Source: an uncultured Acholeplasmatales bacterium (GTDB lineage Bacteria; Bacillota_I; Bacilli_A; Acholeplasmatales; Anaeroplasmataceae). Taken from it: a stretch of DNA of 64,000 nt. Every line of letters begins with the position of its first letter. The stretch's first letter is position 1. The stretch covers positions 1-64,000 of the forward strand of contig CALUXS010000002.1 in the NCBI GenBank assembly GCA_944324805.1, written 5' to 3'. The notes below the pieces were generated by a model. It did not search any database. It was not told the DNA's origin and was given only the letters and a program-made list of their open reading frames with translations. Position numbers and translations under genes: made by a program. This document shows, in pieces, positions 1 through 64,000 of the stretch.

Positions 1-2
1 GA

Positions 3-149
3 AATCCAATCATTTTAACAAGAGCTGAATTTGATAAGAAAGTTTTAAAAGGATCTAATTATCAAAGTAAAGCAAAACTTAAATCTCAAGTTGAAAGGAG
101 AACAAAGATTAATGCTAGGACTAAAAAAACAAGAAAAAAAGGACGTTAA
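3..149 (+). CDS. C-terminal end of an unidentified basic protein (partial, 5' end outside window)
   Basis: One frame is open from the left edge to a TAA at 147-149 and gives 48 residues. The last 20 or so are strongly basic, ending KKTRKKGR, as in nucleic-acid-binding or mobilisation proteins. The frame overlaps the start of the ArdC-like gene by 38 bases, a tight arrangement typical of plasmid or conjugative-element operons. Nothing in the visible part identifies the family. It could be the tail of a relaxase, replication or other transfer protein, but that is inference from context only. Confidence 0.5.
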   Translation, partial: NPIILTRAEFDKKVLKGSNYQSKAKLKSQVERRTKINARTKKTRKKGR

Positions 150-1098
150 AGAACTAAAACTAAATAAAACTAAACAAGGTGTAGTTGATAAGTTTAATTT
201 AAGTTTAACTAAAGGTAAACTTCCATGGGAAAAACCGTGGGAAAGTGGTTTTTATGGAATGCCTAAGAATGGTAAAACAAATAAAGATTATAACGGAGTA
301 AATGCGGTTAATTTAATGGCAAGTGGGAGACTTGAGCCAAAGTGGATGACTTTCGTTCAAATTCAAGAAGCGGGCTATAAACTAAAAAAAGGAGCTAAAG
401 CTGAGTATATTACTAAATACAGACAGTATGATAGAAAAACTAAGACAGATTTTAATCCAAAAACATTAAATGGTATGTCAAAAGAAGAAAAAGACAAATA
501 TATGAAAGATAATGTCTATATTATGACAAAGGATTATGCTGTCTTTAATGTAGATGATGTTGAAGGGGCACCAAAGACCAAAAAACAAAACAAAACGCAA
601 CTTTGGAAAGAAAAATCTAATTTAGCTAAAACGATATATGCAAATAGTGAAGCTCCAATAGTAGAGAGATTACAAGATAGAGCATATTATTCGCCAGGAG
701 AAGATAAGATTTATCTACCTAGAAAAAGTCAATTTAAGTCTGAACAGGATTTTTATGGAACTGCCTTTCATGAAATGGCTCATTCTACAGGACATCCATC
801 ACGATTGAATAGAAAAATTGGTAATAAAATGGGAAGTAATGATTATGCCAAAGAAGAGCTTGTTGCTGAATTTGGCTCAATGTTTTTAATGCCTGAAGTA
901 GGAGTAAAGAACACTGAGAAAAATGATGAACAGCATACAGCCTATATTCAAGCTTGGAGTAAAAATATTAAAAAGGATCCTAATTATTTATTTGATGCAA
1001 TCAAAGAAGGAGCAAAGTCAGCAGATTATGTTTTGTCGATGGGTAAATCAAATAGATTAAAGAAAGGAATACAAAATAAATTAAAAATAGGAGGATAA
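112..1098 (+). CDS. ArdC-like antirestriction / zincin metallopeptidase-domain protein
   Basis: The N-terminal ~150 residues resemble the ssDNA-binding ArdC domain (PWEKPW, then a region ending in YAVFNVDDVEG). The C-terminal half carries a zincin motif FHEMAHSTGH (HExxH plus a third His) and a downstream EELVAEFGS helix that could supply the last metal ligand. ArdC proteins protect incoming plasmid DNA against host restriction during conjugation, so this marks mobile DNA. A TTG at 91 is in frame, but its codons contain the AGGAG ribosome site (96-100) for the ATG at 112, so 112 is preferred. The family assignment is firm; actual antirestriction activity is inferred. Confidence 0.8.
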   Translation: MLGLKKQEKKDVKELKLNKTKQGVVDKFNLSLTKGKLPWEKPWESGFYGMPKNGKTNKDYNGVNAVNLMASGRLEPKWMTFVQIQEAGYKLKKGAKAEYITKYRQYDRKTKTDFNPKTLNGMSKEEKDKYMKDNVYIMTKDYAVFNVDDVEGAPKTKKQNKTQLWKEKSNLAKTIYANSEAPIVERLQDRAYYSPGEDKIYLPRKSQFKSEQDFYGTAFHEMAHSTGHPSRLNRKIGNKMGSNDYAKEELVAEFGSMFLMPEVGVKNTEKNDEQHTAYIQAWSKNIKKDPNYLFDAIKEGAKSADYVLSMGKSNRLKKGIQNKLKIGG

Positions 1099-1102
1099 AA
1101 AA

Positions 1103-2932
1103 GTGAAAAAGAAATTATTAACTTTAATTGGATTATTAAGCGCTAGTGCAGTTGCTAGTATGTGTGTTATACCGCACGTTAATTATAATCAAGATGTAGC
1201 TAAAACAAATATTAGCTCGATTAGGAATAATATTAATTCTAGAACAATTCACAACCCTTTGGAAATTGCATACGAAGAGTTCGGTAAAATAGGTTCATCA
1301 GATGAAATGCCTTATTCAGAAGTAGGAGTTTTTAAAAAGGGGACATCATTTAATGTAGGTGACGTTATTATTGCACATGGACAAGGATTTAGTTTGATTG
1401 ATGTTAGAAGTTCCTTCCAAGAATTGGGATTTAGTAGCGGAATGGGAGTTGCTGATGTAGAAGAACTTAAATCAGCAATTTTAGAAAAATATCCAGGAGA
1501 TTCAGCTATTGAAGAAAAGATAGATGATTTGGCTGATGAACAAACATTTGAATATTATTACTATTGTAAAAAGGCTTGTACAGTTTCAGTTGAACCAGAT
1601 TATCCAACCTCATATTACAAAGTTCCATCATCAACCGTTGATAATCATATCAAAGATGTAACACCTCCTACCAATACAGGAACTAATAACTTCATAGTAA
1701 ATGTTAACAATATGTTAACGATTGAAAAAATATTAGAACAATGTAGTGCAGTAGATGAAACTGATGGACCAGTACAAGTTAAATATACCCCAGAAGGAAC
1801 TACTTATAATCCAGAGAATAGACAACTTGGTAAATTTGTAATTAAAGCATATGCGGAAGATAAAGCGGGTAATCGAAATTCATTTGATATAACTGTTACA
1901 GTAACAGATATTGACAAACCTGTATTAAGTGGAACACAAAATTATGAACAAAGTTATGATGATCCAATTACTTTAGAAACAATTAAATCAGCTATAACAG
2001 TTAGTGATAATTATGATAGTGAATTAGAGCTTCAAGTTATTCAAGATAACTATACAGGGCATGAACGTGAACTTGGTGCAAAGACAATAACATTTAAAGC
2101 TGTTGATAGCTCAAAAAATGAATCTGATGTATTTACAGTTACAATTAATGTTTATGATAAAAAACCACCTGTAATTAGTGGAGCAGAATCTATCAAAGTA
2201 GCTAATAATGCTCCTATTGATTTAGAAACCTTTAAGAGTAAATTCACAATTAATGATGATTTAGATGGTTCTATAACAGATTTTACTGTTGAGGGATTTG
2301 ATGCATATTTAGCAAAAAAAGATGTAGTAGGTACATATCCTGTTACAATTAAAGCTAAAGATAAGTCAAATAATGAGATATCTAAATCAGTTAATATTAT
2401 AGTAGAAGATAGAATGGCACCTGATGTTATTTTAAATGATTACTTCATAATTTTAGAACAAGGATCTTCATTAACTGAAGAGCAAATAAGAGAGTATGCG
2501 TCAAAGGTTTTAGGAATAACAAAAGAGTCAATAACAGAGGTTAATGGCATCTACGATACTAATTATGTTGGTAATTATAAATTAAGTGTAAAAACAATAA
2601 CAGGGGATGTTTATTCATTTAGTTTGAATGTCGGAGAAAAAAGTAACCAATACGAAATTGTAGAATTAAATTGGTGGAATAGAATATGGAAAGGTTTTTC
2701 AATTCTTTTTGGAAATGAAGATGGATATAAAGCTGAGGGATTTATTGATTGGTTTAAAGAAATACCTGAAAGAGCTAAACTTTGTTGGAATACTTGGATA
2801 ACAGGAACATATGAATTAAGAAATGGATATTTGCATATTGATAAGGAAGAAAATAATAATCAAGAGGAAGTAGAATCAGAAGTTGCATTTAAAAATACTG
2901 TTCAAATAGAAAACTATATAATTGAATTTTAA
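1103..2932 (+). CDS. Secreted protein with tandem Ig-like (DUF5011-type) domains
   Basis: The protein begins with a GTG after a GGAGG site and has an N-terminal signal peptide (MKKKLLTLIGLLSASAVAS). After a unique region of about 160 residues, three to four consecutive Ig-like repeats run from about residue 190 to 515. The boundaries are marked by DKPVLSG, KKPPVISG and MAPDV, and the strands end in the ITVTVTD / VTINVYD pattern typical of bacterial cadherin/HYR-like repeats. The C-terminus is tryptophan-rich (NWWNRIWKGF) and acidic, with no LPxTG motif. It is probably exported and adhesive or structural at the cell surface. Its position next to an ArdC gene suggests a mobile-element-encoded surface protein; the function is unknown. 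Confidence 0.65.
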   Translation: MKKKLLTLIGLLSASAVASMCVIPHVNYNQDVAKTNISSIRNNINSRTIHNPLEIAYEEFGKIGSSDEMPYSEVGVFKKGTSFNVGDVIIAHGQGFSLIDVRSSFQELGFSSGMGVADVEELKSAILEKYPGDSAIEEKIDDLADEQTFEYYYYCKKACTVSVEPDYPTSYYKVPSSTVDNHIKDVTPPTNTGTNNFIVNVNNMLTIEKILEQCSAVDETDGPVQVKYTPEGTTYNPENRQLGKFVIKAYAEDKAGNRNSFDITVTVTDIDKPVLSGTQNYEQSYDDPITLETIKSAITVSDNYDSELELQVIQDNYTGHERELGAKTITFKAVDSSKNESDVFTVTINVYDKKPPVISGAESIKVANNAPIDLETFKSKFTINDDLDGSITDFTVEGFDAYLAKKDVVGTYPVTIKAKDKSNNEISKSVNIIVEDRMAPDVILNDYFIILEQGSSLTEEQIREYASKVLGITKESITEVNGIYDTNYVGNYKLSVKTITGDVYSFSLNVGEKSNQYEIVELNWWNRIWKGFSILFGNEDGYKAEGFIDWFKEIPERAKLCWNTWITGTYELRNGYLHIDKEENNNQEEVESEVAFKNTVQIENYIIEF

Positions 2933-2936
2933 AATT

Positions 2937-2971
2937 AGGGGTTAAGGAGAAGTCCTTAGCCCTTATTTTTT
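2937..2971 (+). terminator. Intrinsic terminator after the Ig-repeat gene
   Basis: A 12-bp stem (AGGGGTTAAGGA with TCCTTAGCCCTT, including G-U pairs) and a 4-base loop are followed by A and six Ts. It separates the Ig-repeat gene from the next gene, whose ribosome site AAAGGAG starts three bases later. Confidence 0.85.
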
Positions 2972-2991
2972 AGAAAGGAGAAATATTGAAT

Positions 2992-4455
2992 ATGAAAAGA
3001 ATATATTCCTTTTTTATGATATGTTTATCGTTGATAGCCTTTTGTTGTTCATTTACAAATAAAGCAATTACAATAGGTTCGATTGATGATACTACCTCAA
3101 TAAAAAATGATTTGCAACAATTAGATTTAACATATAGTGATTATGTGCTGTTTGATGATACTAGTGAAAATAAATATTTGGATCAAGTTTATTTAATAGC
3201 GATTGGTGAAAATAGAAAAAATAAAGAATCTACTGATTTATACTTTTATATTTATAATCCAGTTATTAAAGATTTACATAAAAACTATTATTTTAACATT
3301 AGTATAAATGAATATGAGTTTACTTGTTGCTATTTAGAATATGGTTCGTGGAATGATTATGCTGAGTTATACAATGAACCAGATATTTATTTGACTAAAG
3401 TTTCATATGATTATAATGTTAACGTTTTAAAGCTTAAATTTACATACGAAAATAATTATACTGATAGACAGTATTCAGTAAATTCAATAATTAGATTAAC
3501 TGATGAGCAGACATTTAATAATAAATTTGAGGCTTTTTTTAAAGAAAGTGAAGTTGATGGTAAATTAGAAACATTGTTTAATTATAACTCTTATATTTAT
3601 ATTACTAAGGATGATATTGTACAGATTAAGGTGAATAATTATGCTGACTTAGGTAGTAATTTAGGGATTTTAATTAATAGTATTTTAGGTAATAATCCAT
3701 GGAAAGCAACTGCTATGTATTTTTATAATTTTTCATCATCTAAAGAAATAGACGAAATAATTGAAGCTGATGTTGAATTTATTGCCCATCGTATTTATAA
3801 ACATTATTATTATAATTTTTATCCTTTTGGTGATTTAATTGAAGAAGTAATTATCGATGAAAGCTTTCAAAGAGACTATACTATTTATTCTAGTGAAGAA
3901 ACAGAAGTTTATATGTATGGTGAACCACATACTTTTAAGCCGTTTTCTACACCAGCTTCAAATAGATTAAATGATTTTAATGAATCAGTTAATTTATCTG
4001 ATGAACAAAAGAAATTATTTACAGATTATGAACATTCAATTTTATTTATGTGTGAAAATTATTTAGATACTAGAAATAGTACAGGAGAAGGATATACAGA
4101 TATAAGTTATGTTGAAGATTTTAAAATCACGCGTTTAAAGTTTGAGGCAGATGGTAAAGTTTATAACTCTTACGTTAGTGATGATTCAGATGATGGTGGA
4201 ACTGATTTTGAAGATCCTGAACCAAATAAAAAATGGTGGGAAAATTTATGGGAGTGGATTAAGAAAAATCCTGAAAAAGCAATTATTTTAGGGATAGTTA
4301 TTATAATTTGTATACCATTAATTATCTCATTATTACCTAGTATAATTAGTTTTTGTATTAAGTTTCTATTTTGGATAATTAAATTAGTAATAACAATAAT
4401 AAAACTTCCATTTAAATTGATTGGTTCAATATTTACTAGAAAGGATGAAAATTAA
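2992..4455 (+). CDS. Secreted/membrane-anchored protein of unknown function
   Basis: A signal peptide (MKRIYSFFMICLSLIAFCC) precedes about 400 residues rich in Tyr, Asp and Asn with no recognised domain. An acidic linker and a tryptophan-rich segment KKWWENLWEWIKKNPEKA follow, then a long hydrophobic C-terminus of roughly 55 residues (two membrane spans or hairpins) ending in a basic tail. The AAAGGAG site at 2974-2980 would serve either a TTG at 2986 (5-base gap) or the ATG at 2992 (11-base gap); ATG is preferred. It overlaps the small membrane protein gene downstream by one base, so the two are translationally coupled. It is probably a surface protein of the same mobile element. Confidence 0.55.
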   Translation: MKRIYSFFMICLSLIAFCCSFTNKAITIGSIDDTTSIKNDLQQLDLTYSDYVLFDDTSENKYLDQVYLIAIGENRKNKESTDLYFYIYNPVIKDLHKNYYFNISINEYEFTCCYLEYGSWNDYAELYNEPDIYLTKVSYDYNVNVLKLKFTYENNYTDRQYSVNSIIRLTDEQTFNNKFEAFFKESEVDGKLETLFNYNSYIYITKDDIVQIKVNNYADLGSNLGILINSILGNNPWKATAMYFYNFSSSKEIDEIIEADVEFIAHRIYKHYYYNFYPFGDLIEEVIIDESFQRDYTIYSSEETEVYMYGEPHTFKPFSTPASNRLNDFNESVNLSDEQKKLFTDYEHSILFMCENYLDTRNSTGEGYTDISYVEDFKITRLKFEADGKVYNSYVSDDSDDGGTDFEDPEPNKKWWENLWEWIKKNPEKAIILGIVIIICIPLIISLLPSIISFCIKFLFWIIKLVITIIKLPFKLIGSIFTRKDEN

Positions 4456-4658
4456 TGAATAAAGTTAAAGCATTTTTTAAATGGTTATTTATGAGTTTAG
4501 TATGGATTATTAGATTATTGTTAGGCACAATACTATTATTGTTGGTTGTTACTATGTATCTATTAATTAAACTAACAATTCAAGTTTACAAATGGATATG
4601 TTTATTAACAGCGAAGTTATTCCCGTACTATTTGGCAATAATTGAAAAATTGCATTAA
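4455..4658 (+). CDS. Small membrane protein
   Basis: This 67-residue protein is almost wholly hydrophobic with flanking basic residues, and it contains one long or two short membrane segments (roughly residues 10-60). Its start codon overlaps the stop of the preceding gene (TAATG). Its composition resembles the C-terminal membrane region of that neighbour, so the two may interact in the membrane. No family was recognised. Confidence 0.5.
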   Translation: MNKVKAFFKWLFMSLVWIIRLLLGTILLLLVVTMYLLIKLTIQVYKWICLLTAKLFPYYLAIIEKLH

Positions 4659-4662
4659 AAAA

Positions 4663-4685
4663 GTAAGGGCAAAAAATGCTCTTAC
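4663..4685. terminator. Hairpin downstream of the small membrane protein gene
   Basis: An 8-bp stem (GTAAGGGC with GCTCTTAC, one G-U) encloses a loop of seven bases. On the plus strand no clear U-tract follows. On the minus strand the stem is followed by TTTTTT, so it would terminate leftward transcription better than rightward. It closes the 1-4.7 kb gene group. Confidence 0.5.
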
Positions 4686-5036
4686 TATTGAAAAAAATAA
4701 AAAAATAATTAAAGTACTAAAATAAGGTCCTGTTGGAAAATATAATCACCTTGAAAATAGATAATGAGGTGACACAATGACATCAGAGTTTAGCGAGATA
4801 TATACAAAAATGATTTTTGAATTTATTTTTAATAGGTATTTAGATCCCTAAGGAATTTTGCTATAGTTCTAATATAACGAGACGAAAGTTCAAAAACCAT
4901 TTGAGAATATTAAGGAATAATTTGTGTCAACTTGGAATATATTATGTACAAATTAAATATATTAGATCCAAGGAGATATATATTTGCATTATTAACGAAT
5001 AAAGTAAAAGTATAATATTATAGTATTTCAATAAAT
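4686..5036. other. Degenerate AT-rich intergenic stretch
   Basis: No credible gene is seen. A 24-codon frame begins with ATG at 4777 after GAGGTG and stops at 4851; it may be the leftover start of a lost gene. The segment 4726-4740 (GGTCCTGTTGGAAAA) loosely resembles the terminal repeats of IS6-type elements, but no partner repeat was found nearby. The stretch leads directly into a truncated TIR-like fragment. Confidence 0.3.
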
Positions 5037-5432
5037 GCCCGGGGCCATCAGCATATAAAAGATACAATTTTAAAAAATATGAGTGGATGTGATTTAGTAC
5101 TTTGTATAGTTGGTAAAGAAACATTTTCTAGACCACATGTAGATTGGGAATTACATGAGGCATTAAAAGGTGGAATTAAAAGTAGAAAGGGCATAATTGC
5201 AGTTTTGTTAGAAAATAGATTAGATAGTAAAAAATTTATTAATTCAGAGACATTTCCAGTAAGATTAAACGATAATTTAGATTATATAGTTATTGAACAA
5301 TTCTCATCTCTAAATGAAAGAATACAATATGCATGTGAAAAGGCAAAAGAGAATAGTAAAGATAAAATGATACAGGTTATCAATAATAAAAAACCAATGG
5401 AGCTAAGAAAAAAACTATACTTTGACAACTAA
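5037..5432 (+). pseudogene. C-terminal fragment of a TIR-like (MTH538/ThsB-type, PF08937-like) protein
   Basis: The readable frame has the second half of a TIR-like domain: a helix (HIKDTILKN), a strand with DLVLCIVGKETFSRPHVDWEL, then KGIIAVLL and a DNLDYIVIEQ segment. This is the signature of the TIR-like family used as sensor/NADase-type proteins in Thoeris and related defence systems. The first half (the KIFISYKY strand and the following region) is missing. The first ATG in frame is at 5079, inside the domain, and homology continues upstream of it to about 5043 without a start codon. It is therefore best read as a truncated remnant. Confidence 0.6.
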
Positions 5433-5608
5433 AATAACTAATTTAATAGTATTTGTAAGTAATAAAAATGAACAAAAAAGATTAAGTATATTTTGATTAT
5501 TAATATTCGAAATTTATTGAGAATTGGTAAAATATAATAATTTGTAGTATAAAGTTTTAGATTAATTTATAAAAACAATAATTATGAAAAGTATTTTGGG
5601 GGAATATT

Positions 5609-5802
5609 ATGGCTGGACACAAAATTTTTATATCATATAAATATGCTGATAATAGTGTTAGAACATTAAATCAAAGAAGAACTATTGTTAGAGATTACGT
5701 TAATGTAAGGATAAGTTAGATAATTTGTATTTTAAGGGAGAACCATGTTATTATGATTTATTAAATTATAGTGATGAGACCATAGAGTAGAAAATTATCT
5801 AA
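5609..5802 (+). pseudogene. N-terminal fragment of a TIR-like (ThsB-type) protein with frameshift
   Basis: A well-formed start (ATG at 5609 behind GGGGGAA) opens with MAGHKIFISYKYADNSV, the first strand and loop of ThsB/MTH538 TIR-like domains, and continues to TIVRDYVN. The frame then hits TAG at 5717-5719. Homology resumes in another frame from about 5710 (DKLDNLYFKGEP through NYSDETIE) before TAG at 5788 and TAA at 5800. The conserved C-terminal half never appears. The frameshift and stops show a decayed gene. It lies downstream of, not upstream of, the C-terminal fragment, so at least two TIR-like genes or one rearranged gene decayed here. Confidence 0.6.
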
Positions 5803-5927
5803 ATTGAGAAAAATAATAATTTAAAGATATTTATACTAGTTTTTTGTATTTATTGTATAAATAATAAAATTCCGTAAATATTAAATAAAATTTAAAAGCC
5901 ATAATAAACATTTTTTGGAGAAAGTAT

Positions 5928-8636
5928 ATGAATGAATTTTTAGCAAGTCAAATAGTTAAGCAAAACAATCAAATTGAAAAGTATTTTGATAATTTTGGTA
6001 TTGAAAAAAATGATTATGAATTAAATTGTGTTGCAATAATTAAACTGTTGCGAACATTAATTGAGCATATTGTTGCGTATGATTATGGAATGACAAATAC
6101 AATAGAATATAGGATTGATAAAGAAAGCTTGCGGACTTTAGTAAGCTTTATGAAGAAGACAGGATTATCGTTTTTGTCAAATGTTCATAGATTTTTACAA
6201 GCGGCAGCATCTCATTATGTAATTGATGAAGTATCTGCTCCAAGGTTATTAAATAAATATATTCCGTATTTACTTGATACTAAAAAGTGGCTATATGACA
6301 AGTATCAAATTGTAATACTAAAAAATATTGAAAAATTCTTTTTTATTCAATTGAATGGGATGGAGGAATACTATAAACAAATAGAAAATAAATTAAAATC
6401 ATATCAACAAAATGAATTTAAAGATAACAAGGAAAGATATTATGTATATAAGTCTATTCCAAGGTTTATAGATAATAACTTGTTTTATGAAACAACTTTA
6501 GGAATTGCTAGTAATTATGCCAGTAAATTTAATCGTTTTATTGTATTTTCAAATTTTAAAATCGATGATCGATATGCAATAAAAATAAATGTTGAGAATG
6601 ATTTCATTATAATTAACAATACAGTTATTCCTATTAAAGTAGTTACATCATATAAGAAATCAATTAGACCATGTGAATTTAATAATTTTGCAAAATTATT
6701 AGATGCTGTAGTAGATGTTAAATCACATTTTTTAGAATATAAACTACTAATGGATTATATGACTATAAACGATATTGGTCTTTACGATATTGTTATATCT
6801 GACCAATCCAAATTTGAAGAAATAAAAAAATTTGTTTTGTCAAAAAGTGAAAAAGCTGTAATATGGCCAATATTAGTTAAAACTAGAGATACAATTAATC
6901 AAAATTATTATGGTTCAAATGTTCTTAAATACTTGCTCGCTAATATGAATAATGTAATTATAAAAGATCAATATAGTTCTGAATCAAATAAACATGGATT
7001 ATATATAAAAGCACAACCATTTGATAATTATCCTATTGCTATGAATTTAATAGGGCATAAGACGTCTCTTTTAACACTAATGGAAATTTTTGATTTGACT
7101 GATAAAAATGATGAATTATTTTATAGGAAACTCAATATTAAAACTAATTCTGAGGGAAAATTATATCATTGTATTGATGAATTAGAATTAGAAGAAAAGA
7201 TGGCTGACTCATATATGAATTCTATTAATTCAAAGTTATCTTGGAGTTATGATATGCATGTGAAGAAAATTGGTAAGTCTTATTATATAAATCAGTATGA
7301 GAGAACATCAAAATATATATGTGATAAATTGATTTATTTATCAAAAGAAGGAATAAAAGATTATTCTACTTTTATAGATAATATCTTTACTTCTACTAAT
7401 TACAAAGTTGATTCTGTAGAAAAAAAATTAATTGTGAGAAAACTATTTGAAAATAGTAGAGTTGCGTGCATATATGGTCCTGCTGGAACCGGTAAAAGTA
7501 CATTGGCAAAACATATTTCTAATATGATGAATAATGTATCAAAGATATATATATCTAATACTCATCCTGCAGTGATGAATATGTATAGAAAAATTGGTGG
7601 AGAAAAATCATGTTTCATGACTATAAATAAATATTTAAAGGATAAACCAGAATCCGATTTGTTATTTATTGATGAATGCAGTATGGTTAGTAATAATCAT
7701 ATGAATGCTATATTAAAACACAATTTATTCAAGTATTTAGTGCTATTAGGAGATGTATTACAAATTAAGTCTATAGACTATGGTCCGTGGTTTAAAATAA
7801 ACAAATCATTATTGCCTAAACATTGTAAATTCGAATTGACAGAACTCCATAGAACTACAATGCCAGAATTAAAGTCATTTTGGGAAATTGTTAGAAATAA
7901 AGAAAATGTTATTGATGAAGTTTTATCCGATAATAGTTATGTTAAAGAACTAAATGATTTAACACTATTTGAATATGAAGAAAACCAAATAATCTTATGT
8001 TTAAATTATGATGGATTATATGGAGTAAATAATCTTAACTCAGTTTTACAAAAGAAAAACAATTCTAAAGAGTTCATGATAGGAGCATATTCATATAGAA
8101 TAAACGATCCAGTTTTATTTACTGAAAATAACAAATTTTCAAACATCCTATACAATAACCTAAAAGGGAAAATAATTGATATTTATTTTAATGATGAGTA
8201 TGCAATAATTTCTTTAAATGTTGAAACTAGTATTAATAAAATTATTGCTTCTAAAATTGATGGATTAGAGATTATTAAAATAAATGAAAATAATACAACT
8301 GATATTTCGATAAGAGTTAAATGCCAATTTGATAGTGATGTAGATGAAACAAAATCAGAACTCGTACCGTTTCAAATTGCTTATGCTGTAACCGTTCATA
8401 AGGCTCAAGGATTAGAATACAATACTGTAAAAATTGTTATTGGTGAAAATTCTGACGAACTAGTTACACATGATATATTTTATACCGCAATAACACGAGC
8501 AACAAAAAAACTTGAAATATATTGGACATTTAAAACACAATCTAAAGTCTTGGAGAATATTACAAGAAAAACTGAAAACAGAGATATTGCAATATTTGCT
8601 AATAAATTTGGTTACAAAATACGAGAAAAATACTAA
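5928..8636 (+). CDS. Large SF1 (RecD/Pif1-like) helicase with unrecognised N-terminal half
   Basis: The 902-residue protein has a C-terminal superfamily 1 helicase core. Walker A is GPAGTGKS at about residues 517-524 and Walker B is LLFIDECS near 582. Next come motif III LLGDVLQIKS, TELHRT, and the UvrD_C-like end with VTVHKAQGLEY (~820) and YTAITRATKKLEIYW (~852). The N-terminal ~500 residues are helical and rich in Asn, Lys and Tyr, and I recognise no domain there. The start is ATG 5928 after TTTTTGGAG. It lacks the usual RecD2 N-terminal HhH region, so it is not a housekeeping RecD2. Its place directly after TIR-like remnants and before other conflict genes argues for a role in defence or mobile-element biology. 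Confidence 0.75.
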   Translation: MNEFLASQIVKQNNQIEKYFDNFGIEKNDYELNCVAIIKLLRTLIEHIVAYDYGMTNTIEYRIDKESLRTLVSFMKKTGLSFLSNVHRFLQAAASHYVIDEVSAPRLLNKYIPYLLDTKKWLYDKYQIVILKNIEKFFFIQLNGMEEYYKQIENKLKSYQQNEFKDNKERYYVYKSIPRFIDNNLFYETTLGIASNYASKFNRFIVFSNFKIDDRYAIKINVENDFIIINNTVIPIKVVTSYKKSIRPCEFNNFAKLLDAVVDVKSHFLEYKLLMDYMTINDIGLYDIVISDQSKFEEIKKFVLSKSEKAVIWPILVKTRDTINQNYYGSNVLKYLLANMNNVIIKDQYSSESNKHGLYIKAQPFDNYPIAMNLIGHKTSLLTLMEIFDLTDKNDELFYRKLNIKTNSEGKLYHCIDELELEEKMADSYMNSINSKLSWSYDMHVKKIGKSYYINQYERTSKYICDKLIYLSKEGIKDYSTFIDNIFTSTNYKVDSVEKKLIVRKLFENSRVACIYGPAGTGKSTLAKHISNMMNNVSKIYISNTHPAVMNMYRKIGGEKSCFMTINKYLKDKPESDLLFIDECSMVSNNHMNAILKHNLFKYLVLLGDVLQIKSIDYGPWFKINKSLLPKHCKFELTELHRTTMPELKSFWEIVRNKENVIDEVLSDNSYVKELNDLTLFEYEENQIILCLNYDGLYGVNNLNSVLQKKNNSKEFMIGAYSYRINDPVLFTENNKFSNILYNNLKGKIIDIYFNDEYAIISLNVETSINKIIASKIDGLEIIKINENNTTDISIRVKCQFDSDVDETKSELVPFQIAYAVTVHKAQGLEYNTVKIVIGENSDELVTHDIFYTAITRATKKLEIYWTFKTQSKVLENITRKTENRDIAIFANKFGYKIREKY

Positions 8637-8872
8637 CTATTTTGGTTATAGCACAAGCAATAAATATTAATGAAAAAAACAAATTCCATAATATGGTATA
8701 TATGTACGTCATAACTCTCATAAAAATATGAAGAGATTAAAAATTTATTTAAATACACGAATATAAAATTAAAAACAAAGTTAAGTGTCTATCGATGAAT
8801 TATTTATAGTAATCTTGATATTAATATGTAAAAAGCATAACAAATTTATTATATACGAGGGGTGAATTTATT

Positions 8873-9721
8873 GTGTATAAAGAAAAACTAAAGCATTATT
8901 TGTTTAGATTTAAATTATGGTGTTCTAACTTAAGAAAAAACTGGATATTGTATATTCTAAATTTAATTTTGTATTTATTTCCAGTTGTTGTAATAGAACC
9001 TAGTATTTTCGAATGTATTGTTGGCAAATTCACATATGTGATAGCACTAGTAGTGGTAATTTTTATTGTTAATGAGTTTATCAAATCTAAAGAATTGATG
9101 AAAAATGAGTATGAATTGAATTCAACTAGAGAAAGCATTAAAAATTTGGAAAAGGAACTTTATGAATTGGAATGTTATTCTGAAAGTATAGGCTTATTTC
9201 TTGAAAATTTACCAAAAGATTTTTTGAGAAGTGTATCAGAATTTCTTAAGCTAAGGAATAGTGAAAGAATTTCCTTATATGTGCTAGTAGATGATAAAAA
9301 ATTTCGTATTATTGGTAGATATAGTGAAAATCCTAAGTATGACAGGAATGGTAGGTGTGAATACCCATCTGATTGTGGATATATATCAAAATGTTTAGAA
9401 AATGATAATGGAAAATCATACTACTATATAGATAAATTACCCCAAAAATTAAATCAATATTTGCAACGTGTTTCCAAGGATACTGGTATGAGCGAAGACG
9501 AAATAAAAAATCTTTCTATGAAAAGTAGAACATATTTTACGAGATTAATCAAAGATAGAAATAATAAAAATGTAGGAGTTTTAGTTGTAGAAAGCACCAA
9601 AGCGATGTTACCTATGAGTGTGGGCGAACTAAATACAAAATTGGAAGAATTAATCATTTCGCATTTGTCTACATTTTTAGACATAAGTAATAAATTGAAG
9701 GGAGTGTATTCTAATGGATAA
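8873..9721 (+). CDS. Two-pass membrane protein with C-terminal GAF-like domain (possible Panacea-linked toxin or sensor)
   Basis: A GTG start follows CGAGGGG. Two membrane spans (about residues 24-44 and 50-71) are followed by a coiled coil (about 72-105) and a GAF-like sensor domain (about 105-275). Recognisable GAF strands include ERISLYVLVDDKKFRIIGRYSENP and the closing NKNVGVLVVEST. The gene overlaps the start of the Panacea-domain gene by 8 bases, so the pair is co-translated. Panacea (SocA-like, DUF4065) domains act as antitoxins to many unrelated toxins, several of them membrane proteins, which makes this a candidate toxin or a membrane signal sensor. The domain layout is clear; the role is inferred. 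Confidence 0.6.
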   Translation: MYKEKLKHYLFRFKLWCSNLRKNWILYILNLILYLFPVVVIEPSIFECIVGKFTYVIALVVVIFIVNEFIKSKELMKNEYELNSTRESIKNLEKELYELECYSESIGLFLENLPKDFLRSVSEFLKLRNSERISLYVLVDDKKFRIIGRYSENPKYDRNGRCEYPSDCGYISKCLENDNGKSYYYIDKLPQKLNQYLQRVSKDTGMSEDEIKNLSMKSRTYFTRLIKDRNNKNVGVLVVESTKAMLPMSVGELNTKLEELIISHLSTFLDISNKLKGVYSNG

Positions 9722-10175
9722 TAAACTAAGAAGTATCATAAGATACATTGTTAAAAACTATCCTTATCCTGATGATTTAACAAAAACGCGAATAACCAAG
9801 TTAGTTTATTTGATTGATTGGGAAAATGTAAAAAAATATGGATGTCAAATGACGAATATCGCATGGTATTTTAATCATTATGGTCCATATGTGGCAGATG
9901 TATTAGATACAGCATATGAAGATAAAAGTGTTTGTGTAAAAAGTACTATGTCAAATTTTGGTACAGTAAAATACATTGTAAAACCAAAAGCAAGTAAAAA
10001 TGAATTAATGTATGATGATTTAACGTCTAATGACAAAAATATTATTGAAAAAGTTGTAGGCAAAACAAAAAATTTTTATTGGAATGAATTTATAAATTAT
10101 GTTTATTCAACAGAACCAATAAAAAAAAGCACTAAATACAGTGCTTTAAATTTAAAAAAAATCAAAAGAAAATAA
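9714..10175 (+). CDS. Panacea (SocA-like/DUF4065) domain protein, putative antitoxin
   Basis: The 153-residue protein has the Panacea signature: an N-terminal helix then LTKTRITKLVYLIDWE, followed by W-Y-F-NHYGPYVADV, and a C-terminal helical segment. The family includes the SocA proteolytic adaptor and the PanA antitoxin domain, which neutralises very diverse toxins encoded in the same operon. Here the partner is the overlapping membrane-GAF gene. The start ATG at 9714 sits inside the end of that gene, with a good AAGGGAG site just upstream. The order is toxin-candidate first, antitoxin second. The family call is good; the antitoxin role is inferred from context. Confidence 0.75.
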   Translation: MDNKLRSIIRYIVKNYPYPDDLTKTRITKLVYLIDWENVKKYGCQMTNIAWYFNHYGPYVADVLDTAYEDKSVCVKSTMSNFGTVKYIVKPKASKNELMYDDLTSNDKNIIEKVVGKTKNFYWNEFINYVYSTEPIKKSTKYSALNLKKIKRK

Positions 10176-10202
10176 ATTTAGAAGAAAATTTATATAAAAA
10201 CT

Positions 10203-10231
10203 CTTTGCATTTTAACAATTAAAATGCAAAG
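10203..10231. terminator. Strong hairpin after the Panacea gene
   Basis: A perfect 13-bp inverted repeat (CTTTGCATTTTAA with TTAAAATGCAAAG) has a CAA loop. On the plus strand it is followed within ten bases by ATTTTT; on the minus strand by a short T run. It probably ends the membrane-GAF/Panacea transcript. Confidence 0.6.
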
Positions 10232-10528
10232 GAAGTTATAATTTTTACAATACGAAAAGAGCTGTTGATAAATAGATAAAGATGAATTATTAAGAAAAAT
10301 AAAGAATATTAAAAACATTAAATATTGAAATATTTGTCTTTGTAAGCTTTTTGCTATATATAGAAAGATTTAATTGAATTGTTGAACAGTTAAACACTTA
10401 AAGTAAAATTATTTTAATGGTACTTAAATGAACTACTTATCTATTATCTAAATAGAACTATTTTTATGGTGAACACTATATAGAAGTCATATAATAGAAA
10501 CGATATTTAATTTAGGAGGAATATATAT
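10232..10528. other. AT-rich gap before the ABC-3C operon
   Basis: No gene is supportable. A TATAAT at 10491-10496 lies about 35 bases ahead of the ABC-3C start and may be its -10 element, but no good -35 is visible. The ribosome site TTAGGAGG ends about 10 bases before the ATG at 10529. Confidence 0.3.
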
Positions 10529-11491
10529 ATGGATTCAAGCAAATTAAAGATAGTAAGAAACTCAATATGTTATCATTCGGGGCAGAATTTTCAAAATAAG
10601 ATAGGTATTATTTTGAAAGAATACTATACTTTTAGTGGATATTCATATGAAAATCCTAGTTCTGCAGGTGGAGATGATAAAAACGATGGTTGGGTAAAAG
10701 AACTTGGTATATTTTATCAAGTTTTTTCTCCTACAAATTATAATTCATCTTTTGGCAAAAATGTTTTTGGAAAATTTAAAGAGGATGCTACAGGATTATT
10801 TGAAAATGTATATGTACATGGATTATGGAAAACTCCTATAAATGAATTTGTTTTTGTGGTGAATACTAGGGATCAAGAATTACCTAAAGACAGTGAGTTG
10901 TTTTGTGATAAAGTTATTGAAGAATTGAATAAAAAGTATGGAAGTAGTGCTAAATACAAACTTGTTAATTTTGATTATATTGCTGATTTATTATTTGATT
11001 TAGATTCCTCAACAGAAGATAGGCTAATGGTTAAGTTAGATATAGATGATATGATAAATTACGATAATATTACTGAGAAAACAATTATATCATTTTTAGA
11101 CTCTATGGCAGCTAGTATCAAAGAAGATATGTTAGGTGATTGCAGTGGGAGTAACTATACAAGAATTTCTTCAGCAAATAAGATAGAAAGAAATAATTTA
11201 GTAGAAATAGGCGAGAAGATTAATAAGTTAATTTGTAAATTGCATATTGTTGAAAATGCTATCTCTACTTCTAATAGAGTAGATCCTACAAATAATAATG
11301 TTACTACAGTTACTGATTTTGTTATTTCAAAGTATAATATTTTGTCGGCTGAAAAAAAAGGTGTTGAATTATTTGATTCTATTGTTTATGAGATGACTGA
11401 ACTTACTCCGGGACTGCAACTATTTGCTTTGCCAGCAGAATTATTTGTCGTTTATATCTTTGATAAATGCGATATTTTTGAGAAGGAGTGA
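10529..11491 (+). CDS. ABC-3C system effector-type protein with REase-like N-terminus
   Basis: This is the first gene of a three-gene ABC-3C (ABC three-component) operon. The N-terminal ~95 residues hold SSAGGDDKNDGWVKELGIFYQVFSP, the acidic-then-Q(V/I)(Y/F)xP pattern seen at the start of many ABC-3C proteins, reminiscent of a restriction-endonuclease-like fold. The C-terminal ~200 residues are the helical domain typical of these proteins, with ELTPGLQLFALPAELFVVYIFDKC near the end. In this family the protein is thought to be the effector or adaptor controlled by the SMC/RecF-like ATPase. It ends with TGA six bases before the ATG of the middle-component gene. No canonical PD-(D/E)xK lysine is obvious, so nuclease activity is uncertain. 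Confidence 0.75.
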   Translation: MDSSKLKIVRNSICYHSGQNFQNKIGIILKEYYTFSGYSYENPSSAGGDDKNDGWVKELGIFYQVFSPTNYNSSFGKNVFGKFKEDATGLFENVYVHGLWKTPINEFVFVVNTRDQELPKDSELFCDKVIEELNKKYGSSAKYKLVNFDYIADLLFDLDSSTEDRLMVKLDIDDMINYDNITEKTIISFLDSMAASIKEDMLGDCSGSNYTRISSANKIERNNLVEIGEKINKLICKLHIVENAISTSNRVDPTNNNVTTVTDFVISKYNILSAEKKGVELFDSIVYEMTELTPGLQLFALPAELFVVYIFDKCDIFEKE

Positions 11492-11496
11492 ATAAA

Positions 11497-11742
11497 ATGA
11501 TATTACCTAATAAATATTTGGAGTTGGAAGACTCATTTATATATCAAGCAACAATTATTTTGAAGATACTGGGGAAAAAAGAATATACTTTTGATGTTCT
11601 ATGGAATAAATATTTAAGTAAACAACAAGATAAACAAATATCATATATATATTATATATATTTGATTGAATTTATGTATGTATCTGGGATGATTAACTAT
11701 AAAGAAAATGGGGTAATTTATAATGAAAATCTTAAAGGTTAA
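11497..11742 (+). CDS. ABC-3C middle component (MC6-type)
   Basis: The 81-residue protein has the pattern of ABC-3C middle components: MILPNKYLELEDSFIYQATIILKIL, a winged-helix-like centre (YTFDVLWNKYL), and a final YLIEFMYVSGMINYKENGVIY in which a small hydrophobic helix is followed by a beta hairpin. These small proteins link effector and ATPase. A GTG at 11488 is in frame, but AAGGAG at 11483-11488 fits the ATG at 11497. Its 3' end overlaps the ATPase gene by 20 bases, which implies translational coupling and fixed stoichiometry. Confidence 0.8.
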   Translation: MILPNKYLELEDSFIYQATIILKILGKKEYTFDVLWNKYLSKQQDKQISYIYYIYLIEFMYVSGMINYKENGVIYNENLKG

Positions 11743-13378
11743 TTTATTTGATAAAGTTGGCAATTTGATACGAGAAATTGATATATCAAAAAATGGAATG
11801 TTCATAGTATATGGAAATGTGAAAGAACCAAAAGACAAGAAGAAGACTATTAATAGTATTGGAAAAACCTTATTTTTAAGGATGTGCAATTACATACTAG
11901 GAAGTAAAGTTGATTCTGAATTGGCCAAGTCTGACATTGCTGAGTATTATATTATATCTAATATTCTTGATGATGAAGATAAAAAACATGTAGTTAAAAG
12001 ATTATTAAACCAAAAAACAATTGAAGTTGATGGTGTGGAAATGTCTTTGGATACCTTTACACAAACATATAGAGTTAATAGGAAGTTAATATCTAGACAA
12101 GTCAGGCTTTACCCCAAAGGGAGTCTTTTAGGGTATAATAAAACAGAAACCCAAGAGGATTATGTGGATTTTTTAAACATTTTAGGTTTGAATACATTAA
12201 GTTCCAAAACAAATTCATACTATGAATTAAGAAAAGAAATTGATGGTTTAGGTAAGACAAAATCTGAACTTGTTAAGATTTTGGGAATATCAGATGATAA
12301 AGTTTCACAGGAAATTTTCTTAAATGAAAAAAATTTGGAAAAAACAGAAAAATTAATAAACGAAAATTCAGACAAAATAAGATGTTTAAGACTTGCAAGA
12401 AACTCAATTGAACTTCAAAATAATTATTCTACAGCAAATGCTGAACTCAAAAATGTTCAATACAACATTACCAAATCGTATTCTGAAAAGAAAAATTTAA
12501 AATTGTTCATTGATAATAGTAAAGACAAAAATCCTTCAATTTCTAGTGTTGTTAAAGTTTATAACTCTGTTAATATTGAAATACCAGAAATGGTGGTTCG
12601 AAAATTGGATGAAGTTCATGATTTTTATAAAAATGTAATTGAAGATCGTATTTTAAATATAAACAAAAAGATTTATGAATTAGATTGTACTATCAATAAT
12701 TTATGTGATAAACGAGAGTTATTGAAGAAAAAAATGGAAGAAATTGGCATACAACTTTCAAATAACGACTTGTATCAATCTGCAATAAATATGATTCAGA
12801 ATTTAAATAAGGAATATTCTGATTATAAATATAAGCAGGGGCAATTAGCTCAAATCAAAAGTGTTTGTTCACAAATAAAAACAAAAGAAGAGGAAAAAGC
12901 TCTATTATTTTCTAAAGTATCCGAAGAAACTAAAAAATGCGAAGAATATATTAAAACATTAAAAGAATTTGTCTTTAAAATTGTTAAAGATATTTATAAT
13001 AATGATGTTACTGCTTTTTTTGATATCTATAGCGGTTTATATAGAAAAAATGCAATTCCGATTCATATTGATTTGACAATTTCTGGTGAGACAGGTGAAG
13101 GAATACTAGAAGTTAAGAAAAATATAATGGATTTATTAATGTTTAACTTCAATGAGGAATCAAATATTTTGATTCTTGATTCATCATGTTTTAATGGTAT
13201 TGATCCAAGACAGGTATCTGGATTATTGAATGTTATTAATACGATTTGTGCTAAGAAGAATAAGCAAGCTATAATCTCTGTTAATAAATATCAAGTTGTT
13301 AATGATTATGTTAAAGATAAAATGAATTATATTTTAGAATTGTCAGAGGATGATAAGTTGTTAAAAATGTCATATTAA
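11723..13378 (+). CDS. ABC-3C ATPase, DUF2326/SMC-RecF-like
   Basis: The 551-residue ATPase has a P-loop in the N-terminal 55 residues (INSIGKTLFLRMCNYILG), a central coiled coil (roughly residues 190-440) with paired heptad stretches, and a C-terminal head with Walker B NILILDSSCFNGID near residues 475-490, then ISVNKYQV. This is the DUF2326 architecture of ABC-3C and SMC-like conflict ATPases. It probably senses or translocates on DNA and licenses the effector encoded two genes upstream. The start overlaps the middle-component gene by 20 bases. The operon appears intact: all three frames are open and the ATP-site residues are present. Confidence 0.85.
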   Translation: MKILKVNLFDKVGNLIREIDISKNGMFIVYGNVKEPKDKKKTINSIGKTLFLRMCNYILGSKVDSELAKSDIAEYYIISNILDDEDKKHVVKRLLNQKTIEVDGVEMSLDTFTQTYRVNRKLISRQVRLYPKGSLLGYNKTETQEDYVDFLNILGLNTLSSKTNSYYELRKEIDGLGKTKSELVKILGISDDKVSQEIFLNEKNLEKTEKLINENSDKIRCLRLARNSIELQNNYSTANAELKNVQYNITKSYSEKKNLKLFIDNSKDKNPSISSVVKVYNSVNIEIPEMVVRKLDEVHDFYKNVIEDRILNINKKIYELDCTINNLCDKRELLKKKMEEIGIQLSNNDLYQSAINMIQNLNKEYSDYKYKQGQLAQIKSVCSQIKTKEEEKALLFSKVSEETKKCEEYIKTLKEFVFKIVKDIYNNDVTAFFDIYSGLYRKNAIPIHIDLTISGETGEGILEVKKNIMDLLMFNFNEESNILILDSSCFNGIDPRQVSGLLNVINTICAKKNKQAIISVNKYQVVNDYVKDKMNYILELSEDDKLLKMSY

Positions 13379-13638
13379 TATATATTCAAGAAATAAAATG
13401 GTTCAATAATTAAAGATGTTTAATTGTAAATTGCTAATGCAACAACTGATTTGACTAAAATTATAGATACTAAAACTTTAAAAAATGAACGACATAAAAA
13501 GTGTTATTGTTACGTTGGTTATAAAGAGTGAAAGTTTTTTAAATATTCATTCGAAATTTGTGATTTTTAAAAGATGAGTTAATTCTATAGTGGAGTGAAA
13601 AAATGTAAAATATTTATATTAATTTGAGGGTGAATAAT
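13379..13638. other. AT-rich gap after the ABC-3C operon
   Basis: No gene, clear terminator or strong promoter could be supported here. The only usable signal is GAGGGTG at 13626-13632, the ribosome site for the small gene that follows. Confidence 0.3.
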
Positions 13639-13821
13639 ATGGCCAATATTGATATTGTAGATGATAGAACAAAAAGAATATTTGAAGGTATTGAAAAAGG
13701 TTTAATAGATTCTAAATATCTAGCAAATATTGACTATGTATCTAGATTATTAGTTAATAATCCAGATGAAGGAGAAAAGGTATTAAGTGATACAATTAAA
13801 GAATTCATATTGTGTGCTTGA
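13639..13821 (+). CDS. Small acidic protein of unknown function
   Basis: The 60-residue protein has a predicted helical pattern (DDRTKRIFEGIEKGLIDSKYL and a second helix EGEKVLSDTIKEFIL). I recognise no family. A TTG at 13624 is in frame, but GAGGGTG at 13626-13632 points to the ATG at 13639. It sits just ahead of the PLD-helicase gene, separated from it by a 13-bp inverted repeat, and could be a small regulatory partner of that system; that is conjecture. Confidence 0.5.
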   Translation: MANIDIVDDRTKRIFEGIEKGLIDSKYLANIDYVSRLLVNNPDEGEKVLSDTIKEFILCA

Positions 13822-13842
13822 TAGTCTATACTGTTTTTTATA

Positions 13843-13894
13843 TAATCAAAATAATAACTTATAAATTAAAGTAAATGTATAATTATTTTGATTA
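13843..13894. repeat. 13-bp perfect inverted repeat upstream of the PLD-helicase gene
   Basis: TAATCAAAATAAT at 13843-13855 is exactly repeated in inverse at 13882-13894, with a 26-base spacer. The right arm ends about 10 bases before the ribosome site of the next gene (ATG 13918). It may be an operator, an attenuator hairpin or simply AT-rich chance, although a perfect 13-mer with one G/C pair is longer than the usual background here. Confidence 0.55.
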
Positions 13895-13917
13895 GTTAAT
13901 TGTTTGGAGTGGTAGTT

Positions 13918-16704
13918 ATGTTGCAAGGTAAGTTTTTAACTAATTATACTAAGTGTAAATTTATTGATGAAGTCAAAGATTCTCTTGAAAATTGTATTTC
14001 ATTTTCTTTTTCAGTAAGCTTTATAAAGAAAGCTGGTCTTGTTCTTATTGAGCATGATATAGAAAAAGCTTTAGAAAGAGGTGTAACTGGAAAAATAATT
14101 ACATCAACATATCAAAATTTTACGGATATAATATCGCTTGAAAAATTTCTGTATTGGATTAATAAATTTCCAAATTTTAAATGTCATTTAGATCTAGAAT
14201 GCTTTGATGACAATGGTTTTCATTCAAAAGGCTATCTTTTTGAGTATCCTAATGAATACAAATTTTTAGTTGGTTCAACTAATATTACTAGATTTGCTTT
14301 ACTTAAAAACATTGAATGGAATGTTTCATTATTTGCAAAAGATAAAATAGACTTGTTTAATAATGTTGAAACTGCATTTAATTTATTATGGGATAAGACT
14401 TTAGAATTAGACGAAAAGTTAATAAAAAAATATTTACTAATGTTAGATTATGCCATTGAAAAATGGGATATGGACTATATTGACACATCTATTGATGTAA
14501 ATATTAGACCTAATTTAATGCAAAGAAAGGCTTTAAAAGAACTTAGACGTTATCGTGATATGGGAGTAAAAAGAAGTCTCATTGTGGCTTCGACCGGAAG
14601 TGGGAAGACATACTTAGCAGCTTTTGATGCCAGAAATTTTAATGCCAAGAGATTACTTTTTGTTGTACATAGAGACACTATTCTAGAGGCTGCTAAGAAA
14701 ACTTTTGAAAATGTTTTTGGAGCTAAGAGAAGCTATGGCATATATACTGGTAATAGCAAAAATCTAGACTGTGATTTTGTATTTGCTACAAACATTATGA
14801 TGTCAAATCATTTTGATGAATTTTTGCCGAATGAATTTGACTATATAATAATTGATGAATGTCATCATAGCGTTGCTTCATCATACAAAAAAATTATTAA
14901 TTATTTCAAACCGGATTTTTTACTTGGTTTAACTGCAACTCCTGAAAGAATGGATAATGATGATGTTTTTGAAATGTTTGATGCTAATGTTCCATTTGAA
15001 TTAAGATTAAGAGATGCAATTATTAATGATTTAGTTGTACCATTTCATTATTACGGCATAAGAGATAGCTATGTAGATTATTCATTTGATGATAAGACTA
15101 AGATTGCAAAAGAAATTGCAAAATCAGAGAATATTAATTTTATTATTGAGCAAATTGAAAATTATCATCCAAATGGTAAACTTAAGTGTATTGCATTTTG
15201 TTCAAGTATTTCACATGCTAGGACTATGGCAGAAGCCTTTAATAATTTTGGTTATTGCTCTGTTTCATTAGTAGGATAGAATGATTTAGGTGAACGTTTA
15301 AAAGCCTTTAATAACATTCAAGATGATTCTCATCCTTTAGAAATAATATGCACGGTTGATATATTAAATGAAGGTGTAGATATTCCTATGATAAATATGG
15401 TTTTATTCTTACGACCAACGGAATCATCAACTATTTTTCTTCAACAGCTAGGTAGAGGACTTCGTAAATGTGAGGGTAAAGAATTTTTAACAGTCTTAGA
15501 TTTTATCGGAAATAATTATGATAGGTCTGTCCAAATAGCTTTTGCTCTAGGAACTTTGGGTAATTCTACCGGCATTGAAAAAGCATACATTAGAGATATG
15601 ATTCGAACAGATTTTAAATCTCTTAACATTCCAGGCGTAATTATTAACATTGATAAACTATCAAAAGAAGAGATACTTCTAAATTTGGATAAAACAAATT
15701 TTAATTTAAAAAGATATTTAATTAGTGATTATAACAACTTTAAAAAATATCTTAAAATGAATACTTATCCATCACATATAGACTATTTGGAATCAGATTT
15801 AGCACCAGATTTAATAAGATTCATGAAATCAAAAATTAATGGTAAGAAAAATATGAGCTATTATAAATTTTTATCCAAAATTGGAGAAGAAAATTTGCCA
15901 TTATTTAATGATGATGAGATAAATCTTATTGATAAGATTTCAGATTTATTACCATTAACTCGTGTTGATGAATTTATAATTATAATGCAGATATTAGAAA
16001 ATGAAATTAATATTGAGACACTCATTGGTTATAATAGTAGAGTAACTGCAAGCACATTAAACAATGCTTTATATTATTTAAATCGTGATAAAATTATTTA
16101 TAATGACCAACTTAATGTGCATTTTGTTTCTGAAGACTTAAAAAAATATCTTTTAGATTTAATTAATTTTGGATTATTAAAATATTCAGTTGATTTTGGT
16201 GACTTTAATTCTAAATTCAAGCTATATGGGAATTATTATAAAGAACAAATTATGAAAGAGTTATTAGAAAAGTCAACAATGTTCATGAAGGGTACAAAGT
16301 TTGATACTGAAAATAAAATAACGTATTGTTTTGTTGGTTTAAAGAAGGACAAAAGTAAAGAAGAACGTTTAAACTATAAAGATAAGTTTATTGATAAATA
16401 TACATTTCAATGGGAATCAGAAAATGATACAACATTTTATAATAGTACTGGAAAAAAATTGCAAAACACAAAAGTTGTTCATCTATTTGTTAGAAAAATG
16501 GATGATGAGGATGGTATCACTTTACCATTTACATATTTTGGGACAGGTAGATTTGAAAATATGAGAAATTCATATGTAGAGTCGTTAGAAAGTGATGGTA
16601 GTATTACTAAACATAAAACATTGCTTTTTGACATCATACTAGATAATGAAGTACCTGTTTCATTGCATTTTGATTTTGAAATTCCAGAAACCATAGAAAG
16701 TTAG
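13918..16704 (+). pseudogene. PLD-like nuclease / SF2 helicase / DUF3427 protein interrupted by an in-frame TAG
   Basis: One continuous 928-codon frame is broken only by TAG at 15277-15279 (codon 454). Before it: a phospholipase-D-like nuclease domain (HSK at ~102 and GSTNITRFA) and an SF2 helicase start (STGSGKT ~225-231, DECHH ~313, LTATPERMD). After it, in the same frame: motif V (TVDILNEGVDIP), motif VI (QLGRGLRKCEGKEFLTVLDFIGN) and a C-terminal DUF3427 region. Homology reads straight across the stop (SLVG-stop-NDLGERLKAFNNIQ). The translated first part lacks motifs V and VI and should be inactive as a helicase unless the codon is suppressed. The ATG at 13918 is behind TTGGAGTGG; an in-frame TTG at 13900 is less likely. 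Confidence 0.8.
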
Positions 16705-16712
16705 TGATATTT

Positions 16713-17105
16713 ATGAAAAATATAGAGGTTGTTTGTGCTTTAATTGAAAATGAAGAAGGAAAGATATTTTGTTGTAAGAGAGGCCCTGGAAGAGCACTTG
16801 AAGGTTATTGGGAGTTTCCTGGTGGTAAGGTAGAAGCTAATGAGAGTCATGAAGAGACTATTGTAAGAGAAATAAAAGAAGAATTAAAATCTGAAATTAT
16901 TCCATTAGAATATATAGGCGTATCTAATTATACTTATCCTGATATGCCTCCTTATAAAGGATTTAGTATTACCATGTATGCTTATAGATGTAAACTTATT
17001 AGTGGTAATTTAGAGTTGACTGAGCATATAGATTCAGCTTGGAAGACAAAAGAAGAAATGAAGAAAATGAATTTTGCGGAAGCTGATAAGCCAATCATAA
17101 GATAA
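16713..17105 (+). CDS. NUDIX hydrolase (MutT-like NTP pyrophosphatase)
   Basis: The 130-residue protein has a clear NUDIX box: GGKVEANESHEETIVREIKEEL fits GX5EX7REUXEEXU, and it is preceded by RALEGYWEFPGG, the MutT/8-oxo-dGTPase-type lead-in. The C-terminal AEADKPIIR matches the usual end of that subfamily. It begins nine bases after the stop of the PLD-helicase/DUF3427 frame and would be co-transcribed with it. DUF3427 helicases are repeatedly encoded beside NUDIX genes, so this looks like the accessory enzyme of that system. GTG at 16704 is an alternative start overlapping the upstream stop. Confidence 0.85.
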   Translation: MKNIEVVCALIENEEGKIFCCKRGPGRALEGYWEFPGGKVEANESHEETIVREIKEELKSEIIPLEYIGVSNYTYPDMPPYKGFSITMYAYRCKLISGNLELTEHIDSAWKTKEEMKKMNFAEADKPIIR

Positions 17106-17156
17106 TTAAGCAATATTTATTTATATGTTTGTAGGTTTAAAAAGTATATAAAAAAT

Positions 17157-17191
17157 GGACATAGCACCAATCATTATTAGGTGTTATGTCC
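17157..17191 (-). terminator. Terminator for the minus-strand lipoprotein gene
   Basis: A 12-bp stem (GGACATAGCACC with GGTGTTATGTCC, one G-U) is followed on the minus strand by ATTTTTT. It lies about 60 bases past the stop of the lipoprotein gene that ends at 17249. Confidence 0.8.
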
Positions 17192-17210
17192 AAAATATTT
17201 TAGATATTAG

Positions 17211-17244
17211 TCTTATATTTCAATGTTGAGATATAAGATTTTTT
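17211..17244 (+). terminator. Terminator for the PLD-helicase/NUDIX operon
   Basis: A 13-bp stem (TCTTATATTTCAA with TTGAGATATAAGA, one G-U) is followed by TTTTTT. It is interleaved with the opposing terminator at 17157-17191, so the two convergent transcripts have separate hairpins. Confidence 0.8.
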
Positions 17245-17248
17245 CATT

Positions 17249-18004
17249 TTAATATAATACTATAATATCTTCTAAATTATTTAAATTAATGTCATAGTTT
17301 TTTGGTACATCAACTTCAAATTCATCATCTATAAATTCAAATGTTGAGATATATTTTTCTTTTTGTTCTTTCAATGAATATGTAGTTTTTGCATTTGTCA
17401 ATTCATAGTTTTCATCATAATAAAAATCTATTTTTGTTATTTCATCAATTGCATCGTTTTCTTTATAAATCTTAAAACAATTATCGTTTACATAGATATA
17501 TTCAGGATAATACTCAAAAATATAACTATTATCTGGATAATAAATTGATAAATTAATCATGTTCAATTCTAATTCTTTAACCGAACTTGTTCCATAAGAT
17601 ACCTTTTTATAAAATTCATTACCATTATATTCTATTTTTTCATAATAATAGTTTTTACCATCGTAATATATTTTCTCTTCCATTTTATAAGTTTCTTTAC
17701 CATCAGTTATTGTAACTTCAGATTTAGTATCTATATATTTGTATATTTTACCAGAAAAATAATACCTTTCAAAATCCACATTACCTAAAACATCTCGTTT
17801 TATTATTTTTATTTCATTTTCATTTTCTTGTAAAGTTTTAGAAAAGCTATATTTAAAATTTTGTCTTGGAATATCATATCCATCAGGATGCGCTTCAACA
17901 AATTTCTCATAAAATAAATCTACAGGTGATTTGTCTTTGTTAGAAGAACAAGAAATGGCAAATATTAATAAAAATAAGCTTATTAGATAGATAGTTTTTT
18001 TCAT
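17249..18004 (-). CDS. Lipoprotein of unknown function
   Basis: The protein starts MKKTIYLISLFLLIFAISC with a lipobox (FAISC) and a charged region after the lipidated Cys, so it is predicted to be a membrane-anchored extracellular lipoprotein. The remaining ~230 residues are rich in Tyr, Lys and Glu and beta-strand-like (KIYYDGKNYYYEKIEYNG), resembling LolA-type or outer-surface beta-sheet lipoproteins, but no family is certain. AAGGGAGGG lies 7 bases before ATG 18004; an upstream in-frame start at 18046 would bury the signal peptide and is rejected. It is a short interruption of the defence island by a surface protein. Confidence 0.65.
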   Translation of the reverse strand: MKKTIYLISLFLLIFAISCSSNKDKSPVDLFYEKFVEAHPDGYDIPRQNFKYSFSKTLQENENEIKIIKRDVLGNVDFERYYFSGKIYKYIDTKSEVTITDGKETYKMEEKIYYDGKNYYYEKIEYNGNEFYKKVSYGTSSVKELELNMINLSIYYPDNSYIFEYYPEYIYVNDNCFKIYKENDAIDEITKIDFYYDENYELTNAKTTYSLKEQKEKYISTFEFIDDEFEVDVPKNYDINLNNLEDIIVLY

Positions 18005-18385
18005 ATAGTTCCCTCCCTTATTATAAAATTGCGTTGAAAGCAACAAAAATTCGAAAAAATTAGATTAACATAAATAATGAGTGTTTATCGGTATATTTCA
18101 ATTTTATTTTATATAGAAATATTTAAAATGTCTATATATTAAACTTGGAATATACGCAACAGTAAGTTGCATATTATGCTTAGAAGTAAAAAATGTAAGG
18201 ATTTTTGTATTCATATTAAAAGTAATATTTAAACAAAATTTTTAACTATTATTTGTTTATGGTCAAATAAAAATATAATAAAGTTGATAAAATGTTCGAT
18301 TTTTTTAAAGCTTTATATTATTTTTTTAACTTATTTGATATAATTATATACATAAATTGATTAATTTTAGGAGTTAAAGGTTACT
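18005..18385. other. Divergent intergenic region, AT-rich
   Basis: This region separates the minus-strand lipoprotein from the large helicase fusion and must hold both promoters. A TATAAT at 18339-18344 is well placed as the -10 for the helicase gene, without a good -35. A small hairpin, GCAAC-AGTAA-GTTGC, sits at 18156-18170. No gene was seen. Confidence 0.4.
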
Positions 18386-21300
18386 ATGAAAAATATTTGT
18401 TTTATTGATCTTGAGATAAGTTCTACTGAAAAAGTTCAAGATGTTGGTTTAATTGATTACAACAATTTTTCATATCATGAAAAGAGTATAAAAAATATTG
18501 AAAAGATTTTGAAGGATTCTTTTTATATTTGTGGGCACAATATATTTGCCCATGATTCTAAATATATTGAAAGAAAATATTTACCGGATAAATTTTATTT
18601 TATTGATACTTTATTGATTTCTCCGCTTGTCTATCCAAAGAAAAAACATCATAATTTATTAAAAGATGATAAACTTTCTGTAACCGAACTTAATAATCCA
18701 GTCAATGATGCTAAGAAATGTAGAGATTTGTTTTTTTTAGAAGTCGATATGTTTAATAGCTTTGATTCTACATTGCGAAATATTTATTGTACCCTTTTAT
18801 CTAATGTAGAAGAATTTAAGGGTTTTTTTGAATATGTTAATTGTTCCAAAGTGTTTTTTATTAAAAATGCGATTTCCAAAATATTAAAAGATAAGATTTG
18901 TTCAAATGCTGAATTAGATACATTTATTAAAAATAATCCTGTTGAATTAGCTTATGTTATGGCAATAATTTTAAAAGGTGACAAAGATGATAGTATTTCT
19001 CCGTGGGTACAATTTAAATTTCCAATGGTAAATAAGATACTTAAGAAATTAAGGGCTACTAAATGTAAAAATGGCTGTTCCTATTGTAATGAAAAGTTCT
19101 CTGCTAAAAAACGTCTTAAAGAGTTTTTTGGATACGATGATTTTAGAACTTATGATGGAGAGCCTTTGCAAGAAAAGGCGGTTAATGCAGCTATAGAAAA
19201 TAAATCTTTATTGGCAATTTTTCCTACGGGGGGAGGCAAATCAATTACTTTTCAGCTTCCTGCATTGATTGCAGGAGATACCGAAAAAGGTTTGACAATA
19301 GTTATTTCTCCATTGCAATCTTTGATGAAAGACCAAGTTGATGGATTAAAAAATAAAGGAATAATTGATGCAGTTACTATCAATGGATTACTAGATCCAA
19401 TTGAACGTTCTAATGCTATTGAGTTGATTGAAAATGGTATAGCTAGTATATTATATATAGCTCCTGAATCGTTACGCTCTAAAACAATTGAAAGAGTTCT
19501 ATCAAAAAGAAATATTGTTAGAATTGTAATAGATGAAGCGCACTGTTTTTCGACATGGGGACAAGACTTTAGAGTCGATTATATGTATATAGCAACATTT
19601 ATAAAAAGAATTCAAAAAGAAAAAGAATTAGAGCAACCAATACCTGTTTCTTGTTTTACTGCTACTGCTAAACAAAAGGTAATATCAGATATTTTAGATT
19701 ATTTTAATGATAATTTAGGATTAAGGCTAGAAAGATATACTACAAATTCTACTCGAAAAAATCTTCATTATAAAGTAGAACTTAAAAATGATGCCGAGAA
19801 ATATAGTGCTTTGAGAACATTAATTAGTAATAGGAAATGTCCTACTATTATATATGTATCAAGAACTAAACAAACAATAGAACTTGCGCAAAAATTAAAT
19901 AATGATGGTTTCAAGGCACTGCCATTTAATGGTAAGATGGAAAAATCTGAAAAAGTGGAAAATCAGGATAAGTTTCTAAAAAATGAAGTAAATATCATGG
20001 TTGCTACATCCGCATTTGGAATGGGAGTTGATAAACCTGATGTTAAGTTAGTTGTTCATTATGATATTTCAGATTCTATTGAAAATTATATTCAAGAAGC
20101 TGGTAGAGCTGGTCGTGATCAAAGTATAGAAGCAGAATGTATTGTTTATTTTGATGAAAAAGATTTAGATAATCATTTTGCACTATTAACTCAAAGTAAA
20201 TTGAGTCTTAATGATATTAATCAAATATGGAGAGGAATAAAAAACTTAACTAATAAAAGAAAAACAATATGTTGTTCAGCCTTAGAGATTGCAAGAAGTG
20301 CAGGTTGGAATGATGAAATTAATGACTTAGAAACAAGAGTTAGAAGTGCAATTGCAGTTTTAGAATCATCTGGTTATGTGACTAGAGGTTTAAATTCCCC
20401 TCGTGTGTTCGCTACATCAATTGAAGTAAATAACGTCGAAGTAGCTAGAGAAAAAATGCTTAAGTCAAAAATATTTTCAAGTACGGAAATTGATAGGGCA
20501 GCAGTTATTTTAGGTTTTTTAATCTCTAGGAAAAAAACTTTTAAAATATTAGGTAATGAAGCTGAGTCTAGAGTGGATTATATAGCTGATAGAGTTGGTA
20601 TTAACAAAGAAGAAGTTATTGATTTAATTGATAAGATGCGTTCAATAAAAATTTTGTCTGATCAAAATGACTTAGTAGCGTATTTAAAAGAAAACGAAAA
20701 TAAAGCTGCTAAAGATTTATTTAATATATATGCTAAGATGGAAAATGAATTGGTCACTTATATAAAAGAAAATTATTATTATGATCTAGAAAATTTTAAT
20801 TTAGACCTAAAAGATATTAATGAATATATGCAAAACAAAAAAATTAAATCCACTATTAAAAGGTTAAAAGATATAATACAATTTTGGATTCAAAAAAATT
20901 ATTTAAAAAAGGGAATTTTAAGCAACAACATATATATAAATATAGGATTAATAGATAAAAGTTCTATTGAAGAAAGAAAAAACACAAGAAATATGATTTG
21001 TGACTTTTTACTAGATTATTTATATGATTTATCTAATGAAAATGGTATTATTGAATTTTCTTTAACTAATTTATTGACTGAATATAATGAAAGACCAAGC
21101 TTATTTGAAGATTTCAAAAAGGCTAATTTAGATGAGATAAAAGAAGCGCTACTATACATTAAAAACTTGCATATTATCGATATAGAAGGCGGTTTTTTAG
21201 TTTTGTATAATGCTTTACAAATAACACGTGAAATTGAAGGAAATAGAATTCAATATAAAAAAGATGATTACAAGAAATTAGAAAACTATTATAAATTAAA

Positions 21301-23164
21301 AATCCAGCAGATACATATAGTTGGTAAATATGCAAATATGATGGTAAGTGATTATAATCAAGCCTTAGAGTTTGTTTCTGATTATTTTAGTTTAGAATAT
21401 GATGGATTTATAAAAAAATATTTTAAAGGCAATGAAAAAGATGAGATACAGTTAAATATAACTCCAACAAGATACAATAGATTATTTAGCGAATTATCAC
21501 CTATACAAAAGGAAATTATTGATGATAACAAATCAAAATACATAGCAGTTTTAGCAGGCCCTGGTTCAGGTAAGACTAGAGTTTTAGTTCATAAATTGGC
21601 GTCGTTGCTGCTATTAGAGGATGTAAAAAGTGAACAATTATTAATGTTAACATTTTCTAGAGCTGCTGCGACTGAATTTAAAACAAGATTAATTGATTTA
21701 ATAGGTCCATCTGCTTATTATGTTGATATTAAGACTTTTCATTCATTTTGTTTTAATCTATTAGGAAAAAATGGTAATGAAAGCGCATTTGATGATGTTG
21801 TTAAGGATGCTATTAAATTGATATTGAATGACGAAGTTGAACAAGAAATTATTACAAAAACTGTTTTAGTAGTTGATGAAGCACAAGATATGGATGAAGA
21901 CAATTATAATTTGATAAAGTCTTTAATGTCAAAAAATGATTATTTGAGAATTATTATGGTCGGTGATGATGATCAAAACATATATGAATTTAGAAATTCA
22001 AGCTCAAAATATTTAGAAGATTTCTCTAAATTAAAAGATTCTAAAAAATATGATTTGTTGGATAATTATAGAAGCTTTTCCTCAATAATAGCGTTTAATA
22101 ATCACTTTGTTGAACGAATTGATAATCGACTAAAAAGTAGTCCTATAAAATCAATTCAAAAGAAAAATGGTGAGGTAAGACTAATACGGTATTCAAATTC
22201 AAACTTTTTAGTGGGAGTAGTTGAAAACGTAATTAAAAATTTAGACAATAGTGGTGTGACAGCGATTTTAACCCAAACCAATGAAGAGGCTTTATTAGCA
22301 CTTTGTATTCTTAATGAGCAAGGATACCATGCCAAATTGATTCAATCTGCAGAAGGATTTGATTTGTATAATTTGGTTGAAGTTCGTCGAATTTTAAAAA
22401 ACCTTACTAAAAGTCAATCTACTACAATATCAACTGATTCATTTAATTTAGAATTACAAAAATTAAAAGAGGCTAAGTGTAGTGATTACATTTATGAAAT
22501 TATTTCTAATCTTATTAATAATTTCATAAAACAAAATAAGGTTTATTATATAACCGATTTTATTGAGTATATAAAAGAGTCAAATTTTGATGATTTTATT
22601 GATGTTAAGAAAGTAAAAATAGTAGTTTCGACAATACATAAAGCTAAAGGAAAAGAGTTTGAGCAAGTGCATATTTACTTGAAGGATTTATTCCAAGAAT
22701 CTAATGAGACTAATCGAAAATTATATGTTGGATTTAGTAGAGCAAAGGAAAAATTGACTATTCATACAAATTCTAATTACTTTAAACGAGAAATAAGGTA
22801 TTTAGAGTTTGAAAATAATAATAATGTTTTCAAACCATTAAATAAAGTTTTACTCCAATTAACTCATCAAGATGTATTTTTAAATTATTTCATTAAATTT
22901 AAAGAAAAAATTTTTAAAATATCATCAGGTAGTTCTTTAATTTATAAAGATGGAGAATGTTATCTATATGAAAAAGATTATGTTCCAATTATTAAATTTT
23001 CTAAAAAATTCAAAGAAAAACTTGATTCTTTTTTAGATTGTGGATACCATGTGGTAAAAGTTATTGCTAAATATATAGTTGCGTGGAAAGCTAAAGAAAG
23101 TTTAGACGATATAGAATATCCTATTATTTTACCTGAAATATTATTAGAGTATAAAAAAGAGTAA
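18386..23164 (+). CDS. Fusion of DEDD 3'-5' exonuclease, RecQ-type helicase and UvrD-like helicase
   Basis: The 1592-residue protein has three enzymatic modules. Residues 1-120 form a DEDD exonuclease (IDLE at 7-10, GHNIFAHD with D57, NDA..D at ~107-113). A CxxxCxxC cluster (CKNGCSYC, ~230) leads into a RecQ core with TGGGKS at 281-286, DEAH at 383-386, and the RecQ-specific aromatic loop CFSTWGQDFR. Motif VI is QEAGRAGRD near 575. After a helical linker, an SF1A helicase follows: GPGSGKT at 1058-1064, VVDEAQDMD, GDDDQNIYEFR, STIHKAKGKEF and YVGFSRAKEKL. One chain therefore carries two motors of opposite superfamilies and a nuclease. Such fusions occur sporadically in genomic islands and suggest processing of foreign or damaged DNA. 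Confidence 0.85.
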   Translation: MKNICFIDLEISSTEKVQDVGLIDYNNFSYHEKSIKNIEKILKDSFYICGHNIFAHDSKYIERKYLPDKFYFIDTLLISPLVYPKKKHHNLLKDDKLSVTELNNPVNDAKKCRDLFFLEVDMFNSFDSTLRNIYCTLLSNVEEFKGFFEYVNCSKVFFIKNAISKILKDKICSNAELDTFIKNNPVELAYVMAIILKGDKDDSISPWVQFKFPMVNKILKKLRATKCKNGCSYCNEKFSAKKRLKEFFGYDDFRTYDGEPLQEKAVNAAIENKSLLAIFPTGGGKSITFQLPALIAGDTEKGLTIVISPLQSLMKDQVDGLKNKGIIDAVTINGLLDPIERSNAIELIENGIASILYIAPESLRSKTIERVLSKRNIVRIVIDEAHCFSTWGQDFRVDYMYIATFIKRIQKEKELEQPIPVSCFTATAKQKVISDILDYFNDNLGLRLERYTTNSTRKNLHYKVELKNDAEKYSALRTLISNRKCPTIIYVSRTKQTIELAQKLNNDGFKALPFNGKMEKSEKVENQDKFLKNEVNIMVATSAFGMGVDKPDVKLVVHYDISDSIENYIQEAGRAGRDQSIEAECIVYFDEKDLDNHFALLTQSKLSLNDINQIWRGIKNLTNKRKTICCSALEIARSAGWNDEINDLETRVRSAIAVLESSGYVTRGLNSPRVFATSIEVNNVEVAREKMLKSKIFSSTEIDRAAVILGFLISRKKTFKILGNEAESRVDYIADRVGINKEEVIDLIDKMRSIKILSDQNDLVAYLKENENKAAKDLFNIYAKMENELVTYIKENYYYDLENFNLDLKDINEYMQNKKIKSTIKRLKDIIQFWIQKNYLKKGILSNNIYINIGLIDKSSIEERKNTRNMICDFLLDYLYDLSNENGIIEFSLTNLLTEYNERPSLFEDFKKANLDEIKEALLYIKNLHIIDIEGGFLVLYNALQITREIEGNRIQYKKDDYKKLENYYKLKIQQIHIVGKYANMMVSDYNQALEFVSDYFSLEYDGFIKKYFKGNEKDEIQLNITPTRYNRLFSELSPIQKEIIDDNKSKYIAVLAGPGSGKTRVLVHKLASLLLLEDVKSEQLLMLTFSRAAATEFKTRLIDLIGPSAYYVDIKTFHSFCFNLLGKNGNESAFDDVVKDAIKLILNDEVEQEIITKTVLVVDEAQDMDEDNYNLIKSLMSKNDYLRIIMVGDDDQNIYEFRNSSSKYLEDFSKLKDSKKYDLLDNYRSFSSIIAFNNHFVERIDNRLKSSPIKSIQKKNGEVRLIRYSNSNFLVGVVENVIKNLDNSGVTAILTQTNEEALLALCILNEQGYHAKLIQSAEGFDLYNLVEVRRILKNLTKSQSTTISTDSFNLELQKLKEAKCSDYIYEIISNLINNFIKQNKVYYITDFIEYIKESNFDDFIDVKKVKIVVSTIHKAKGKEFEQVHIYLKDLFQESNETNRKLYVGFSRAKEKLTIHTNSNYFKREIRYLEFENNNNVFKPLNKVLLQLTHQDVFLNYFIKFKEKIFKISSGSSLIYKDGECYLYEKDYVPIIKFSKKFKEKLDSFLDCGYHVVKVIAKYIVAWKAKESLDDIEYPIILPEILLEYKKE

Positions 23165-23192
23165 ATTTTAATTTTAACTATATGAATAATAA

Positions 23193-23233
23193 AAATACAC
23201 CCTTAAGTAGACATTCTAGTTAAGGGTGTATTT
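23193..23233. terminator. Bidirectional terminator between convergent genes
   Basis: A perfect 14-bp stem (AAATACACCCTTAA with TTAAGGGTGTATTT) has a 13-base loop and AT-rich flanks on both sides. It lies between the ends of the helicase fusion (+) and the large lipoprotein (-), serving both. Confidence 0.85.
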
Positions 23234-23237
23234 ATCT

Positions 23238-25118
23238 TTAGATATTAAAGTAGTCAAATGACATTGTGTTATTATTATAAATGTAAACTACCCCGTTATA
23301 AGCACCTATTGAAGAATATGAATCAGATTGTGTTGTTATGTAGTCTGTTTCCATATTTTCAGTGTCTAAATTATAAGAAACAATTCTATAATTATGAACA
23401 CCTTCATTTTTATACAAATAATAAACGGTATTGTTTATATTATCATATGCAATATCTATACTATTAGAATAAATGTAGTTGTCACTGAAATCTATTCTCT
23501 TAAATTTAATAGCATTCAAATTAGAAATATCATAGTACCCATTATCTGAGAAGATGTAGTTACTAGTGCGTAGATATGAATAAATGTCATCAAAAATGCT
23601 GTTATTGACTCCTTTATATGAATCAGTAGTAGGATCATATACGTATTTAGAGCAATTATTGCCATTTATATAAAATATCTTGTTTTCTTTATCGTACAAA
23701 AGTTTATCTTTAGCATAAGAAGTTAAAAATTTTTTTGATGTTTTTTCTTTTAAATTTACTATTTCAAGGTTAACATGTTGATTTAATCCTTTAGATACAT
23801 AAAGGATATCTTCATTTTCAAATTCAATATCATAAGGATAATAGTTAACATCCATTTGATCTAACATTGTAAAACTTTCAAAATCAATTTTTGTAATAGT
23901 TCCACTATAAGCATACTCATCTAAATATTCACTTGAATAATCATAATTTGCTAGTACGTATAAATAATTTTGATATGGAACAACCCTGTTAGCTTGACAC
24001 TTTAAATTAATTGAATTAGCATCTAACTCTTTTGTTAATAAATTGTAACGATATAATTTATCACTTGTGGTGATGTACATATAGTTATCTAAATAGAAGG
24101 TATTTTCTATTTTATCCAAAGAAATTTCAAAATTTTTTAATTGAACCGTTGAATCTATTATATTCACAAGTGCATAATTTTCATAATATTCACCTTGAAA
24201 ATAGCATCTAAATAATGCTTCATATTTACCAGGCTTGTGGAATGGAATGTCACTATATAGTTCTAATTCGCAATATACATTAGAATTATCACTACCTATT
24301 ATTTTACCATAAGCATTAATGTTATCTTCCCAAACCCCAATTTTATATTCTTGTTCTAATACTAAATGATAAGTAATTTCCTCTGGTGTTGGATCAGGGG
24401 TAGGATTAGTTTCTGGTTTATTAATTTTATCTAATATTTCTAATATCATTGCATTAAAATTATCTTTGTTGGTTAAATCATAGCTATAAGCAATGTAAGG
24501 AATGTGAAAATCATTATCATTAGTAGATATTTCACTAAAAACCAAATAAGTATTTAATCCATCATTTGAAATAGGAAGTAGACAGGAAATTTGAGCTATT
24601 TCTTTATTAGCAAAAATTACTTCAAATTTTAATGTATTATTTTCATCTTGATTAACTACTTCGTTAAATATAGAATCTAATTTCAAATCTAATTCAAAGA
24701 TAAAAGCATTATTTTCGATATTTGTATTTTTAATATTAGATGCAAAATCGAAAGAAGTATTGTTGGTTTTTGGAATCTTAGTTTTTATGCCCTCTATTTT
24801 ATCACCTAAATAGATGTTTATTTTATCAGAGTCTTTTGGATCATCTTCAATATAAAACATTAAATTACTAGTAATAATAGATGTTTCACTAAAATCTATT
24901 ACAGCCTGATTTTTATTTCTAGTAAACTCAAATAGTTTTAACTTTAAATCCATATTAGAATCTTTGGTTTCTAAATCTGCTCTAAAACTTAGACTTTCAC
25001 TATTAAATAGGTTAGATGTGCTTTCTATACAAAAATCTACAGTTAATGATTCATTTTTGCAGCTAGAAAGACCTAAAATAAAAAATAAACTAATTAAAAA
25101 TAAATATATACGTTTCAT
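23238..25118 (-). CDS. Large lipoprotein with C-terminal beta-propeller-like region
   Basis: The signal peptide ends in lipobox GLSSC (MKRIYLFLISLFFILGLSSC), so the protein is anchored outside the membrane. Residues ~20-230 are a beta-rich N-terminal domain. A PETNPTPDPTPEE linker (~240) is followed by a short Ig-like segment. From about residue 330 to the end there are repeated strands typical of a beta-propeller (YMYITTSDKLYRYNLLTKEL, YLYVLANY, ILYVSKGL, IFYINGN, VYYLYKN). AGGAGGG precedes the ATG. It is a surface protein, perhaps ligand- or carbohydrate-binding, with no enzymatic motif seen. It sits at the boundary between the defence island and core genes. Confidence 0.65.
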   Translation of the reverse strand: MKRIYLFLISLFFILGLSSCKNESLTVDFCIESTSNLFNSESLSFRADLETKDSNMDLKLKLFEFTRNKNQAVIDFSETSIITSNLMFYIEDDPKDSDKINIYLGDKIEGIKTKIPKTNNTSFDFASNIKNTNIENNAFIFELDLKLDSIFNEVVNQDENNTLKFEVIFANKEIAQISCLLPISNDGLNTYLVFSEISTNDNDFHIPYIAYSYDLTNKDNFNAMILEILDKINKPETNPTPDPTPEEITYHLVLEQEYKIGVWEDNINAYGKIIGSDNSNVYCELELYSDIPFHKPGKYEALFRCYFQGEYYENYALVNIIDSTVQLKNFEISLDKIENTFYLDNYMYITTSDKLYRYNLLTKELDANSINLKCQANRVVPYQNYLYVLANYDYSSEYLDEYAYSGTITKIDFESFTMLDQMDVNYYPYDIEFENEDILYVSKGLNQHVNLEIVNLKEKTSKKFLTSYAKDKLLYDKENKIFYINGNNCSKYVYDPTTDSYKGVNNSIFDDIYSYLRTSNYIFSDNGYYDISNLNAIKFKRIDFSDNYIYSNSIDIAYDNINNTVYYLYKNEGVHNYRIVSYNLDTENMETDYITTQSDSYSSIGAYNGVVYIYNNNTMSFDYFNI

Positions 25119-25223
25119 AAGCCCTCCTAATAACTGAGTATATTATAATATTATGACTTAGTTTTTACAATTGTTATATTATTAAATTAAATCAAGAATA
25201 TATCGAAAATTGATATATTATTG

Positions 25224-25252
25224 TTGTAAATTTAGAGTAAAAGTTTTATAAT
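25224..25252 (+). promoter_or_regulatory. Promoter of the ketopantoate-reductase-like gene
   Basis: TTGTAA (25224-25229) and TATAAT (25247-25252) are separated by 17 bases, about 25 bases ahead of the start codon at 25279. Confidence 0.6.
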
Positions 25253-25278
25253 GTATAAAAAATTTGAGGTGAGAGATT

Positions 25279-26280
25279 ATGAAATACGCAATATATGGAG
25301 CTGGATCATTAGGAATTGTGGCAGCAGCTTTTTTAAAGAATAAAAAAGAAGATGTTACAATAATTGATAGAAATATAAAAAGTGTTGAAGCTATTATAAA
25401 AAATGGTGTTAAGGTAGTTGGAAAAATTGATTTAGAGGAAAAGGTAAAGATTGTATTAGATAGTAAGGTAGAAGAAAAATATGATATTATTTTTCTTTTT
25501 ACTAAGCAAATAAATAATGAAGAAACTATCAAAAAAGCTTCACAAATGCTATCTACTAATGGGGTAATTTGTACTATGCAAAATGGTTTACCTGAGGAAG
25601 ATGTAATAAAGATTTTGGGTAATAACAGGACTTATGGTGCTGCGGTTGGGTTTGGAGCTACAAGGCTAGACTATGGAATTAGTGAGCTTACAAGTGAAGT
25701 TTCAAGTATGAGTTTTAGCGTTGGAAATTTAGAGGGATATAGTGATATTTATTTAACAGAAATTGTAAGAATTTTAAGCTTAATAGGTAATGTAGTTGTA
25801 GAAAGAAACTTCATAGGAGCTCGTTTTTCAAAGCTGCTTATAAATAGTGCTTTTAGTGGTATGAGTACGGTTTGTGGTGCAACATTTGGTGAGGTTGCAA
25901 AGAATAAAAAATCTAGAATTATTGTTCAAGGAATTATTAAAGAATGTATTGATGTTGCTAAAAAGGCTAATATTAAAATTGAACCTGTTCAAGGGAAAGA
26001 TATTGTAAAGCTTTTAGACTATAATAATAACTTAAAGAAATGGTTTGCTTTTAAGATTATACCATTAGCTATTAAAAAACATGCTAATTTGAAGGCTAGT
26101 ATGCTACAAGATATTGAAAAAGGTATACCAACAGAAATTAATTCTATTAATAACATAATTGTTGAATATGGAAAAAGATATAATGTAGCAACGCCTTTAA
26201 ATAAAAAGGTTGTTGAAATTATTTGTAAATTAGAAAAGAAAGAATTAACTCCTAGTTTTGATAATATTAATTTATTTTAA
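25279..26280 (+). CDS. Ketopantoate reductase family protein (PanE/ApbA-like)
   Basis: The 333-residue protein opens with a Rossmann motif (YAIYGAGSLGIVAAAFLK) and contains the family landmarks TKQINNEE (dinucleotide/substrate region), TMQNGLPEED and a C-terminal helical domain with KLLINSAFSGMSTVCGATFGE and TEINSINNIIVEYG. Members reduce 2-dehydropantoate to pantoate with NADPH, but many paralogues act on other 2-keto acids. No panB or panC lies nearby. A MarR regulator and an Old Yellow Enzyme gene follow, so this copy may serve a redox or detoxification function instead. AGGTGAGAG precedes the ATG. Confidence 0.8.
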   Translation: MKYAIYGAGSLGIVAAAFLKNKKEDVTIIDRNIKSVEAIIKNGVKVVGKIDLEEKVKIVLDSKVEEKYDIIFLFTKQINNEETIKKASQMLSTNGVICTMQNGLPEEDVIKILGNNRTYGAAVGFGATRLDYGISELTSEVSSMSFSVGNLEGYSDIYLTEIVRILSLIGNVVVERNFIGARFSKLLINSAFSGMSTVCGATFGEVAKNKKSRIIVQGIIKECIDVAKKANIKIEPVQGKDIVKLLDYNNNLKKWFAFKIIPLAIKKHANLKASMLQDIEKGIPTEINSINNIIVEYGKRYNVATPLNKKVVEIICKLEKKELTPSFDNINLF

Positions 26281-26303
26281 ATGTAATAATTTATATTAAA
26301 AAA

Positions 26304-26332
26304 TTGCTTAATCTAAAATAAAAAAGTATAAT
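26304..26332 (+). promoter_or_regulatory. Promoter of the MarR-family gene
   Basis: TTGCTT (26304-26309) and TATAAT (26327-26332) are separated by 17 bases, about 39 bases ahead of the ATG at 26371. The regulator therefore has its own promoter. Confidence 0.6.
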
Positions 26333-26370
26333 AAAAGTATCAATAAGAACAATAAATTGAGGATTAAGTT

Positions 26371-26874
26371 ATGGATAAGAAAAGAAATGACTATTATTTT
26401 AATATTTTTTTAAATTTATCTAGAGCTATATATATGCAATTAGAAAAAGGCTGGGATAATGAAGCTAGGGTCTCTGGAATAACATATGCTCAGCAGCATG
26501 CTCTTTGGCTTTTGCATGTCCAAGATGGATTGACTTTAGAGGAAATAGGAAATATTGCGATATGGAATAAAAGTACGACAAGTGCATTAATTTCTAGGCT
26601 TGCTAAAAAAGGCTTGGTCTATAAGGAAAAAGAAGAAGGTGGTCGTACTATAAGAATTTATCTTACAAAAGAGGGAAAAAAGAAAATTAATGATAGTGTA
26701 AATACTAATGAGTGTTTAAGCTACATGTCCTTATTAAAAGATTTAGATGAAGAAAAGATAAAGTTATATTTATCTACATTAAAAGAAATATATGCATTAG
26801 TTAGTCAAGATAAGAATCAAGACTTTGCTAGATTTATAGATCAGTATTCAAATAATTTGTTAAAAAATAATTAG
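26371..26874 (+). CDS. MarR-family transcriptional regulator
   Basis: The 167-residue protein has the MarR winged helix: TYAQQHALWLLHVQDGLTLEEIGNIAIWNKSTTSALISRLAKKGLVYKE, then the wing GGRTIRIYLTKEGKK. It is transcribed toward an Old Yellow Enzyme gene whose promoter carries a perfect 14-bp palindrome, its likely operator. MarR proteins commonly respond to small electrophiles or aromatic acids, the type of substrate an OYE enzyme would reduce. The gene ends in a terminator whose 3' arm overlaps the next promoter, so the regulator and enzyme are separately transcribed. Confidence 0.88.
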   Translation: MDKKRNDYYFNIFLNLSRAIYMQLEKGWDNEARVSGITYAQQHALWLLHVQDGLTLEEIGNIAIWNKSTTSALISRLAKKGLVYKEKEEGGRTIRIYLTKEGKKKINDSVNTNECLSYMSLLKDLDEEKIKLYLSTLKEIYALVSQDKNQDFARFIDQYSNNLLKNN

Positions 26875-26901
26875 CGCTTTATTGACAGCGCTTTTATTTT
26901 T
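26873..26901 (+). terminator. Terminator after the MarR gene
   Basis: AGCGC (26873-26877) pairs with GCGCT (26888-26892), followed by TTTATTTTT. The loop contains TTGACA, the -35 of the next promoter, so termination and initiation signals overlap. Confidence 0.65.
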
Positions 26902-26939
26902 GTTCTATAATATGTATGTAATAAAATTCGTTAACGAAT
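26882..26939 (+). promoter_or_regulatory. Promoter with palindromic operator for the OYE-type oxidoreductase
   Basis: A consensus -35 TTGACA (26882-26887) and -10 TATAAT (26906-26911) are separated by 18 bases. A perfect palindrome ATTCGTTAACGAAT (26926-26939) lies just past the predicted start site, a repressor roadblock position. The MarR protein encoded immediately upstream is the obvious candidate ligand. Confidence 0.8.
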
Positions 26940-26955
26940 ATAATAGGAGGACAAA

Positions 26956-28854
26956 ATGGAAAAATTATTTACACCAATTAAAATTGGTAATCTAGAACTT
27001 AAAAATAGGTTTGTGATGGCACCAATGGAAAATGGTCTAGCAGAAGTTGGTACAGGTGAGGTAACTCAAAAGTTAATTGATTTTTTTGTAGAACGAGTTA
27101 AAAATGAAGTATCAATGATCATTACAGGATCAATAGGTGTATCACCTGAAGGTAGAGGATTACCTACTCAATTATCATTATTTGAAGAAAAACATGTTGC
27201 TGGTCATAAAAGATTAGTAGATGCTATTCATAATGCAGGAGGTAAAATAGCTGCCCAAATTTATCATGCTGGTCGTCAGGCAAGTGAAGCTATAACAGGA
27301 CTAACACCTCTAGCTCCTTCAGCTATTCCTTGTAGCATCTTAGGGAATCATCCTAAAGAAATAACACTTGAGGAAATGGAAAAAATTAAAGAAAAATTTG
27401 TAAAAAGTGCTAAATGGGCGGTAGAAGCAGGATATGATTTAGTTGAAGTACACTTTGCACATGGTTATTTATTGCATTCATTCTTATCACCTCATTCAAA
27501 TCATCGAAATGATGAATATAATGGCTCATTAGAAAATAGAATGAAATATCCAATGGCTGTTTTAGAAGCAGTAATTGAGGCAGTAGGAAATAAAGTACCT
27601 GTCACAATTAGAATTAGTGCTGATGAATATCTAGAGGATGGATTACATTTTGCTGAAGTAAAGGAAATATGTAAGGCAGTAGAAAAAGTAGGATGTAAAG
27701 CAGTATCGCTTACTGCAGGATCTTATGATTCAGTTGACTATGCAATTCAACCAATGTATATCCCATCTGGATTTTTAGTTCCTTTTGCTAGAGAATTAAA
27801 AGAAGAAATTAATATACCTGTAATGGTTGCTGCTCGTTTAAACAATGCTAAGTTAATATTAGATACAATTGAACATGGTGATGCAGACATTTTATGTATT
27901 GGTAGAGGTTTAATTGCAGATCCAAAATTAGTAGTAAAGATGAAGGAAAAGGATTATGATAATATTCGCTATTGTGTAGCATGTAATCAAGGCTGTATTG
28001 ATCGTGTTTTAGGTGGAATGTGTGCTCATTGTCTAGTGAATCCTTGTGCAGGAGAGGAAGCTACATCTAAATTAGAAAAAACTAATAAACCATTAAATAT
28101 TGCTGTAATTGGAGCAGGACCAGCAGGTTTGACAGCTGCATTAGCTTTAAAGGCAAAGGGACATTTAGTTACAGTTTATAATGGAGGTAAGGTTGGAGGT
28201 AAGCTAGATGCAGTTGCAACACCGCCTGAAAAAGAAACATTCCGCTTGTTTAAAAAATATTTAGATGAACAAATTTCACGTGAAAAACTAAATATTGTAG
28301 ATAAGAAAATAACAAAAGCTAGTGATTTAGATGCAAATTTTGATACGGTAGTTTTAGCAACTGGTGCAAAGCAAACTGTTCCTAATATAAAGGGGTTAGA
28401 AAAAGCAAATTATTTATTTGCTGAGGATATTTTAGAGAATAAAAGAGTATTAAAAGGTGCAACAACAATTATTGGTGGTGGACTAGTAGGTACTGAAACT
28501 GCAAAATATTTAGCTAAAAATAATTCGAAGGTTACAATCATTGAAATGAAAGATAATATAGCAAATGGAATTGGTGGTACATTTATAGGACATTTATTTG
28601 CTAAAATTGCTGAATTAAAAATTGATGTTTTAACTAGTGCAACTATAAAAGAGGTTACATCTTGTAAGGTAATTCTTGAGGATAAAGAGATTAAGTTTGA
28701 TAACCTAGTTATTGCCGCAGGTTATAAGGCAAATAACGAATTGGAGTTAGAACTTGAGAAAAAATACAATGTATATAAAATCGGTGATGCAAATAGTCCA
28801 AGAAGAATTTTAGATGCGGTTGATGAAGGCTATAAATTAGCAATGAAATTATAA
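26956..28854 (+). CDS. Old Yellow Enzyme / 2,4-dienoyl-CoA reductase-type NADH:flavin oxidoreductase
   Basis: The 632-residue enzyme has three parts. An FMN-binding TIM barrel (residues ~1-340) opens with LFTPIKIGNLELKNRFVMAPMEN and includes AQIYHAGRQ and ADEYLEDG. A 4Fe-4S site follows (CVACNQGC, then C at MCAHC, ~338-356). The C-terminus is an FAD/NAD(P) Rossmann domain with GAGPAGLTAALALKAKG (~385) and GGGLVGTETAKYLA (~510). This is the FadH/BaiCD/enoate-reductase architecture of anaerobic gut bacteria, reducing activated C=C bonds such as enoates, dienoyl-CoA or bile acid intermediates. The substrate is unknown. AGGAGG precedes the ATG. Confidence 0.88.
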   Translation: MEKLFTPIKIGNLELKNRFVMAPMENGLAEVGTGEVTQKLIDFFVERVKNEVSMIITGSIGVSPEGRGLPTQLSLFEEKHVAGHKRLVDAIHNAGGKIAAQIYHAGRQASEAITGLTPLAPSAIPCSILGNHPKEITLEEMEKIKEKFVKSAKWAVEAGYDLVEVHFAHGYLLHSFLSPHSNHRNDEYNGSLENRMKYPMAVLEAVIEAVGNKVPVTIRISADEYLEDGLHFAEVKEICKAVEKVGCKAVSLTAGSYDSVDYAIQPMYIPSGFLVPFARELKEEINIPVMVAARLNNAKLILDTIEHGDADILCIGRGLIADPKLVVKMKEKDYDNIRYCVACNQGCIDRVLGGMCAHCLVNPCAGEEATSKLEKTNKPLNIAVIGAGPAGLTAALALKAKGHLVTVYNGGKVGGKLDAVATPPEKETFRLFKKYLDEQISREKLNIVDKKITKASDLDANFDTVVLATGAKQTVPNIKGLEKANYLFAEDILENKRVLKGATTIIGGGLVGTETAKYLAKNNSKVTIIEMKDNIANGIGGTFIGHLFAKIAELKIDVLTSATIKEVTSCKVILEDKEIKFDNLVIAAGYKANNELELELEKKYNVYKIGDANSPRRILDAVDEGYKLAMKL

Positions 28855-28866
28855 TATTAAAAAATT

Positions 28867-28911
28867 AAAGGCTTATAAGTATTTTTAAAGAATATTTAAA
28901 GCCTTTTTTAT
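28867..28911 (+). terminator. Terminator after the OYE-type gene
   Basis: AAAGGCTT (28867-28874) pairs with AAGCCTTT (28899-28906) and is followed by a run of Ts. It closes the oxidoreductase transcript. Confidence 0.75.
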
Positions 28912-28922
28912 TTTAATTTATC

Positions 28923-29046
28923 AGCAAACATTGATTTAAAATGTATAGTTTGCTAGAATATTATCTAGAAAGAAGATGATGCCCATGAAATTCTAATCGA
29001 TAAGCTAGCATAGTTTATTAAGACCCTCTTATAAAATAAAAAGAGG
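28923..29046 (+). promoter_or_regulatory. Structured leader of the ABC-F gene with sequestered ribosome site
   Basis: The leader holds a 7-bp hairpin (AGCAAAC with GTTTGCT, 28923-28954), a short frame MMPMKF (28976-28996), and a second hairpin pairing CCTCTT (29025-29030) with AAGAGG (29041-29046), the ribosome site of the ABC-F gene. A GCTAG/CTAGC pair between the first hairpin and the segment after the short frame allows an alternative fold. This is the layout of ribosome-stalling leaders of ABC-F resistance genes; the role here is inferred. Confidence 0.5.
28976..28996 (+). CDS. Putative 6-residue leader peptide (MMPMKF)
   Basis: A six-codon frame starts with tandem ATGs and ends TAA, inside the ABC-F leader and 57 bases before the ABC-F start. 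An AGAAAGAAG stretch precedes it but is a weak ribosome site. Stalling on it could free the sequestered site downstream. It is too short for statistical support, so this rests on position alone. Confidence 0.3.
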   Translation: MMPMKF

Positions 29047-29053
29047 TGATATT

Positions 29054-30604
29054 ATGAAAATAACTAATTTATACTTAAAGACTAAATATGGTAGAGAAAT
29101 AGTTAAAAATTTCAATTTAGTTATAAATAAAAATGATAAACTTGCACTTATTGGTGAAGAAGGTAATGGGAAATCTACGTTCCTAAAATTTTTATACAAC
29201 CCTAATCTAATTGATTCTTATTGCTTTTATGCTGGTATAAGAGATATAAGAGAAAGGATTGGCTATTTGCCTCAGGAATTTCCGGAGGAATGGCTTTCAT
29301 ATGGTGTATGTGACTATTTTTTAAAAGAAAGTATATTTGCTGAAGAAAATTATGAAATATACAATGATTTACATATAATAGAGAGGTTGTTTAATAAATA
29401 TAAGCTAGCTTTTAAAAAGTTTGAAGAAAACCAAATTATATCTACACTTTCAGGTGGGGAAAAAATTAAAATTCAGTTAATAAAACTACAATATCAAAAA
29501 AATGAACTTCTATTATTAGATGAGCCAACAAATAATTTAGATATTGATACAATAATTTTGCTTGAAAATTTTATAAAAAAATCAAATGTACCAGTAGTAT
29601 ATATATCTCACGATGAGAGGCTACTAGAAAATACTTGTAATAGAATATTACACTTTGAGCAAATAAAAAGAAAAACCGAGATGAAACTTACTTTAGAAAA
29701 TATTTCTTATTTAGAATATATTAAATTAAGAGAGGCAAGAATAAATAGTCAAAACAAAGATGCATATAGAACTCATCAAGAATATAATAGAAAAAAGCAA
29801 ATTCTTTTGTATCAGCATCAGCTAGTTCAAAATCATTTAAATCAAGCAATTAAAAACCCTTCACAAGGGCGAATTTTGGCAAAAAAGATGAAAAACATTA
29901 CATCTCAAGAAAAAAAACTTGATAATTACGAAGTCGTAGAATACTTTCAGCCTGAAGAAGCTATTAATTTATTTTTTGCAAATGAAATTGAAGTTCCAAA
30001 GGGAAAAATGATTTTAAGACTTTTAGATGAGTCAATAAAAGTGAATGATTTATTACTAGTAAGAAAAATTAATTTAGAAATAAAAGGAAATGAAAAGGCA
30101 GTCATTATAGGTAGTAATGGAATTGGTAAAACAACATTAATAAAGAAAATATATGAGCTTTTAAAAAGAAAAGAAAATATTCTAGTAGGATATATGCCCC
30201 AAAATTATGCTGATGAAATGGATTTATCAATTGATGCAATTTCATACCTACAAAGCTTTTTAGGCTATGATAAAGAAACAAAGACCAAAATAATGTCATG
30301 CTTAGGGGCAATCAATTTTGTAGAAGAGGAAATGTATAATGAATTAGCTAATTTATCAGGCGGTCAAAAAGCTAAGCTTTACTTATTAAAGCTGGTTTTA
30401 TGTAAAAATAATGTTTTACTATTAGACGAACCAACTAGAAATTTATCTGTACTATCCGCTAGGGTTATAAGAAGGATTCTATCTTCTTTTAAAGGTACAA
30501 TAGTTGCAATATCGCATGATAGAGCATTTATAGAAGAGGTAGCTGATAGTTTATATGAACTAAATGAAGAGGGATTAAGGCCTTTAGATAATAAGAATAT
30601 TTAA
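29054..30604 (+). CDS. ABC-F family ATPase (possible ribosomal protection protein)
   Basis: Two complete ABC cassettes lie in one chain without membrane segments. The first has GEEGNGKST (~residue 37), LSGGEKIKIQL and LLLDEPTNNLD; the second has GSNGIGKTT (~350), LSGGQKAKLYL and LLLDEPTRNLS. A basic inter-domain linker of about 90 residues (REARINSQNKD... to KKLDNYEVVEYF) would reach the ribosomal P-site tRNA region. At 516 residues it fits antibiotic-resistance ABC-F proteins of the Vga/Lsa/Msr type as well as housekeeping translation factors. The structured leader with a short upstream peptide favours a drug-inducible protection protein, but the drug class cannot be deduced. Confidence 0.75.
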   Translation: MKITNLYLKTKYGREIVKNFNLVINKNDKLALIGEEGNGKSTFLKFLYNPNLIDSYCFYAGIRDIRERIGYLPQEFPEEWLSYGVCDYFLKESIFAEENYEIYNDLHIIERLFNKYKLAFKKFEENQIISTLSGGEKIKIQLIKLQYQKNELLLLDEPTNNLDIDTIILLENFIKKSNVPVVYISHDERLLENTCNRILHFEQIKRKTEMKLTLENISYLEYIKLREARINSQNKDAYRTHQEYNRKKQILLYQHQLVQNHLNQAIKNPSQGRILAKKMKNITSQEKKLDNYEVVEYFQPEEAINLFFANEIEVPKGKMILRLLDESIKVNDLLLVRKINLEIKGNEKAVIIGSNGIGKTTLIKKIYELLKRKENILVGYMPQNYADEMDLSIDAISYLQSFLGYDKETKTKIMSCLGAINFVEEEMYNELANLSGGQKAKLYLLKLVLCKNNVLLLDEPTRNLSVLSARVIRRILSSFKGTIVAISHDRAFIEEVADSLYELNEEGLRPLDNKNI

Positions 30605-30616
30605 AAGAGGTAATGA

Positions 30617-31054
30617 ATGAGAATAGAAATAAAAAGCTTTAACGAGCTATCTAATAATGAGCTTTATGAGATTTTTAAGTTAAGATTAGAAGTTTTTGTT
30701 GTTGAACAAAAATGTCCTTATCAGGATATTGATTTATATGATAAGATTTCTTATCACATATCTATATATGACAAAAATGAATTAGTAGGATATTGTAGAT
30801 TATTACCTGGTAATACTAAGTTTATCCAACCATCAATAGGAAGGGTAATTGCAAAATATAGAAGAAAAGGAATAGGAAGCATTTTATTAGATGAGGCTAT
30901 TAAATTAGCTAAAGAGAAATTTAAGGAAGATATTTTGAAAGTAGAAGCGCAATGCTACGCTGTTCCTTTTTATGAAAATAAGGGTTTTAAGACTAATGGA
31001 GAACCTTTTTTAGAAGATGAAATTTGGCATATTGAAATGTTTTTAAATCTATAA
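30617..31054 (+). CDS. ElaA-like GNAT acetyltransferase
   Basis: The 145-residue protein matches the ElaA subgroup of GNAT enzymes: LYEIFKLRLEVFVVEQKCPYQDIDLYD near the N-terminus, GRVIAKYRRKGIGSILLDEAI for acetyl-CoA binding, and the ending AVPFYENKGFKTNGEPFLEDEIWHIEM. ElaA proteins transfer acetyl groups to unknown acceptors. The gene is 12 bases after the ABC-F stop and probably in the same transcript. Confidence 0.85.
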   Translation: MRIEIKSFNELSNNELYEIFKLRLEVFVVEQKCPYQDIDLYDKISYHISIYDKNELVGYCRLLPGNTKFIQPSIGRVIAKYRRKGIGSILLDEAIKLAKEKFKEDILKVEAQCYAVPFYENKGFKTNGEPFLEDEIWHIEMFLNL

Positions 31055-31069
31055 AAAGAGGAATAAAAA

Positions 31070-31795
31070 ATGAGAGCTATAGTATCAGGAAGTCACGGGA
31101 CTGTTGCACCATATTTAATAAAAGAATTAAAAAATAGAGGAATTGATGTAATAGTTTTTGATAGAAATAAAGTAGATATTTTATCTTATGATGCGGTTTA
31201 TAATTTTATCAAGGAAAGCAAGTGTAATTTATTTTTTCACTTAGCTACAGGTGATTTAAAATGGATTAGTAATATAGTTGAAGCTTGTAAAGATTTAACT
31301 ATTAAAGTCATTTATACATCATCAGTTTCTGTATATAATGAGGAAGGAACAGGACCTTATCAAATTGATGATATTCCCATTCCTAATACGGAATATGGTA
31401 AATATAAATATGAAGGTGAAAAAATAGTTTTAACTAATAGAATGAATTTGGTTGCTAGGTTAGGCTGGCAAATAGGTTACGAGATTAATACTAATAATAT
31501 GTATGATTATTTAGTTAAGCAATATCAAAATGAAGGTATAATAACTGCTTCTAAAATGTGGTATCCATCATGTAGTTTTATTGATGATACAGCCTTCTCT
31601 CTTTCTGATTTAGCATTAAATGATTGTAAGGGGATTTACTTAATAAATAGTAATATAAGCTATAATTTTTATGAAATTGTCTGCAACTTGAAGAAAAAAT
31701 ATAATACAAATTGGCAAATTAATAGTGACACATCATTTGCTAGAGATGATAGAATGTTTGATGATAGAGTAAAAATTAAAAAATTTAGTTTCTAA
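31070..31795 (+). CDS. NAD-dependent epimerase/RmlD-like sugar-nucleotide reductase family protein
   Basis: A short-chain dehydrogenase fold begins MRAIVSGSHGTVAPYLIKEL (a variant glycine motif, GSHGTV). DRNKVDILSYDAV, FFHLATGD and VIYTSSVSVYNEEG follow, with the catalytic YGKYKYEGE (YxxxK). At 241 residues it is short, like RmlD-type reductases, with a reduced substrate domain. The substrate is unknown. It lies 15 bases after the GNAT gene. Confidence 0.7.
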   Translation: MRAIVSGSHGTVAPYLIKELKNRGIDVIVFDRNKVDILSYDAVYNFIKESKCNLFFHLATGDLKWISNIVEACKDLTIKVIYTSSVSVYNEEGTGPYQIDDIPIPNTEYGKYKYEGEKIVLTNRMNLVARLGWQIGYEINTNNMYDYLVKQYQNEGIITASKMWYPSCSFIDDTAFSLSDLALNDCKGIYLINSNISYNFYEIVCNLKKKYNTNWQINSDTSFARDDRMFDDRVKIKKFSF

Positions 31796-31817
31796 ATAGA
31801 TTTATTGGGGTGGTTAT

Positions 31818-32804
31818 ATGGATCTTTTATTATCAGTTGAATTAGCACTTTCTATTGTATTAGTTTATATAGTTATTATTAAAATATATATTACACTTTT
31901 TAGAATAACTGGTCTTACTAAGGAAAAGGCTAAGTTTCAGGTTATATCAATGCTTACTAATAGTGGATATACAACTAATGAAAGTGAATTAATTGTAAAT
32001 AATAGAAGGAGAAGAAAAATTGCATTCTTCTGCATGATAACAGGAATGATTTTTAATGTAATAATTGTTTCTTTATTGATAAATGTATTATTTAATCTTA
32101 CACCTCAAGAGGCTACTCAAAGCTCAAGAGTAATTTTAATATCAGTTGGTATTTTCTTTTTACTCTTAATAATTAGTAGAATTCCTTTTATAAAAAGATT
32201 AATTGAAAGGGTATTTGAAAAAATAGCAGAAAAGGTTATTGGCTCTAAAAATCCTAATAATATTATTACAGAGTTAGATAGTTATGGAAAAAATTCTATT
32301 GTTCAGGTATCAATTAATACTTTACCTACAAACATGCGTGAAAAGAGTTTAGCTGATTTAAATTTAAATAAAAAATATGGTTTAAATATTTTATTAATTA
32401 AAAGAAATAATAGAATTGTAGAACCTAATGCCAATACTTTTTTAGAAAAAGGCGATAATATAATTATTTTTGGAACTACCTCAAATATAAATGAAATATT
32501 TACTGCTAAAAAAGAAGAAATTATTGATTTAATAGATGATAGTAAAGAAAATACTTTAAAAATTTTAGATAATTATGGCAAAGAAGCAATGGTAGAAATT
32601 AATATTAATAAAGTGCCAAACTTCATGGAAAATAAACGTCTAGCTGAAACGAAATTAAAAGAAACATATGGAATTAATATTTTAGTTTTGAAAAGAAATG
32701 AAAATGTAGTTGTAATAAATAAAGACACAATCATAGAAAAAAATGATAATTTAATTGTCTTAGGTATATATACAAAGATTAAAGAAGCATTTTTACTTGA
32801 TTAA
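31818..32804 (+). CDS. Membrane protein with two RCK_C (TrkA-C) domains
   Basis: The N-terminal ~135 residues contain three hydrophobic membrane spans with a cytoplasmic arginine-rich loop (NNRRRRK). Two tandem RCK_C domains follow (about residues 155-235 and 245-328), each of the type NIITELDSYGKNSIVQVSI...YGLNILLIKRNN. RCK_C domains bind ligands such as c-di-AMP or cations and gate K+ or other transporters. No pore-forming K+ channel sequence is present, so this is a regulatory membrane protein of unknown partner rather than a complete Trk/Ktr channel. Confidence 0.7.
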   Translation: MDLLLSVELALSIVLVYIVIIKIYITLFRITGLTKEKAKFQVISMLTNSGYTTNESELIVNNRRRRKIAFFCMITGMIFNVIIVSLLINVLFNLTPQEATQSSRVILISVGIFFLLLIISRIPFIKRLIERVFEKIAEKVIGSKNPNNIITELDSYGKNSIVQVSINTLPTNMREKSLADLNLNKKYGLNILLIKRNNRIVEPNANTFLEKGDNIIIFGTTSNINEIFTAKKEEIIDLIDDSKENTLKILDNYGKEAMVEININKVPNFMENKRLAETKLKETYGINILVLKRNENVVVINKDTIIEKNDNLIVLGIYTKIKEAFLLD

Positions 32805-32845
32805 AAAAAGCTATTCTAGGGGTAAACCCTAAATAGCTTTTTTTT
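32803..32845. terminator. Bidirectional terminator between convergent genes
   Basis: A long stem (AAAAAAAGCTATT with AATAGCTTTTTTTT) closes over an inner CTAGGG/CCCTA hairpin. Poly-T on one side and poly-A on the other allow termination from both directions. Confidence 0.85.
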
Positions 32846-32846
32846 G

Positions 32847-33779
32847 TTAAATAACCTCAAGTACACTAGCAGCTTCTTCAAAAGGTATTTGCTTAATTAA
32901 CTCTTTTTTATCAGTCGAAATTATTGTTACATTGTTAGAATTAATATTAGCAGAAATTAAATATTTCTCATCATTAGAAAGTATCATATGTCTAGCATTA
33001 TTACCGAAAGAAGAAAAACAAGATTTTAAAGTTAAAGTATAATCATCATTAATATAGTAGGCTTGAATAGTATCATCTATTCGTAAATTTGTGTACAAGA
33101 TTGTGCCATTTTTATTAATCTGGATAGTACATCCCTTAGAATTTGATACTGGATTAAAAGCAAGCTTAAGTCTTTGCAGTATTTTATGGCTTTTTGTTTC
33201 AATGGTTATAATTTCATTTGATTTTTCTGTAATTAAATAGAATACCTTTTCATCATTAGAAAATTTTATATGTCTTGGTAATGTTTCTGGTTCGAATTCC
33301 ATTATTGTTTCATTTTCTAAGCATTTATTCTTATAATCATAAAAGTACAAACGATTTTGTTTTATATTAACAAAAATTAGATTTTTTCCATCCTTAGTAA
33401 ATGTTGCTTGATGACACTTACTAGGTAGGTAGCCTCCTAGTAATCTTTTTTCCTTTAATTTTATAAACTTGCCATTTTCAACAATTACAATATGAAAATA
33501 GCCTGAATCGACAGAAGAACAAATTAATTCATTATCATACATACTTAGATGTGATATTGTCTTTTCATCTAAAATAAAGGTAGATATTATTTCAGGTTTA
33601 TCATCTACAATTTTAAAAGAATAAAGGGTAGTAAAATCGCCTTGAGAATAAGTGTAATATATTTTATTATGCTCATAAATATACTTAGGACAATTCATTT
33701 TCATTGACCACACCTTTTTATCATCAATAAAATATGCTAATTCTCCATCTTTAGCTAGACTTCCTACTAATAACTTCAT
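32847..33779 (-). CDS. Lactonase / 6-phosphogluconolactonase-like beta-propeller protein
   Basis: The 310-residue protein has the repeating strand pattern of the Pgl/YkgB seven-bladed propeller family, including HQATFTKDGKNLIFVNIKQNRLYFYDY, LPRHIKFSNDEKVFYLITEKSNEI, ILYTNLRIDDTIQAYYI and ARHMILSNDEKYLISANINSNNVTI. These enzymes open sugar-acid lactones in the pentose phosphate route, but the exact substrate varies. AGGAGG lies 6-7 bases before the ATG at 33779. It is a single-gene minus-strand unit. The N-terminal blade is less conserved than the rest. Confidence 0.75.
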   Translation of the reverse strand: MKLLVGSLAKDGELAYFIDDKKVWSMKMNCPKYIYEHNKIYYTYSQGDFTTLYSFKIVDDKPEIISTFILDEKTISHLSMYDNELICSSVDSGYFHIVIVENGKFIKLKEKRLLGGYLPSKCHQATFTKDGKNLIFVNIKQNRLYFYDYKNKCLENETIMEFEPETLPRHIKFSNDEKVFYLITEKSNEIITIETKSHKILQRLKLAFNPVSNSKGCTIQINKNGTILYTNLRIDDTIQAYYINDDYTLTLKSCFSSFGNNARHMILSNDEKYLISANINSNNVTIISTDKKELIKQIPFEEAASVLEVI

Positions 33780-33897
33780 CTTAAAACCTCCTAATTTATT
33801 AAAATGATAGCATATAAAATATAATATTTAAATAATTAGACTATCTAATAATGAAAAATTATAATATAATTGATTTAAATTAATTAGGGAGATTATT

Positions 33898-35079
33898 ATG
33901 GCGTTATTATTATTAGCACTTATTTATTTAGCATTTATTAGTTTAGGCTTACCAGATTCACTATTAGGATCGGCGTGGCCAACAATTCATAAAGAAATGA
34001 ATATTGATGTTGATTTGATGGGAGTAATCACGATTTTGATATGTTCTGGTACAATCATTTCTAGCCTATTTTCTGATAAATTGGCTAAAAAGGCTAAGCC
34101 ATGGTTGATTGTTGTTTCAAGCATTTTATTGACATCTTTTGCAATGCTAGGCTTTTCACTTTCTACAAAGTTTTGGATGCTATGTTTGTTCGCCATTCCT
34201 TATGGGCTTGGTGCAGGTGCAATAGATTCAACACTTAATAATTACGTTGCTCTACACTATTCTTCTAAGCATATGAGTTGGTTACATTCCTTTTGGGGTG
34301 TTGGTACAATTATTAGCCCCTATGTGATGAGCTATGCTCTTACATACCATAACTCATATCAATTAGGATATAGGATTATTTCTTTAACACAACTTGGGAT
34401 TTTTCTAGTTATTTTTCTTAGTGCGCCTATTTGGAAAAAGGTTAAAACAGAAAATAATTTAGGTATAAATAATATAGAACTTAGATTATTAACATTCAAA
34501 GAAAAGTTCAAGATTAAAGGGATTTTCTTTATTTTAATAGCCTTTTTCTCATATTGTTCATTTGAAGCTACTTTAATGTCTTGGTCTGCAACCTATTTAG
34601 TTAATGTAAAAGATATTACGGAGGCTAAGGCTGCAAGCTATGCAGCACTATTTTTTATAGGCATGACATTAGGACGTTTTATTTTAGGTTTTATTAGTGA
34701 TAAATTTAATGATAGAACAATGATTAGAATGGGAATCTTTATTATTTTAAGTGGATTATTATTTTTATTATTACCACTTGCTGATTATTTTTCTCTAATT
34801 GGTTTAGTAATAATTGGAATAGGATGTGGACCTATATATCCTTGTATTATTCATTCAACACCATCAAATTTTTCACCCGAAAATTCTAGTGCGGTAATTA
34901 GCCTTCAAATGTCATTTGCGTATTTAGGCTCAACTTTAATGCCACCTATTTACGGGCTTTTTGTCAAATATGTGAGCGCTAAGATTTTTCCATTTTTTAT
35001 TTTGTTTTTTGTAATATTATTAATAATCATGACGGAATCTTTAAATAGATTAGTAAAAAGAAGAAAAAAAGGGTATTAA
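33898..35079 (+). CDS. MFS transporter
   Basis: The 393-residue protein has about 12 hydrophobic spans, with the MFS loop landmark SDKLAKKAKP after span 2 and its half-repeat FISDKFNDRTMIRMG after span 8. The start LIYLAFISLGLPDSLLGSAWP and the HSFWGVGTIISPY segment resemble the FucP-like sugar-permease branch. It is the first gene of a tight group with DUF1848 (1-base gap) and a GH32 sucrase. It may import a fructose-containing sugar, which is inference from the neighbour. Confidence 0.8.
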   Translation: MALLLLALIYLAFISLGLPDSLLGSAWPTIHKEMNIDVDLMGVITILICSGTIISSLFSDKLAKKAKPWLIVVSSILLTSFAMLGFSLSTKFWMLCLFAIPYGLGAGAIDSTLNNYVALHYSSKHMSWLHSFWGVGTIISPYVMSYALTYHNSYQLGYRIISLTQLGIFLVIFLSAPIWKKVKTENNLGINNIELRLLTFKEKFKIKGIFFILIAFFSYCSFEATLMSWSATYLVNVKDITEAKAASYAALFFIGMTLGRFILGFISDKFNDRTMIRMGIFIILSGLLFLLLPLADYFSLIGLVIIGIGCGPIYPCIIHSTPSNFSPENSSAVISLQMSFAYLGSTLMPPIYGLFVKYVSAKIFPFFILFFVILLIIMTESLNRLVKRRKKGY

Positions 35080-35080
35080 G

Positions 35081-36001
35081 ATGATAATTTCTGTAAGTAG
35101 AAGAACAGATATTCCAGCCTTTTATTTAGAATGGTTTATGAAAAGAATAAAGGCTGGCTTTGTAGATGTTATAAATCCATATAATAGTAAGATAGAAAGA
35201 ATCAGTTTGAAAAAAGAAGATGTTACTTGTTTTGTTTTTTGGACTAAAGATCCGACAAAAATAGTAGAGCATATCGATGAACTTAAAGATTATAATTATT
35301 ATTTTCAAATAACAATTAATGGCTATGATAAGGATGTTGAACCCTTAATAAGACCGAAAAGAAAGCAAATAATAGAGGCATTTAAAAAGCTATCTTTAAA
35401 AGTTGGAAAAGAAAAAATTATTTGGCGCTATGATCCTATTATTTTGACTAATTTTTATACAACTAAAAGGCATTTGAAATATTTTTATCTATTAGCTAAA
35501 GAGTTAAGTCCTTATACAAATAAATGTGTAATAAGTTTTCTCGATTTTTACAAAAATATGGTAGATGATATCAAAAAATTAGGGTTAATTAAAATTGACG
35601 ATAATAAAGTTGAAGAATTAGCTAAGAATTTAAGCAAAATAGCATCGCGATATAAGCTAAGTCTATATACGTGTGCAGAAAAATATGATTTAACTAAATA
35701 CAAAATATATCCTAATAGCTGTATAGATTTAGATTTAATAAGAAAGATATCTAGAAATGAAGGAATTATCTTTCCTTCAGATGAGAGTAGAAAATATTGT
35801 AACTGCGTTAGAGCAATTGATATTGGAGCCTATAATTCTTGTTTAAACAATTGCATATATTGCTATGCTAATAAAAAGGAACTTATTTTCGATAATTTTA
35901 AAAAACATGATAAAAATTCAACAGTATTAATAGGAAAACTAAAAGAAAGTATAGATAATGATTTTTCTTTATTCGATAGTAAATTAAAAGAAGGTGAATA
36001 A
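35081..36001 (+). CDS. DUF1848 family protein with cysteine-rich (Fe-S-like) C-terminus
   Basis: It begins MIISVSRRTDIPAFYLEWF and contains CFVFWTKDPTKI, YYFQITINGY and KIIWRYDPI, all diagnostic of DUF1848. The C-terminus has clustered cysteines (YCNCVRAIDIGAYNSCLNNCIYCYAN) resembling a radical-SAM-like Fe-S site. The biochemical role is unknown. It lies one base after the MFS gene and ends next to the sucrase start, but no functional link is evident. Confidence 0.85.
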   Translation: MIISVSRRTDIPAFYLEWFMKRIKAGFVDVINPYNSKIERISLKKEDVTCFVFWTKDPTKIVEHIDELKDYNYYFQITINGYDKDVEPLIRPKRKQIIEAFKKLSLKVGKEKIIWRYDPIILTNFYTTKRHLKYFYLLAKELSPYTNKCVISFLDFYKNMVDDIKKLGLIKIDDNKVEELAKNLSKIASRYKLSLYTCAEKYDLTKYKIYPNSCIDLDLIRKISRNEGIIFPSDESRKYCNCVRAIDIGAYNSCLNNCIYCYANKKELIFDNFKKHDKNSTVLIGKLKESIDNDFSLFDSKLKEGE

Positions 36002-36002
36002 A

Positions 36003-37346
36003 ATGCAAAATAAAAATCTAAGACCTAAGTTTCATATTACTGCAATTGGGTGGATAAATGACCCTAATGGATTAATTAAGTATAATGGTTTGTATCATGT
36101 CTTTTATCAGCATTATCCATATGATATTCATTGGAATTCAATGCATTGGGGACATAAAGTAAGTAAGGATTTACTTCATTGGGAAGAGCTTCCTATCGCT
36201 TTATATCCAAATGATAACTATGATAGGGATGGATGTTTTTCAGGTAGTGCGATCGAATATCAAGATAAACTATATTTAATTTATACCGGATTTACTCGTA
36301 ATGATGGTGGTGATTCTCAAAGGCAGGTACAATGCCTTGCTTCTAGTAGTGATGGCATAAGTTTTACTAAGCATGGTGTAGTAATAGGTGAAAAAGAACT
36401 ACCAAACGAATATAGTATTGCTGATTTTAGAGATCCTAAACTTTTTAGGTATAATAATAGCTTTTACTGCGTAATTGCAGCAAGAAAAAAGGAAGGAAAA
36501 GGAAGAATTTTACTTTTTCAATCCAATAACCTTTTCGATTGGAGATTTGTTAGTGATATTTTTGGCAAGGATTGTAAAGGAAAAATGATAGAATGTCCGG
36601 ACTATAATCCTAATTTGAATTTGCTTATATATTCTGAGATATGTCAACCTAAAGAAGATAAAATACATTTAAATTTACATACAACAAGATGGTGTTTAGG
36701 TAAATTTAACAATGAAAATAAATTTATTAATACAAATACAGGTATAATTGATTATGGCTTTGATTTTTATGCAGCTCAAAGCTTTGTGAATGACAATATA
36801 TTGATTGCCTGGCTTGATATGTGGGATAGAACAAGGCCATCTGAAAAATATGGCTTTGCGGGTATGCTTAGTATTCCAAGAAAAATAGAAATAGTTGATG
36901 GTAGACTATATCAATCTCCGGTAATTTTTGGAAATAAAATTTGCGAGACGATGATAAATCAATCATTTACAGGTAACTTAAAATATGGCTATCTAGAAAT
37001 TAATGTAGATAATTTAGAAAAATTAAGCTTAAAAGTGAGAGTGAATGACAATAGTTATATTTTGTTCGAATTAAAAGATAACTGGTGGATTTTAGAACGC
37101 TCAAGAATGGAAGAAAAAATAATTGGTGCTGAGAATGATAAGTATTCTTTAAATGGTATTCGTATGATGCCATATTTAAAACAAGAATCACATCAAATAA
37201 TAGTTGTTTTAGATGAGTTTTCAGTAGAAATATTTGTTGATGGAATGGCAATTTCTTCGCAGATTTATCAAAAATATGATGCCGAAAAGTTTGAATTGTT
37301 GATAAATGCTAATAGATGTAAAATTTCACAATTTGAATTTAAATAA
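36003..37346 (+). CDS. GH32 family sucrose-6-phosphate hydrolase / fructosidase
   Basis: Three active-site motifs are present: WINDPNG (~residue 16, nucleophile Asp), FRDPK (~145) and ECPD (~200, acid/base Glu), with WGHKVSKDLLHWEELPIAL as in invertases. A C-terminal beta-sandwich completes the GH32 fold. It has no signal peptide, so it acts on intracellular sugar, typically sucrose-6-phosphate from a PTS, or free fructosides. The only nearby transporter is an MFS permease, so non-phosphorylated sucrose or a short fructo-oligosaccharide is possible. ATG 36003 is preferred over an in-frame GTG at 35994, which lies in the ribosome site. Confidence 0.88.
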   Translation: MQNKNLRPKFHITAIGWINDPNGLIKYNGLYHVFYQHYPYDIHWNSMHWGHKVSKDLLHWEELPIALYPNDNYDRDGCFSGSAIEYQDKLYLIYTGFTRNDGGDSQRQVQCLASSSDGISFTKHGVVIGEKELPNEYSIADFRDPKLFRYNNSFYCVIAARKKEGKGRILLFQSNNLFDWRFVSDIFGKDCKGKMIECPDYNPNLNLLIYSEICQPKEDKIHLNLHTTRWCLGKFNNENKFINTNTGIIDYGFDFYAAQSFVNDNILIAWLDMWDRTRPSEKYGFAGMLSIPRKIEIVDGRLYQSPVIFGNKICETMINQSFTGNLKYGYLEINVDNLEKLSLKVRVNDNSYILFELKDNWWILERSRMEEKIIGAENDKYSLNGIRMMPYLKQESHQIIVVLDEFSVEIFVDGMAISSQIYQKYDAEKFELLINANRCKISQFEFK

Positions 37347-37355
37347 AAATATTGC

Positions 37356-37384
37356 TTGCATTTCAAAAAAAATATGTTTATAAT
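37356..37384 (+). promoter_or_regulatory. Promoter of the T-box/methionine transporter operon
   Basis: TTGCAT (37356-37361) and TATAAT (37379-37384) are separated by 17 bases. Transcription would start near 37391, at the 5' edge of the T-box leader. Confidence 0.7.
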
Positions 37385-37390
37385 AATGAC

Positions 37391-37645
37391 ATAAAATGTT
37401 GAAAAGAAGAGTAGATGGTTGATCTTATCACAGAGAGTCTTCAATTGGTGCGAGAAGATATAAGTAGGCTGTTGAACATGGTCTTGGAGTTAAATGATTG
37501 AATTTTTTAGGTCATTTCGGGGGCGCCCGTTATAGCGATAGAGTATGATTGTACTTGATGAGGCAAATATCGTGAGGTATTTGTAAAATAAGGTGGTAAC
37601 ACGGAGATTTTCGTCCTTAGCTTTTTTGGCTAAGGACTTTTTTTG
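37391..37645 (+). promoter_or_regulatory. T-box leader, methionine-type
   Basis: The leader shows the T-box sequence AGGTGGTAACACGG (37591-37604) followed by an intrinsic terminator (GTCCTTAGC with GGCTAAGGAC, then seven Ts). Stem I contains GAAC-ATG-GTCT in the specifier-loop position, reading AUG, so uncharged tRNA-Met should trigger antitermination. That agrees with the metN/metI-metQ genes downstream. Stem I features such as AGAGAGTC are also visible near 37430. Confidence 0.88.
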
Positions 37646-37662
37646 TTTATAGGAGGGTAAAT

Positions 37663-38709
37663 ATGATAAAAATTGAAAATTTATTTAAAACTTATCATCT
37701 AAAATCTGGTGACGTAGAAGCAATAAAGAATGTAAGCTTAACAATTTCAGATGGTGAGATTTATGGTATTATCGGATATTCAGGAGCTGGTAAGTCTTCT
37801 TTAATTAGAACAATTAACTTATTAGAAAAACCAGATTCTGGTAGTATTAAAATAGACGATAAAGTGTTATTCAGCAATGAAGGAATAATTAGTCACAAGG
37901 ATTTACAAGAGGTAAGAAAAAATATAGGAATGATTTTCCAACATTTCAATTTGTTAGATCGTAATACAGTATATGACAATATAGCATATGGGTTAAAATA
38001 TGCTAAAAAAAGTAAAGAGGAAATAAAAAAACGTGTATATGAGCTACTTGAATTAGTTGATTTAGTAGATAAGGCAGATGTTTATCCTTCTCAGTTATCA
38101 GGAGGACAAAAGCAACGTGTTGCCATTGCTCGTGCATTAGCCAATAATCCACGTATCTTACTTTCAGATGAGGCAACAAGTGCATTAGATCCTGAAGCAA
38201 CTGAGCAAATACTTTCTTTACTAAAGAAGCTTAATGAAAAATTAGGAATCACAATAGTTTTAATAACTCATGAAATGGCAGTAATAAAAAGCATTTGTAC
38301 AAGAATTGCTGTTATGGAAAAGGGTGAGGTAGTTGAAGAAGGAGAAGTATATGAAATATTTGCTCATCCTAAAAAAGAAATTACCAAGAAATTCATTGAA
38401 TCAACATCTATTTTAGGTAAAATAGCTGATTTAATGGAGACAAAGATTGATTTAGGTGAAAAGAAAAATTTATATAAACTACAATTTGAAAGAAAAACAG
38501 TTGGTAACGCTCTAATATCAGATATATCACGTCGTTTTAATGTTGATGTAAACATAGTTTTAGCTAATGTTGAAGTACTACAATCATCACCATTAGGAGC
38601 TGTAATTGTTTCTTTTGAAGGGGATAATACTAATATTGCTGCTGCAATAGAATATTTGAAGAAAAATAATGTTTATGTTGAAAAAGTATTAAAGGATGGT
38701 GACAAATAA
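37663..38709 (+). CDS. metN: Methionine ABC transporter ATP-binding protein
   Basis: The 348-residue ATPase has GYSGAGKSS (~39), LSGGQKQRVAIARAL (~143), LLSDEATSALD and ITHEMAVIKSICTRIAVMEKGEVVEEG, which is the MetN form. The C-terminal ~95 residues form the NIL regulatory domain that senses methionine and inhibits transport (ISDISRRFNVDVNIVLANVEVLQ). It sits directly behind the Met T-box and overlaps the permease gene by one base. Together they import methionine when charged tRNA-Met is low. Confidence 0.93.
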   Translation: MIKIENLFKTYHLKSGDVEAIKNVSLTISDGEIYGIIGYSGAGKSSLIRTINLLEKPDSGSIKIDDKVLFSNEGIISHKDLQEVRKNIGMIFQHFNLLDRNTVYDNIAYGLKYAKKSKEEIKKRVYELLELVDLVDKADVYPSQLSGGQKQRVAIARALANNPRILLSDEATSALDPEATEQILSLLKKLNEKLGITIVLITHEMAVIKSICTRIAVMEKGEVVEEGEVYEIFAHPKKEITKKFIESTSILGKIADLMETKIDLGEKKNLYKLQFERKTVGNALISDISRRFNVDVNIVLANVEVLQSSPLGAVIVSFEGDNTNIAAAIEYLKKNNVYVEKVLKDGDK

Positions 38710-40391
38710 TGAGTTTCTTAAATAAATTGTTTCCAAATTTAGTGACTTATTGGGATAAATTCGTTGAAAATTGCATTGCAACTTTTCAAATGTTTATAAT
38801 ATCTGGATTATTTTCATTTGTTTTTGGATTATTTTTTGGAATTTTATTAATTGTATTCAAAAAAGGTGGAATAAAGGAAAATAAAATAGTATACACAGTA
38901 CTAAGTGTTTTTATTAATATCTTTAGATCTATTCCATTTGTTATATTATTGGTATTCTTAATTCCGTTTACAAGAGCAGTAGTTGGAACTGCAATCGGAG
39001 TTACAGGAGCTATAATCCCATTAATTTTTGGTACAGTACCTTTCTTTGCTCGTCAAGTTGAGACAGCACTAGAAAATGTAAGCCCTGGTAAAATTGAAGC
39101 TGCAAGAAGCATGGGAAGCTCAAATTTTGGAATCATTTTTAGAGTATATTTACATGAATCAGTACCTGAATTGATTAGAGTTACTACTATAACAGCAATT
39201 TCTCTTGTTGGTCTAACTACAATGGCTGGTGCTGTTGGTGCAGGTGGTTTAGGAGATTTTGCAATTAATTATGGGCAAGGCTTAAATCATTCTGATATTA
39301 TTTATGCTTGTATAATCGTATTATTACTTTTTATATGTTTACTTCAGTTTATTGGTTCATTCTTGGCTAAAAATACTACTAATAAAGAGTTATTCCATTT
39401 AGATAAAACTTTCGATAGAAGTAATAAAAAGGTTTATAGAAGAAATGTGGGAATTTTAGTAGGTAGCGTATCTTTATTGTTAATAGTTATAATTTCATTA
39501 TTAAGTATTAATTTATTTGGTGGCAAGAAGGATAATGTAGTAAGAGTTGGTGTTTGTGGTAGTAACAATGATCAGTGGAAGGCTGTCCAATATGTATTAG
39601 ATGAAAAAGGATTAGATATTGATATTGATTTAGTAGAATTTTCAGCTTATAACTTACCTAATGAGGCATTAAATAGCGGTGATATTGATTTAAATTCTTT
39701 CCAACACAAAGCGTATTTAGAAAATGAAGTAAAGGTTAATAATTATAATATTTCACCAATTGGTGATACTGTTATTGCCCCTTTAACATTATATTCTTAT
39801 CAATTTTCTAAGGAGAATGGTGGCTTAGAAGAATTAAAGAGAGTTGCAGGCTATAATGGTACTTCAAAGCCTAAAGAAAATGCTTTAAAAATAGCAATAC
39901 CTAAGGATAGTACAAATCAAAGTAGAGGAATTAAATTACTTGAACAAGCAGGTTTAATCAAAGTTGATGAGAAAGCTGGTTATACACCTGAATTAAAAGA
40001 TGTTTTAGTTTATTATTATAATATAGAAATTGTTCCTCAAGATGCAAATACATTAACTAACACTTTAAATGATTATGCAGGAGCTACAATTAATGCTACA
40101 TATGCAATGCCAGTTGGCTTAATTCCATCTGAAGATGGTTTAATTACTGAAAGTGCAACAGCAGGTGATAACCCTTATGTAAATATAATCGTTGCAAGAA
40201 ATGATGAACTAGATAATGAGGTTTATAAAGAAATAGTTGCGGCATTCCAAAGTCAAATTGTTGCTGATTATATATTGATAAGTTATGAAGAGGCTTTTTT
40301 CCCAGCATTTGAATATGAAGAAATGACGCCTGAAAGATTAGCTGAAGCTAAAGAGTTAGTAAATAAAATAAATGATACAATAAAGTTATAG
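38709..40391 (+). CDS. Fused methionine permease and substrate-binding protein (MetI-MetQ)
   Basis: Residues ~1-220 are a MetI permease with the EAA loop (IEAARSMGSSNFGIIFRVYLHESVPELI) and about five spans. An additional transmembrane segment (~245-265) is followed by a complete MetQ/NlpA-type binding protein (VRVGVCGSNNDQWKAVQYVL, DLNSFQHKAYLEN, AIPKDSTNQSRGIKLLEQAGLI, ATYAMPVG). The extra span tethers the binding domain outside the cell instead of a lipid anchor. The two parts are normally separate genes. The fusion fixes one permease to one receptor. Confidence 0.92.
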   Translation: MSFLNKLFPNLVTYWDKFVENCIATFQMFIISGLFSFVFGLFFGILLIVFKKGGIKENKIVYTVLSVFINIFRSIPFVILLVFLIPFTRAVVGTAIGVTGAIIPLIFGTVPFFARQVETALENVSPGKIEAARSMGSSNFGIIFRVYLHESVPELIRVTTITAISLVGLTTMAGAVGAGGLGDFAINYGQGLNHSDIIYACIIVLLLFICLLQFIGSFLAKNTTNKELFHLDKTFDRSNKKVYRRNVGILVGSVSLLLIVIISLLSINLFGGKKDNVVRVGVCGSNNDQWKAVQYVLDEKGLDIDIDLVEFSAYNLPNEALNSGDIDLNSFQHKAYLENEVKVNNYNISPIGDTVIAPLTLYSYQFSKENGGLEELKRVAGYNGTSKPKENALKIAIPKDSTNQSRGIKLLEQAGLIKVDEKAGYTPELKDVLVYYYNIEIVPQDANTLTNTLNDYAGATINATYAMPVGLIPSEDGLITESATAGDNPYVNIIVARNDELDNEVYKEIVAAFQSQIVADYILISYEEAFFPAFEYEEMTPERLAEAKELVNKINDTIKL

Positions 40392-40404
40392 ATAGAGGTA
40401 AATT

Positions 40405-41589
40405 ATGAAAGATTTATTTGAATTAATAGAAAAAGAAGTTGAAATTGATCATAATTATGTAGTAGAACTTAGAAGATATTTTCATAAATATCCTGAGGTT
40501 TCAAAGAAAGAATTTTTAACAGCTCAAAAAATTGAAGAAGAGCTAAAAAAAATTGGATTAGAACCAAAGCGAGTTGGAGAAACAGGAGTATTTGCTACTA
40601 TAAAAGGTAATTCTGAAGGGAAAACGATAGTATTAAGAGCTGATATAGATGCCCTACCTTTAATAGAAAAACATGAATGTAGCTATAAAAGTGTAAATGA
40701 AGGTGTAATGCACGCTTGTGGACATGATGCCCATGCAGCTTCATTATTAGGTGCTGCAAGAATTTTAGTTAAATTTAAGGATATAATTAAAGGCGAAATA
40801 AGACTTGTATTTCAACAAGCTGAAGAGATTGGTTATGGTGGTAGAATTTTTGTTGATAATGGTTATTTAGATGGCGCAAATCGTACATTTGGAATTCATG
40901 TTATGTCAAGCTTAGAAGCTGGTAAAATAGCTATTGTACCAGGCCCAAATAATGCAAGCGTTGATTGGTTCAAAATAACTGTTAAGGGCATACAAGCCCA
41001 TGTTTCTACACCTCATTTAGGTGTTGATGCTCTTTACATTGCAAGCCAAATAGTGGTAAGTATACAAGCATTAGTATCACGTTTATCTTCTCCTATGGAT
41101 AATGTTTTAATTGGTATAGGTAAACTTAATGCTGGAACTGCATACAACATAGTAGCAGGAGAGGCAGTGCTTGAGGGAACATTACGTTGCTTAACTAATG
41201 AGATAAGAAAGAAAAAGATTGAAGAAATAATGTTAGTTGCGAAAAATGTAGCAAAAATGTATGGTGGAGATGTTGAATTTGAATGGAAGGACTTTACATC
41301 ACCTCTAATTAATGATTATGATTCATCTCTAGAAGCCCAAGGGGTTGCAACAAAGCTTTTTGGAGCAAAAAATGTTATAACAGTTAAGGAGCCTTCTTTA
41401 GGTGGAGATGACTTTGCTGAATTTATTAAGTGTGTTCCTGGTGTGTATGCTTACGTAGGCAGTGGAAATGAAAAACGCCCTGAGACAGTAGTTGCTCATC
41501 ATAATGAAATGTTTGATATAGATGAAGACTCATTAAAAGTTAGTGTTTTAATGTATGTTGGCTATTCTATTGATTTTTTAAATAATTAA
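40405..41589 (+). CDS. M20 family amidohydrolase (N-acyl amino acid hydrolase type)
   Basis: The 394-residue enzyme has the M20D landmarks: RRYFHKYPEVS, LRADIDALPL, HACGHDAHAA (metal His/Asp), QQAEEIGYGG (catalytic Glu), GIQAHVSTPHLGVDA and SLGGDDFAEFIK. The family deacylates N-acetyl or N-benzoyl amino acids. It is co-transcribed behind the Met T-box transporter, so an N-acylated methionine (or cysteine) is a sensible substrate, an inference from regulation. The gene is 14 bases after the fused transporter gene. Confidence 0.85.
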   Translation: MKDLFELIEKEVEIDHNYVVELRRYFHKYPEVSKKEFLTAQKIEEELKKIGLEPKRVGETGVFATIKGNSEGKTIVLRADIDALPLIEKHECSYKSVNEGVMHACGHDAHAASLLGAARILVKFKDIIKGEIRLVFQQAEEIGYGGRIFVDNGYLDGANRTFGIHVMSSLEAGKIAIVPGPNNASVDWFKITVKGIQAHVSTPHLGVDALYIASQIVVSIQALVSRLSSPMDNVLIGIGKLNAGTAYNIVAGEAVLEGTLRCLTNEIRKKKIEEIMLVAKNVAKMYGGDVEFEWKDFTSPLINDYDSSLEAQGVATKLFGAKNVITVKEPSLGGDDFAEFIKCVPGVYAYVGSGNEKRPETVVAHHNEMFDIDEDSLKVSVLMYVGYSIDFLNN

Positions 41590-41603
41590 TTATATTAAAA
41601 ATA

Positions 41604-41682
41604 AAAAGGCTTTATAGTTAATGATTTTAAGATTATTACTAGAAAAAATACTTATTATCATTTAATTTTAATAAAGCCTTTT
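41604..41682. terminator. Long hairpin terminator between convergent genes
   Basis: A perfect 12-bp stem AAAAGGCTTTAT / ATAAAGCCTTTT closes a 55-base loop that contains a weaker AATGAT/ATCATT pairing. Terminal A- and T-rich flanks suit both directions, ending the methionine operon (+) and the AraC gene (-). Confidence 0.75.
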
Positions 41683-41690
41683 ATTATAAA

Positions 41691-42503
41691 TTATTTATGG
41701 TCTTCTTTAAGAAGACTTTTTTGTTTTCTTAAGGATGTAGGTGATACAAAATATTTTTCTTTAAATTTTTTAGAAAAATAAGCAGTATTATTAAAACCAA
41801 CTAGAGAAGAAATATCAAAAATATTCATATCAGAAGAAATTAAAAGATTTTTTGCTTCCTCTAATTGCCTTTCTAATTTATATTCAATGATGCTCTTATT
41901 AGTTGCTTGTTTGAATTTGTGGCATATAGTTGCTTTTGATAAATTAAGTGTATTAGCGAGTTCATCTAAATAAATAGGCTGATAAAAATTATTGTCAATT
42001 ATACCTTTTATGTTGCTTATTAGATCAGATTCATTACTTTGATTATGTTTTAATAAAATGTTTTCTTGTCTATATACAAATTTTATTAGGGTATCATAAA
42101 ATAAAGGAATTAATTTTGAATTTATTTCATAGCTAGCCTCATTATATATAAGATGATAAATTGATAAAAAGTTTTGATAATTTCTTTCATCTAGATTGTA
42201 ATATATTATTTTTTTGTTAATTTTTTCTTTAGAAAAAGCATAGAAATTTGCAATTCCAACAGCATAAAATTTAAGAAATTGACCAATCTCGGCATGTTTT
42301 GAATTAGCGTTAATAATAACAAGACTACCTTTTTTAACATTAATTTGTCTATTGGTTGTGACTATTTTGCCGGCATTCTCAAATAATAATACTTCTAAAT
42401 GAGGATGAGAATGAAGAGAAGTTTGAAAGCTTCCTTCAATAATTGTTTGGGAAATATATAATAGTGGACAATCATTATTTTTTATAAGTAATCTTTTATG
42501 CAT
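41691..42503 (-). CDS. AraC-family regulator (likely rhamnose-responsive)
   Basis: The N-terminal cupin-like sensing half (HSHPHLEVLLFENAGKI) is followed by the C-terminal double helix-turn-helix typical of AraC/XylS proteins (LDELANTLNLSKATICHKFKQATNKSIIEYKLERQLEEAKNLL; FDISSLVGFNNTAYFSKKFKEKYFVSP). It is divergent from rhaB and is the only regulator beside the rhamnose operon, so it is probably its activator. The start ATG at 42503 follows GGTGAT; an upstream TTG at 42527 is in frame but lacks a ribosome site. Confidence 0.82.
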   Translation of the reverse strand: MHKRLLIKNNDCPLLYISQTIIEGSFQTSLHSHPHLEVLLFENAGKIVTTNRQINVKKGSLVIINANSKHAEIGQFLKFYAVGIANFYAFSKEKINKKIIYYNLDERNYQNFLSIYHLIYNEASYEINSKLIPLFYDTLIKFVYRQENILLKHNQSNESDLISNIKGIIDNNFYQPIYLDELANTLNLSKATICHKFKQATNKSIIEYKLERQLEEAKNLLISSDMNIFDISSLVGFNNTAYFSKKFKEKYFVSPTSLRKQKSLLKEDHK

Positions 42504-42624
42504 AATATCACCAAAATAATTGTACAATATAATTATAATAAATTACAAGATAATTATATAAAATAAAATTAGATTAGATTATTATATAATCAAGATTTAT
42601 AGAAAGGATACATCAAGTATTTTG
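42504..42624. promoter_or_regulatory. Divergent promoter region of the rhamnose operon
   Basis: The gap between the AraC gene and rhaB contains the short palindrome TTGTACAA and paired AT-rich arms ATTATATAA / TTATTATATAAT that could be regulator sites. A TATAAT near 42586 would serve rhaB. The sites are inferred from position; no consensus operator is known. Confidence 0.4.
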
Positions 42625-43938
42625 ATGATAAATGAAATGAAAGCATATCTTGCAATTGATATAGGTGCATCTAGTGGTAGACATATAATAGGATATTATT
42701 GTGACGGAAAGTTAAAAATAGAAGAAATATATCGTTTTAAAAACTATTTAAAAGATTATAATGGTAGTCTAGTTTGGGATATAGATTATTTATTTGAACA
42801 AGTAAAAGAAGGAATAAAGATAATCTTCAGCAAAAAAATAGATATTATTTCGATGGCAATTGATACATGGGGAGTAGATTATGCCTTATTGAAGGGAGAA
42901 GAAATTATATATCCTGTTTATGCCTATAGAGATTCTAGAACTAAAAAATACATATCTGAGATTGAACAATTGATTCCAGCTAATGAACTTTACAACGTGA
43001 CAGGTATTCAATTTCAGGAGTTTAATACTATTTACCAATTATACACGGATAAGAAAATGGGTAGATTAGATGAAGCTAGTGATTTTTTATTAATTCCTGA
43101 ATTATTATCATATTTACTAACTGGGGTTAAAACACATGAATATACTAATGCCTCTACAACAGGCTTATTAGATTCTGATACTAAAGCTTATTCAGTTGAA
43201 ATTATAAAAAAATTAGGATTGAAGCAATCTTTATTTCATAGTCTATTAAAACCAGGCTATGTAATTGGAAATTTAAAGCCTTCACTAGCATTAGAACTTG
43301 GTGGAAATACATTGGTAAAATTATGTGCTTCACATGATACTGCATCAGCAGTAAATGCAATAGATATGGTAGAAGATAGCTTGTATATTTCTTCAGGTAC
43401 TTGGAGTTTGCTTGGAGTTAAGCTAAAAGAAGCGATAAAAACGAAAGAAGCTAGATTAGCCAATTACTCAAATGAATATGGCAAAGATTATATTAGATTT
43501 CAAAAGAATATCATGGGGTTATGGATTATCCAAACCCTTTCTAAAAATCTAAATTTAGATTTTGTTGAATTAATAAAATTAGCGAAGAGTACTAATAAAT
43601 TTCAATTGTTTGATGTAAATGATAATCTTTTTCTAGCATCTAATGATATGGTAAATTCAATAAATGAATGGTACGAAAAAAATAATTTACCAAAGGTAGA
43701 TGATTTCGCTATAATTGCTAATTCGTGCTATCATTCACTAGCAAATTCCTATAAAAAAGCGATAGATGAGCTAGAGTCAATAACTAATAAAGTATATGAC
43801 AATATTTATATTGTTGGTGGTGGAGCAAAAAATACTTACTTAAATGAGTTAACTGCAAAATACACAAAAAAGAATGTTATAGCTTTGCCAATTGAGGCTA
43901 CGGCAATTGGTAATTTAAAAGCACAAATGGAGGAATAA
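42625..43938 (+). CDS. rhaB: Rhamnulokinase
   Basis: The FGGY-type sugar kinase begins YLAIDIGASSGRHIIGYYCDGKL, with SMAIDTWGVDYALL, QFQEFNTIYQL, SHDTASAVNAI, YISSGTWSLLGV and VGGGAKNTYLN. Rhamnulokinases characteristically show GASSGR and GTWSL. It phosphorylates L-rhamnulose to rhamnulose-1-phosphate. It is the first gene of rhaBAD. The exact start is unsettled: ATGs at 42625 and 42637 are both possible, with GAAAGGA at 42602-42608 rather distant. Confidence 0.9.
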   Translation: MINEMKAYLAIDIGASSGRHIIGYYCDGKLKIEEIYRFKNYLKDYNGSLVWDIDYLFEQVKEGIKIIFSKKIDIISMAIDTWGVDYALLKGEEIIYPVYAYRDSRTKKYISEIEQLIPANELYNVTGIQFQEFNTIYQLYTDKKMGRLDEASDFLLIPELLSYLLTGVKTHEYTNASTTGLLDSDTKAYSVEIIKKLGLKQSLFHSLLKPGYVIGNLKPSLALELGGNTLVKLCASHDTASAVNAIDMVEDSLYISSGTWSLLGVKLKEAIKTKEARLANYSNEYGKDYIRFQKNIMGLWIIQTLSKNLNLDFVELIKLAKSTNKFQLFDVNDNLFLASNDMVNSINEWYEKNNLPKVDDFAIIANSCYHSLANSYKKAIDELESITNKVYDNIYIVGGGAKNTYLNELTAKYTKKNVIALPIEATAIGNLKAQMEE

Positions 43939-43939
43939 A

Positions 43940-45178
43940 ATGTTTGAACAAGCAAAAAAAATTTATGCTAAATACAAAATAGATGTTAATAATGTTTTGG
44001 AAAGATTAAAAAAAGTACCAATTAGTATTCATTGCTGGCAACTAGATGATGTTAGTGGCTTTGAAGATGATGGCAAATTAACAGGGGGAATACAAGCAAC
44101 AGGTAATTATCCTTATAAGGCCATTGGATTTAAAGAATTAACAAATGATTTAGATGAAGCATTAAAATACATTCCTGGTAAGAAGAAAATTAACTTGCAT
44201 GCAAGCTATCAAGCTAATAATATAGTTGATAGAAGAGATATAACACCATTACAATTTGAACCATGGATAAAATATGCTAAAGAAAGAGGTTTAGGCTTAG
44301 ATTTTAATCCAACCATATTTTCAAGCCCTATGCTAAAAGATGGTTTAAGCCTTTCAAGCCCTGAAAAAGATGTTAGAGATTATTGGATAAAACATTGCCA
44401 AAATGCAATAAAGGTTACGGAAGAATTTGGTAAAACCCTTGGTCAAAAATCATTATGTAATATTTGGATACCTGATGGCTTAAAGGATACTCCTGCTGAT
44501 AGAATGGGACCAAGAAAGAGACTATTAGAATCTTTAGATGAGATAATTAGTGTTCCTTATGATCATAATGTAATGGATATATCAGTTGAATCAAAGGTTT
44601 TTGGCATAGGAGTTGAATCATATACAGTTGGGTCTAATGAATTCTATTTAAATTATGCTGCAACACGCAATATTTTATGTTTATTAGATACAGGTCATTT
44701 TCATCCAACTGAAAATGTTGCTGATAAAATATCAAGCTTATTATTATTTAATAAGAGCTTAGCATTCCATGTTTCTAGGCCTGTAAGATGGGATAGTGAT
44801 CATGTTTTACGCTTAAATGATGACTTACAGGATGTAGCTAATGAGTTAGTTAAATGTAACGCACTAGACAAGGCTTATATTGGTCTTGATTATTTTGATG
44901 CATCTATAAATAGAGTTGCAGCTTTAGTCATTGGAGCTAGAAATATTTTAAAAGCTATTTTGATTGCTTTACTTACACCATGGGATTATTTAAAGGAGTT
45001 ACAAGATAATTATGACCACACAAAATTATTAGCAATTCAAGAAGAAATTAAAACATTGCCATGGGCGGTTATCTGGGATGAATACTGCAAACAAATGAAT
45101 TGCTATAGTGAAAGTGAATGGTTTGAATTGGTTATGCAATATGAAAAAAACATAAAAGAAATGAGGGAAAATAGATAA
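43940..45178 (+). CDS. rhaA: L-rhamnose isomerase
   Basis: The 412-residue enzyme carries the RhaA landmarks: ISIHCWQLDDVSGFE near the start, KKINLHASYQ, LGLDFNPTIFSSP, SLCNIWIPDGLKDTPADRMGPRKRL, and LLDTGHFHPTENVADKISSLL in the metal-binding barrel. It converts L-rhamnose to L-rhamnulose using divalent metal. It starts two bases after rhaB and overlaps rhaD by one base. Confidence 0.95.
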   Translation: MFEQAKKIYAKYKIDVNNVLERLKKVPISIHCWQLDDVSGFEDDGKLTGGIQATGNYPYKAIGFKELTNDLDEALKYIPGKKKINLHASYQANNIVDRRDITPLQFEPWIKYAKERGLGLDFNPTIFSSPMLKDGLSLSSPEKDVRDYWIKHCQNAIKVTEEFGKTLGQKSLCNIWIPDGLKDTPADRMGPRKRLLESLDEIISVPYDHNVMDISVESKVFGIGVESYTVGSNEFYLNYAATRNILCLLDTGHFHPTENVADKISSLLLFNKSLAFHVSRPVRWDSDHVLRLNDDLQDVANELVKCNALDKAYIGLDYFDASINRVAALVIGARNILKAILIALLTPWDYLKELQDNYDHTKLLAIQEEIKTLPWAVIWDEYCKQMNCYSESEWFELVMQYEKNIKEMRENR

Positions 45179-45969
45179 TGAAAGCAATAGAAGAAATTAC
45201 AGAAATTCTTGATTTACTTTATAAGCATGATTGGGATGAAAGAAATGGTGGAAATCTATCATATATTTTAAAGGAAGAAGAAGTTAAAGAAATATGCGAT
45301 ATTAATAATGAAATTAGAGAATTCAAATATGATTTTGATTTATCTTATTTAGTTGGAAAATACTTTTTAATCACAGGAACAGGAAAATATTTCAAAAATT
45401 GCTTAAAAGATCCTGAAAATAATTTAGGAATTATGAAGGTTAAAGATGCACATACCTTATCACTTTTATGGGGGTATAATGATGGAGGTAGGCCAACTAG
45501 TGAGGCTCCTACTCATCTAAAATGTCACATTGAAAGATTAAAAGTTGATAGTGAACATCGTTTAGTTATTCATTCACATCCTACTAATGTCATTTGTATG
45601 ACTCATGTTCATGATTTAGATTCAAATCATTGGACCGAGGATTTATGGAAGATGCAAACTGAATCAATTGTCGTTTTCCCAGAAGGAATAGCGGTATTAC
45701 CATGGATTTTATGTGGTGGTGAGCAAATAGGAATTGAAACTGCAGCTAAAATGCAAGAATATAGAGCTGTAGTATGGGCTCAACATGGCTTATTTGCTAC
45801 CGGAAGAACTCCTGATGAGGTATATGGATTGATAGAAACTATTGAGAAAGCTGCCCAAATCTATATGATGACCTTAGGATACAAGCATTATCAGTCAATC
45901 ACTAATGAGAATTTAATAGAGCTTGCTAAAGCTTTTAATTTAAATTATCGTCATGGCATTATTGATTAG
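45178..45969 (+). CDS. rhaD: Rhamnulose-1-phosphate aldolase
   Basis: A 263-residue class II aldolase with zinc ligands in VIHSHPTNVICMTH, a second metal His in WAQHGLFATG, and the N-terminal KHDWDERNGGNLSY signature. It cleaves rhamnulose-1-phosphate to dihydroxyacetone phosphate and L-lactaldehyde. Its ATG overlaps the rhaA stop, giving a coupled rhaBAD operon. Confidence 0.93.
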   Translation: MKAIEEITEILDLLYKHDWDERNGGNLSYILKEEEVKEICDINNEIREFKYDFDLSYLVGKYFLITGTGKYFKNCLKDPENNLGIMKVKDAHTLSLLWGYNDGGRPTSEAPTHLKCHIERLKVDSEHRLVIHSHPTNVICMTHVHDLDSNHWTEDLWKMQTESIVVFPEGIAVLPWILCGGEQIGIETAAKMQEYRAVVWAQHGLFATGRTPDEVYGLIETIEKAAQIYMMTLGYKHYQSITNENLIELAKAFNLNYRHGIID

Positions 45970-45977
45970 GTATTAAA

Positions 45978-47294
45978 ATGATATATAAAAGAAGTACAAA
46001 GGAACTAAAAATAGATAATACAGGACTTCTAGATGTAACAAAAAATATTCAAGAGTTAATAGATGATGTTGCAGCGAAGAAGGGTGTATTAGTTATTAAT
46101 AAAGGAACCTACTTAGTTTCAAATCTTTTTTTAGATAATGATATGGAACTAGTGTTAGAAAAAGGGGCAGTAATTCTTGCTACTACTAAAGAAGAAAACT
46201 ATAAAATCTCAAAAACAAGAGTAGCAGGAATCGAGATGGATTGGTTTCTTGGAATAATAAATTGTCTAGATAAAAAGAATGTGAAAATATCAGGTGAAGG
46301 GATAATTGATGGTAACGGATCTTATTGGTGGGAAAAGTATTGGGGAGTAGATCAAAAAGGCGGAATGCGTAAGGAATATGATGAAAAAGGATTACGTTTC
46401 GCTTGTGACTATGATTGTATGCGTCCTAGAAATATTTTAATATCTAATAGTGAAAATGTTACAATTGAAAATATTACATTACGTCATTCAGGTTTCTGGA
46501 ATTTGCATGTTTTATACTCGAAAAACATACTAATAGAGGGAGTAAATATAGAATCAGATAATGAAAATAGTCCTAGTACAGATGGAATAGATATTGATTC
46601 TTCGTGCTATGTAGTTATAAAAAAATGTATCACAAATTGTAATGATGATAGTATTTGTATAAAATCAGGAAGAGATTCAGATGGAATTAGAATAAATAAG
46701 CCTTCACATAATATTCTTATTACTGATTGCAAGATAAATAGAGGCTTTGGAATAACTATAGGTAGTGAGGTATCAGGTGGAATAAGTAATGTTAGAATTC
46801 AAAATATTGAATACAATGGTACTGATTGTGGCTTTAGAATCAAATCTTCTTTACCTCGAGGAGGCTATATAAAAGACATTTTCTTAGAAAATTTATATAT
46901 GCATAATGTTAAATACTTATTTCACATTTTTTTAAATTGGAATCCTGATTATTCTATTTGTAAGTTGCCGTTAGGATATAATGGACAAATAAAAGAAAGT
47001 TGGAAAAAACTATTAGAAATATCACCAGGATTAAATAATAAAACTGCTATTAGTAACATTACTATAAAGAATGTATGTGCTAATTATTCTAGTGAATATG
47101 AAGGCATTAGTAGAATCTTTAATATTGTTGGATATAGTGATAAGCTAATAGAGGGAATAGCATTTGAAAATTGTGATATAAAGGCTAAAGAATATGGCAT
47201 CATTGAATATGTTAAAAGAATTACATTTAATAATGTAAGTATTGATGCCTCAACAGGCCATATTGCTAAAAATGATAGTTATGATAATAGATAA
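45978..47294 (+). CDS. GH28 family glycoside hydrolase (polygalacturonase/rhamnogalacturonase-like), intracellular
   Basis: A right-handed beta-helix enzyme with GH28 landmarks STDGIDIDSS (~205) and NDDSICIKSG (~225), then GFGITIGSE (~255) and FRIKSS (~290). The usual His of the GHG loop is replaced by Phe. No signal peptide is present, so it acts on imported oligosaccharides. Its position as fourth gene of the rhamnose operon points to fragments of rhamnogalacturonan I, releasing rhamnose or unsaturated galacturonate for rhaBAD. Confidence 0.85.
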   Translation: MIYKRSTKELKIDNTGLLDVTKNIQELIDDVAAKKGVLVINKGTYLVSNLFLDNDMELVLEKGAVILATTKEENYKISKTRVAGIEMDWFLGIINCLDKKNVKISGEGIIDGNGSYWWEKYWGVDQKGGMRKEYDEKGLRFACDYDCMRPRNILISNSENVTIENITLRHSGFWNLHVLYSKNILIEGVNIESDNENSPSTDGIDIDSSCYVVIKKCITNCNDDSICIKSGRDSDGIRINKPSHNILITDCKINRGFGITIGSEVSGGISNVRIQNIEYNGTDCGFRIKSSLPRGGYIKDIFLENLYMHNVKYLFHIFLNWNPDYSICKLPLGYNGQIKESWKKLLEISPGLNNKTAISNITIKNVCANYSSEYEGISRIFNIVGYSDKLIEGIAFENCDIKAKEYGIIEYVKRITFNNVSIDASTGHIAKNDSYDNR

Positions 47295-47323
47295 ACTAGG
47301 AATAATTTGTTCCTAGTTTTTTA
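47294..47323 (+). terminator. Terminator of the rhamnose operon
   Basis: AACTAGGAA (47294-47302) pairs perfectly with TTCCTAGTT (47310-47318), followed by TTTT. It begins at the last base of the GH28 stop codon. Confidence 0.85.
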
Positions 47324-47389
47324 AATTTAATGTAATTTTTAATAAAAATTTGTATAATTAATATATAAAAATAAGGTGGTATTAAAAAT

Positions 47390-48406
47390 ATGTATAAAAA
47401 AAGTGTTTTAATTATTGGTGGTACTGGTAATATATCTAGAGAAATAACAAAGATATTTATAAAAAATGACTATGATGTGACAGTAGTTAATAGAGGAAAT
47501 AAAAAAGAAGTTACTGGTACAAAGGTAATAATAGCTGATGTAACTAAAAAAGAAGAATTTTTTGAAAAAATAAAAGAATTAAACTTTGATTGTGTAATTG
47601 ATATGCTTTGCTACAAGTTAGAAGATGCTATATTTTCGCTTGAGACTTGGAAAAATAGATGTAAGCATTTAATTGTATGCTCTTCTATTGCAGCTTATAA
47701 AAGGCCGTTTAATTCACTTCCTATAACAGAGGATATGCCACTTTGGGAAACACCTGATTTTCCTTATGGATATAACAAGGCTAATATAGAAAGATATCTA
47801 ATGTCAAATTCTAATGGCTTTCCTATTACAATTATTAGACCATCTTTAACCTTTGGTAAAGGCTGTAAAAATGTTGGTGTTTTAAGGCAAAATGAAAATA
47901 TAATGCGTAGAATCCTTAACAATAAACCATTAATTTCCTTTGGTTTAGAATATCATCCTTTTACAATGAGTTTCTCACCAGATGTTGCAGAAGCATTTTA
48001 TTTAGTAGCACTAAATCCTAAATCATATGGTAAAACTTATCACATAAATAATGGTAGATTTCAATACTTTGATGATTTGTATAAAGAAATTGGTAAAATT
48101 TTAGGGAAAACTGTTAAGATTTACCATTTGCCTGTTGAAGTTTTAATGAAATATGATGAAAAATTGTTTGAGCACATAATGCTAGAAAAACAACATTTAG
48201 GATATCTTTCAATAGAGAAATTTCAACATGATTTTCCTCAATATAAGCCTAAGTATGATATTGAAAAAGGAGCTAGGCTATTAATAGATGACTGGAAAGA
48301 AAGAAAAGAATACGATGATATAAAAGAAAAAATGGAAGATGAATTATGTAGTATTTATGAAAGCTTATTGAATATGACAAAAAATAATGTTAGAGGAGCT
48401 GATTAA
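47390..48406 (+). CDS. NAD-dependent epimerase/dehydratase family protein
   Basis: The 338-residue atypical SDR begins VLIIGGTGNISREITKIFIKNDYDVTVVNRG, with VIDMLCYKLEDAIFSLETW, CSSIAAYKR and a catalytic YGYNKANIER. It resembles the CSP41-like/isoflavone-reductase-type branch. The substrate is unknown. A TATAAT at 47353-47358 and AGGTGG precede the ATG. It is probably co-transcribed with the following DUF5662 gene. Confidence 0.8.
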   Translation: MYKKSVLIIGGTGNISREITKIFIKNDYDVTVVNRGNKKEVTGTKVIIADVTKKEEFFEKIKELNFDCVIDMLCYKLEDAIFSLETWKNRCKHLIVCSSIAAYKRPFNSLPITEDMPLWETPDFPYGYNKANIERYLMSNSNGFPITIIRPSLTFGKGCKNVGVLRQNENIMRRILNNKPLISFGLEYHPFTMSFSPDVAEAFYLVALNPKSYGKTYHINNGRFQYFDDLYKEIGKILGKTVKIYHLPVEVLMKYDEKLFEHIMLEKQHLGYLSIEKFQHDFPQYKPKYDIEKGARLLIDDWKERKEYDDIKEKMEDELCSIYESLLNMTKNNVRGAD

Positions 48407-49004
48407 TATAAAAACAATTAAGCATCTAAAGGTGGTTATTAAGCATAAATTTTTTGTATTTTTCTATGCAATAAAATTAGGGATTGCTTGGCGAGGTTTT
48501 ATGCATGATTGGAAAAAATTTTCTCCTACGGAGTTTTTTAGAAGTGTTCGTTATTTTCAAGGTGATAAATCACCTACAATAGCTGAAAGAAATTCTTTAG
48601 ATGGCTATTCAATGATTTCAGTTCATCATAGTAATAGAAATTTTCATCATTGGCAGGCCTGGGTTGATTATGATCCAAAAGGTTTTGTAATTCATAGAAT
48701 AGAATATAAATATGCTTTAGAATATGTCGCTGATATTTTATCGGCCACAAGGACATATAAAGGTAAGGAATTTTCTTATCAAGCCACGTTAGATTATTTT
48801 ATTCCTAGAACTAAAGTTTATTTGATGCATCCTCAAACTAAGGAATTTATAATAACAATTGTTTCATTAATAAAAGATGAAGGTTTTAAGGCAGTTAAGA
48901 AGAATAAAAGCAAAAAAATCTTTTTTGAATTAGAGAAAAAATATCCAAAGAATATTTTTATTCCATTTACAAACTTTAGCTTAGAAAAACTAGATATAAA
49001 ATAA
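48387..49004 (+). CDS. DUF5662 family protein
   Basis: The conserved core RGFMHDWKKFSPTEFFRSVRYFQGD, then SVHHSNRNFHHWQAWVDY and EYKYALEYVADILSA, matches DUF5662, a His/Asp-rich family of unknown function that looks metal-binding. The start is uncertain: ATG 48387 overlaps the previous gene and has no ribosome site, whereas AGAGGAG (48392-48398) fits an unusual ATT at 48402 or ATA at 48408. The body of the gene is secure. Confidence 0.8.
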   Translation: MLEELINIKTIKHLKVVIKHKFFVFFYAIKLGIAWRGFMHDWKKFSPTEFFRSVRYFQGDKSPTIAERNSLDGYSMISVHHSNRNFHHWQAWVDYDPKGFVIHRIEYKYALEYVADILSATRTYKGKEFSYQATLDYFIPRTKVYLMHPQTKEFIITIVSLIKDEGFKAVKKNKSKKIFFELEKKYPKNIFIPFTNFSLEKLDIK

Positions 49005-49092
49005 ATCATTTAGAATTACTAAAAAATTGGTATTTTTAATTTTTTGTAGTAGAAAGAATTTATTTTTGTTATAATGTCTTGGGAGTGGTTTT

Positions 49093-49956
49093 ATGGAGAT
49101 TGGAGAAAAGATTCGTTATTTAAGAATAAGAAAAAATATGACTCAAGAAGAATTAGCCAACAAGCTAAATATTTCTAGAATATCCTTAAATGACTACGAA
49201 AATGTAAATAAACTTCCGGATAGTGAAACATTAACTAATATGGCAAACTTCTTTGGAGTCTCTGAAGATGAATTACTTGATTCAGGACGCGATTTATCGT
49301 TTAAAAATCCTAAGCAGGTTTTTGAACGTAAATTATTTATATTAGCAAGCATGCTAACTTTGTTTAATGTAGTTTTACTATTTATGGTTTTAGTCTTTTT
49401 AGATGATTTAATTCTAGTAGGTTCTAAAATTCATGTTGTAGTTGAACAATATGTTAGTAAATATGAAATAATGTATTTCTTATTGCCATTTTTGTTTTTT
49501 TATCTTATTACAGTTGCTTATCGTTTTGGAAGTTTTAAAAGAAAAAAGGCCAAAAAGGTATATGTATTAGAAATAGTAACAATTATTGTAGAGGTAGTAG
49601 TTGGTTTAGCCGCGATAATTGTTTATTTTATAAATTTTGATGATTTAGATGAAAAGTATGTGCAGTTTATTTTTTGTGTAGTTGGTATATTGATGTTTAT
49701 ATTTGGATTATTAGTACACCCAGCAGTTAGTGCACATAGCTATATACTAGGATTTAGAACTAGATCTACTAAACATCTAGATAAAATAAGAGATGAAACA
49801 AATACATTTTTTTCTTTTACATTAATGATATCATCGGTTATTTTTACTATTATTAGTATTTTTATTAAGACAACTCATTTACTATTAATAATTATTGTTC
49901 CTTTTGTTTTAACAGCAATATTTCAACAATATATTATCAAACATCTTAAAGCCTAA
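49093..49956 (+). CDS. Membrane-anchored XRE-family regulator
   Basis: The N-terminal helix-turn-helix (IGEKIRYLRIRKNMTQEELANKLNISRISLNDYENVNKLPDSETL) occupies residues ~1-65, and six or so hydrophobic segments fill the C-terminal 200 residues. It is a one-component membrane-bound DNA-binding protein, probably reacting to envelope signals. TATAAT at 49070-49075 and GGGAGTGG precede it. Its target is unknown; the DUF3137 gene downstream has its own start after a terminator. Confidence 0.8.
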   Translation: MEIGEKIRYLRIRKNMTQEELANKLNISRISLNDYENVNKLPDSETLTNMANFFGVSEDELLDSGRDLSFKNPKQVFERKLFILASMLTLFNVVLLFMVLVFLDDLILVGSKIHVVVEQYVSKYEIMYFLLPFLFFYLITVAYRFGSFKRKKAKKVYVLEIVTIIVEVVVGLAAIIVYFINFDDLDEKYVQFIFCVVGILMFIFGLLVHPAVSAHSYILGFRTRSTKHLDKIRDETNTFFSFTLMISSVIFTIISIFIKTTHLLLIIIVPFVLTAIFQQYIIKHLKA

Positions 49957-49975
49957 TATTAGGCTTTATTTTTTT
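49948..49975 (+). terminator. Terminator of the XRE gene, overlapping its stop codon
   Basis: AAAGCCTAAT and ATTAGGCTTT form a 10-bp inverted repeat without spacer, followed by ATTTTTTT. Its left arm contains the last codons and stop of the regulator gene. Confidence 0.8.
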
Positions 49976-50020
49976 ACAAAAAATCGGTAAAATATATAAT
50001 ATAAAGGTTAGGGTGATTTT

Positions 50021-50893
50021 ATGAATTTTGATGAATTAGAGAAACTAAGACAAAAGGCAGTTTCATATTATTTGTATGTCTTTATAGGTGGTCTATTTTT
50101 TATTATCGGACTAATAGTTTTATTAGTTACTAGAATTGAAATTTTAGGTATTGTTTTAGCAATTGGAGGAATTGTTACTAGTGTTTTATTTATCAGTAAG
50201 CAATCAAAATTTAAGCATCAAATTAAAGAAAAATTGATAAGAAAGCTAATGATAGATAATTGTGGTGGTGATGTTTATTATAATATGAATGAACGTTTAC
50301 CAGAACTTAGTGAGATTTTACAATTAAATCTAATAAAGCATCCAGATCGTATTTATGGTGAAGATTATTATTCAACTTGTTATAATGGTGTGGCTTTTTC
50401 TTGCTCTGACATAAGATTGCAAGAAAAAAGAGTAGTTAGAGATTCAAAAGGAAGAACTACAACAACATATGTAGATTATTTTAATGGAAGAATGCTAGTA
50501 TTTAAACCTGAAGTATGTCCACAAAATATCTTTATAAGAGAAAAGGGAAGTATGATGAACTATATGCGTGGATTACATAAAATTGAAACTGAATTAACAG
50601 TTATTAATGAACGCTATGAAATACTTGCAGAGGATAATGTTAACATCTACAAATTTTTGACACCTGTAGTTTTACAAGGCTTAATGTCTTTAGAAAATAT
50701 GGTTCGTGGTGTTTTAAGTTATGCTTTTGTTAATGGAAAAATATATGTATTTGTAGAACGTAATAGCAATGCATTAGATATTAGATTAACCCGTAAACTT
50801 GATCAAAACGAAATTAATTTCTTGATTAATGCACTTCGCTTACCATTAGAAATAATTGATAAGTTAAAACTAAATTCTGAATATTTTAAGTAG
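50021..50893 (+). CDS. DUF3137 domain membrane protein
   Basis: Two N-terminal membrane spans (~residues 20-60) are followed by the DUF3137 domain, with the hallmark YYSTCYNGVAFSCSDIRLQEKRVVRDSKGRTTTTYV...FNGRMLVFK. The family often occurs beside LemA genes and is thought to act at the envelope. Here LemA is absent, and the next gene, of unknown family, begins 10 bases later. It ends with TAG. Confidence 0.82.
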   Translation: MNFDELEKLRQKAVSYYLYVFIGGLFFIIGLIVLLVTRIEILGIVLAIGGIVTSVLFISKQSKFKHQIKEKLIRKLMIDNCGGDVYYNMNERLPELSEILQLNLIKHPDRIYGEDYYSTCYNGVAFSCSDIRLQEKRVVRDSKGRTTTTYVDYFNGRMLVFKPEVCPQNIFIREKGSMMNYMRGLHKIETELTVINERYEILAEDNVNIYKFLTPVVLQGLMSLENMVRGVLSYAFVNGKIYVFVERNSNALDIRLTRKLDQNEINFLINALRLPLEIIDKLKLNSEYFK

Positions 50894-50903
50894 TTGGTAA
50901 TTT

Positions 50904-52187
50904 ATGGAAGAATTTGATTATATTAGTTTAAAAAATAGTAAAGAACTTAGGAAGGTTATTAACGAAAATATAGATGCTATCTTGCAAATTGACATCATAA
51001 CTAAAGATTCTAAAATAGTAGGACAAAGTGCATATAATTGTATAAATTCAATTATGAGTAGAATGGATGCTATAATAGTTCATTTGAATTCAGTTATTGA
51101 AAAAATGGCTCATGATAAAGATGTTTTTGCATTGTATGACTTTTTAAATCAAGCCCAAACATTAACAGATTGTATCTATAAGTTGGCTAGGATTTTTCAC
51201 ACAAATTTGACGGAAATAACTAAAAAAAGTGATGTTTTTAACGAATTAGGCGAAGAAGGAACAGGAAATGATGATGCCTATTTTAGATATATTAGATCGC
51301 TTTGTTCAGTTCATCCTTTTGATACAACAAAGCATGGAGAATATCAAAAATATATTAATGAATGGTGTCCTACAGTTAGAAGAAAATTTAGTTTTGATAA
51401 TATTAGTGATGCTAAGATTGATAACGAGGAAATAGATTTTGTGGCTATAGTATATTCAGAGGATTTTATTAATTCGCGTTTTATATATTTATCTATTTCA
51501 AGCTTATTACGTTACATTAATCGTAAGATCGATTTTATTGAAGAAATAGTTAAAAAGATTAATATTGATTTAAATAAACGATTATTTATTTTACGTAAGG
51601 AACAATTAAAAACAATCCTAGATTTTAAAAATAATACCGTTGGTTATTTAGAATATCTAGCAGTAGAAGGTAAAAAACGTTATTCAGATGATAGATTCAT
51701 AAAGTTTTCTTTAGATGTTTTTAAAAGTTCTTTTAAATCAATAGAATTAAATAAAGAGTTAAAGGAATATCAAAAACTATTATTTAAAACCATAATAACA
51801 TATCATGATGCTATCCAAAATATGAAATATGAGCCAGATGAATTATTTAATATAAATGAGAATTTATTACAGCTTTATGATATTGATTGTGAGATTAAAC
51901 CAATTGAAGAAAAATATGTTATTAGTAAAAATCTAGAGAAAATACTAAAACAATTAGATAAAGAGGTCAAAAAGGGTAAAAGCAAAAAAGAACTAGATTT
52001 ATTATCTTTTGAAATTGTTGAATTTGTTTTGAAAAATAGTAGTATAGAGCTTACTTCGAGTGAAATTGGTAGAATTGAAATTAAAAAGAATGATTCTAGT
52101 TCATTATATGATTATAGTTTAGATGATTGGCATTTATTCTTAAGTTATTTAATAAAGAATAAAATTATTCCTGAAATAAAAAAATAA
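50904..52187 (+). CDS. Helical protein of unknown function
   Basis: The 427-residue protein has no recognised domain, signal peptide or membrane segment. It looks almost entirely helical, with coiled-coil-like stretches around residues 20-110 and 195-290 and a short C-terminal segment ELTSSEIGRIEIKKND. It begins 10 bases after the DUF3137 gene and is probably co-expressed, replacing the LemA partner seen in other genomes. There is no clear ribosome site; it may be translated by coupling. Confidence 0.5.
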   Translation: MEEFDYISLKNSKELRKVINENIDAILQIDIITKDSKIVGQSAYNCINSIMSRMDAIIVHLNSVIEKMAHDKDVFALYDFLNQAQTLTDCIYKLARIFHTNLTEITKKSDVFNELGEEGTGNDDAYFRYIRSLCSVHPFDTTKHGEYQKYINEWCPTVRRKFSFDNISDAKIDNEEIDFVAIVYSEDFINSRFIYLSISSLLRYINRKIDFIEEIVKKINIDLNKRLFILRKEQLKTILDFKNNTVGYLEYLAVEGKKRYSDDRFIKFSLDVFKSSFKSIELNKELKEYQKLLFKTIITYHDAIQNMKYEPDELFNINENLLQLYDIDCEIKPIEEKYVISKNLEKILKQLDKEVKKGKSKKELDLLSFEIVEFVLKNSSIELTSSEIGRIEIKKNDSSSLYDYSLDDWHLFLSYLIKNKIIPEIKK

Positions 52188-52235
52188 TTGACCTAAAGTA
52201 TACTCAAATGATTATAATATATAAGTGGTGATAAT

Positions 52236-53081
52236 ATGAAGGAAATAAGAAATGAAAATTTTGATGAAGAAAGAGCTCTTTATCATTTAGAAAACGCAAA
52301 AGTTTTAAATTGCAATTTTGCAGGTCCAAAGGATGGAGAATCATTTTTAAAAGAGGCAAGAAATATCTTTGTAAAGGATTGCTTTATGGATTTACGTTAT
52401 CCGTTATGGCATAACGAAAATACTACATTAGAACACATTGAAATGACTAATAATTGCCGCGCAGCCTTATGGTATGATAATAATCTAAAAATATATGATA
52501 GTAATATGTATGGCATTAAGGCAATTAGAGAATGTAGCAATATAGAAATAAAGAATTGTGATATAATTTCTGATGAATTTTTTTGGCGTAGTGATAATGG
52601 TGTAATATCTGATTCAAATCTAAATTCTGTCTATGCCTTTTTTGAATCTAAAAACTTAAAAATAAGTAATTTAACATTTAAAGGAAAATATTCATTTCAA
52701 TATGTTATTAATATGGAGATAAGAGATTCAAATTTTGATACTAAGGATGCTTTTTGGCATACAAATAATGTCACTGTATATAATACAACATTAAAGGGAG
52801 AATATTTAGCTTGGTATTCGAAAAACCTTACTTTAATAAATTGTAAAATAATTGGTACTCAACCATTTTGCTATTGTGAAAATCTAAAGCTTATTGATTG
52901 TGAAATGATTGATACAGATTTAGCCTTTGAAAATAGTAGTGTTGATGCGACTATTAAAGGAAATGTATTATCAATAAAAAATCCTAGAAGTGGAAAAATA
53001 GTATGTGATGGTGTAGGAGAAATTATTAAAGATGCCTTCTATCCTGTTAAAGGTGTAATAGAGGTTAGAAATGGAAGATAA
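52236..53081 (+). CDS. DUF3737 family beta-helix protein
   Basis: Repeating short strands (VKDCFMDLRYPLWHNENTTLEHIEMTNNCRAALWYDNNLKIYDSNMYGIKAIRECSN) are characteristic of the DUF3737 right-handed beta-helix family, with the Trp-rich LWH/LWY/FWR/FWH pattern. It is probably cytoplasmic, with unknown function. A TATAAT-like -10 and GGTGAT precede the ATG. Its last codons overlap the DUF1893 gene by 11 bases, so the two are coupled. Confidence 0.85.
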   Translation: MKEIRNENFDEERALYHLENAKVLNCNFAGPKDGESFLKEARNIFVKDCFMDLRYPLWHNENTTLEHIEMTNNCRAALWYDNNLKIYDSNMYGIKAIRECSNIEIKNCDIISDEFFWRSDNGVISDSNLNSVYAFFESKNLKISNLTFKGKYSFQYVINMEIRDSNFDTKDAFWHTNNVTVYNTTLKGEYLAWYSKNLTLINCKIIGTQPFCYCENLKLIDCEMIDTDLAFENSSVDATIKGNVLSIKNPRSGKIVCDGVGEIIKDAFYPVKGVIEVRNGR

Positions 53082-53490
53082 TCTAAAATATTATATTGAT
53101 ACATTAAACAACACTTTAGTTTTGGTTTCTGATACTAATATTATTGAGAATAAGGAACGAGGAATAGGCTTTCTATTATCATTAGTAAAGGAAAAGAAGG
53201 ATTTTTCTAAATATATTGCGTATGATAAGGTTATAGGAAAAGGTGCTGCCCTTTTATATGTTGAATTAGGAATAAAAAAAATATTTGCTAAAGTTATTTC
53301 AGAACCAGCTTATAATGTTTTAAAAGATAATAAAATTGCTATTGACTATAGGTTAAAGGTTCCTAATATTATCAATAGAAAAGGTGATGATTTATGTCCT
53401 ATGGAAAAAGCTGTTTTGAATATAAATGATTCTAAGCTAGCCATTATAGCCATTGAAACAACAATTGAAAGATTGAAAGGAGCAAATTAA
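53071..53490 (+). CDS. DUF1893 family protein (deaminase-like fold)
   Basis: The 139-residue protein has the DUF1893 pattern: NNTLVLVSDTNIIENKERGIGFLLSLV, VIGKGAALLYVELGIKKIFAKVISEPAYNVL, and RKGDDLCPMEKAVL with a Cys-Pro-Met-Glu motif where the cytidine-deaminase-like fold places metal or catalytic residues. The biochemical role is unknown. It overlaps DUF3737 and abuts the aldo/keto reductase gene with no gap. Confidence 0.85.
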   Translation: MEDNLKYYIDTLNNTLVLVSDTNIIENKERGIGFLLSLVKEKKDFSKYIAYDKVIGKGAALLYVELGIKKIFAKVISEPAYNVLKDNKIAIDYRLKVPNIINRKGDDLCPMEKAVLNINDSKLAIIAIETTIERLKGAN

Positions 53491-54615
53491 ATGAAAAAAT
53501 TAGGTTTCGGAATGATGAGGTTACCTCTATTAAGAGAAGATGACCCTACAAGTATTAATGAAAACGAAGTAAATAAGATGGTTGATTTGTTTTTATCATC
53601 AGGATTTAATTATTTTGATACTGCTTATATGTATCATAATAGCCAAAGTGAAAATTATGTGCGTAAGTGTTTAGTTGAAAGACATCCACGTGAATCATTT
53701 TGCTTAGCTAGTAAGCTTCCTACAATGTTTTTAAAAAGTGAAGAAGATCAAGAAAGAATTTTCAATGAACAATTACAAAAATGTGGAGTTAATTATTTTG
53801 ATTATTATTTACTACATAATCTTTCAGTTGCTAACTATGAAAAGGCAGAACGTTTTAATTCTTTTAAATTTGCCCTAGCAAAGAAAGAAGCAGGATTTAT
53901 AAAACACTTAGGTTTTTCTTTCCATGGTAAGGCTAGCGAGCTTGAAAAAATATTAGAAAAGCATCATTCAGAAGTAGAGTTCGTACAATTACAAATCAAT
54001 TATATAGATTGGGAAAGTGAAAATGTAGAGTCACATAAATGCTATGATGTAGCTAGAAAATACAATAAAAAGATTATTGTTATGGAGCCTGTAAAGGGTG
54101 GAACGTTAGCTAATTTACCTGAAGAGGCTACAAAGTTACTAAAAAGCTATAATTCTACATTATCAATTCCTTCTTGGGCAATAAGATTTGCGGCCTCACT
54201 AGATGGAGTTATGATGGTATTAAGTGGAATGTCAAATTATGAGCAAATGAAAGATAATCTATCATATATGACAGAATTTGAACCACTAAATAATGAAGAA
54301 TTAGACTTATTATTTAAGTCAGTAGAAATTATTAATGAAAGTATAAAAATCAAATGTACTGCCTGTGGTTATTGTGTTGAAAAATGTCCAAAAAAGATAA
54401 ATATTCCTAAATATTTTAATTTATATAATCTAGCAACTAGAAACTTTAATAAGGATCATAGTAAGTATATTCAAGAATATAATGAGGTTGTTGATCTTGG
54501 TCATGGTAAAGCAAGCGAATGTATTCATTGCTATCAGTGTGAAAAGATGTGTCCTCAACATTTACCAATAACTAAGCATTTAGAAGATATCGCTAAAATA
54601 TTTGAAAAAAAGTAA
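53491..54615 (+). CDS. Aldo/keto reductase with C-terminal ferredoxin-type Fe-S domain
   Basis: The N-terminal ~280 residues are an aldo/keto reductase barrel with GFGMMRLPLL, NYFDTAYMYHNSQSE (catalytic Asp/Tyr), KLPTM and DYYLLHNL. The C-terminus carries two 4Fe-4S motifs, CTACGYCVEKCPKKINIP and CIHCYQCEKMCPQHLPI. The combination is common in anaerobes and may couple ferredoxin electrons to carbonyl reduction. The start follows the previous stop directly, with GAAAGGAG upstream. Confidence 0.9.
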   Translation: MKKLGFGMMRLPLLREDDPTSINENEVNKMVDLFLSSGFNYFDTAYMYHNSQSENYVRKCLVERHPRESFCLASKLPTMFLKSEEDQERIFNEQLQKCGVNYFDYYLLHNLSVANYEKAERFNSFKFALAKKEAGFIKHLGFSFHGKASELEKILEKHHSEVEFVQLQINYIDWESENVESHKCYDVARKYNKKIIVMEPVKGGTLANLPEEATKLLKSYNSTLSIPSWAIRFAASLDGVMMVLSGMSNYEQMKDNLSYMTEFEPLNNEELDLLFKSVEIINESIKIKCTACGYCVEKCPKKINIPKYFNLYNLATRNFNKDHSKYIQEYNEVVDLGHGKASECIHCYQCEKMCPQHLPITKHLEDIAKIFEKK

Positions 54616-54636
54616 GCTAAGGGCTTGCTTTTTTAT
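54611..54636 (+). terminator. Terminator after the aldo/keto reductase gene
   Basis: AGTAAGC pairs with GCTTGCT across a short loop and is followed by TTTTTTATTTTT. The left arm includes the stop codon region, and the right arm overlaps the -35 of the next promoter. Confidence 0.75.
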
Positions 54637-54669
54637 TTTTATATGTTATAATAATGATACAAAGTATCA
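54625..54669 (+). promoter_or_regulatory. PerR-type promoter and operator
   Basis: TTGCTT (54625-54630) and TATAAT (54647-54652) are separated by 16 bases. TTATAATAATGATAC (54646-54660) resembles the PerR box TTATAATNATTATAA, and a perfect TGATAC-AAA-GTATCA palindrome (54655-54669) overlaps it. The Fur-family gene just downstream is therefore probably autoregulated. Confidence 0.7.
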
Positions 54670-54686
54670 ATAAGGAGGAATCGCTG

Positions 54687-55067
54687 GTGGAAAGAAATAC
54701 TAGTCAAAAACAAATAATCCTGGCTACCATCAGAGAAATGTACCACCCTTCTGCTGAGGAAGTATATGATGTTTTGCATAAAACAAATTCAACAATCGGT
54801 AGAGCCACAGTTTTTAGAAATGTAAATAGCTTAGCTAATAGTGGACAATTAATTAGGATTAGCATTCCAAATGCTGCTGACCGTTTTGAATGTATGACAA
54901 AAAATCATTCTCATTTTAGATGTGATGGCTGTGGAAAAATTATTGATATCGACTTTGTGCCAAGTATTCCATATCCTGAGACTAATGAAGGGGCTATTTA
55001 TGGATATAGTCTATTATTTCATGGATTATGTAATGCTTGCCAAGAAAAAAAGAAAAGTGAAAGGTGA
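54687..55067 (+). CDS. Fur-family regulator, PerR-like
   Basis: The 126-residue protein has the Fur winged helix ([52 protein letters not shown]) and a metal site with [16 protein letters not shown] and a second CNAC pair for structural zinc. Its operon partner is rubrerythrin, which indicates a peroxide sensor. The AAGGAGG site at 54672-54678 identifies GTG 54687 as start, not the in-frame ATG at 54654 that lies in the operator. Confidence 0.85.
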
Positions 55068-55072
55068 AGAAA

Positions 55073-55606
55073 ATGGAATTAAAAGGATCAAAAACAGAAA
55101 AGAATTTAATGACTGCATTTGCAGGTGAATCTCAAGCAAGAAATAAGTACACTTATTTTGCATCAGTTGCTCGTAAAGAAGGATATGAACAAATTGCTGA
55201 AATTTTTGAAAAGACTGCTAATAATGAAAAAGAGCATGCAAAATTATGGTTCAAGGCTTTAGGTGAATTAGGTGATACTGCTCAAAACTTAGCTGCTGCA
55301 GCTGCTGGTGAAAATTATGAATGGACAGATATGTACGATACATTTGCTAAAGAAGCTGAAGAAGAAGGTTTCAAGGTTTTAGCATATCAATTTAGAGCTG
55401 TTGCTGCTATTGAAAAGGCTCATGAGGAAAGATATCGCGCATTATTAAATAATGTTGAAACAAAAGCTGTATTTGAAAAAGCTGAAGAAACATTATGGGA
55501 ATGCCGTAATTGCGGTCATTTAGTAATGGGTAAAAAAGCTCCTGCAGTTTGTCCTGTATGTGCTCATGCTCAAAGCTTCTTCGAAGTAAGAAAAGAAAAT
55601 TACTAA
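55073..55606 (+). CDS. rbr: Rubrerythrin
   Basis: The 177-residue protein has a ferritin-like diiron domain ([54 protein letters not shown]) followed by a rubredoxin-like centre ([29 protein letters not shown]). It reduces hydrogen peroxide in anaerobes using rubredoxin or NADH-linked electrons. It begins six bases after the PerR stop and is co-transcribed. ATG 55073 follows AAAGGTG; an in-frame GTG at 55064 is unlikely. Confidence 0.95.
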
Positions 55607-55613
55607 GATAAAT

Positions 55614-55635
55614 AAAGGGCTCAATTGAGCTCTTT
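55614..55635 (+). terminator. Hairpin after rubrerythrin
   Basis: AAAGGGCTCAA and TTGAGCTCTTT form an 11-bp inverted repeat with one G-U and no spacer, followed by ATAAAAA. The U-tract is poor. A second, 7-bp hairpin (AAGTTAG/CTAACTT) follows at 55648-55667. Confidence 0.55.
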
Positions 55636-55665
55636 ATAAAAACAACAAAGTTAGCAATAACTAAC

Positions 55666-55694
55666 TTGAAAAAGATGATCCTTTTTAATATAAT
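55666..55694 (+). promoter_or_regulatory. Promoter of the lipase gene
   Basis: TTGAAA (55666-55671) and TATAAT (55689-55694) are separated by 17 bases, about 20 bases before the ATG at 55716. Confidence 0.65.
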
Positions 55695-55715
55695 AAGAGC
55701 AAGGGAGGAGTTAGA

Positions 55716-56483
55716 ATGTATCCTATCTTTTTAGTTCATGGAATGGCAGATAGAAACTTCTTTTTTGCTCGTAGTTTTGGAAAAATAGTTAAATATCTAA
55801 AAGAAAAAGGCTATGACGTATACGTATCTCGTCAAGATGCAATAGGAAGTATAGAAAATAATGCTCTTTATTTAAAAGAACAATTAATAGCTATAATAGA
55901 AAAAACAAAATCTCCTAAAGTTCATATAATTGCTCATTCAAAGGGTGGACTTGATGCTAGATACATGATTTCTACATTAAAGATGAATAAATATGTTGCC
56001 TCTTTAACAACCTTATCTACCCCGCACCATGGAAGTGAAATGGCATATAGAATTTTAAAGATGCCTAAGTTTTTTTCTAAACTAATCAGTGGATATTGGA
56101 ACTTCCTATATAAAATTTTTGGAGATAAAAAACCAGATTTATATAGACTAGCTAGCGAGTTAACTCCAGAATTTTTAAATAAATTTAATGAAGAAAATCC
56201 TAATATGGATGGAGTTTATTATAGCAGCTATTCTGCATTTGTTGAAAAAAACAAAGGTACTTTATTAATGCTTTTGCCAAAAGCTTTTCAAAGAAGCTTT
56301 GGTAAAAATAGAACTGATGGAATTGTTGAAGTAGATTCAGCTAAATGGGGAGAATATATGGGAGAGGTTCCGGTTGAACATCATAATTTAGTTGACTCTT
56401 TTACAGGAAAAAAGAAGAGAAAAATAATTTTAGAGTTATATAGCAAAATACTTAAAGATTTAGAAAAAAAGGAAGAACATTAG
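55716..56483 (+). CDS. Alpha/beta-hydrolase lipase/esterase
   Basis: The 255-residue protein begins YPIFLVHGMADRN (oxyanion loop). It has a nucleophile elbow HIIAHSKGGLDARYM, an acid in RTDGIVEVDSAKWGEY and a catalytic His in EHHNLVDSF. It resembles the class of bacterial triacylglycerol/phospholipid esterases that lack a lid. It has no signal peptide and is probably intracellular. Its stop codon lies inside a hairpin shared with the convergent ArsR gene. Confidence 0.85.
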   Translation: MYPIFLVHGMADRNFFFARSFGKIVKYLKEKGYDVYVSRQDAIGSIENNALYLKEQLIAIIEKTKSPKVHIIAHSKGGLDARYMISTLKMNKYVASLTTLSTPHHGSEMAYRILKMPKFFSKLISGYWNFLYKIFGDKKPDLYRLASELTPEFLNKFNEENPNMDGVYYSSYSAFVEKNKGTLLMLLPKAFQRSFGKNRTDGIVEVDSAKWGEYMGEVPVEHHNLVDSFTGKKKRKIILELYSKILKDLEKKEEH

Positions 56484-56495
56484 TGTTCTTCCTTT
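56468..56495. terminator. Palindromic terminator that encodes both convergent gene ends
   Basis: A perfect 12-bp stem (AAAGGAAGAACA with TGTTCTTCCTTT) has a TTAG loop carrying both stop codons. The minus strand has a downstream T run, so ArsR termination is stronger. Because the arms are read on both strands, the two proteins end in the same KEEH tetrapeptide. Confidence 0.8.
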
Positions 56496-56842
56496 ATATG
56501 TTCTAATCCTTTTTCTAGGATATCTTTTATATGCTCATCATCAAGTTCATAATAAACTTCTTTACCTATTTTAGTTGTTTTAACTAGCTTAGCAGTTCTT
56601 AATACTTTCAACTGGTGGCTTATAGCTGATAAGCTCATATTCAAGGCACATGATAAATCTGAAACGCATAGCCTACCTGCCTCTAGTGTCATTAAAAGCT
56701 TAAGCCTTGTTTGATCACCCATTACCTTATAAAAATCACTAAGACTTTGAATATGTTCATCCTTAGGGAAATTTTTTTTAGCTTCATATATACGATTAAG
56801 ATGCTCTTCACTACCACCACAGTTTGGACATTTATTTTCCAT
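56480..56842 (-). CDS. ArsR-family metal-responsive repressor
   Basis: The 120-residue protein has an N-terminal CPNCGGSEEH segment, the ArsR winged helix (VMGDQTRLKLLMTLEAGRLCVSDLSCALNMSLSAISHQLKVLRTAKLVKTTKIGKEVYYELDDEH) and the CadC/CzrA-type RLCVSDL motif. Cys and His clusters suggest Cd/Zn/Pb sensing. It is divergent from the HMA/P-type ATPase genes whose promoter carries a matching palindrome, so it is their likely repressor. Confidence 0.88.
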   Translation of the reverse strand: MENKCPNCGGSEEHLNRIYEAKKNFPKDEHIQSLSDFYKVMGDQTRLKLLMTLEAGRLCVSDLSCALNMSLSAISHQLKVLRTAKLVKTTKIGKEVYYELDDEHIKDILEKGLEHIKEEH

Positions 56843-56900
56843 TCACTTCACCTCTACAATGACATTATAATAAATTTTAATAAAAAATGCAAAAACTTCC

Positions 56901-56948
56901 TTGACATTTTACTAATAAAAACTATAATATAGTTGAATAGTTGTTCAA
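56901..56948 (+). promoter_or_regulatory. Promoter and ArsR-type operator of the metal-efflux operon
   Basis: TTGACA (56901-56906) and TATAAT (56923-56928) are separated by 16 bases. TTGAATAGTTGTTCAA (56933-56948) is an imperfect inverted repeat (TTGAA...TTCAA) in the position of an ArsR/SmtB operator, and a second GTTCAA follows at 56951-56956. Confidence 0.7.
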
Positions 56949-56968
56949 GTGTTCAAAGGAGGAATATT

Positions 56969-57187
56969 ATGAAAAAGAAATTTAGTATGCAAAATTTAGA
57001 TTGTGCTAATTGTGCTAGAAAGATGGAAGAAGGAATTAAAAAATTACCTGGTGTGCAATCATGTTCAATTAGCTTTATGACTCAAAAAATAACATTAGAG
57101 GCAAATGAAGAGGATTTTGCAAATGTATTAGAAGAAGCAAGAAAGGTTTGTAAAAAGGTTGACTCTGATTGTAAAATAGTTGAATAA
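56969..57187 (+). CDS. HMA-domain metal-binding protein (metallochaperone)
   Basis: The 72-residue HMA domain has the metal motif MQNLDCANCARKME (CxxC) and ends EEARKVCKKVDSDCKIVE. It probably delivers Zn/Cd or Cu to the ATPase encoded directly after it, or detaches its usual N-terminal HMA domain into a separate chain. AAAGGAGG precedes the ATG 56969. The P-type ATPase that follows lacks an N-terminal HMA, which supports that division of labour. Confidence 0.85.
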   Translation: MKKKFSMQNLDCANCARKMEEGIKKLPGVQSCSISFMTQKITLEANEEDFANVLEEARKVCKKVDSDCKIVE

Positions 57188-57203
57188 AAGAGGTAAGATT
57201 ATT

Positions 57204-59066
57204 ATGGATAAACAGCGTTGGTTAATTAGTAGAGTTATAATAAGTGCATTAATCTTTGTTGTTTCATTATTCTTTAGAAATAACTTTTATTTAGAATTAT
57301 CATTTTGTATTGTTGCTTATATATTAGCAGCTTATGATGTATTATGGCGTGCTGCTAAAAATATTGCTCATGGTCAAGTTTTCGATGAAAATTTTCTTAT
57401 GATATTAGCAACATTTGGAGCCTTTTTTACAAAGCAATTTGAAGAAGCTGTAATGGTAATGGTGCTTTATCAACTTGGTGAATGGTTTGAGCATTTTGCT
57501 GTAGCTAAATCTAGACGTTCTATTTCATCTCTTATGGATATTAGACCAGATTATGCTAATAGAGAAATAAATGGTCAAATAGAAACTGTTGATCCTGATG
57601 AAATAATGGTAGGCGATATAATTGTTGTTAAACCTGGTGAAAAAATACCATTAGATGGTGTAATTTTAGAAGGTAATAGTTCAGTTGATACATCATCTTT
57701 AACAGGTGAATCAGCATTAAGAGATGTTTTTGTTGGTGACGAAATATTAAGTGGATGCATAAATAAAACTGGTTTATTACGAATAGAGGTTACAAAAGAG
57801 TTTGAAAATTCAACAGTAGCTAAAATTCTAGAGTTAGTTGAAAATGCAAGCGAAAAGAAAGCTAAAACAGAAAATTTTATTCAAAAATTTGCTAAGTATT
57901 ATACACCTATTGTTGTAATATGTGCCTTATTATTAGCACTTATTCCACCATTAATTATTGATGGTGCTACATTTAGTGATTATATTCAAAGGGCATGTGC
58001 ATTTTTAGTTATTTCTTGTCCTTGTGCCTTAGTTATATCAGTTCCTTTAAGTTTTTTTGGTGGAATTGGTGGAGCATCAAAACTCGGAATACTAATAAAG
58101 GGCAGTAATTATGTTGAACTATTAGCAAAAACAAAGCAAGTTGCCTTTGATAAAACAGGAACTTTAACTAAAGGTAATTTCAAGGTAACTACAATAAAGT
58201 CTTTTTTAGAAGATGAGGATTCTCTATTAGAAGCTGCGGCATATGGTGAATATTATTCTAATCATCCTTTAGCTAAATCTATAATAGATTGCTACAATAA
58301 GAAGATTAATGAAGATAGAATAAAAGATGTAAAAGAAATTTCAGGGCAAGGTATTAGTCTAAGAGTTGACGATAACGATATATTAGTTGGTAATGCAAAA
58401 TTGTTATTGAATAATAATGTTAACTTTACTAAGGAGGACTTGCCAGGAACAATAGTTTATGTGGCTAAAAATAGTAAGTATTTAGGTTATTTACTTATTG
58501 AAGATGAAATTAAAGAAGAATCTAAACTTGTTATAAAAGAATTAAATAAGCTAGGAATAGATGATACAATTATGCTTTCTGGCGATAGCAGTAAAGTTGC
58601 TGATTATGTTGGTAAAGAGCTAGGAATAAAGCATATTTATAGTGAATTGTTACCGGAAAATAAAGTAGAAAAGCTAGAAGAAAGATTAAATAACAAAGAT
58701 AAATTAGCTTATGTAGGTGATGGCATTAATGATGCTCCTGTATTGATGCGTGCAGATGTTGGAATTTCAATGGGTGCATTAGGAAGTGATGCTGCAATAG
58801 AGGCATCAGATGTTGTAATTATGGATGATAATATTATGAAGGTACCTACAGCAATAAGGATTGCAAGACGCATTATGCTTATTGTTTACGAAAATATTAC
58901 TTTTGCAATTGGCGTAAAAATGCTTGTTTTAATCCTTGGAGCATTCGGATTAGCTTCAATGTGGTTGGCAATATTTGCAGACGTTGGCGTTGCAATGATA
59001 GCCATTTTGAATGCTATGCGCGCTTTATATGTTAAAAAATATGAAATTAAGACTACATCAAAATAA
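57204..59066 (+). CDS. Heavy-metal-translocating P1B-type ATPase (Cd/Zn/Pb class)
   Basis: The 620-residue pump shows TGES (actuator), SCPCALVISVP in a membrane helix (metal site), DKTGTLTKG (phosphorylated Asp), NHPLA (HP motif), GDGINDAP and the final helix pair. The CPC plus SVP context is typical of the Zn2+/Cd2+/Pb2+-exporting subgroup. It has no N-terminal HMA domain; a separate HMA protein is encoded just upstream. Under ArsR control it would export toxic divalent metals. ATG 57204 is preferred because AGAGGTAAG precedes it. Confidence 0.92.
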   Translation: MDKQRWLISRVIISALIFVVSLFFRNNFYLELSFCIVAYILAAYDVLWRAAKNIAHGQVFDENFLMILATFGAFFTKQFEEAVMVMVLYQLGEWFEHFAVAKSRRSISSLMDIRPDYANREINGQIETVDPDEIMVGDIIVVKPGEKIPLDGVILEGNSSVDTSSLTGESALRDVFVGDEILSGCINKTGLLRIEVTKEFENSTVAKILELVENASEKKAKTENFIQKFAKYYTPIVVICALLLALIPPLIIDGATFSDYIQRACAFLVISCPCALVISVPLSFFGGIGGASKLGILIKGSNYVELLAKTKQVAFDKTGTLTKGNFKVTTIKSFLEDEDSLLEAAAYGEYYSNHPLAKSIIDCYNKKINEDRIKDVKEISGQGISLRVDDNDILVGNAKLLLNNNVNFTKEDLPGTIVYVAKNSKYLGYLLIEDEIKEESKLVIKELNKLGIDDTIMLSGDSSKVADYVGKELGIKHIYSELLPENKVEKLEERLNNKDKLAYVGDGINDAPVLMRADVGISMGALGSDAAIEASDVVIMDDNIMKVPTAIRIARRIMLIVYENITFAIGVKMLVLILGAFGLASMWLAIFADVGVAMIAILNAMRALYVKKYEIKTTSK

Positions 59067-59083
59067 TTGGTGTAGTCTTTTTT
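59051..59083 (+). terminator. Terminator overlapping the ATPase stop
   Basis: GACTACATC (59051-59059) pairs with GGTGTAGTC (59069-59077), followed by TTTTTTCC. The left arm lies in the last codons of the metal ATPase gene. Confidence 0.85.
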
Positions 59084-59137
59084 CCTCTTTTAATTTAATT
59101 AGTTATTTAGTATAATAACGATATTGAGGGTGATAAA

Positions 59138-59761
59138 ATGCTAAAAGGAAAATTTATAACCTTTGAAGGTGGAGAATGTACAGGCAAAACAACAATCATT
59201 AATGAAATTGCCAAGAAACTCACATCTTTAGGTTTTGATGTAATAATAACTAGAGAACCAGGTGGAATAGATATAGCAGAACAAATAAGAGAAATTATCT
59301 TGAATCCTAAAAATACAAAAATGGTTCCTGAAACAGAAGCATTGCTTTATGCTGCTTCACGTATGCAGCATTTAAAAGAAAAAGTTATTCCTGCATTAGA
59401 GGCAGGTAAAATAGTTTTATGTGACCGTTATTTAGATTCATCATTAGTATATCAAGGATATGCTCGCAATTTAGGTGTAAAAAGTATTTTAGAAATTAAT
59501 CATTTTGCAACTATGTATATGCCAGATTTAACGATTTTTATTGATGTTAAACCTGAAATAGCATTAGGAAGATTAAATTCAAGAAAAGAAAAAGTAGATA
59601 GATTAGATAGTGAGGGACTTCTTTTCCATCAAAAGGTATATAATGGTTATTTAGAGGTAGCAAAAATGTATAAAAACCGTATAAAAAGTGTTGATGGTAA
59701 TAATAGCTTAGAAGATGTCACATTAGCTTGCTATAAATTAGTAGAGGAAGAATTAAAATAA
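59138..59761 (+). CDS. tmk: Thymidylate kinase
   Basis: The 207-residue enzyme has FEGGECTGKTT (P-loop), TREPGGIDIAEQIR (DRY/LID-type TREPGG), CDRYLDSSLVYQGYAR and a LID region with RLDSEGLLFHQKV. It phosphorylates dTMP to dTDP for DNA synthesis. The start follows GAGGGTG; a TATAAT lies at 59111-59116. It heads the tmk-holB-ricT cluster. Confidence 0.95.
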   Translation: MLKGKFITFEGGECTGKTTIINEIAKKLTSLGFDVIITREPGGIDIAEQIREIILNPKNTKMVPETEALLYAASRMQHLKEKVIPALEAGKIVLCDRYLDSSLVYQGYARNLGVKSILEINHFATMYMPDLTIFIDVKPEIALGRLNSRKEKVDRLDSEGLLFHQKVYNGYLEVAKMYKNRIKSVDGNNSLEDVTLACYKLVEEELK

Positions 59762-59762
59762 T

Positions 59763-60692
59763 ATGCGTCAACTTGATATTGATGATAAAGTAATTAATGA
59801 ATTAGATCGTGCTAAAGAAAATAATCGTTTAATGCATGTTTATTTATTTTATGGTTCTGATTTAAAAACCATGAGAGATACGGCATTTATGTTTGCTTGT
59901 AAGCTATATTGTGGCTGCTTGAATTGTCCTACTTGCGAAAGCATTTTAGATGATAATCATTTAAACGTTAAATATATTGGGATTGAAGATGGCAAGACTT
60001 TAATAACTAAGGAACAAGTTAATGCCATTACAGATGAATTTACCCAAACTAGCTTAGTTGAAGGTCCAAGAATTTATATTATTGAAGGAATTGATACGGC
60101 ATCTTCAGCTGCTCAAAACTCGCTTTTAAAGTTTATAGAAGATCCTACAATGAATGATGAAGTTTATGGAATTTTAATTGCTAATGAATTAGCTGGTGTT
60201 TTGCCAACTATAAAATCACGAGCTGGCTTAATTCACTTTATCGTTCCTAGTAAGTTAGAATTTATCAAAATTTTAGGTGAGCAATATTCAGTAGATGATG
60301 CTTTTATTTTAGGTAGTTTAACTAGCAATAAGGAGTTAGCTAGAAACTTATATATTAGTAAGGATTATCAAAATTTGAAGGAGCTATTTTTTGCTTTTTT
60401 AAATCTTAATAATTCTAAAAATGGAGTTTTGTTTTATTTAGAAAACCAACAAATTTCAGCAAGTGAATTGAATCAATTATTGAGGCTTTTAATAAGTTTT
60501 TATGAAGAAAGCTTAACTAATCAAAAATTGATTTCTAGCCCACTTTATGATAAAATTAAACTCGTAAAAAGTAATTTTTCGTTAAAGCAAAGAGAAAAAA
60601 GATTAGAAACTTTGCTAGAATTAGAAGCTAAACAAAATTATAATGTCATAGCAAAAAATATTTTACATGAATTAGTTATGATGTTTTTTTGA
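59763..60692 (+). CDS. holB: DNA polymerase III delta' subunit
   Basis: The 309-residue protein has the clamp-loader AAA fold without a P-loop lysine. It shows a zinc cluster CGCLNCPTC, the EGPRIYIIEGIDTASSAAQNSLLKFIEDP segment, and the sensor region LPTIKSRAGLIHF. It acts as the non-ATPase delta' subunit. It starts one base after tmk, the conserved Bacillus-type order. Confidence 0.93.
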   Translation: MRQLDIDDKVINELDRAKENNRLMHVYLFYGSDLKTMRDTAFMFACKLYCGCLNCPTCESILDDNHLNVKYIGIEDGKTLITKEQVNAITDEFTQTSLVEGPRIYIIEGIDTASSAAQNSLLKFIEDPTMNDEVYGILIANELAGVLPTIKSRAGLIHFIVPSKLEFIKILGEQYSVDDAFILGSLTSNKELARNLYISKDYQNLKELFFAFLNLNNSKNGVLFYLENQQISASELNQLLRLLISFYEESLTNQKLISSPLYDKIKLVKSNFSLKQREKRLETLLELEAKQNYNVIAKNILHELVMMFF

Positions 60693-60700
60693 GGTGAAAT

Positions 60701-61534
60701 ATGAAGGTATGTAGAGTATGTTTTAAGCCTGTAGGAAAAAGATATTATTTTTCTAGTAATAATTTAAGCCTTAAGGATGGAGATTTTGTTGTTGTTGAAA
60801 CAATAAGAGGATTAGAGCTTGGAAGAATTAGCGGTGAAGAACTTGAAATTGATGATACAGGATTAGAAATAAAAAATATAATTCGCTTAGCTACTCCTAC
60901 TGATATTAATCAAGAGGCTAAAAATAAAGAAGAAGCTAAAGAAGTAGTAGAAAGAACTAAAGCTGAAGTGAAAAAATTAAATCTTGATATGAAAGTGCTA
61001 GAAGCTGAATATACTCTTGATCACACTAAATTAATAATCTATTTTGAATCAGAAGGTAGAGTTGATTTTAGAGAATTGGTTAAGATTTTGGCCGAGGTAT
61101 ATCATCTTAGAATTGAACTTCGCCAGGTTGGAAGCAGAGATGGAGCAAAAGTTTTTGGTGGAATTGGTCCTTGTGGCTTAATTGTTTGCTGTAATACTTT
61201 TATTACTGAATTTGACACAATAACAGTAAAGATGGCTAAAAACCAAAATTTGGCCTTAAATCCGGTTAAGATAAGTGGTAATTGTGGAAAATTACTTTGC
61301 TGTATCGGCTATGAAAATGAAAATTATAAGGAATTGAGAAAAACTGCACCTGATGTTGGTGATATTGTTGAAACTGATGAGGGAAGAGCTAAGGTTTTAT
61401 CTTGTGATCCTCTAAACAGAACAGCAAAACTTAAGTATATAGATGAGCCTGATAAGTTTGCATATGTTAAGCTTGAAGATATAAAATTTACTCGTTCAAT
61501 GGATAAGGAAAAAGATAATGACTCAGATAATTAA
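60701..61534 (+). CDS. ricT: RicT/YaaT PSP1-domain protein
   Basis: The 277-residue protein carries the PSP1 C-terminal domain (LIIYFESEGRVDFRELVKILAEVYHLRIELRQVGSRDGAKVFGGIGPCGLIVCCNTF) with the conserved Cys residues. In Bacillus it belongs to the RicAFT complex controlling RNA maturation and development. The gene order supports the call. Its end overlaps the methyltransferase gene by 17 bases. Confidence 0.93.
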   Translation: MKVCRVCFKPVGKRYYFSSNNLSLKDGDFVVVETIRGLELGRISGEELEIDDTGLEIKNIIRLATPTDINQEAKNKEEAKEVVERTKAEVKKLNLDMKVLEAEYTLDHTKLIIYFESEGRVDFRELVKILAEVYHLRIELRQVGSRDGAKVFGGIGPCGLIVCCNTFITEFDTITVKMAKNQNLALNPVKISGNCGKLLCCIGYENENYKELRKTAPDVGDIVETDEGRAKVLSCDPLNRTAKLKYIDEPDKFAYVKLEDIKFTRSMDKEKDNDSDN

Positions 61535-62252
61535 TGAGCTTTTAGGTAGACCTTTATTAAAGATAGTTCAAGATCCAGAATGCTTTAATTTTTCAATTGA
61601 TTCAATTTTATTAGCTAATTTTGTGAGCATTCCTAGTAAAACAAAAATGATTGTTGATTTAGGAACTGGTAATGCGCCTATTCCACTTTATTTAACTCTA
61701 AGAACAAAGGCTAAAATTTTTGGTATAGAAATTCAAGAATATTCCTTTCAATTAGCACAAAAAAGTGTTAAAATAAATAATAAGGAAGAGCAAATTACAG
61801 TTTTGAATAGAGACTTAAAGGGTATTAGTAATGAATTAGGCATTCATAAGGCAGATGTTGTTATTTCTAATCCACCTTTTTATAAGGTTGGATCATTTAA
61901 TCAAAATCCAGATGAAAGAAAAAACATTGCTAGACATGAGATTATGGCAACTCTTGATGATATAGTAAAAGAGGCTTCTTTGTTATTAAATAGTAATGGA
62001 ATCTTTGCTATGGTCCATAGACCAGATAGGTTAGTAGAAATCATTGAAACCTTAAGAAAATATAAGCTTGAGCCTAAAAGAATACAATTTGTTCATCCAA
62101 AGAAGGATAAAGCCTGTAATCATTTATTGATAGAGGCAGTTAGAGATGGTAAGCCTGGTAGTTTGAAGGTTTTAGAACCATTAGTTGTTTATAATGATGA
62201 TAATAAATGGACAAATAAAATTTTAAAAATATATAACTATGAGGAGGACTAA
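61518..62252 (+). CDS. tRNA1(Val) (adenine(37)-N6)-methyltransferase family
   Basis: The 244-residue class I methyltransferase has VDLGTGNAPIPLYL (SAM site) and NPPFYKVG (catalytic NPPF/Y for N6-adenine) and resembles YabB/TrmN6. In Bacillus the homologue lies in the same tmk-metS cluster. The ATG lies inside the ricT gene, which implies coupling. Confidence 0.9.
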   Translation: MTQIINELLGRPLLKIVQDPECFNFSIDSILLANFVSIPSKTKMIVDLGTGNAPIPLYLTLRTKAKIFGIEIQEYSFQLAQKSVKINNKEEQITVLNRDLKGISNELGIHKADVVISNPPFYKVGSFNQNPDERKNIARHEIMATLDDIVKEASLLLNSNGIFAMVHRPDRLVEIIETLRKYKLEPKRIQFVHPKKDKACNHLLIEAVRDGKPGSLKVLEPLVVYNDDNKWTNKILKIYNYEED

Positions 62253-62255
62253 GTT

Positions 62256-62663
62256 ATGTTTTTAAGTTATTTAAATCGTAAGGAAAAATTAAAATTTTTA
62301 GATTTGGCAATCTATATGGTTGACATTGATGGTGAGCCAACAGTGGTTGAAAAAAGAATCCTTACTAAAATGTTTGCTGAAGTTGAAGATGTAAGGGAGG
62401 AATATACTTTCCAAAAAACTGGTACTATTGATGATACAATTGACTTTTTTGTTCAATGTAATCCAGTTGTAAAAAATATAGTTTACCTAAATTTAGTTAC
62501 AATTTCTATGGAAGATGATTTATACAATACATCAGAATTATTATTCCTTGAAGATTTACAAACTAAATTTGGTATTACAGCTGAAAAACGTAGAGATTTA
62601 ATTTCTATTGTTTATGCAGAGCGCGATTTGCGTGAGCGTGCTTCACGTATTATTAAGGATTAA
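62256..62663 (+). CDS. TerB-like helical protein of unknown function
   Basis: The 135-residue helical protein has an acidic loop typical of TerB-fold proteins (DIDGEPTVVEKRILTKMF). It takes the place usually occupied by YabA or YazA in the tmk-rsmI cluster, but resembles neither: there is no leucine zipper, zinc site or GIY-YIG motif. It overlaps rsmI by one base. The function is unknown; its embedding in a conserved operon suggests a housekeeping role in this lineage. Confidence 0.55.
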   Translation: MFLSYLNRKEKLKFLDLAIYMVDIDGEPTVVEKRILTKMFAEVEDVREEYTFQKTGTIDDTIDFFVQCNPVVKNIVYLNLVTISMEDDLYNTSELLFLEDLQTKFGITAEKRRDLISIVYAERDLRERASRIIKD

Positions 62664-63502
62664 TGCGTAAACTTAGCTTTTCAGGTAGCCCTATTTTATA
62701 TCTTGTAGCTACTCCTATTGGAAATCTAGAGGATATAACATATAGGGCTATTCGTATTTTAAAAGAAGTTAAAAAAATATATGCTGAGGATACTAGAAAT
62801 TCTTCAGTATTGTTGAGACATTATGATATTAAGACGCCACTAGAAAGTTACCATGAATTCAATCAAGAGGAAAAAAGTGAAGCAATAATAAATTATATCT
62901 TAGAAGGAAATGATGTGGCAATTATATCTGATGCAGGACTACCTGTAATTTCTGATCCAGGATTTAAGCTTATTGATTTGGCAGTTAAAAATGATATTTC
63001 TGTTGTTACTATTCCGGGACCATCAGCCGGTATAAGTGCATTTGTTGCTAGTGGTTTAGCAACACCTTTTATGTTTTATGGGTTTTTAAAGCCAAAACAA
63101 GAGCAAAGAAGAAAAGAACTAAATGAATTAAAATACAATAAGGCAACTTTGATATTTTATGAAGCACCACATAGAATATGTGATACTTTAAAAGATATTA
63201 TTAGTGTTTTTGGTAATCGAAAAGCTGTATTGGCTCGTGAATTGACTAAAAAATTTGAAGAATATGTAAGAGGAGATTTAGAAGAAATTTTAAGTCTTGC
63301 TCCTGAATTAAAAGGAGAGATGGTTTTATTAGTCGAAGGTTATAAGGAAGAAATGATAGAAAGTGATCCATTTAAACTTATAGAAGAGCAAATAACCTTA
63401 GGACTTAAGGCTAATGAAGCAATTAAAGAAGTTGCTAGAATGTTAAATTTAAACAAAAAAGAACTTTATAAAGATTATTTAAACTATAAAGAAGGTAAGT
63501 AG
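62663..63502 (+). CDS. rsmI: 16S rRNA (cytidine(1402)-2'-O)-methyltransferase
   Basis: The 279-residue tetrapyrrole-methylase-like enzyme has LYLVATPIGNLEDITYRAIRIL, AEDTRNSSVLLRHY, VAIISDAGLPVISDPGFKLI and TIPGPSAGISAFVASGLAT, the RsmI signature. It 2'-O-methylates C1402 of 16S rRNA. Its start overlaps the previous stop (TAATG). It ends in TAG. Confidence 0.95.
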   Translation: MRKLSFSGSPILYLVATPIGNLEDITYRAIRILKEVKKIYAEDTRNSSVLLRHYDIKTPLESYHEFNQEEKSEAIINYILEGNDVAIISDAGLPVISDPGFKLIDLAVKNDISVVTIPGPSAGISAFVASGLATPFMFYGFLKPKQEQRRKELNELKYNKATLIFYEAPHRICDTLKDIISVFGNRKAVLARELTKKFEEYVRGDLEEILSLAPELKGEMVLLVEGYKEEMIESDPFKLIEEQITLGLKANEAIKEVARMLNLNKKELYKDYLNYKEGK

Positions 63503-63533
63503 TCAAAACAATGGCTACTTATTTCGTTTATAA

Positions 63534-63562
63534 TTGATTTATTATTATTATTCTTGTATAAT
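63534..63562 (+). promoter_or_regulatory. Promoter of metG
   Basis: TTGATT (63534-63539) and TATAAT (63557-63562) are separated by 17 bases, 25 bases ahead of the GTG at 63587. A weak hairpin AAGTAGTC/GGCTACTT (63497-63520) precedes it and may end rsmI transcription. Confidence 0.6.
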
Positions 63563-63586
63563 TATTTGCGATAGGAGATGTAAATC

Positions 63587-64000
63587 GTGAAAAAACCATT
63601 TTATTTATCAACAGCAATTGCATATACTTCTTCAAAACCTCATATTGGAAATGTCTATGAGGCAATATTAGCAGATGCAATTTGTCGCTATAAAAGAAAA
63701 CAAGGCTTTGATGTTTATTTTCAAACAGGAACAGATGAGCATGGTCAAAAAATTGAATTAAAAGCTAAAGAAAAAAATATTGCTCCTCAAGAGTATGTTG
63801 ATCATATTGCTTCTGAAATTGAAAAAACATATAAGTTGATGAATGTAAGCTTTGATCATTTTGTTAGAACAACTAATAAGGATCATGAGAAAGTAGTTGC
63901 TAAGGCTTTCGAAAAGTTATTAGCAAAGGGTGATATTTATAAGGGATATTATGAAGGATGGTATTGCGTAAGCTGTGAATCATTCTTTACTGAAAAAGAT
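63587..64000 (+). CDS. metG: Methionyl-tRNA synthetase, N-terminal part (3' end outside window)
   Basis: GTG start after AGGAGATG. The 138 visible residues show the class I synthetase HIGH-like motif (KPHIGNVYEA), FQTGTDEHGQKIE and DHFVRTTNKDHEKVV, and reach the zinc knuckle (GWYCVSCESFF), whose second Cys pair lies beyond the edge or is absent. It attaches methionine to tRNA-Met. It follows rsmI as in Bacillus. Confidence 0.95.
   Translation, partial: MKKPFYLSTAIAYTSSKPHIGNVYEAILADAICRYKRKQGFDVYFQTGTDEHGQKIELKAKEKNIAPQEYVDHIASEIEKTYKLMNVSFDHFVRTTNKDHEKVVAKAFEKLLAKGDIYKGYYEGWYCVSCESFFTEKD

Follow-up and report, generated by a model that had tools for sequence, protein, structure and literature searches.

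The intact open reading frame at positions 5928–8636 of the window (the 64,000-nucleotide stretch analysed, from contig CALUXS010000002.1 of an uncultured Acholeplasmatales bacterium) is, as judged from its sequence, a member of a catalogued candidate phage-defence family, PDC-S53, and probably a mobile, stand-alone gene for a helicase directed against phages or other mobile elements (Table 1). PDC-S53 is the best named match in PADLOC (854.7 bits, E = 2e-257), with residues 6–895 aligning to profile positions 5–895 of 900 (890/900 positions), i.e. over the full length. The profile (PDLC05035, PADLOC-DB 2.0.0) defines a single-gene phage-defence candidate, so the family itself was already known and the window gene is a divergent member of it. 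Such PDCs are putative candidates derived from “guilt by embedding”, and are mostly unvalidated (2026 survey, PMC12988326); we found no paper in the literature that names PDC-S53, describes its function or tests any member. What is new here is the proposed anatomy of the protein and a prophage cassette that contains it, both of which rest on prediction and comparative genomics.

Table 1. Features of the PDC-S53 gene and its predicted product, in window coordinates
Feature	Position	Strand	Remark	Basis
PDC-S53 family helicase gene	5928..8636	+	intact, 902 aa, ATG start	23- and 40-sequence alignments
Probable ribosome-binding site, GGAGAAAG	5917..5924	+	3 bases 5' of ATG	sequence
HEPN-like helical bundle (predicted), residues 1-127	5928..6308	+		AF2 model and VIA-align, Z 7.7-9.2
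OB fold (predicted), residues 161-246	6408..6665	+		Z 6.0-6.8, 64-87 residues, rmsd about 3 A
Helical linker domain (predicted), residues 248-347	6669..6968	+	unassigned	AF2 models, block pLDDT about 85-95
RecD2-like region before motor, residues 394-490	7107..7397	+		hhalign; VIA-align
SF1B helicase core (1A, 2A, inserts), residues 494-895	7407..8612	+		Pfam AAA_30, UvrD_C_2; RecD2 3gpl Z 23.6
Walker A YGPAGTGKST, residues 516-525	7473..7502	+		sequence

The first-pass annotation described a 902-residue protein with a complete set of SF1 helicase motifs, and both points are borne out, the motifs being conserved in 40 homologues. In Walker A, A519 and K523 are invariant (40/40); D582 is present in 39/40 homologues and E583 in 40/40, and D609/Q612, R642, H824/Q827 and R857 are each kept in 40/40. 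With respect to the SF1B class (RecD/Pif1/Dda), Walker A/B and motifs III, V and VI are all intact. The Pfam matches (AAA_30, UvrD_C_2 and a weak SH3_13) fall in the motor only, from residue ~500, with no Pfam domain assigned before residue ~494–502, and no nuclease domain is recognisable in the protein. An AlphaFold2 model of the full protein, built from a 23-sequence alignment (mean pLDDT 82.5, pTM 0.79), has RecD2 as its best match in the PDB (3gp8, Z 23.2; 3gpl, Z 23.6; over residues 329/360–900), followed by RecD, TraI, Pif1 and Dda; the RecD2/Pif1/Dda folds match the motor at Z 16.5–23.6.

RecD2 has an N-terminal OB fold, and PDC-S53 resembles RecD2 (TIGR01448, YrrC) both in its SF1B motor, from residue ~394 onwards, and in a similar predicted order of OB fold, helical part and motor. 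By hhalign against 21 RecD2 sequences, residues 394–881 align with RecD2 213–708 at 99.9% probability (E = 8.7e-35), and the VIA-align superimposition on RecD2 3gp8 starts at residue 329 (Z 23.2). That RecD2 is the best solved-structure match, and that the domain order is shared, would fit a chromosomal DNA-repair paralogue of RecD2; we regard this as very unlikely, given that PDC-S53 has a patchy, mobile distribution, that its residues 1–390 are unrelated to RecD2 by profile, and that it misses the RecD2 equivalog cut-off by 400 bits (NCBIfam TIGR01448 versus residues 422–877, 100 bits; cut-off 500) in a genome with a separate RecD2 on another contig. The last two observations also led us to reject RecD2 as the identity of the window protein itself. 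In contrast to RecD2, PDC-S53 has a predicted N-terminal HEPN-like bundle, and its residues 1–390 are without sequence homology to RecD2: hhalign of residues 1–412 and of their sub-regions against the RecD2 N-terminus (OB/HHH region) gave a probability of 0.3% or less. Since RecD2 profile homology begins at residue ~394, the unassigned part of the protein comprises ~390 residues rather than the 500 first proposed, and it is indeed without a Pfam assignment or a solved relative by sequence. The contrary case, in which the N-terminal half would be a known RecD2/Pif1 accessory region and homologues would lie in ordinary chromosomal contexts, holds for residues ~330–490, which are RecD2-like, but not for residues 1–390 or for the contexts, which are not ordinary chromosomal ones.

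For the N-terminal half, a separate AlphaFold2 model of residues 1–412 (pLDDT 80.8) was subjected to fold comparison, which returned a HEPN-like and an OB match by VIA-align but nothing at E < 1e-3 by Foldseek against the PDB and BFVD; the N-terminal profile likewise has no solved relative by sequence. HEPN/DUF86/HepT proteins account for 10 of the 11 best VIA-align rows for the first 127 residues, at Z scores for which the tool urges caution, as helical bundles below Z 13 can reflect a common arrangement, and Pfam HEPN gave no match to the PDC-S53 N-terminus. The OB region, with model strands at 171–244, matches SSBs, the MCM OB and RecO, and is predicted likely to bind ssDNA. Both assignments are fold matches to a predicted model, of moderate strength (Z 6–9). 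Pfam KwaB is detected in 3/23 family members (best E = 2e-4), and was found neither in the window protein nor among the fold matches listed.

The predicted fold of residues 1–127 is like that of the HEPN proteins HepT and YutE/DUF86, but the catalytic RX4-6H motif is absent: it is not conserved in the 40 homologues, with no conserved arginine at −5 to −7, and we rejected HEPN RNase activity on this basis. H96 is replaced by glutamine in 14/40 proteins, including 14 of the 15 prophage-cassette proteins (described below). These observations bear on a sensor-effector toxin, in which the helicase, on meeting phage DNA, would activate a HEPN-like RNase or nucleotide-modifying effector. The closest folds are those of HEPN toxins, HepT and YutE, and homologues outside the cassette often have H96 and Y97, but the absence of RX4-6H, together with the loss of H96 in the cassette proteins despite strong purifying selection, makes such a toxin improbable.

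Homologues of PDC-S53 (about 45) occur sporadically in several phyla, on plasmids, in prophages and in chromosomal islands; a search with the N-terminal profile detects members in 15/392 genomes of the phylum and 11/395 of the class, but none of the other sampled genomes of the genus or family has an intact copy. Relatives with coverage of 80% or more and identity of 31–39% are found on plasmids of Sporosarcina, Lactiplantibacillus, Phocaeicola, Rhodococcus and Arthrobacter, on phages of Erysipelothrix and Terrisporobacter, and on over 20 viral contigs, and elements with serine recombinases also carry copies. Among related prophage copies, almost every pair has a dN/dS value of 0.04–0.10, which, at the sequence level, is strong purifying selection. 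The window copy lies on a long branch of the family tree and has substitutions at residues conserved in nearly all other homologues (R30Y, S34C and E105P), and its activity is therefore not guaranteed. An empty-site comparison with sister genomes found no sufficiently close orthologous flank. Two decayed forms were also observed: in a genome of the same family (G015), a C-terminal 200-residue PDC-S53 remnant adjoins a transposase (L032:1337–1939, G015:C35), and another genome carries four near-identical decayed N-terminal copies (L101; G204:C1, four places), as if a mobile element had spread them.

PDC-S53 genes occur in two settings, either alone beside defence genes, on chromosomes and elements, or in the prophage cassette. 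In the former setting, Gabija adjoins PDC-S53 in Acholeplasma oculi, where GajA is split, and on a viral contig (L058), with PDC-S19 and PDC-M14A; type I R-M genes are neighbours in three loci (L093, L096 and L105); and AbiE and a UG5-nitrilase reverse transcriptase lie beside PDC-S53 in a further locus (L034). The stand-alone chromosomal copies are intact and on the same strand as the adjoining Gabija or type I R-M genes. Of the mobile markers among the matches listed, serine recombinases are the most frequent (7/101 neighbours). In a leave-one-out comparison with 40 arbitrary windows from the same genomes, relatives of the defence proteins of other loci were found at 5/13 PDC-S53 loci versus 2/40 random windows (Fisher p = 0.007), a result that is supportive rather than conclusive because the query set is small and comes from the same loci; the window's own locus had no defence match in this test. 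The stand-alone defence helicase put forward by the first-pass annotation is supported by the full-length PDC-S53 match, the patchy mobile distribution and these defence-island neighbourhoods. As side observations, the L034 locus is a dense island (L034:259–15634) of QatC/QatD-like genes (assigned by eye), the UG5-nitrilase reverse transcriptase, PDC-S53 and AbiEi/AbiEii, and a MazG-like pyrophosphohydrolase and a Schlafen group 3 helicase, possibly a defence pair, recur beside PDC-S53 (L095:10517–12717 and L098).

Around the window gene, decayed TIR-like genes had been noted upstream and conflict modules downstream. Upstream, a ThsB/TIR C-terminal fragment at 5079–5432, 0.5 kb from the helicase gene, matches Pfam ThsB_TIR (24.9 bits, profile 58–98 of 100); a second TIR-like gene rests on an N-terminal start recognised by eye at 5609–5787 (MAGHKIFISYKYADN), which is broken by a frameshift and a stop and has no match in Pfam. 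The decayed fragment would be accommodated if PDC-S53 were the surviving motor of a TIR-linked system, the other role initially suggested. In the neighbourhoods, however, TIR is absent from the listed families (best 25) common to at least 2 of the 101 neighbours at 24 loci, and the only TIR seen among the matches listed is the window's own decayed fragment, beside an intact PDC-S53 gene. The homologue neighbourhoods thus yield a defence association but no recurrent TIR partner; a TIR-linked origin is extremely unlikely, and the fragment most probably lies there by chance, as island debris.

The downstream conflict modules are confirmed, and comprise SocA/Panacea, ABC-three-component and an interrupted type IV restriction enzyme. 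At 8873–10175, an overlapping gene pair encodes an apparently membrane-anchored protein and a SocA/Panacea antitoxin-like protein, possibly a toxin-antitoxin system, and an apparently intact ABC-three-component system follows at 10529–13378 (MC6 middle component, DUF2326 ATPase and a PDC-M68-like protein). The PLD-ResIII type IV restriction enzyme (mREase_IV, 13900–16704) is interrupted by a single in-frame TAG (15277–15279); its frame is otherwise continuous, implying either that the gene was inactivated recently or that the TAG is an error of sequencing. Further along, a 1592-aa protein (18386–23164) combines a RecQ-type with a UvrD-type helicase, and its N-terminus is DEDD exonuclease-like by eye. 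An ArdC-type antirestriction protein at the contig start (91–1098) suggests a mobile element.

In the 40-homologue tree, the prophage-cassette copies form a single clade of 15 rows with one origin (support 100/100). The cassette has three genes, encoding an accessory protein, the helicase and a Cro-type regulator. The accessory protein (277–464 aa) precedes the helicase, usually ~12 bases away (examples at L049, L051, L065, L069 and their relatives), and the Cro/CI-type regulator (HTH_26, 67–81 aa) mostly follows it. The accessory C-terminus is conserved and the N-terminus variable, a pattern of the kind seen in recognition modules. Some accessory N-termini resemble an LmuA-labelled PADLOC profile (E = 1e-13), and Pfam gave no match and no nuclease domain for the accessory protein. 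A HamA-type (DUF1837) nuclease partner was considered and rejected, the PADLOC HamA match to the prophage accessory protein being weak (0.003), again with no Pfam match; most non-prophage loci have no HamA-like partner. The helicase is normally found without an accessory partner, and since the cassette clade is nested among stand-alone copies, the accessory partnership looks derived. Within this single prophage clade, a dedicated accessory protein and a Cro-type repressor are probably the helicase's working partners.

The phage and plasmid copies also invite comparison with Dda. PHROG 325 (“Dda-like helicase”, filed under DNA metabolism) matches residues 83–881 (E = 2.2e-44), and one of the prophage and plasmid copies adjoins a plasmid replication gene, as might be expected if PDC-S53 were a Dda-like accessory replication/recombination helicase of phages and plasmids, present in islands as mobile-element debris. 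T4 Dda (3upu) itself aligns with the motor only (residues 486–865). Against such a role, the prophage cassette has its own Cro-type regulator and lies, in two annotated phages, on the strand opposite the phage replication genes; and the lone copies in chromosomal defence islands are intact and co-oriented with Gabija or type I R-M genes. We consider the Dda-like role unlikely, and a defence role the better supported of the two.

As a defence helicase, PDC-S53 would be expected to load, via its OB fold and motor, on ssDNA that becomes accessible while phage DNA is injected, replicated or recombined. By analogy with the RecD2/Pif1/Dda class, the enzyme would move 5'→3', and its motor may unwind or strip phage replication or recombination intermediates, with replication block or abortive infection as the outcome. 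The HEPN-like bundle would most likely be a platform for oligomerisation, for inhibition or for binding a partner, not an RNase. More tentatively, PDC-S53 might be a nuclease-free, single-protein defence whose HEPN-like/OB platform directs the RecD2-like motor to phage DNA intermediates, and from which one prophage lineage has made a regulated three-gene superinfection-exclusion cassette with a varying accessory N-terminus; this fuller scheme is possible, though doubtful in its entirety.

PDC-S53 may work like Hna, Hachiman HamAB and AbpAB, in which an ATP-driven DNA motor senses aberrant or phage DNA (PMC13381803; PMC12278908; PMC10732053). In Hna, ATPase and nuclease are balanced and phage SSB activates the protein (PMC13381803), and in Hachiman a sensor helicase restrains a nuclease (PMC12278908). 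In contrast to Hna and HamAB, whose nuclease is part of the protein itself or of its partner, PDC-S53 is without a recognisable one.

These results give a bare candidate family a testable anatomy, comprising a HEPN-like bundle, an OB fold and a RecD2-like motor, and suggest that the motor, and not an RNase, must be the source of its activity. How defence helicases work when no nuclease is recognisable is poorly explained, and prophages carry a compact, regulated version of PDC-S53 that is directly testable.
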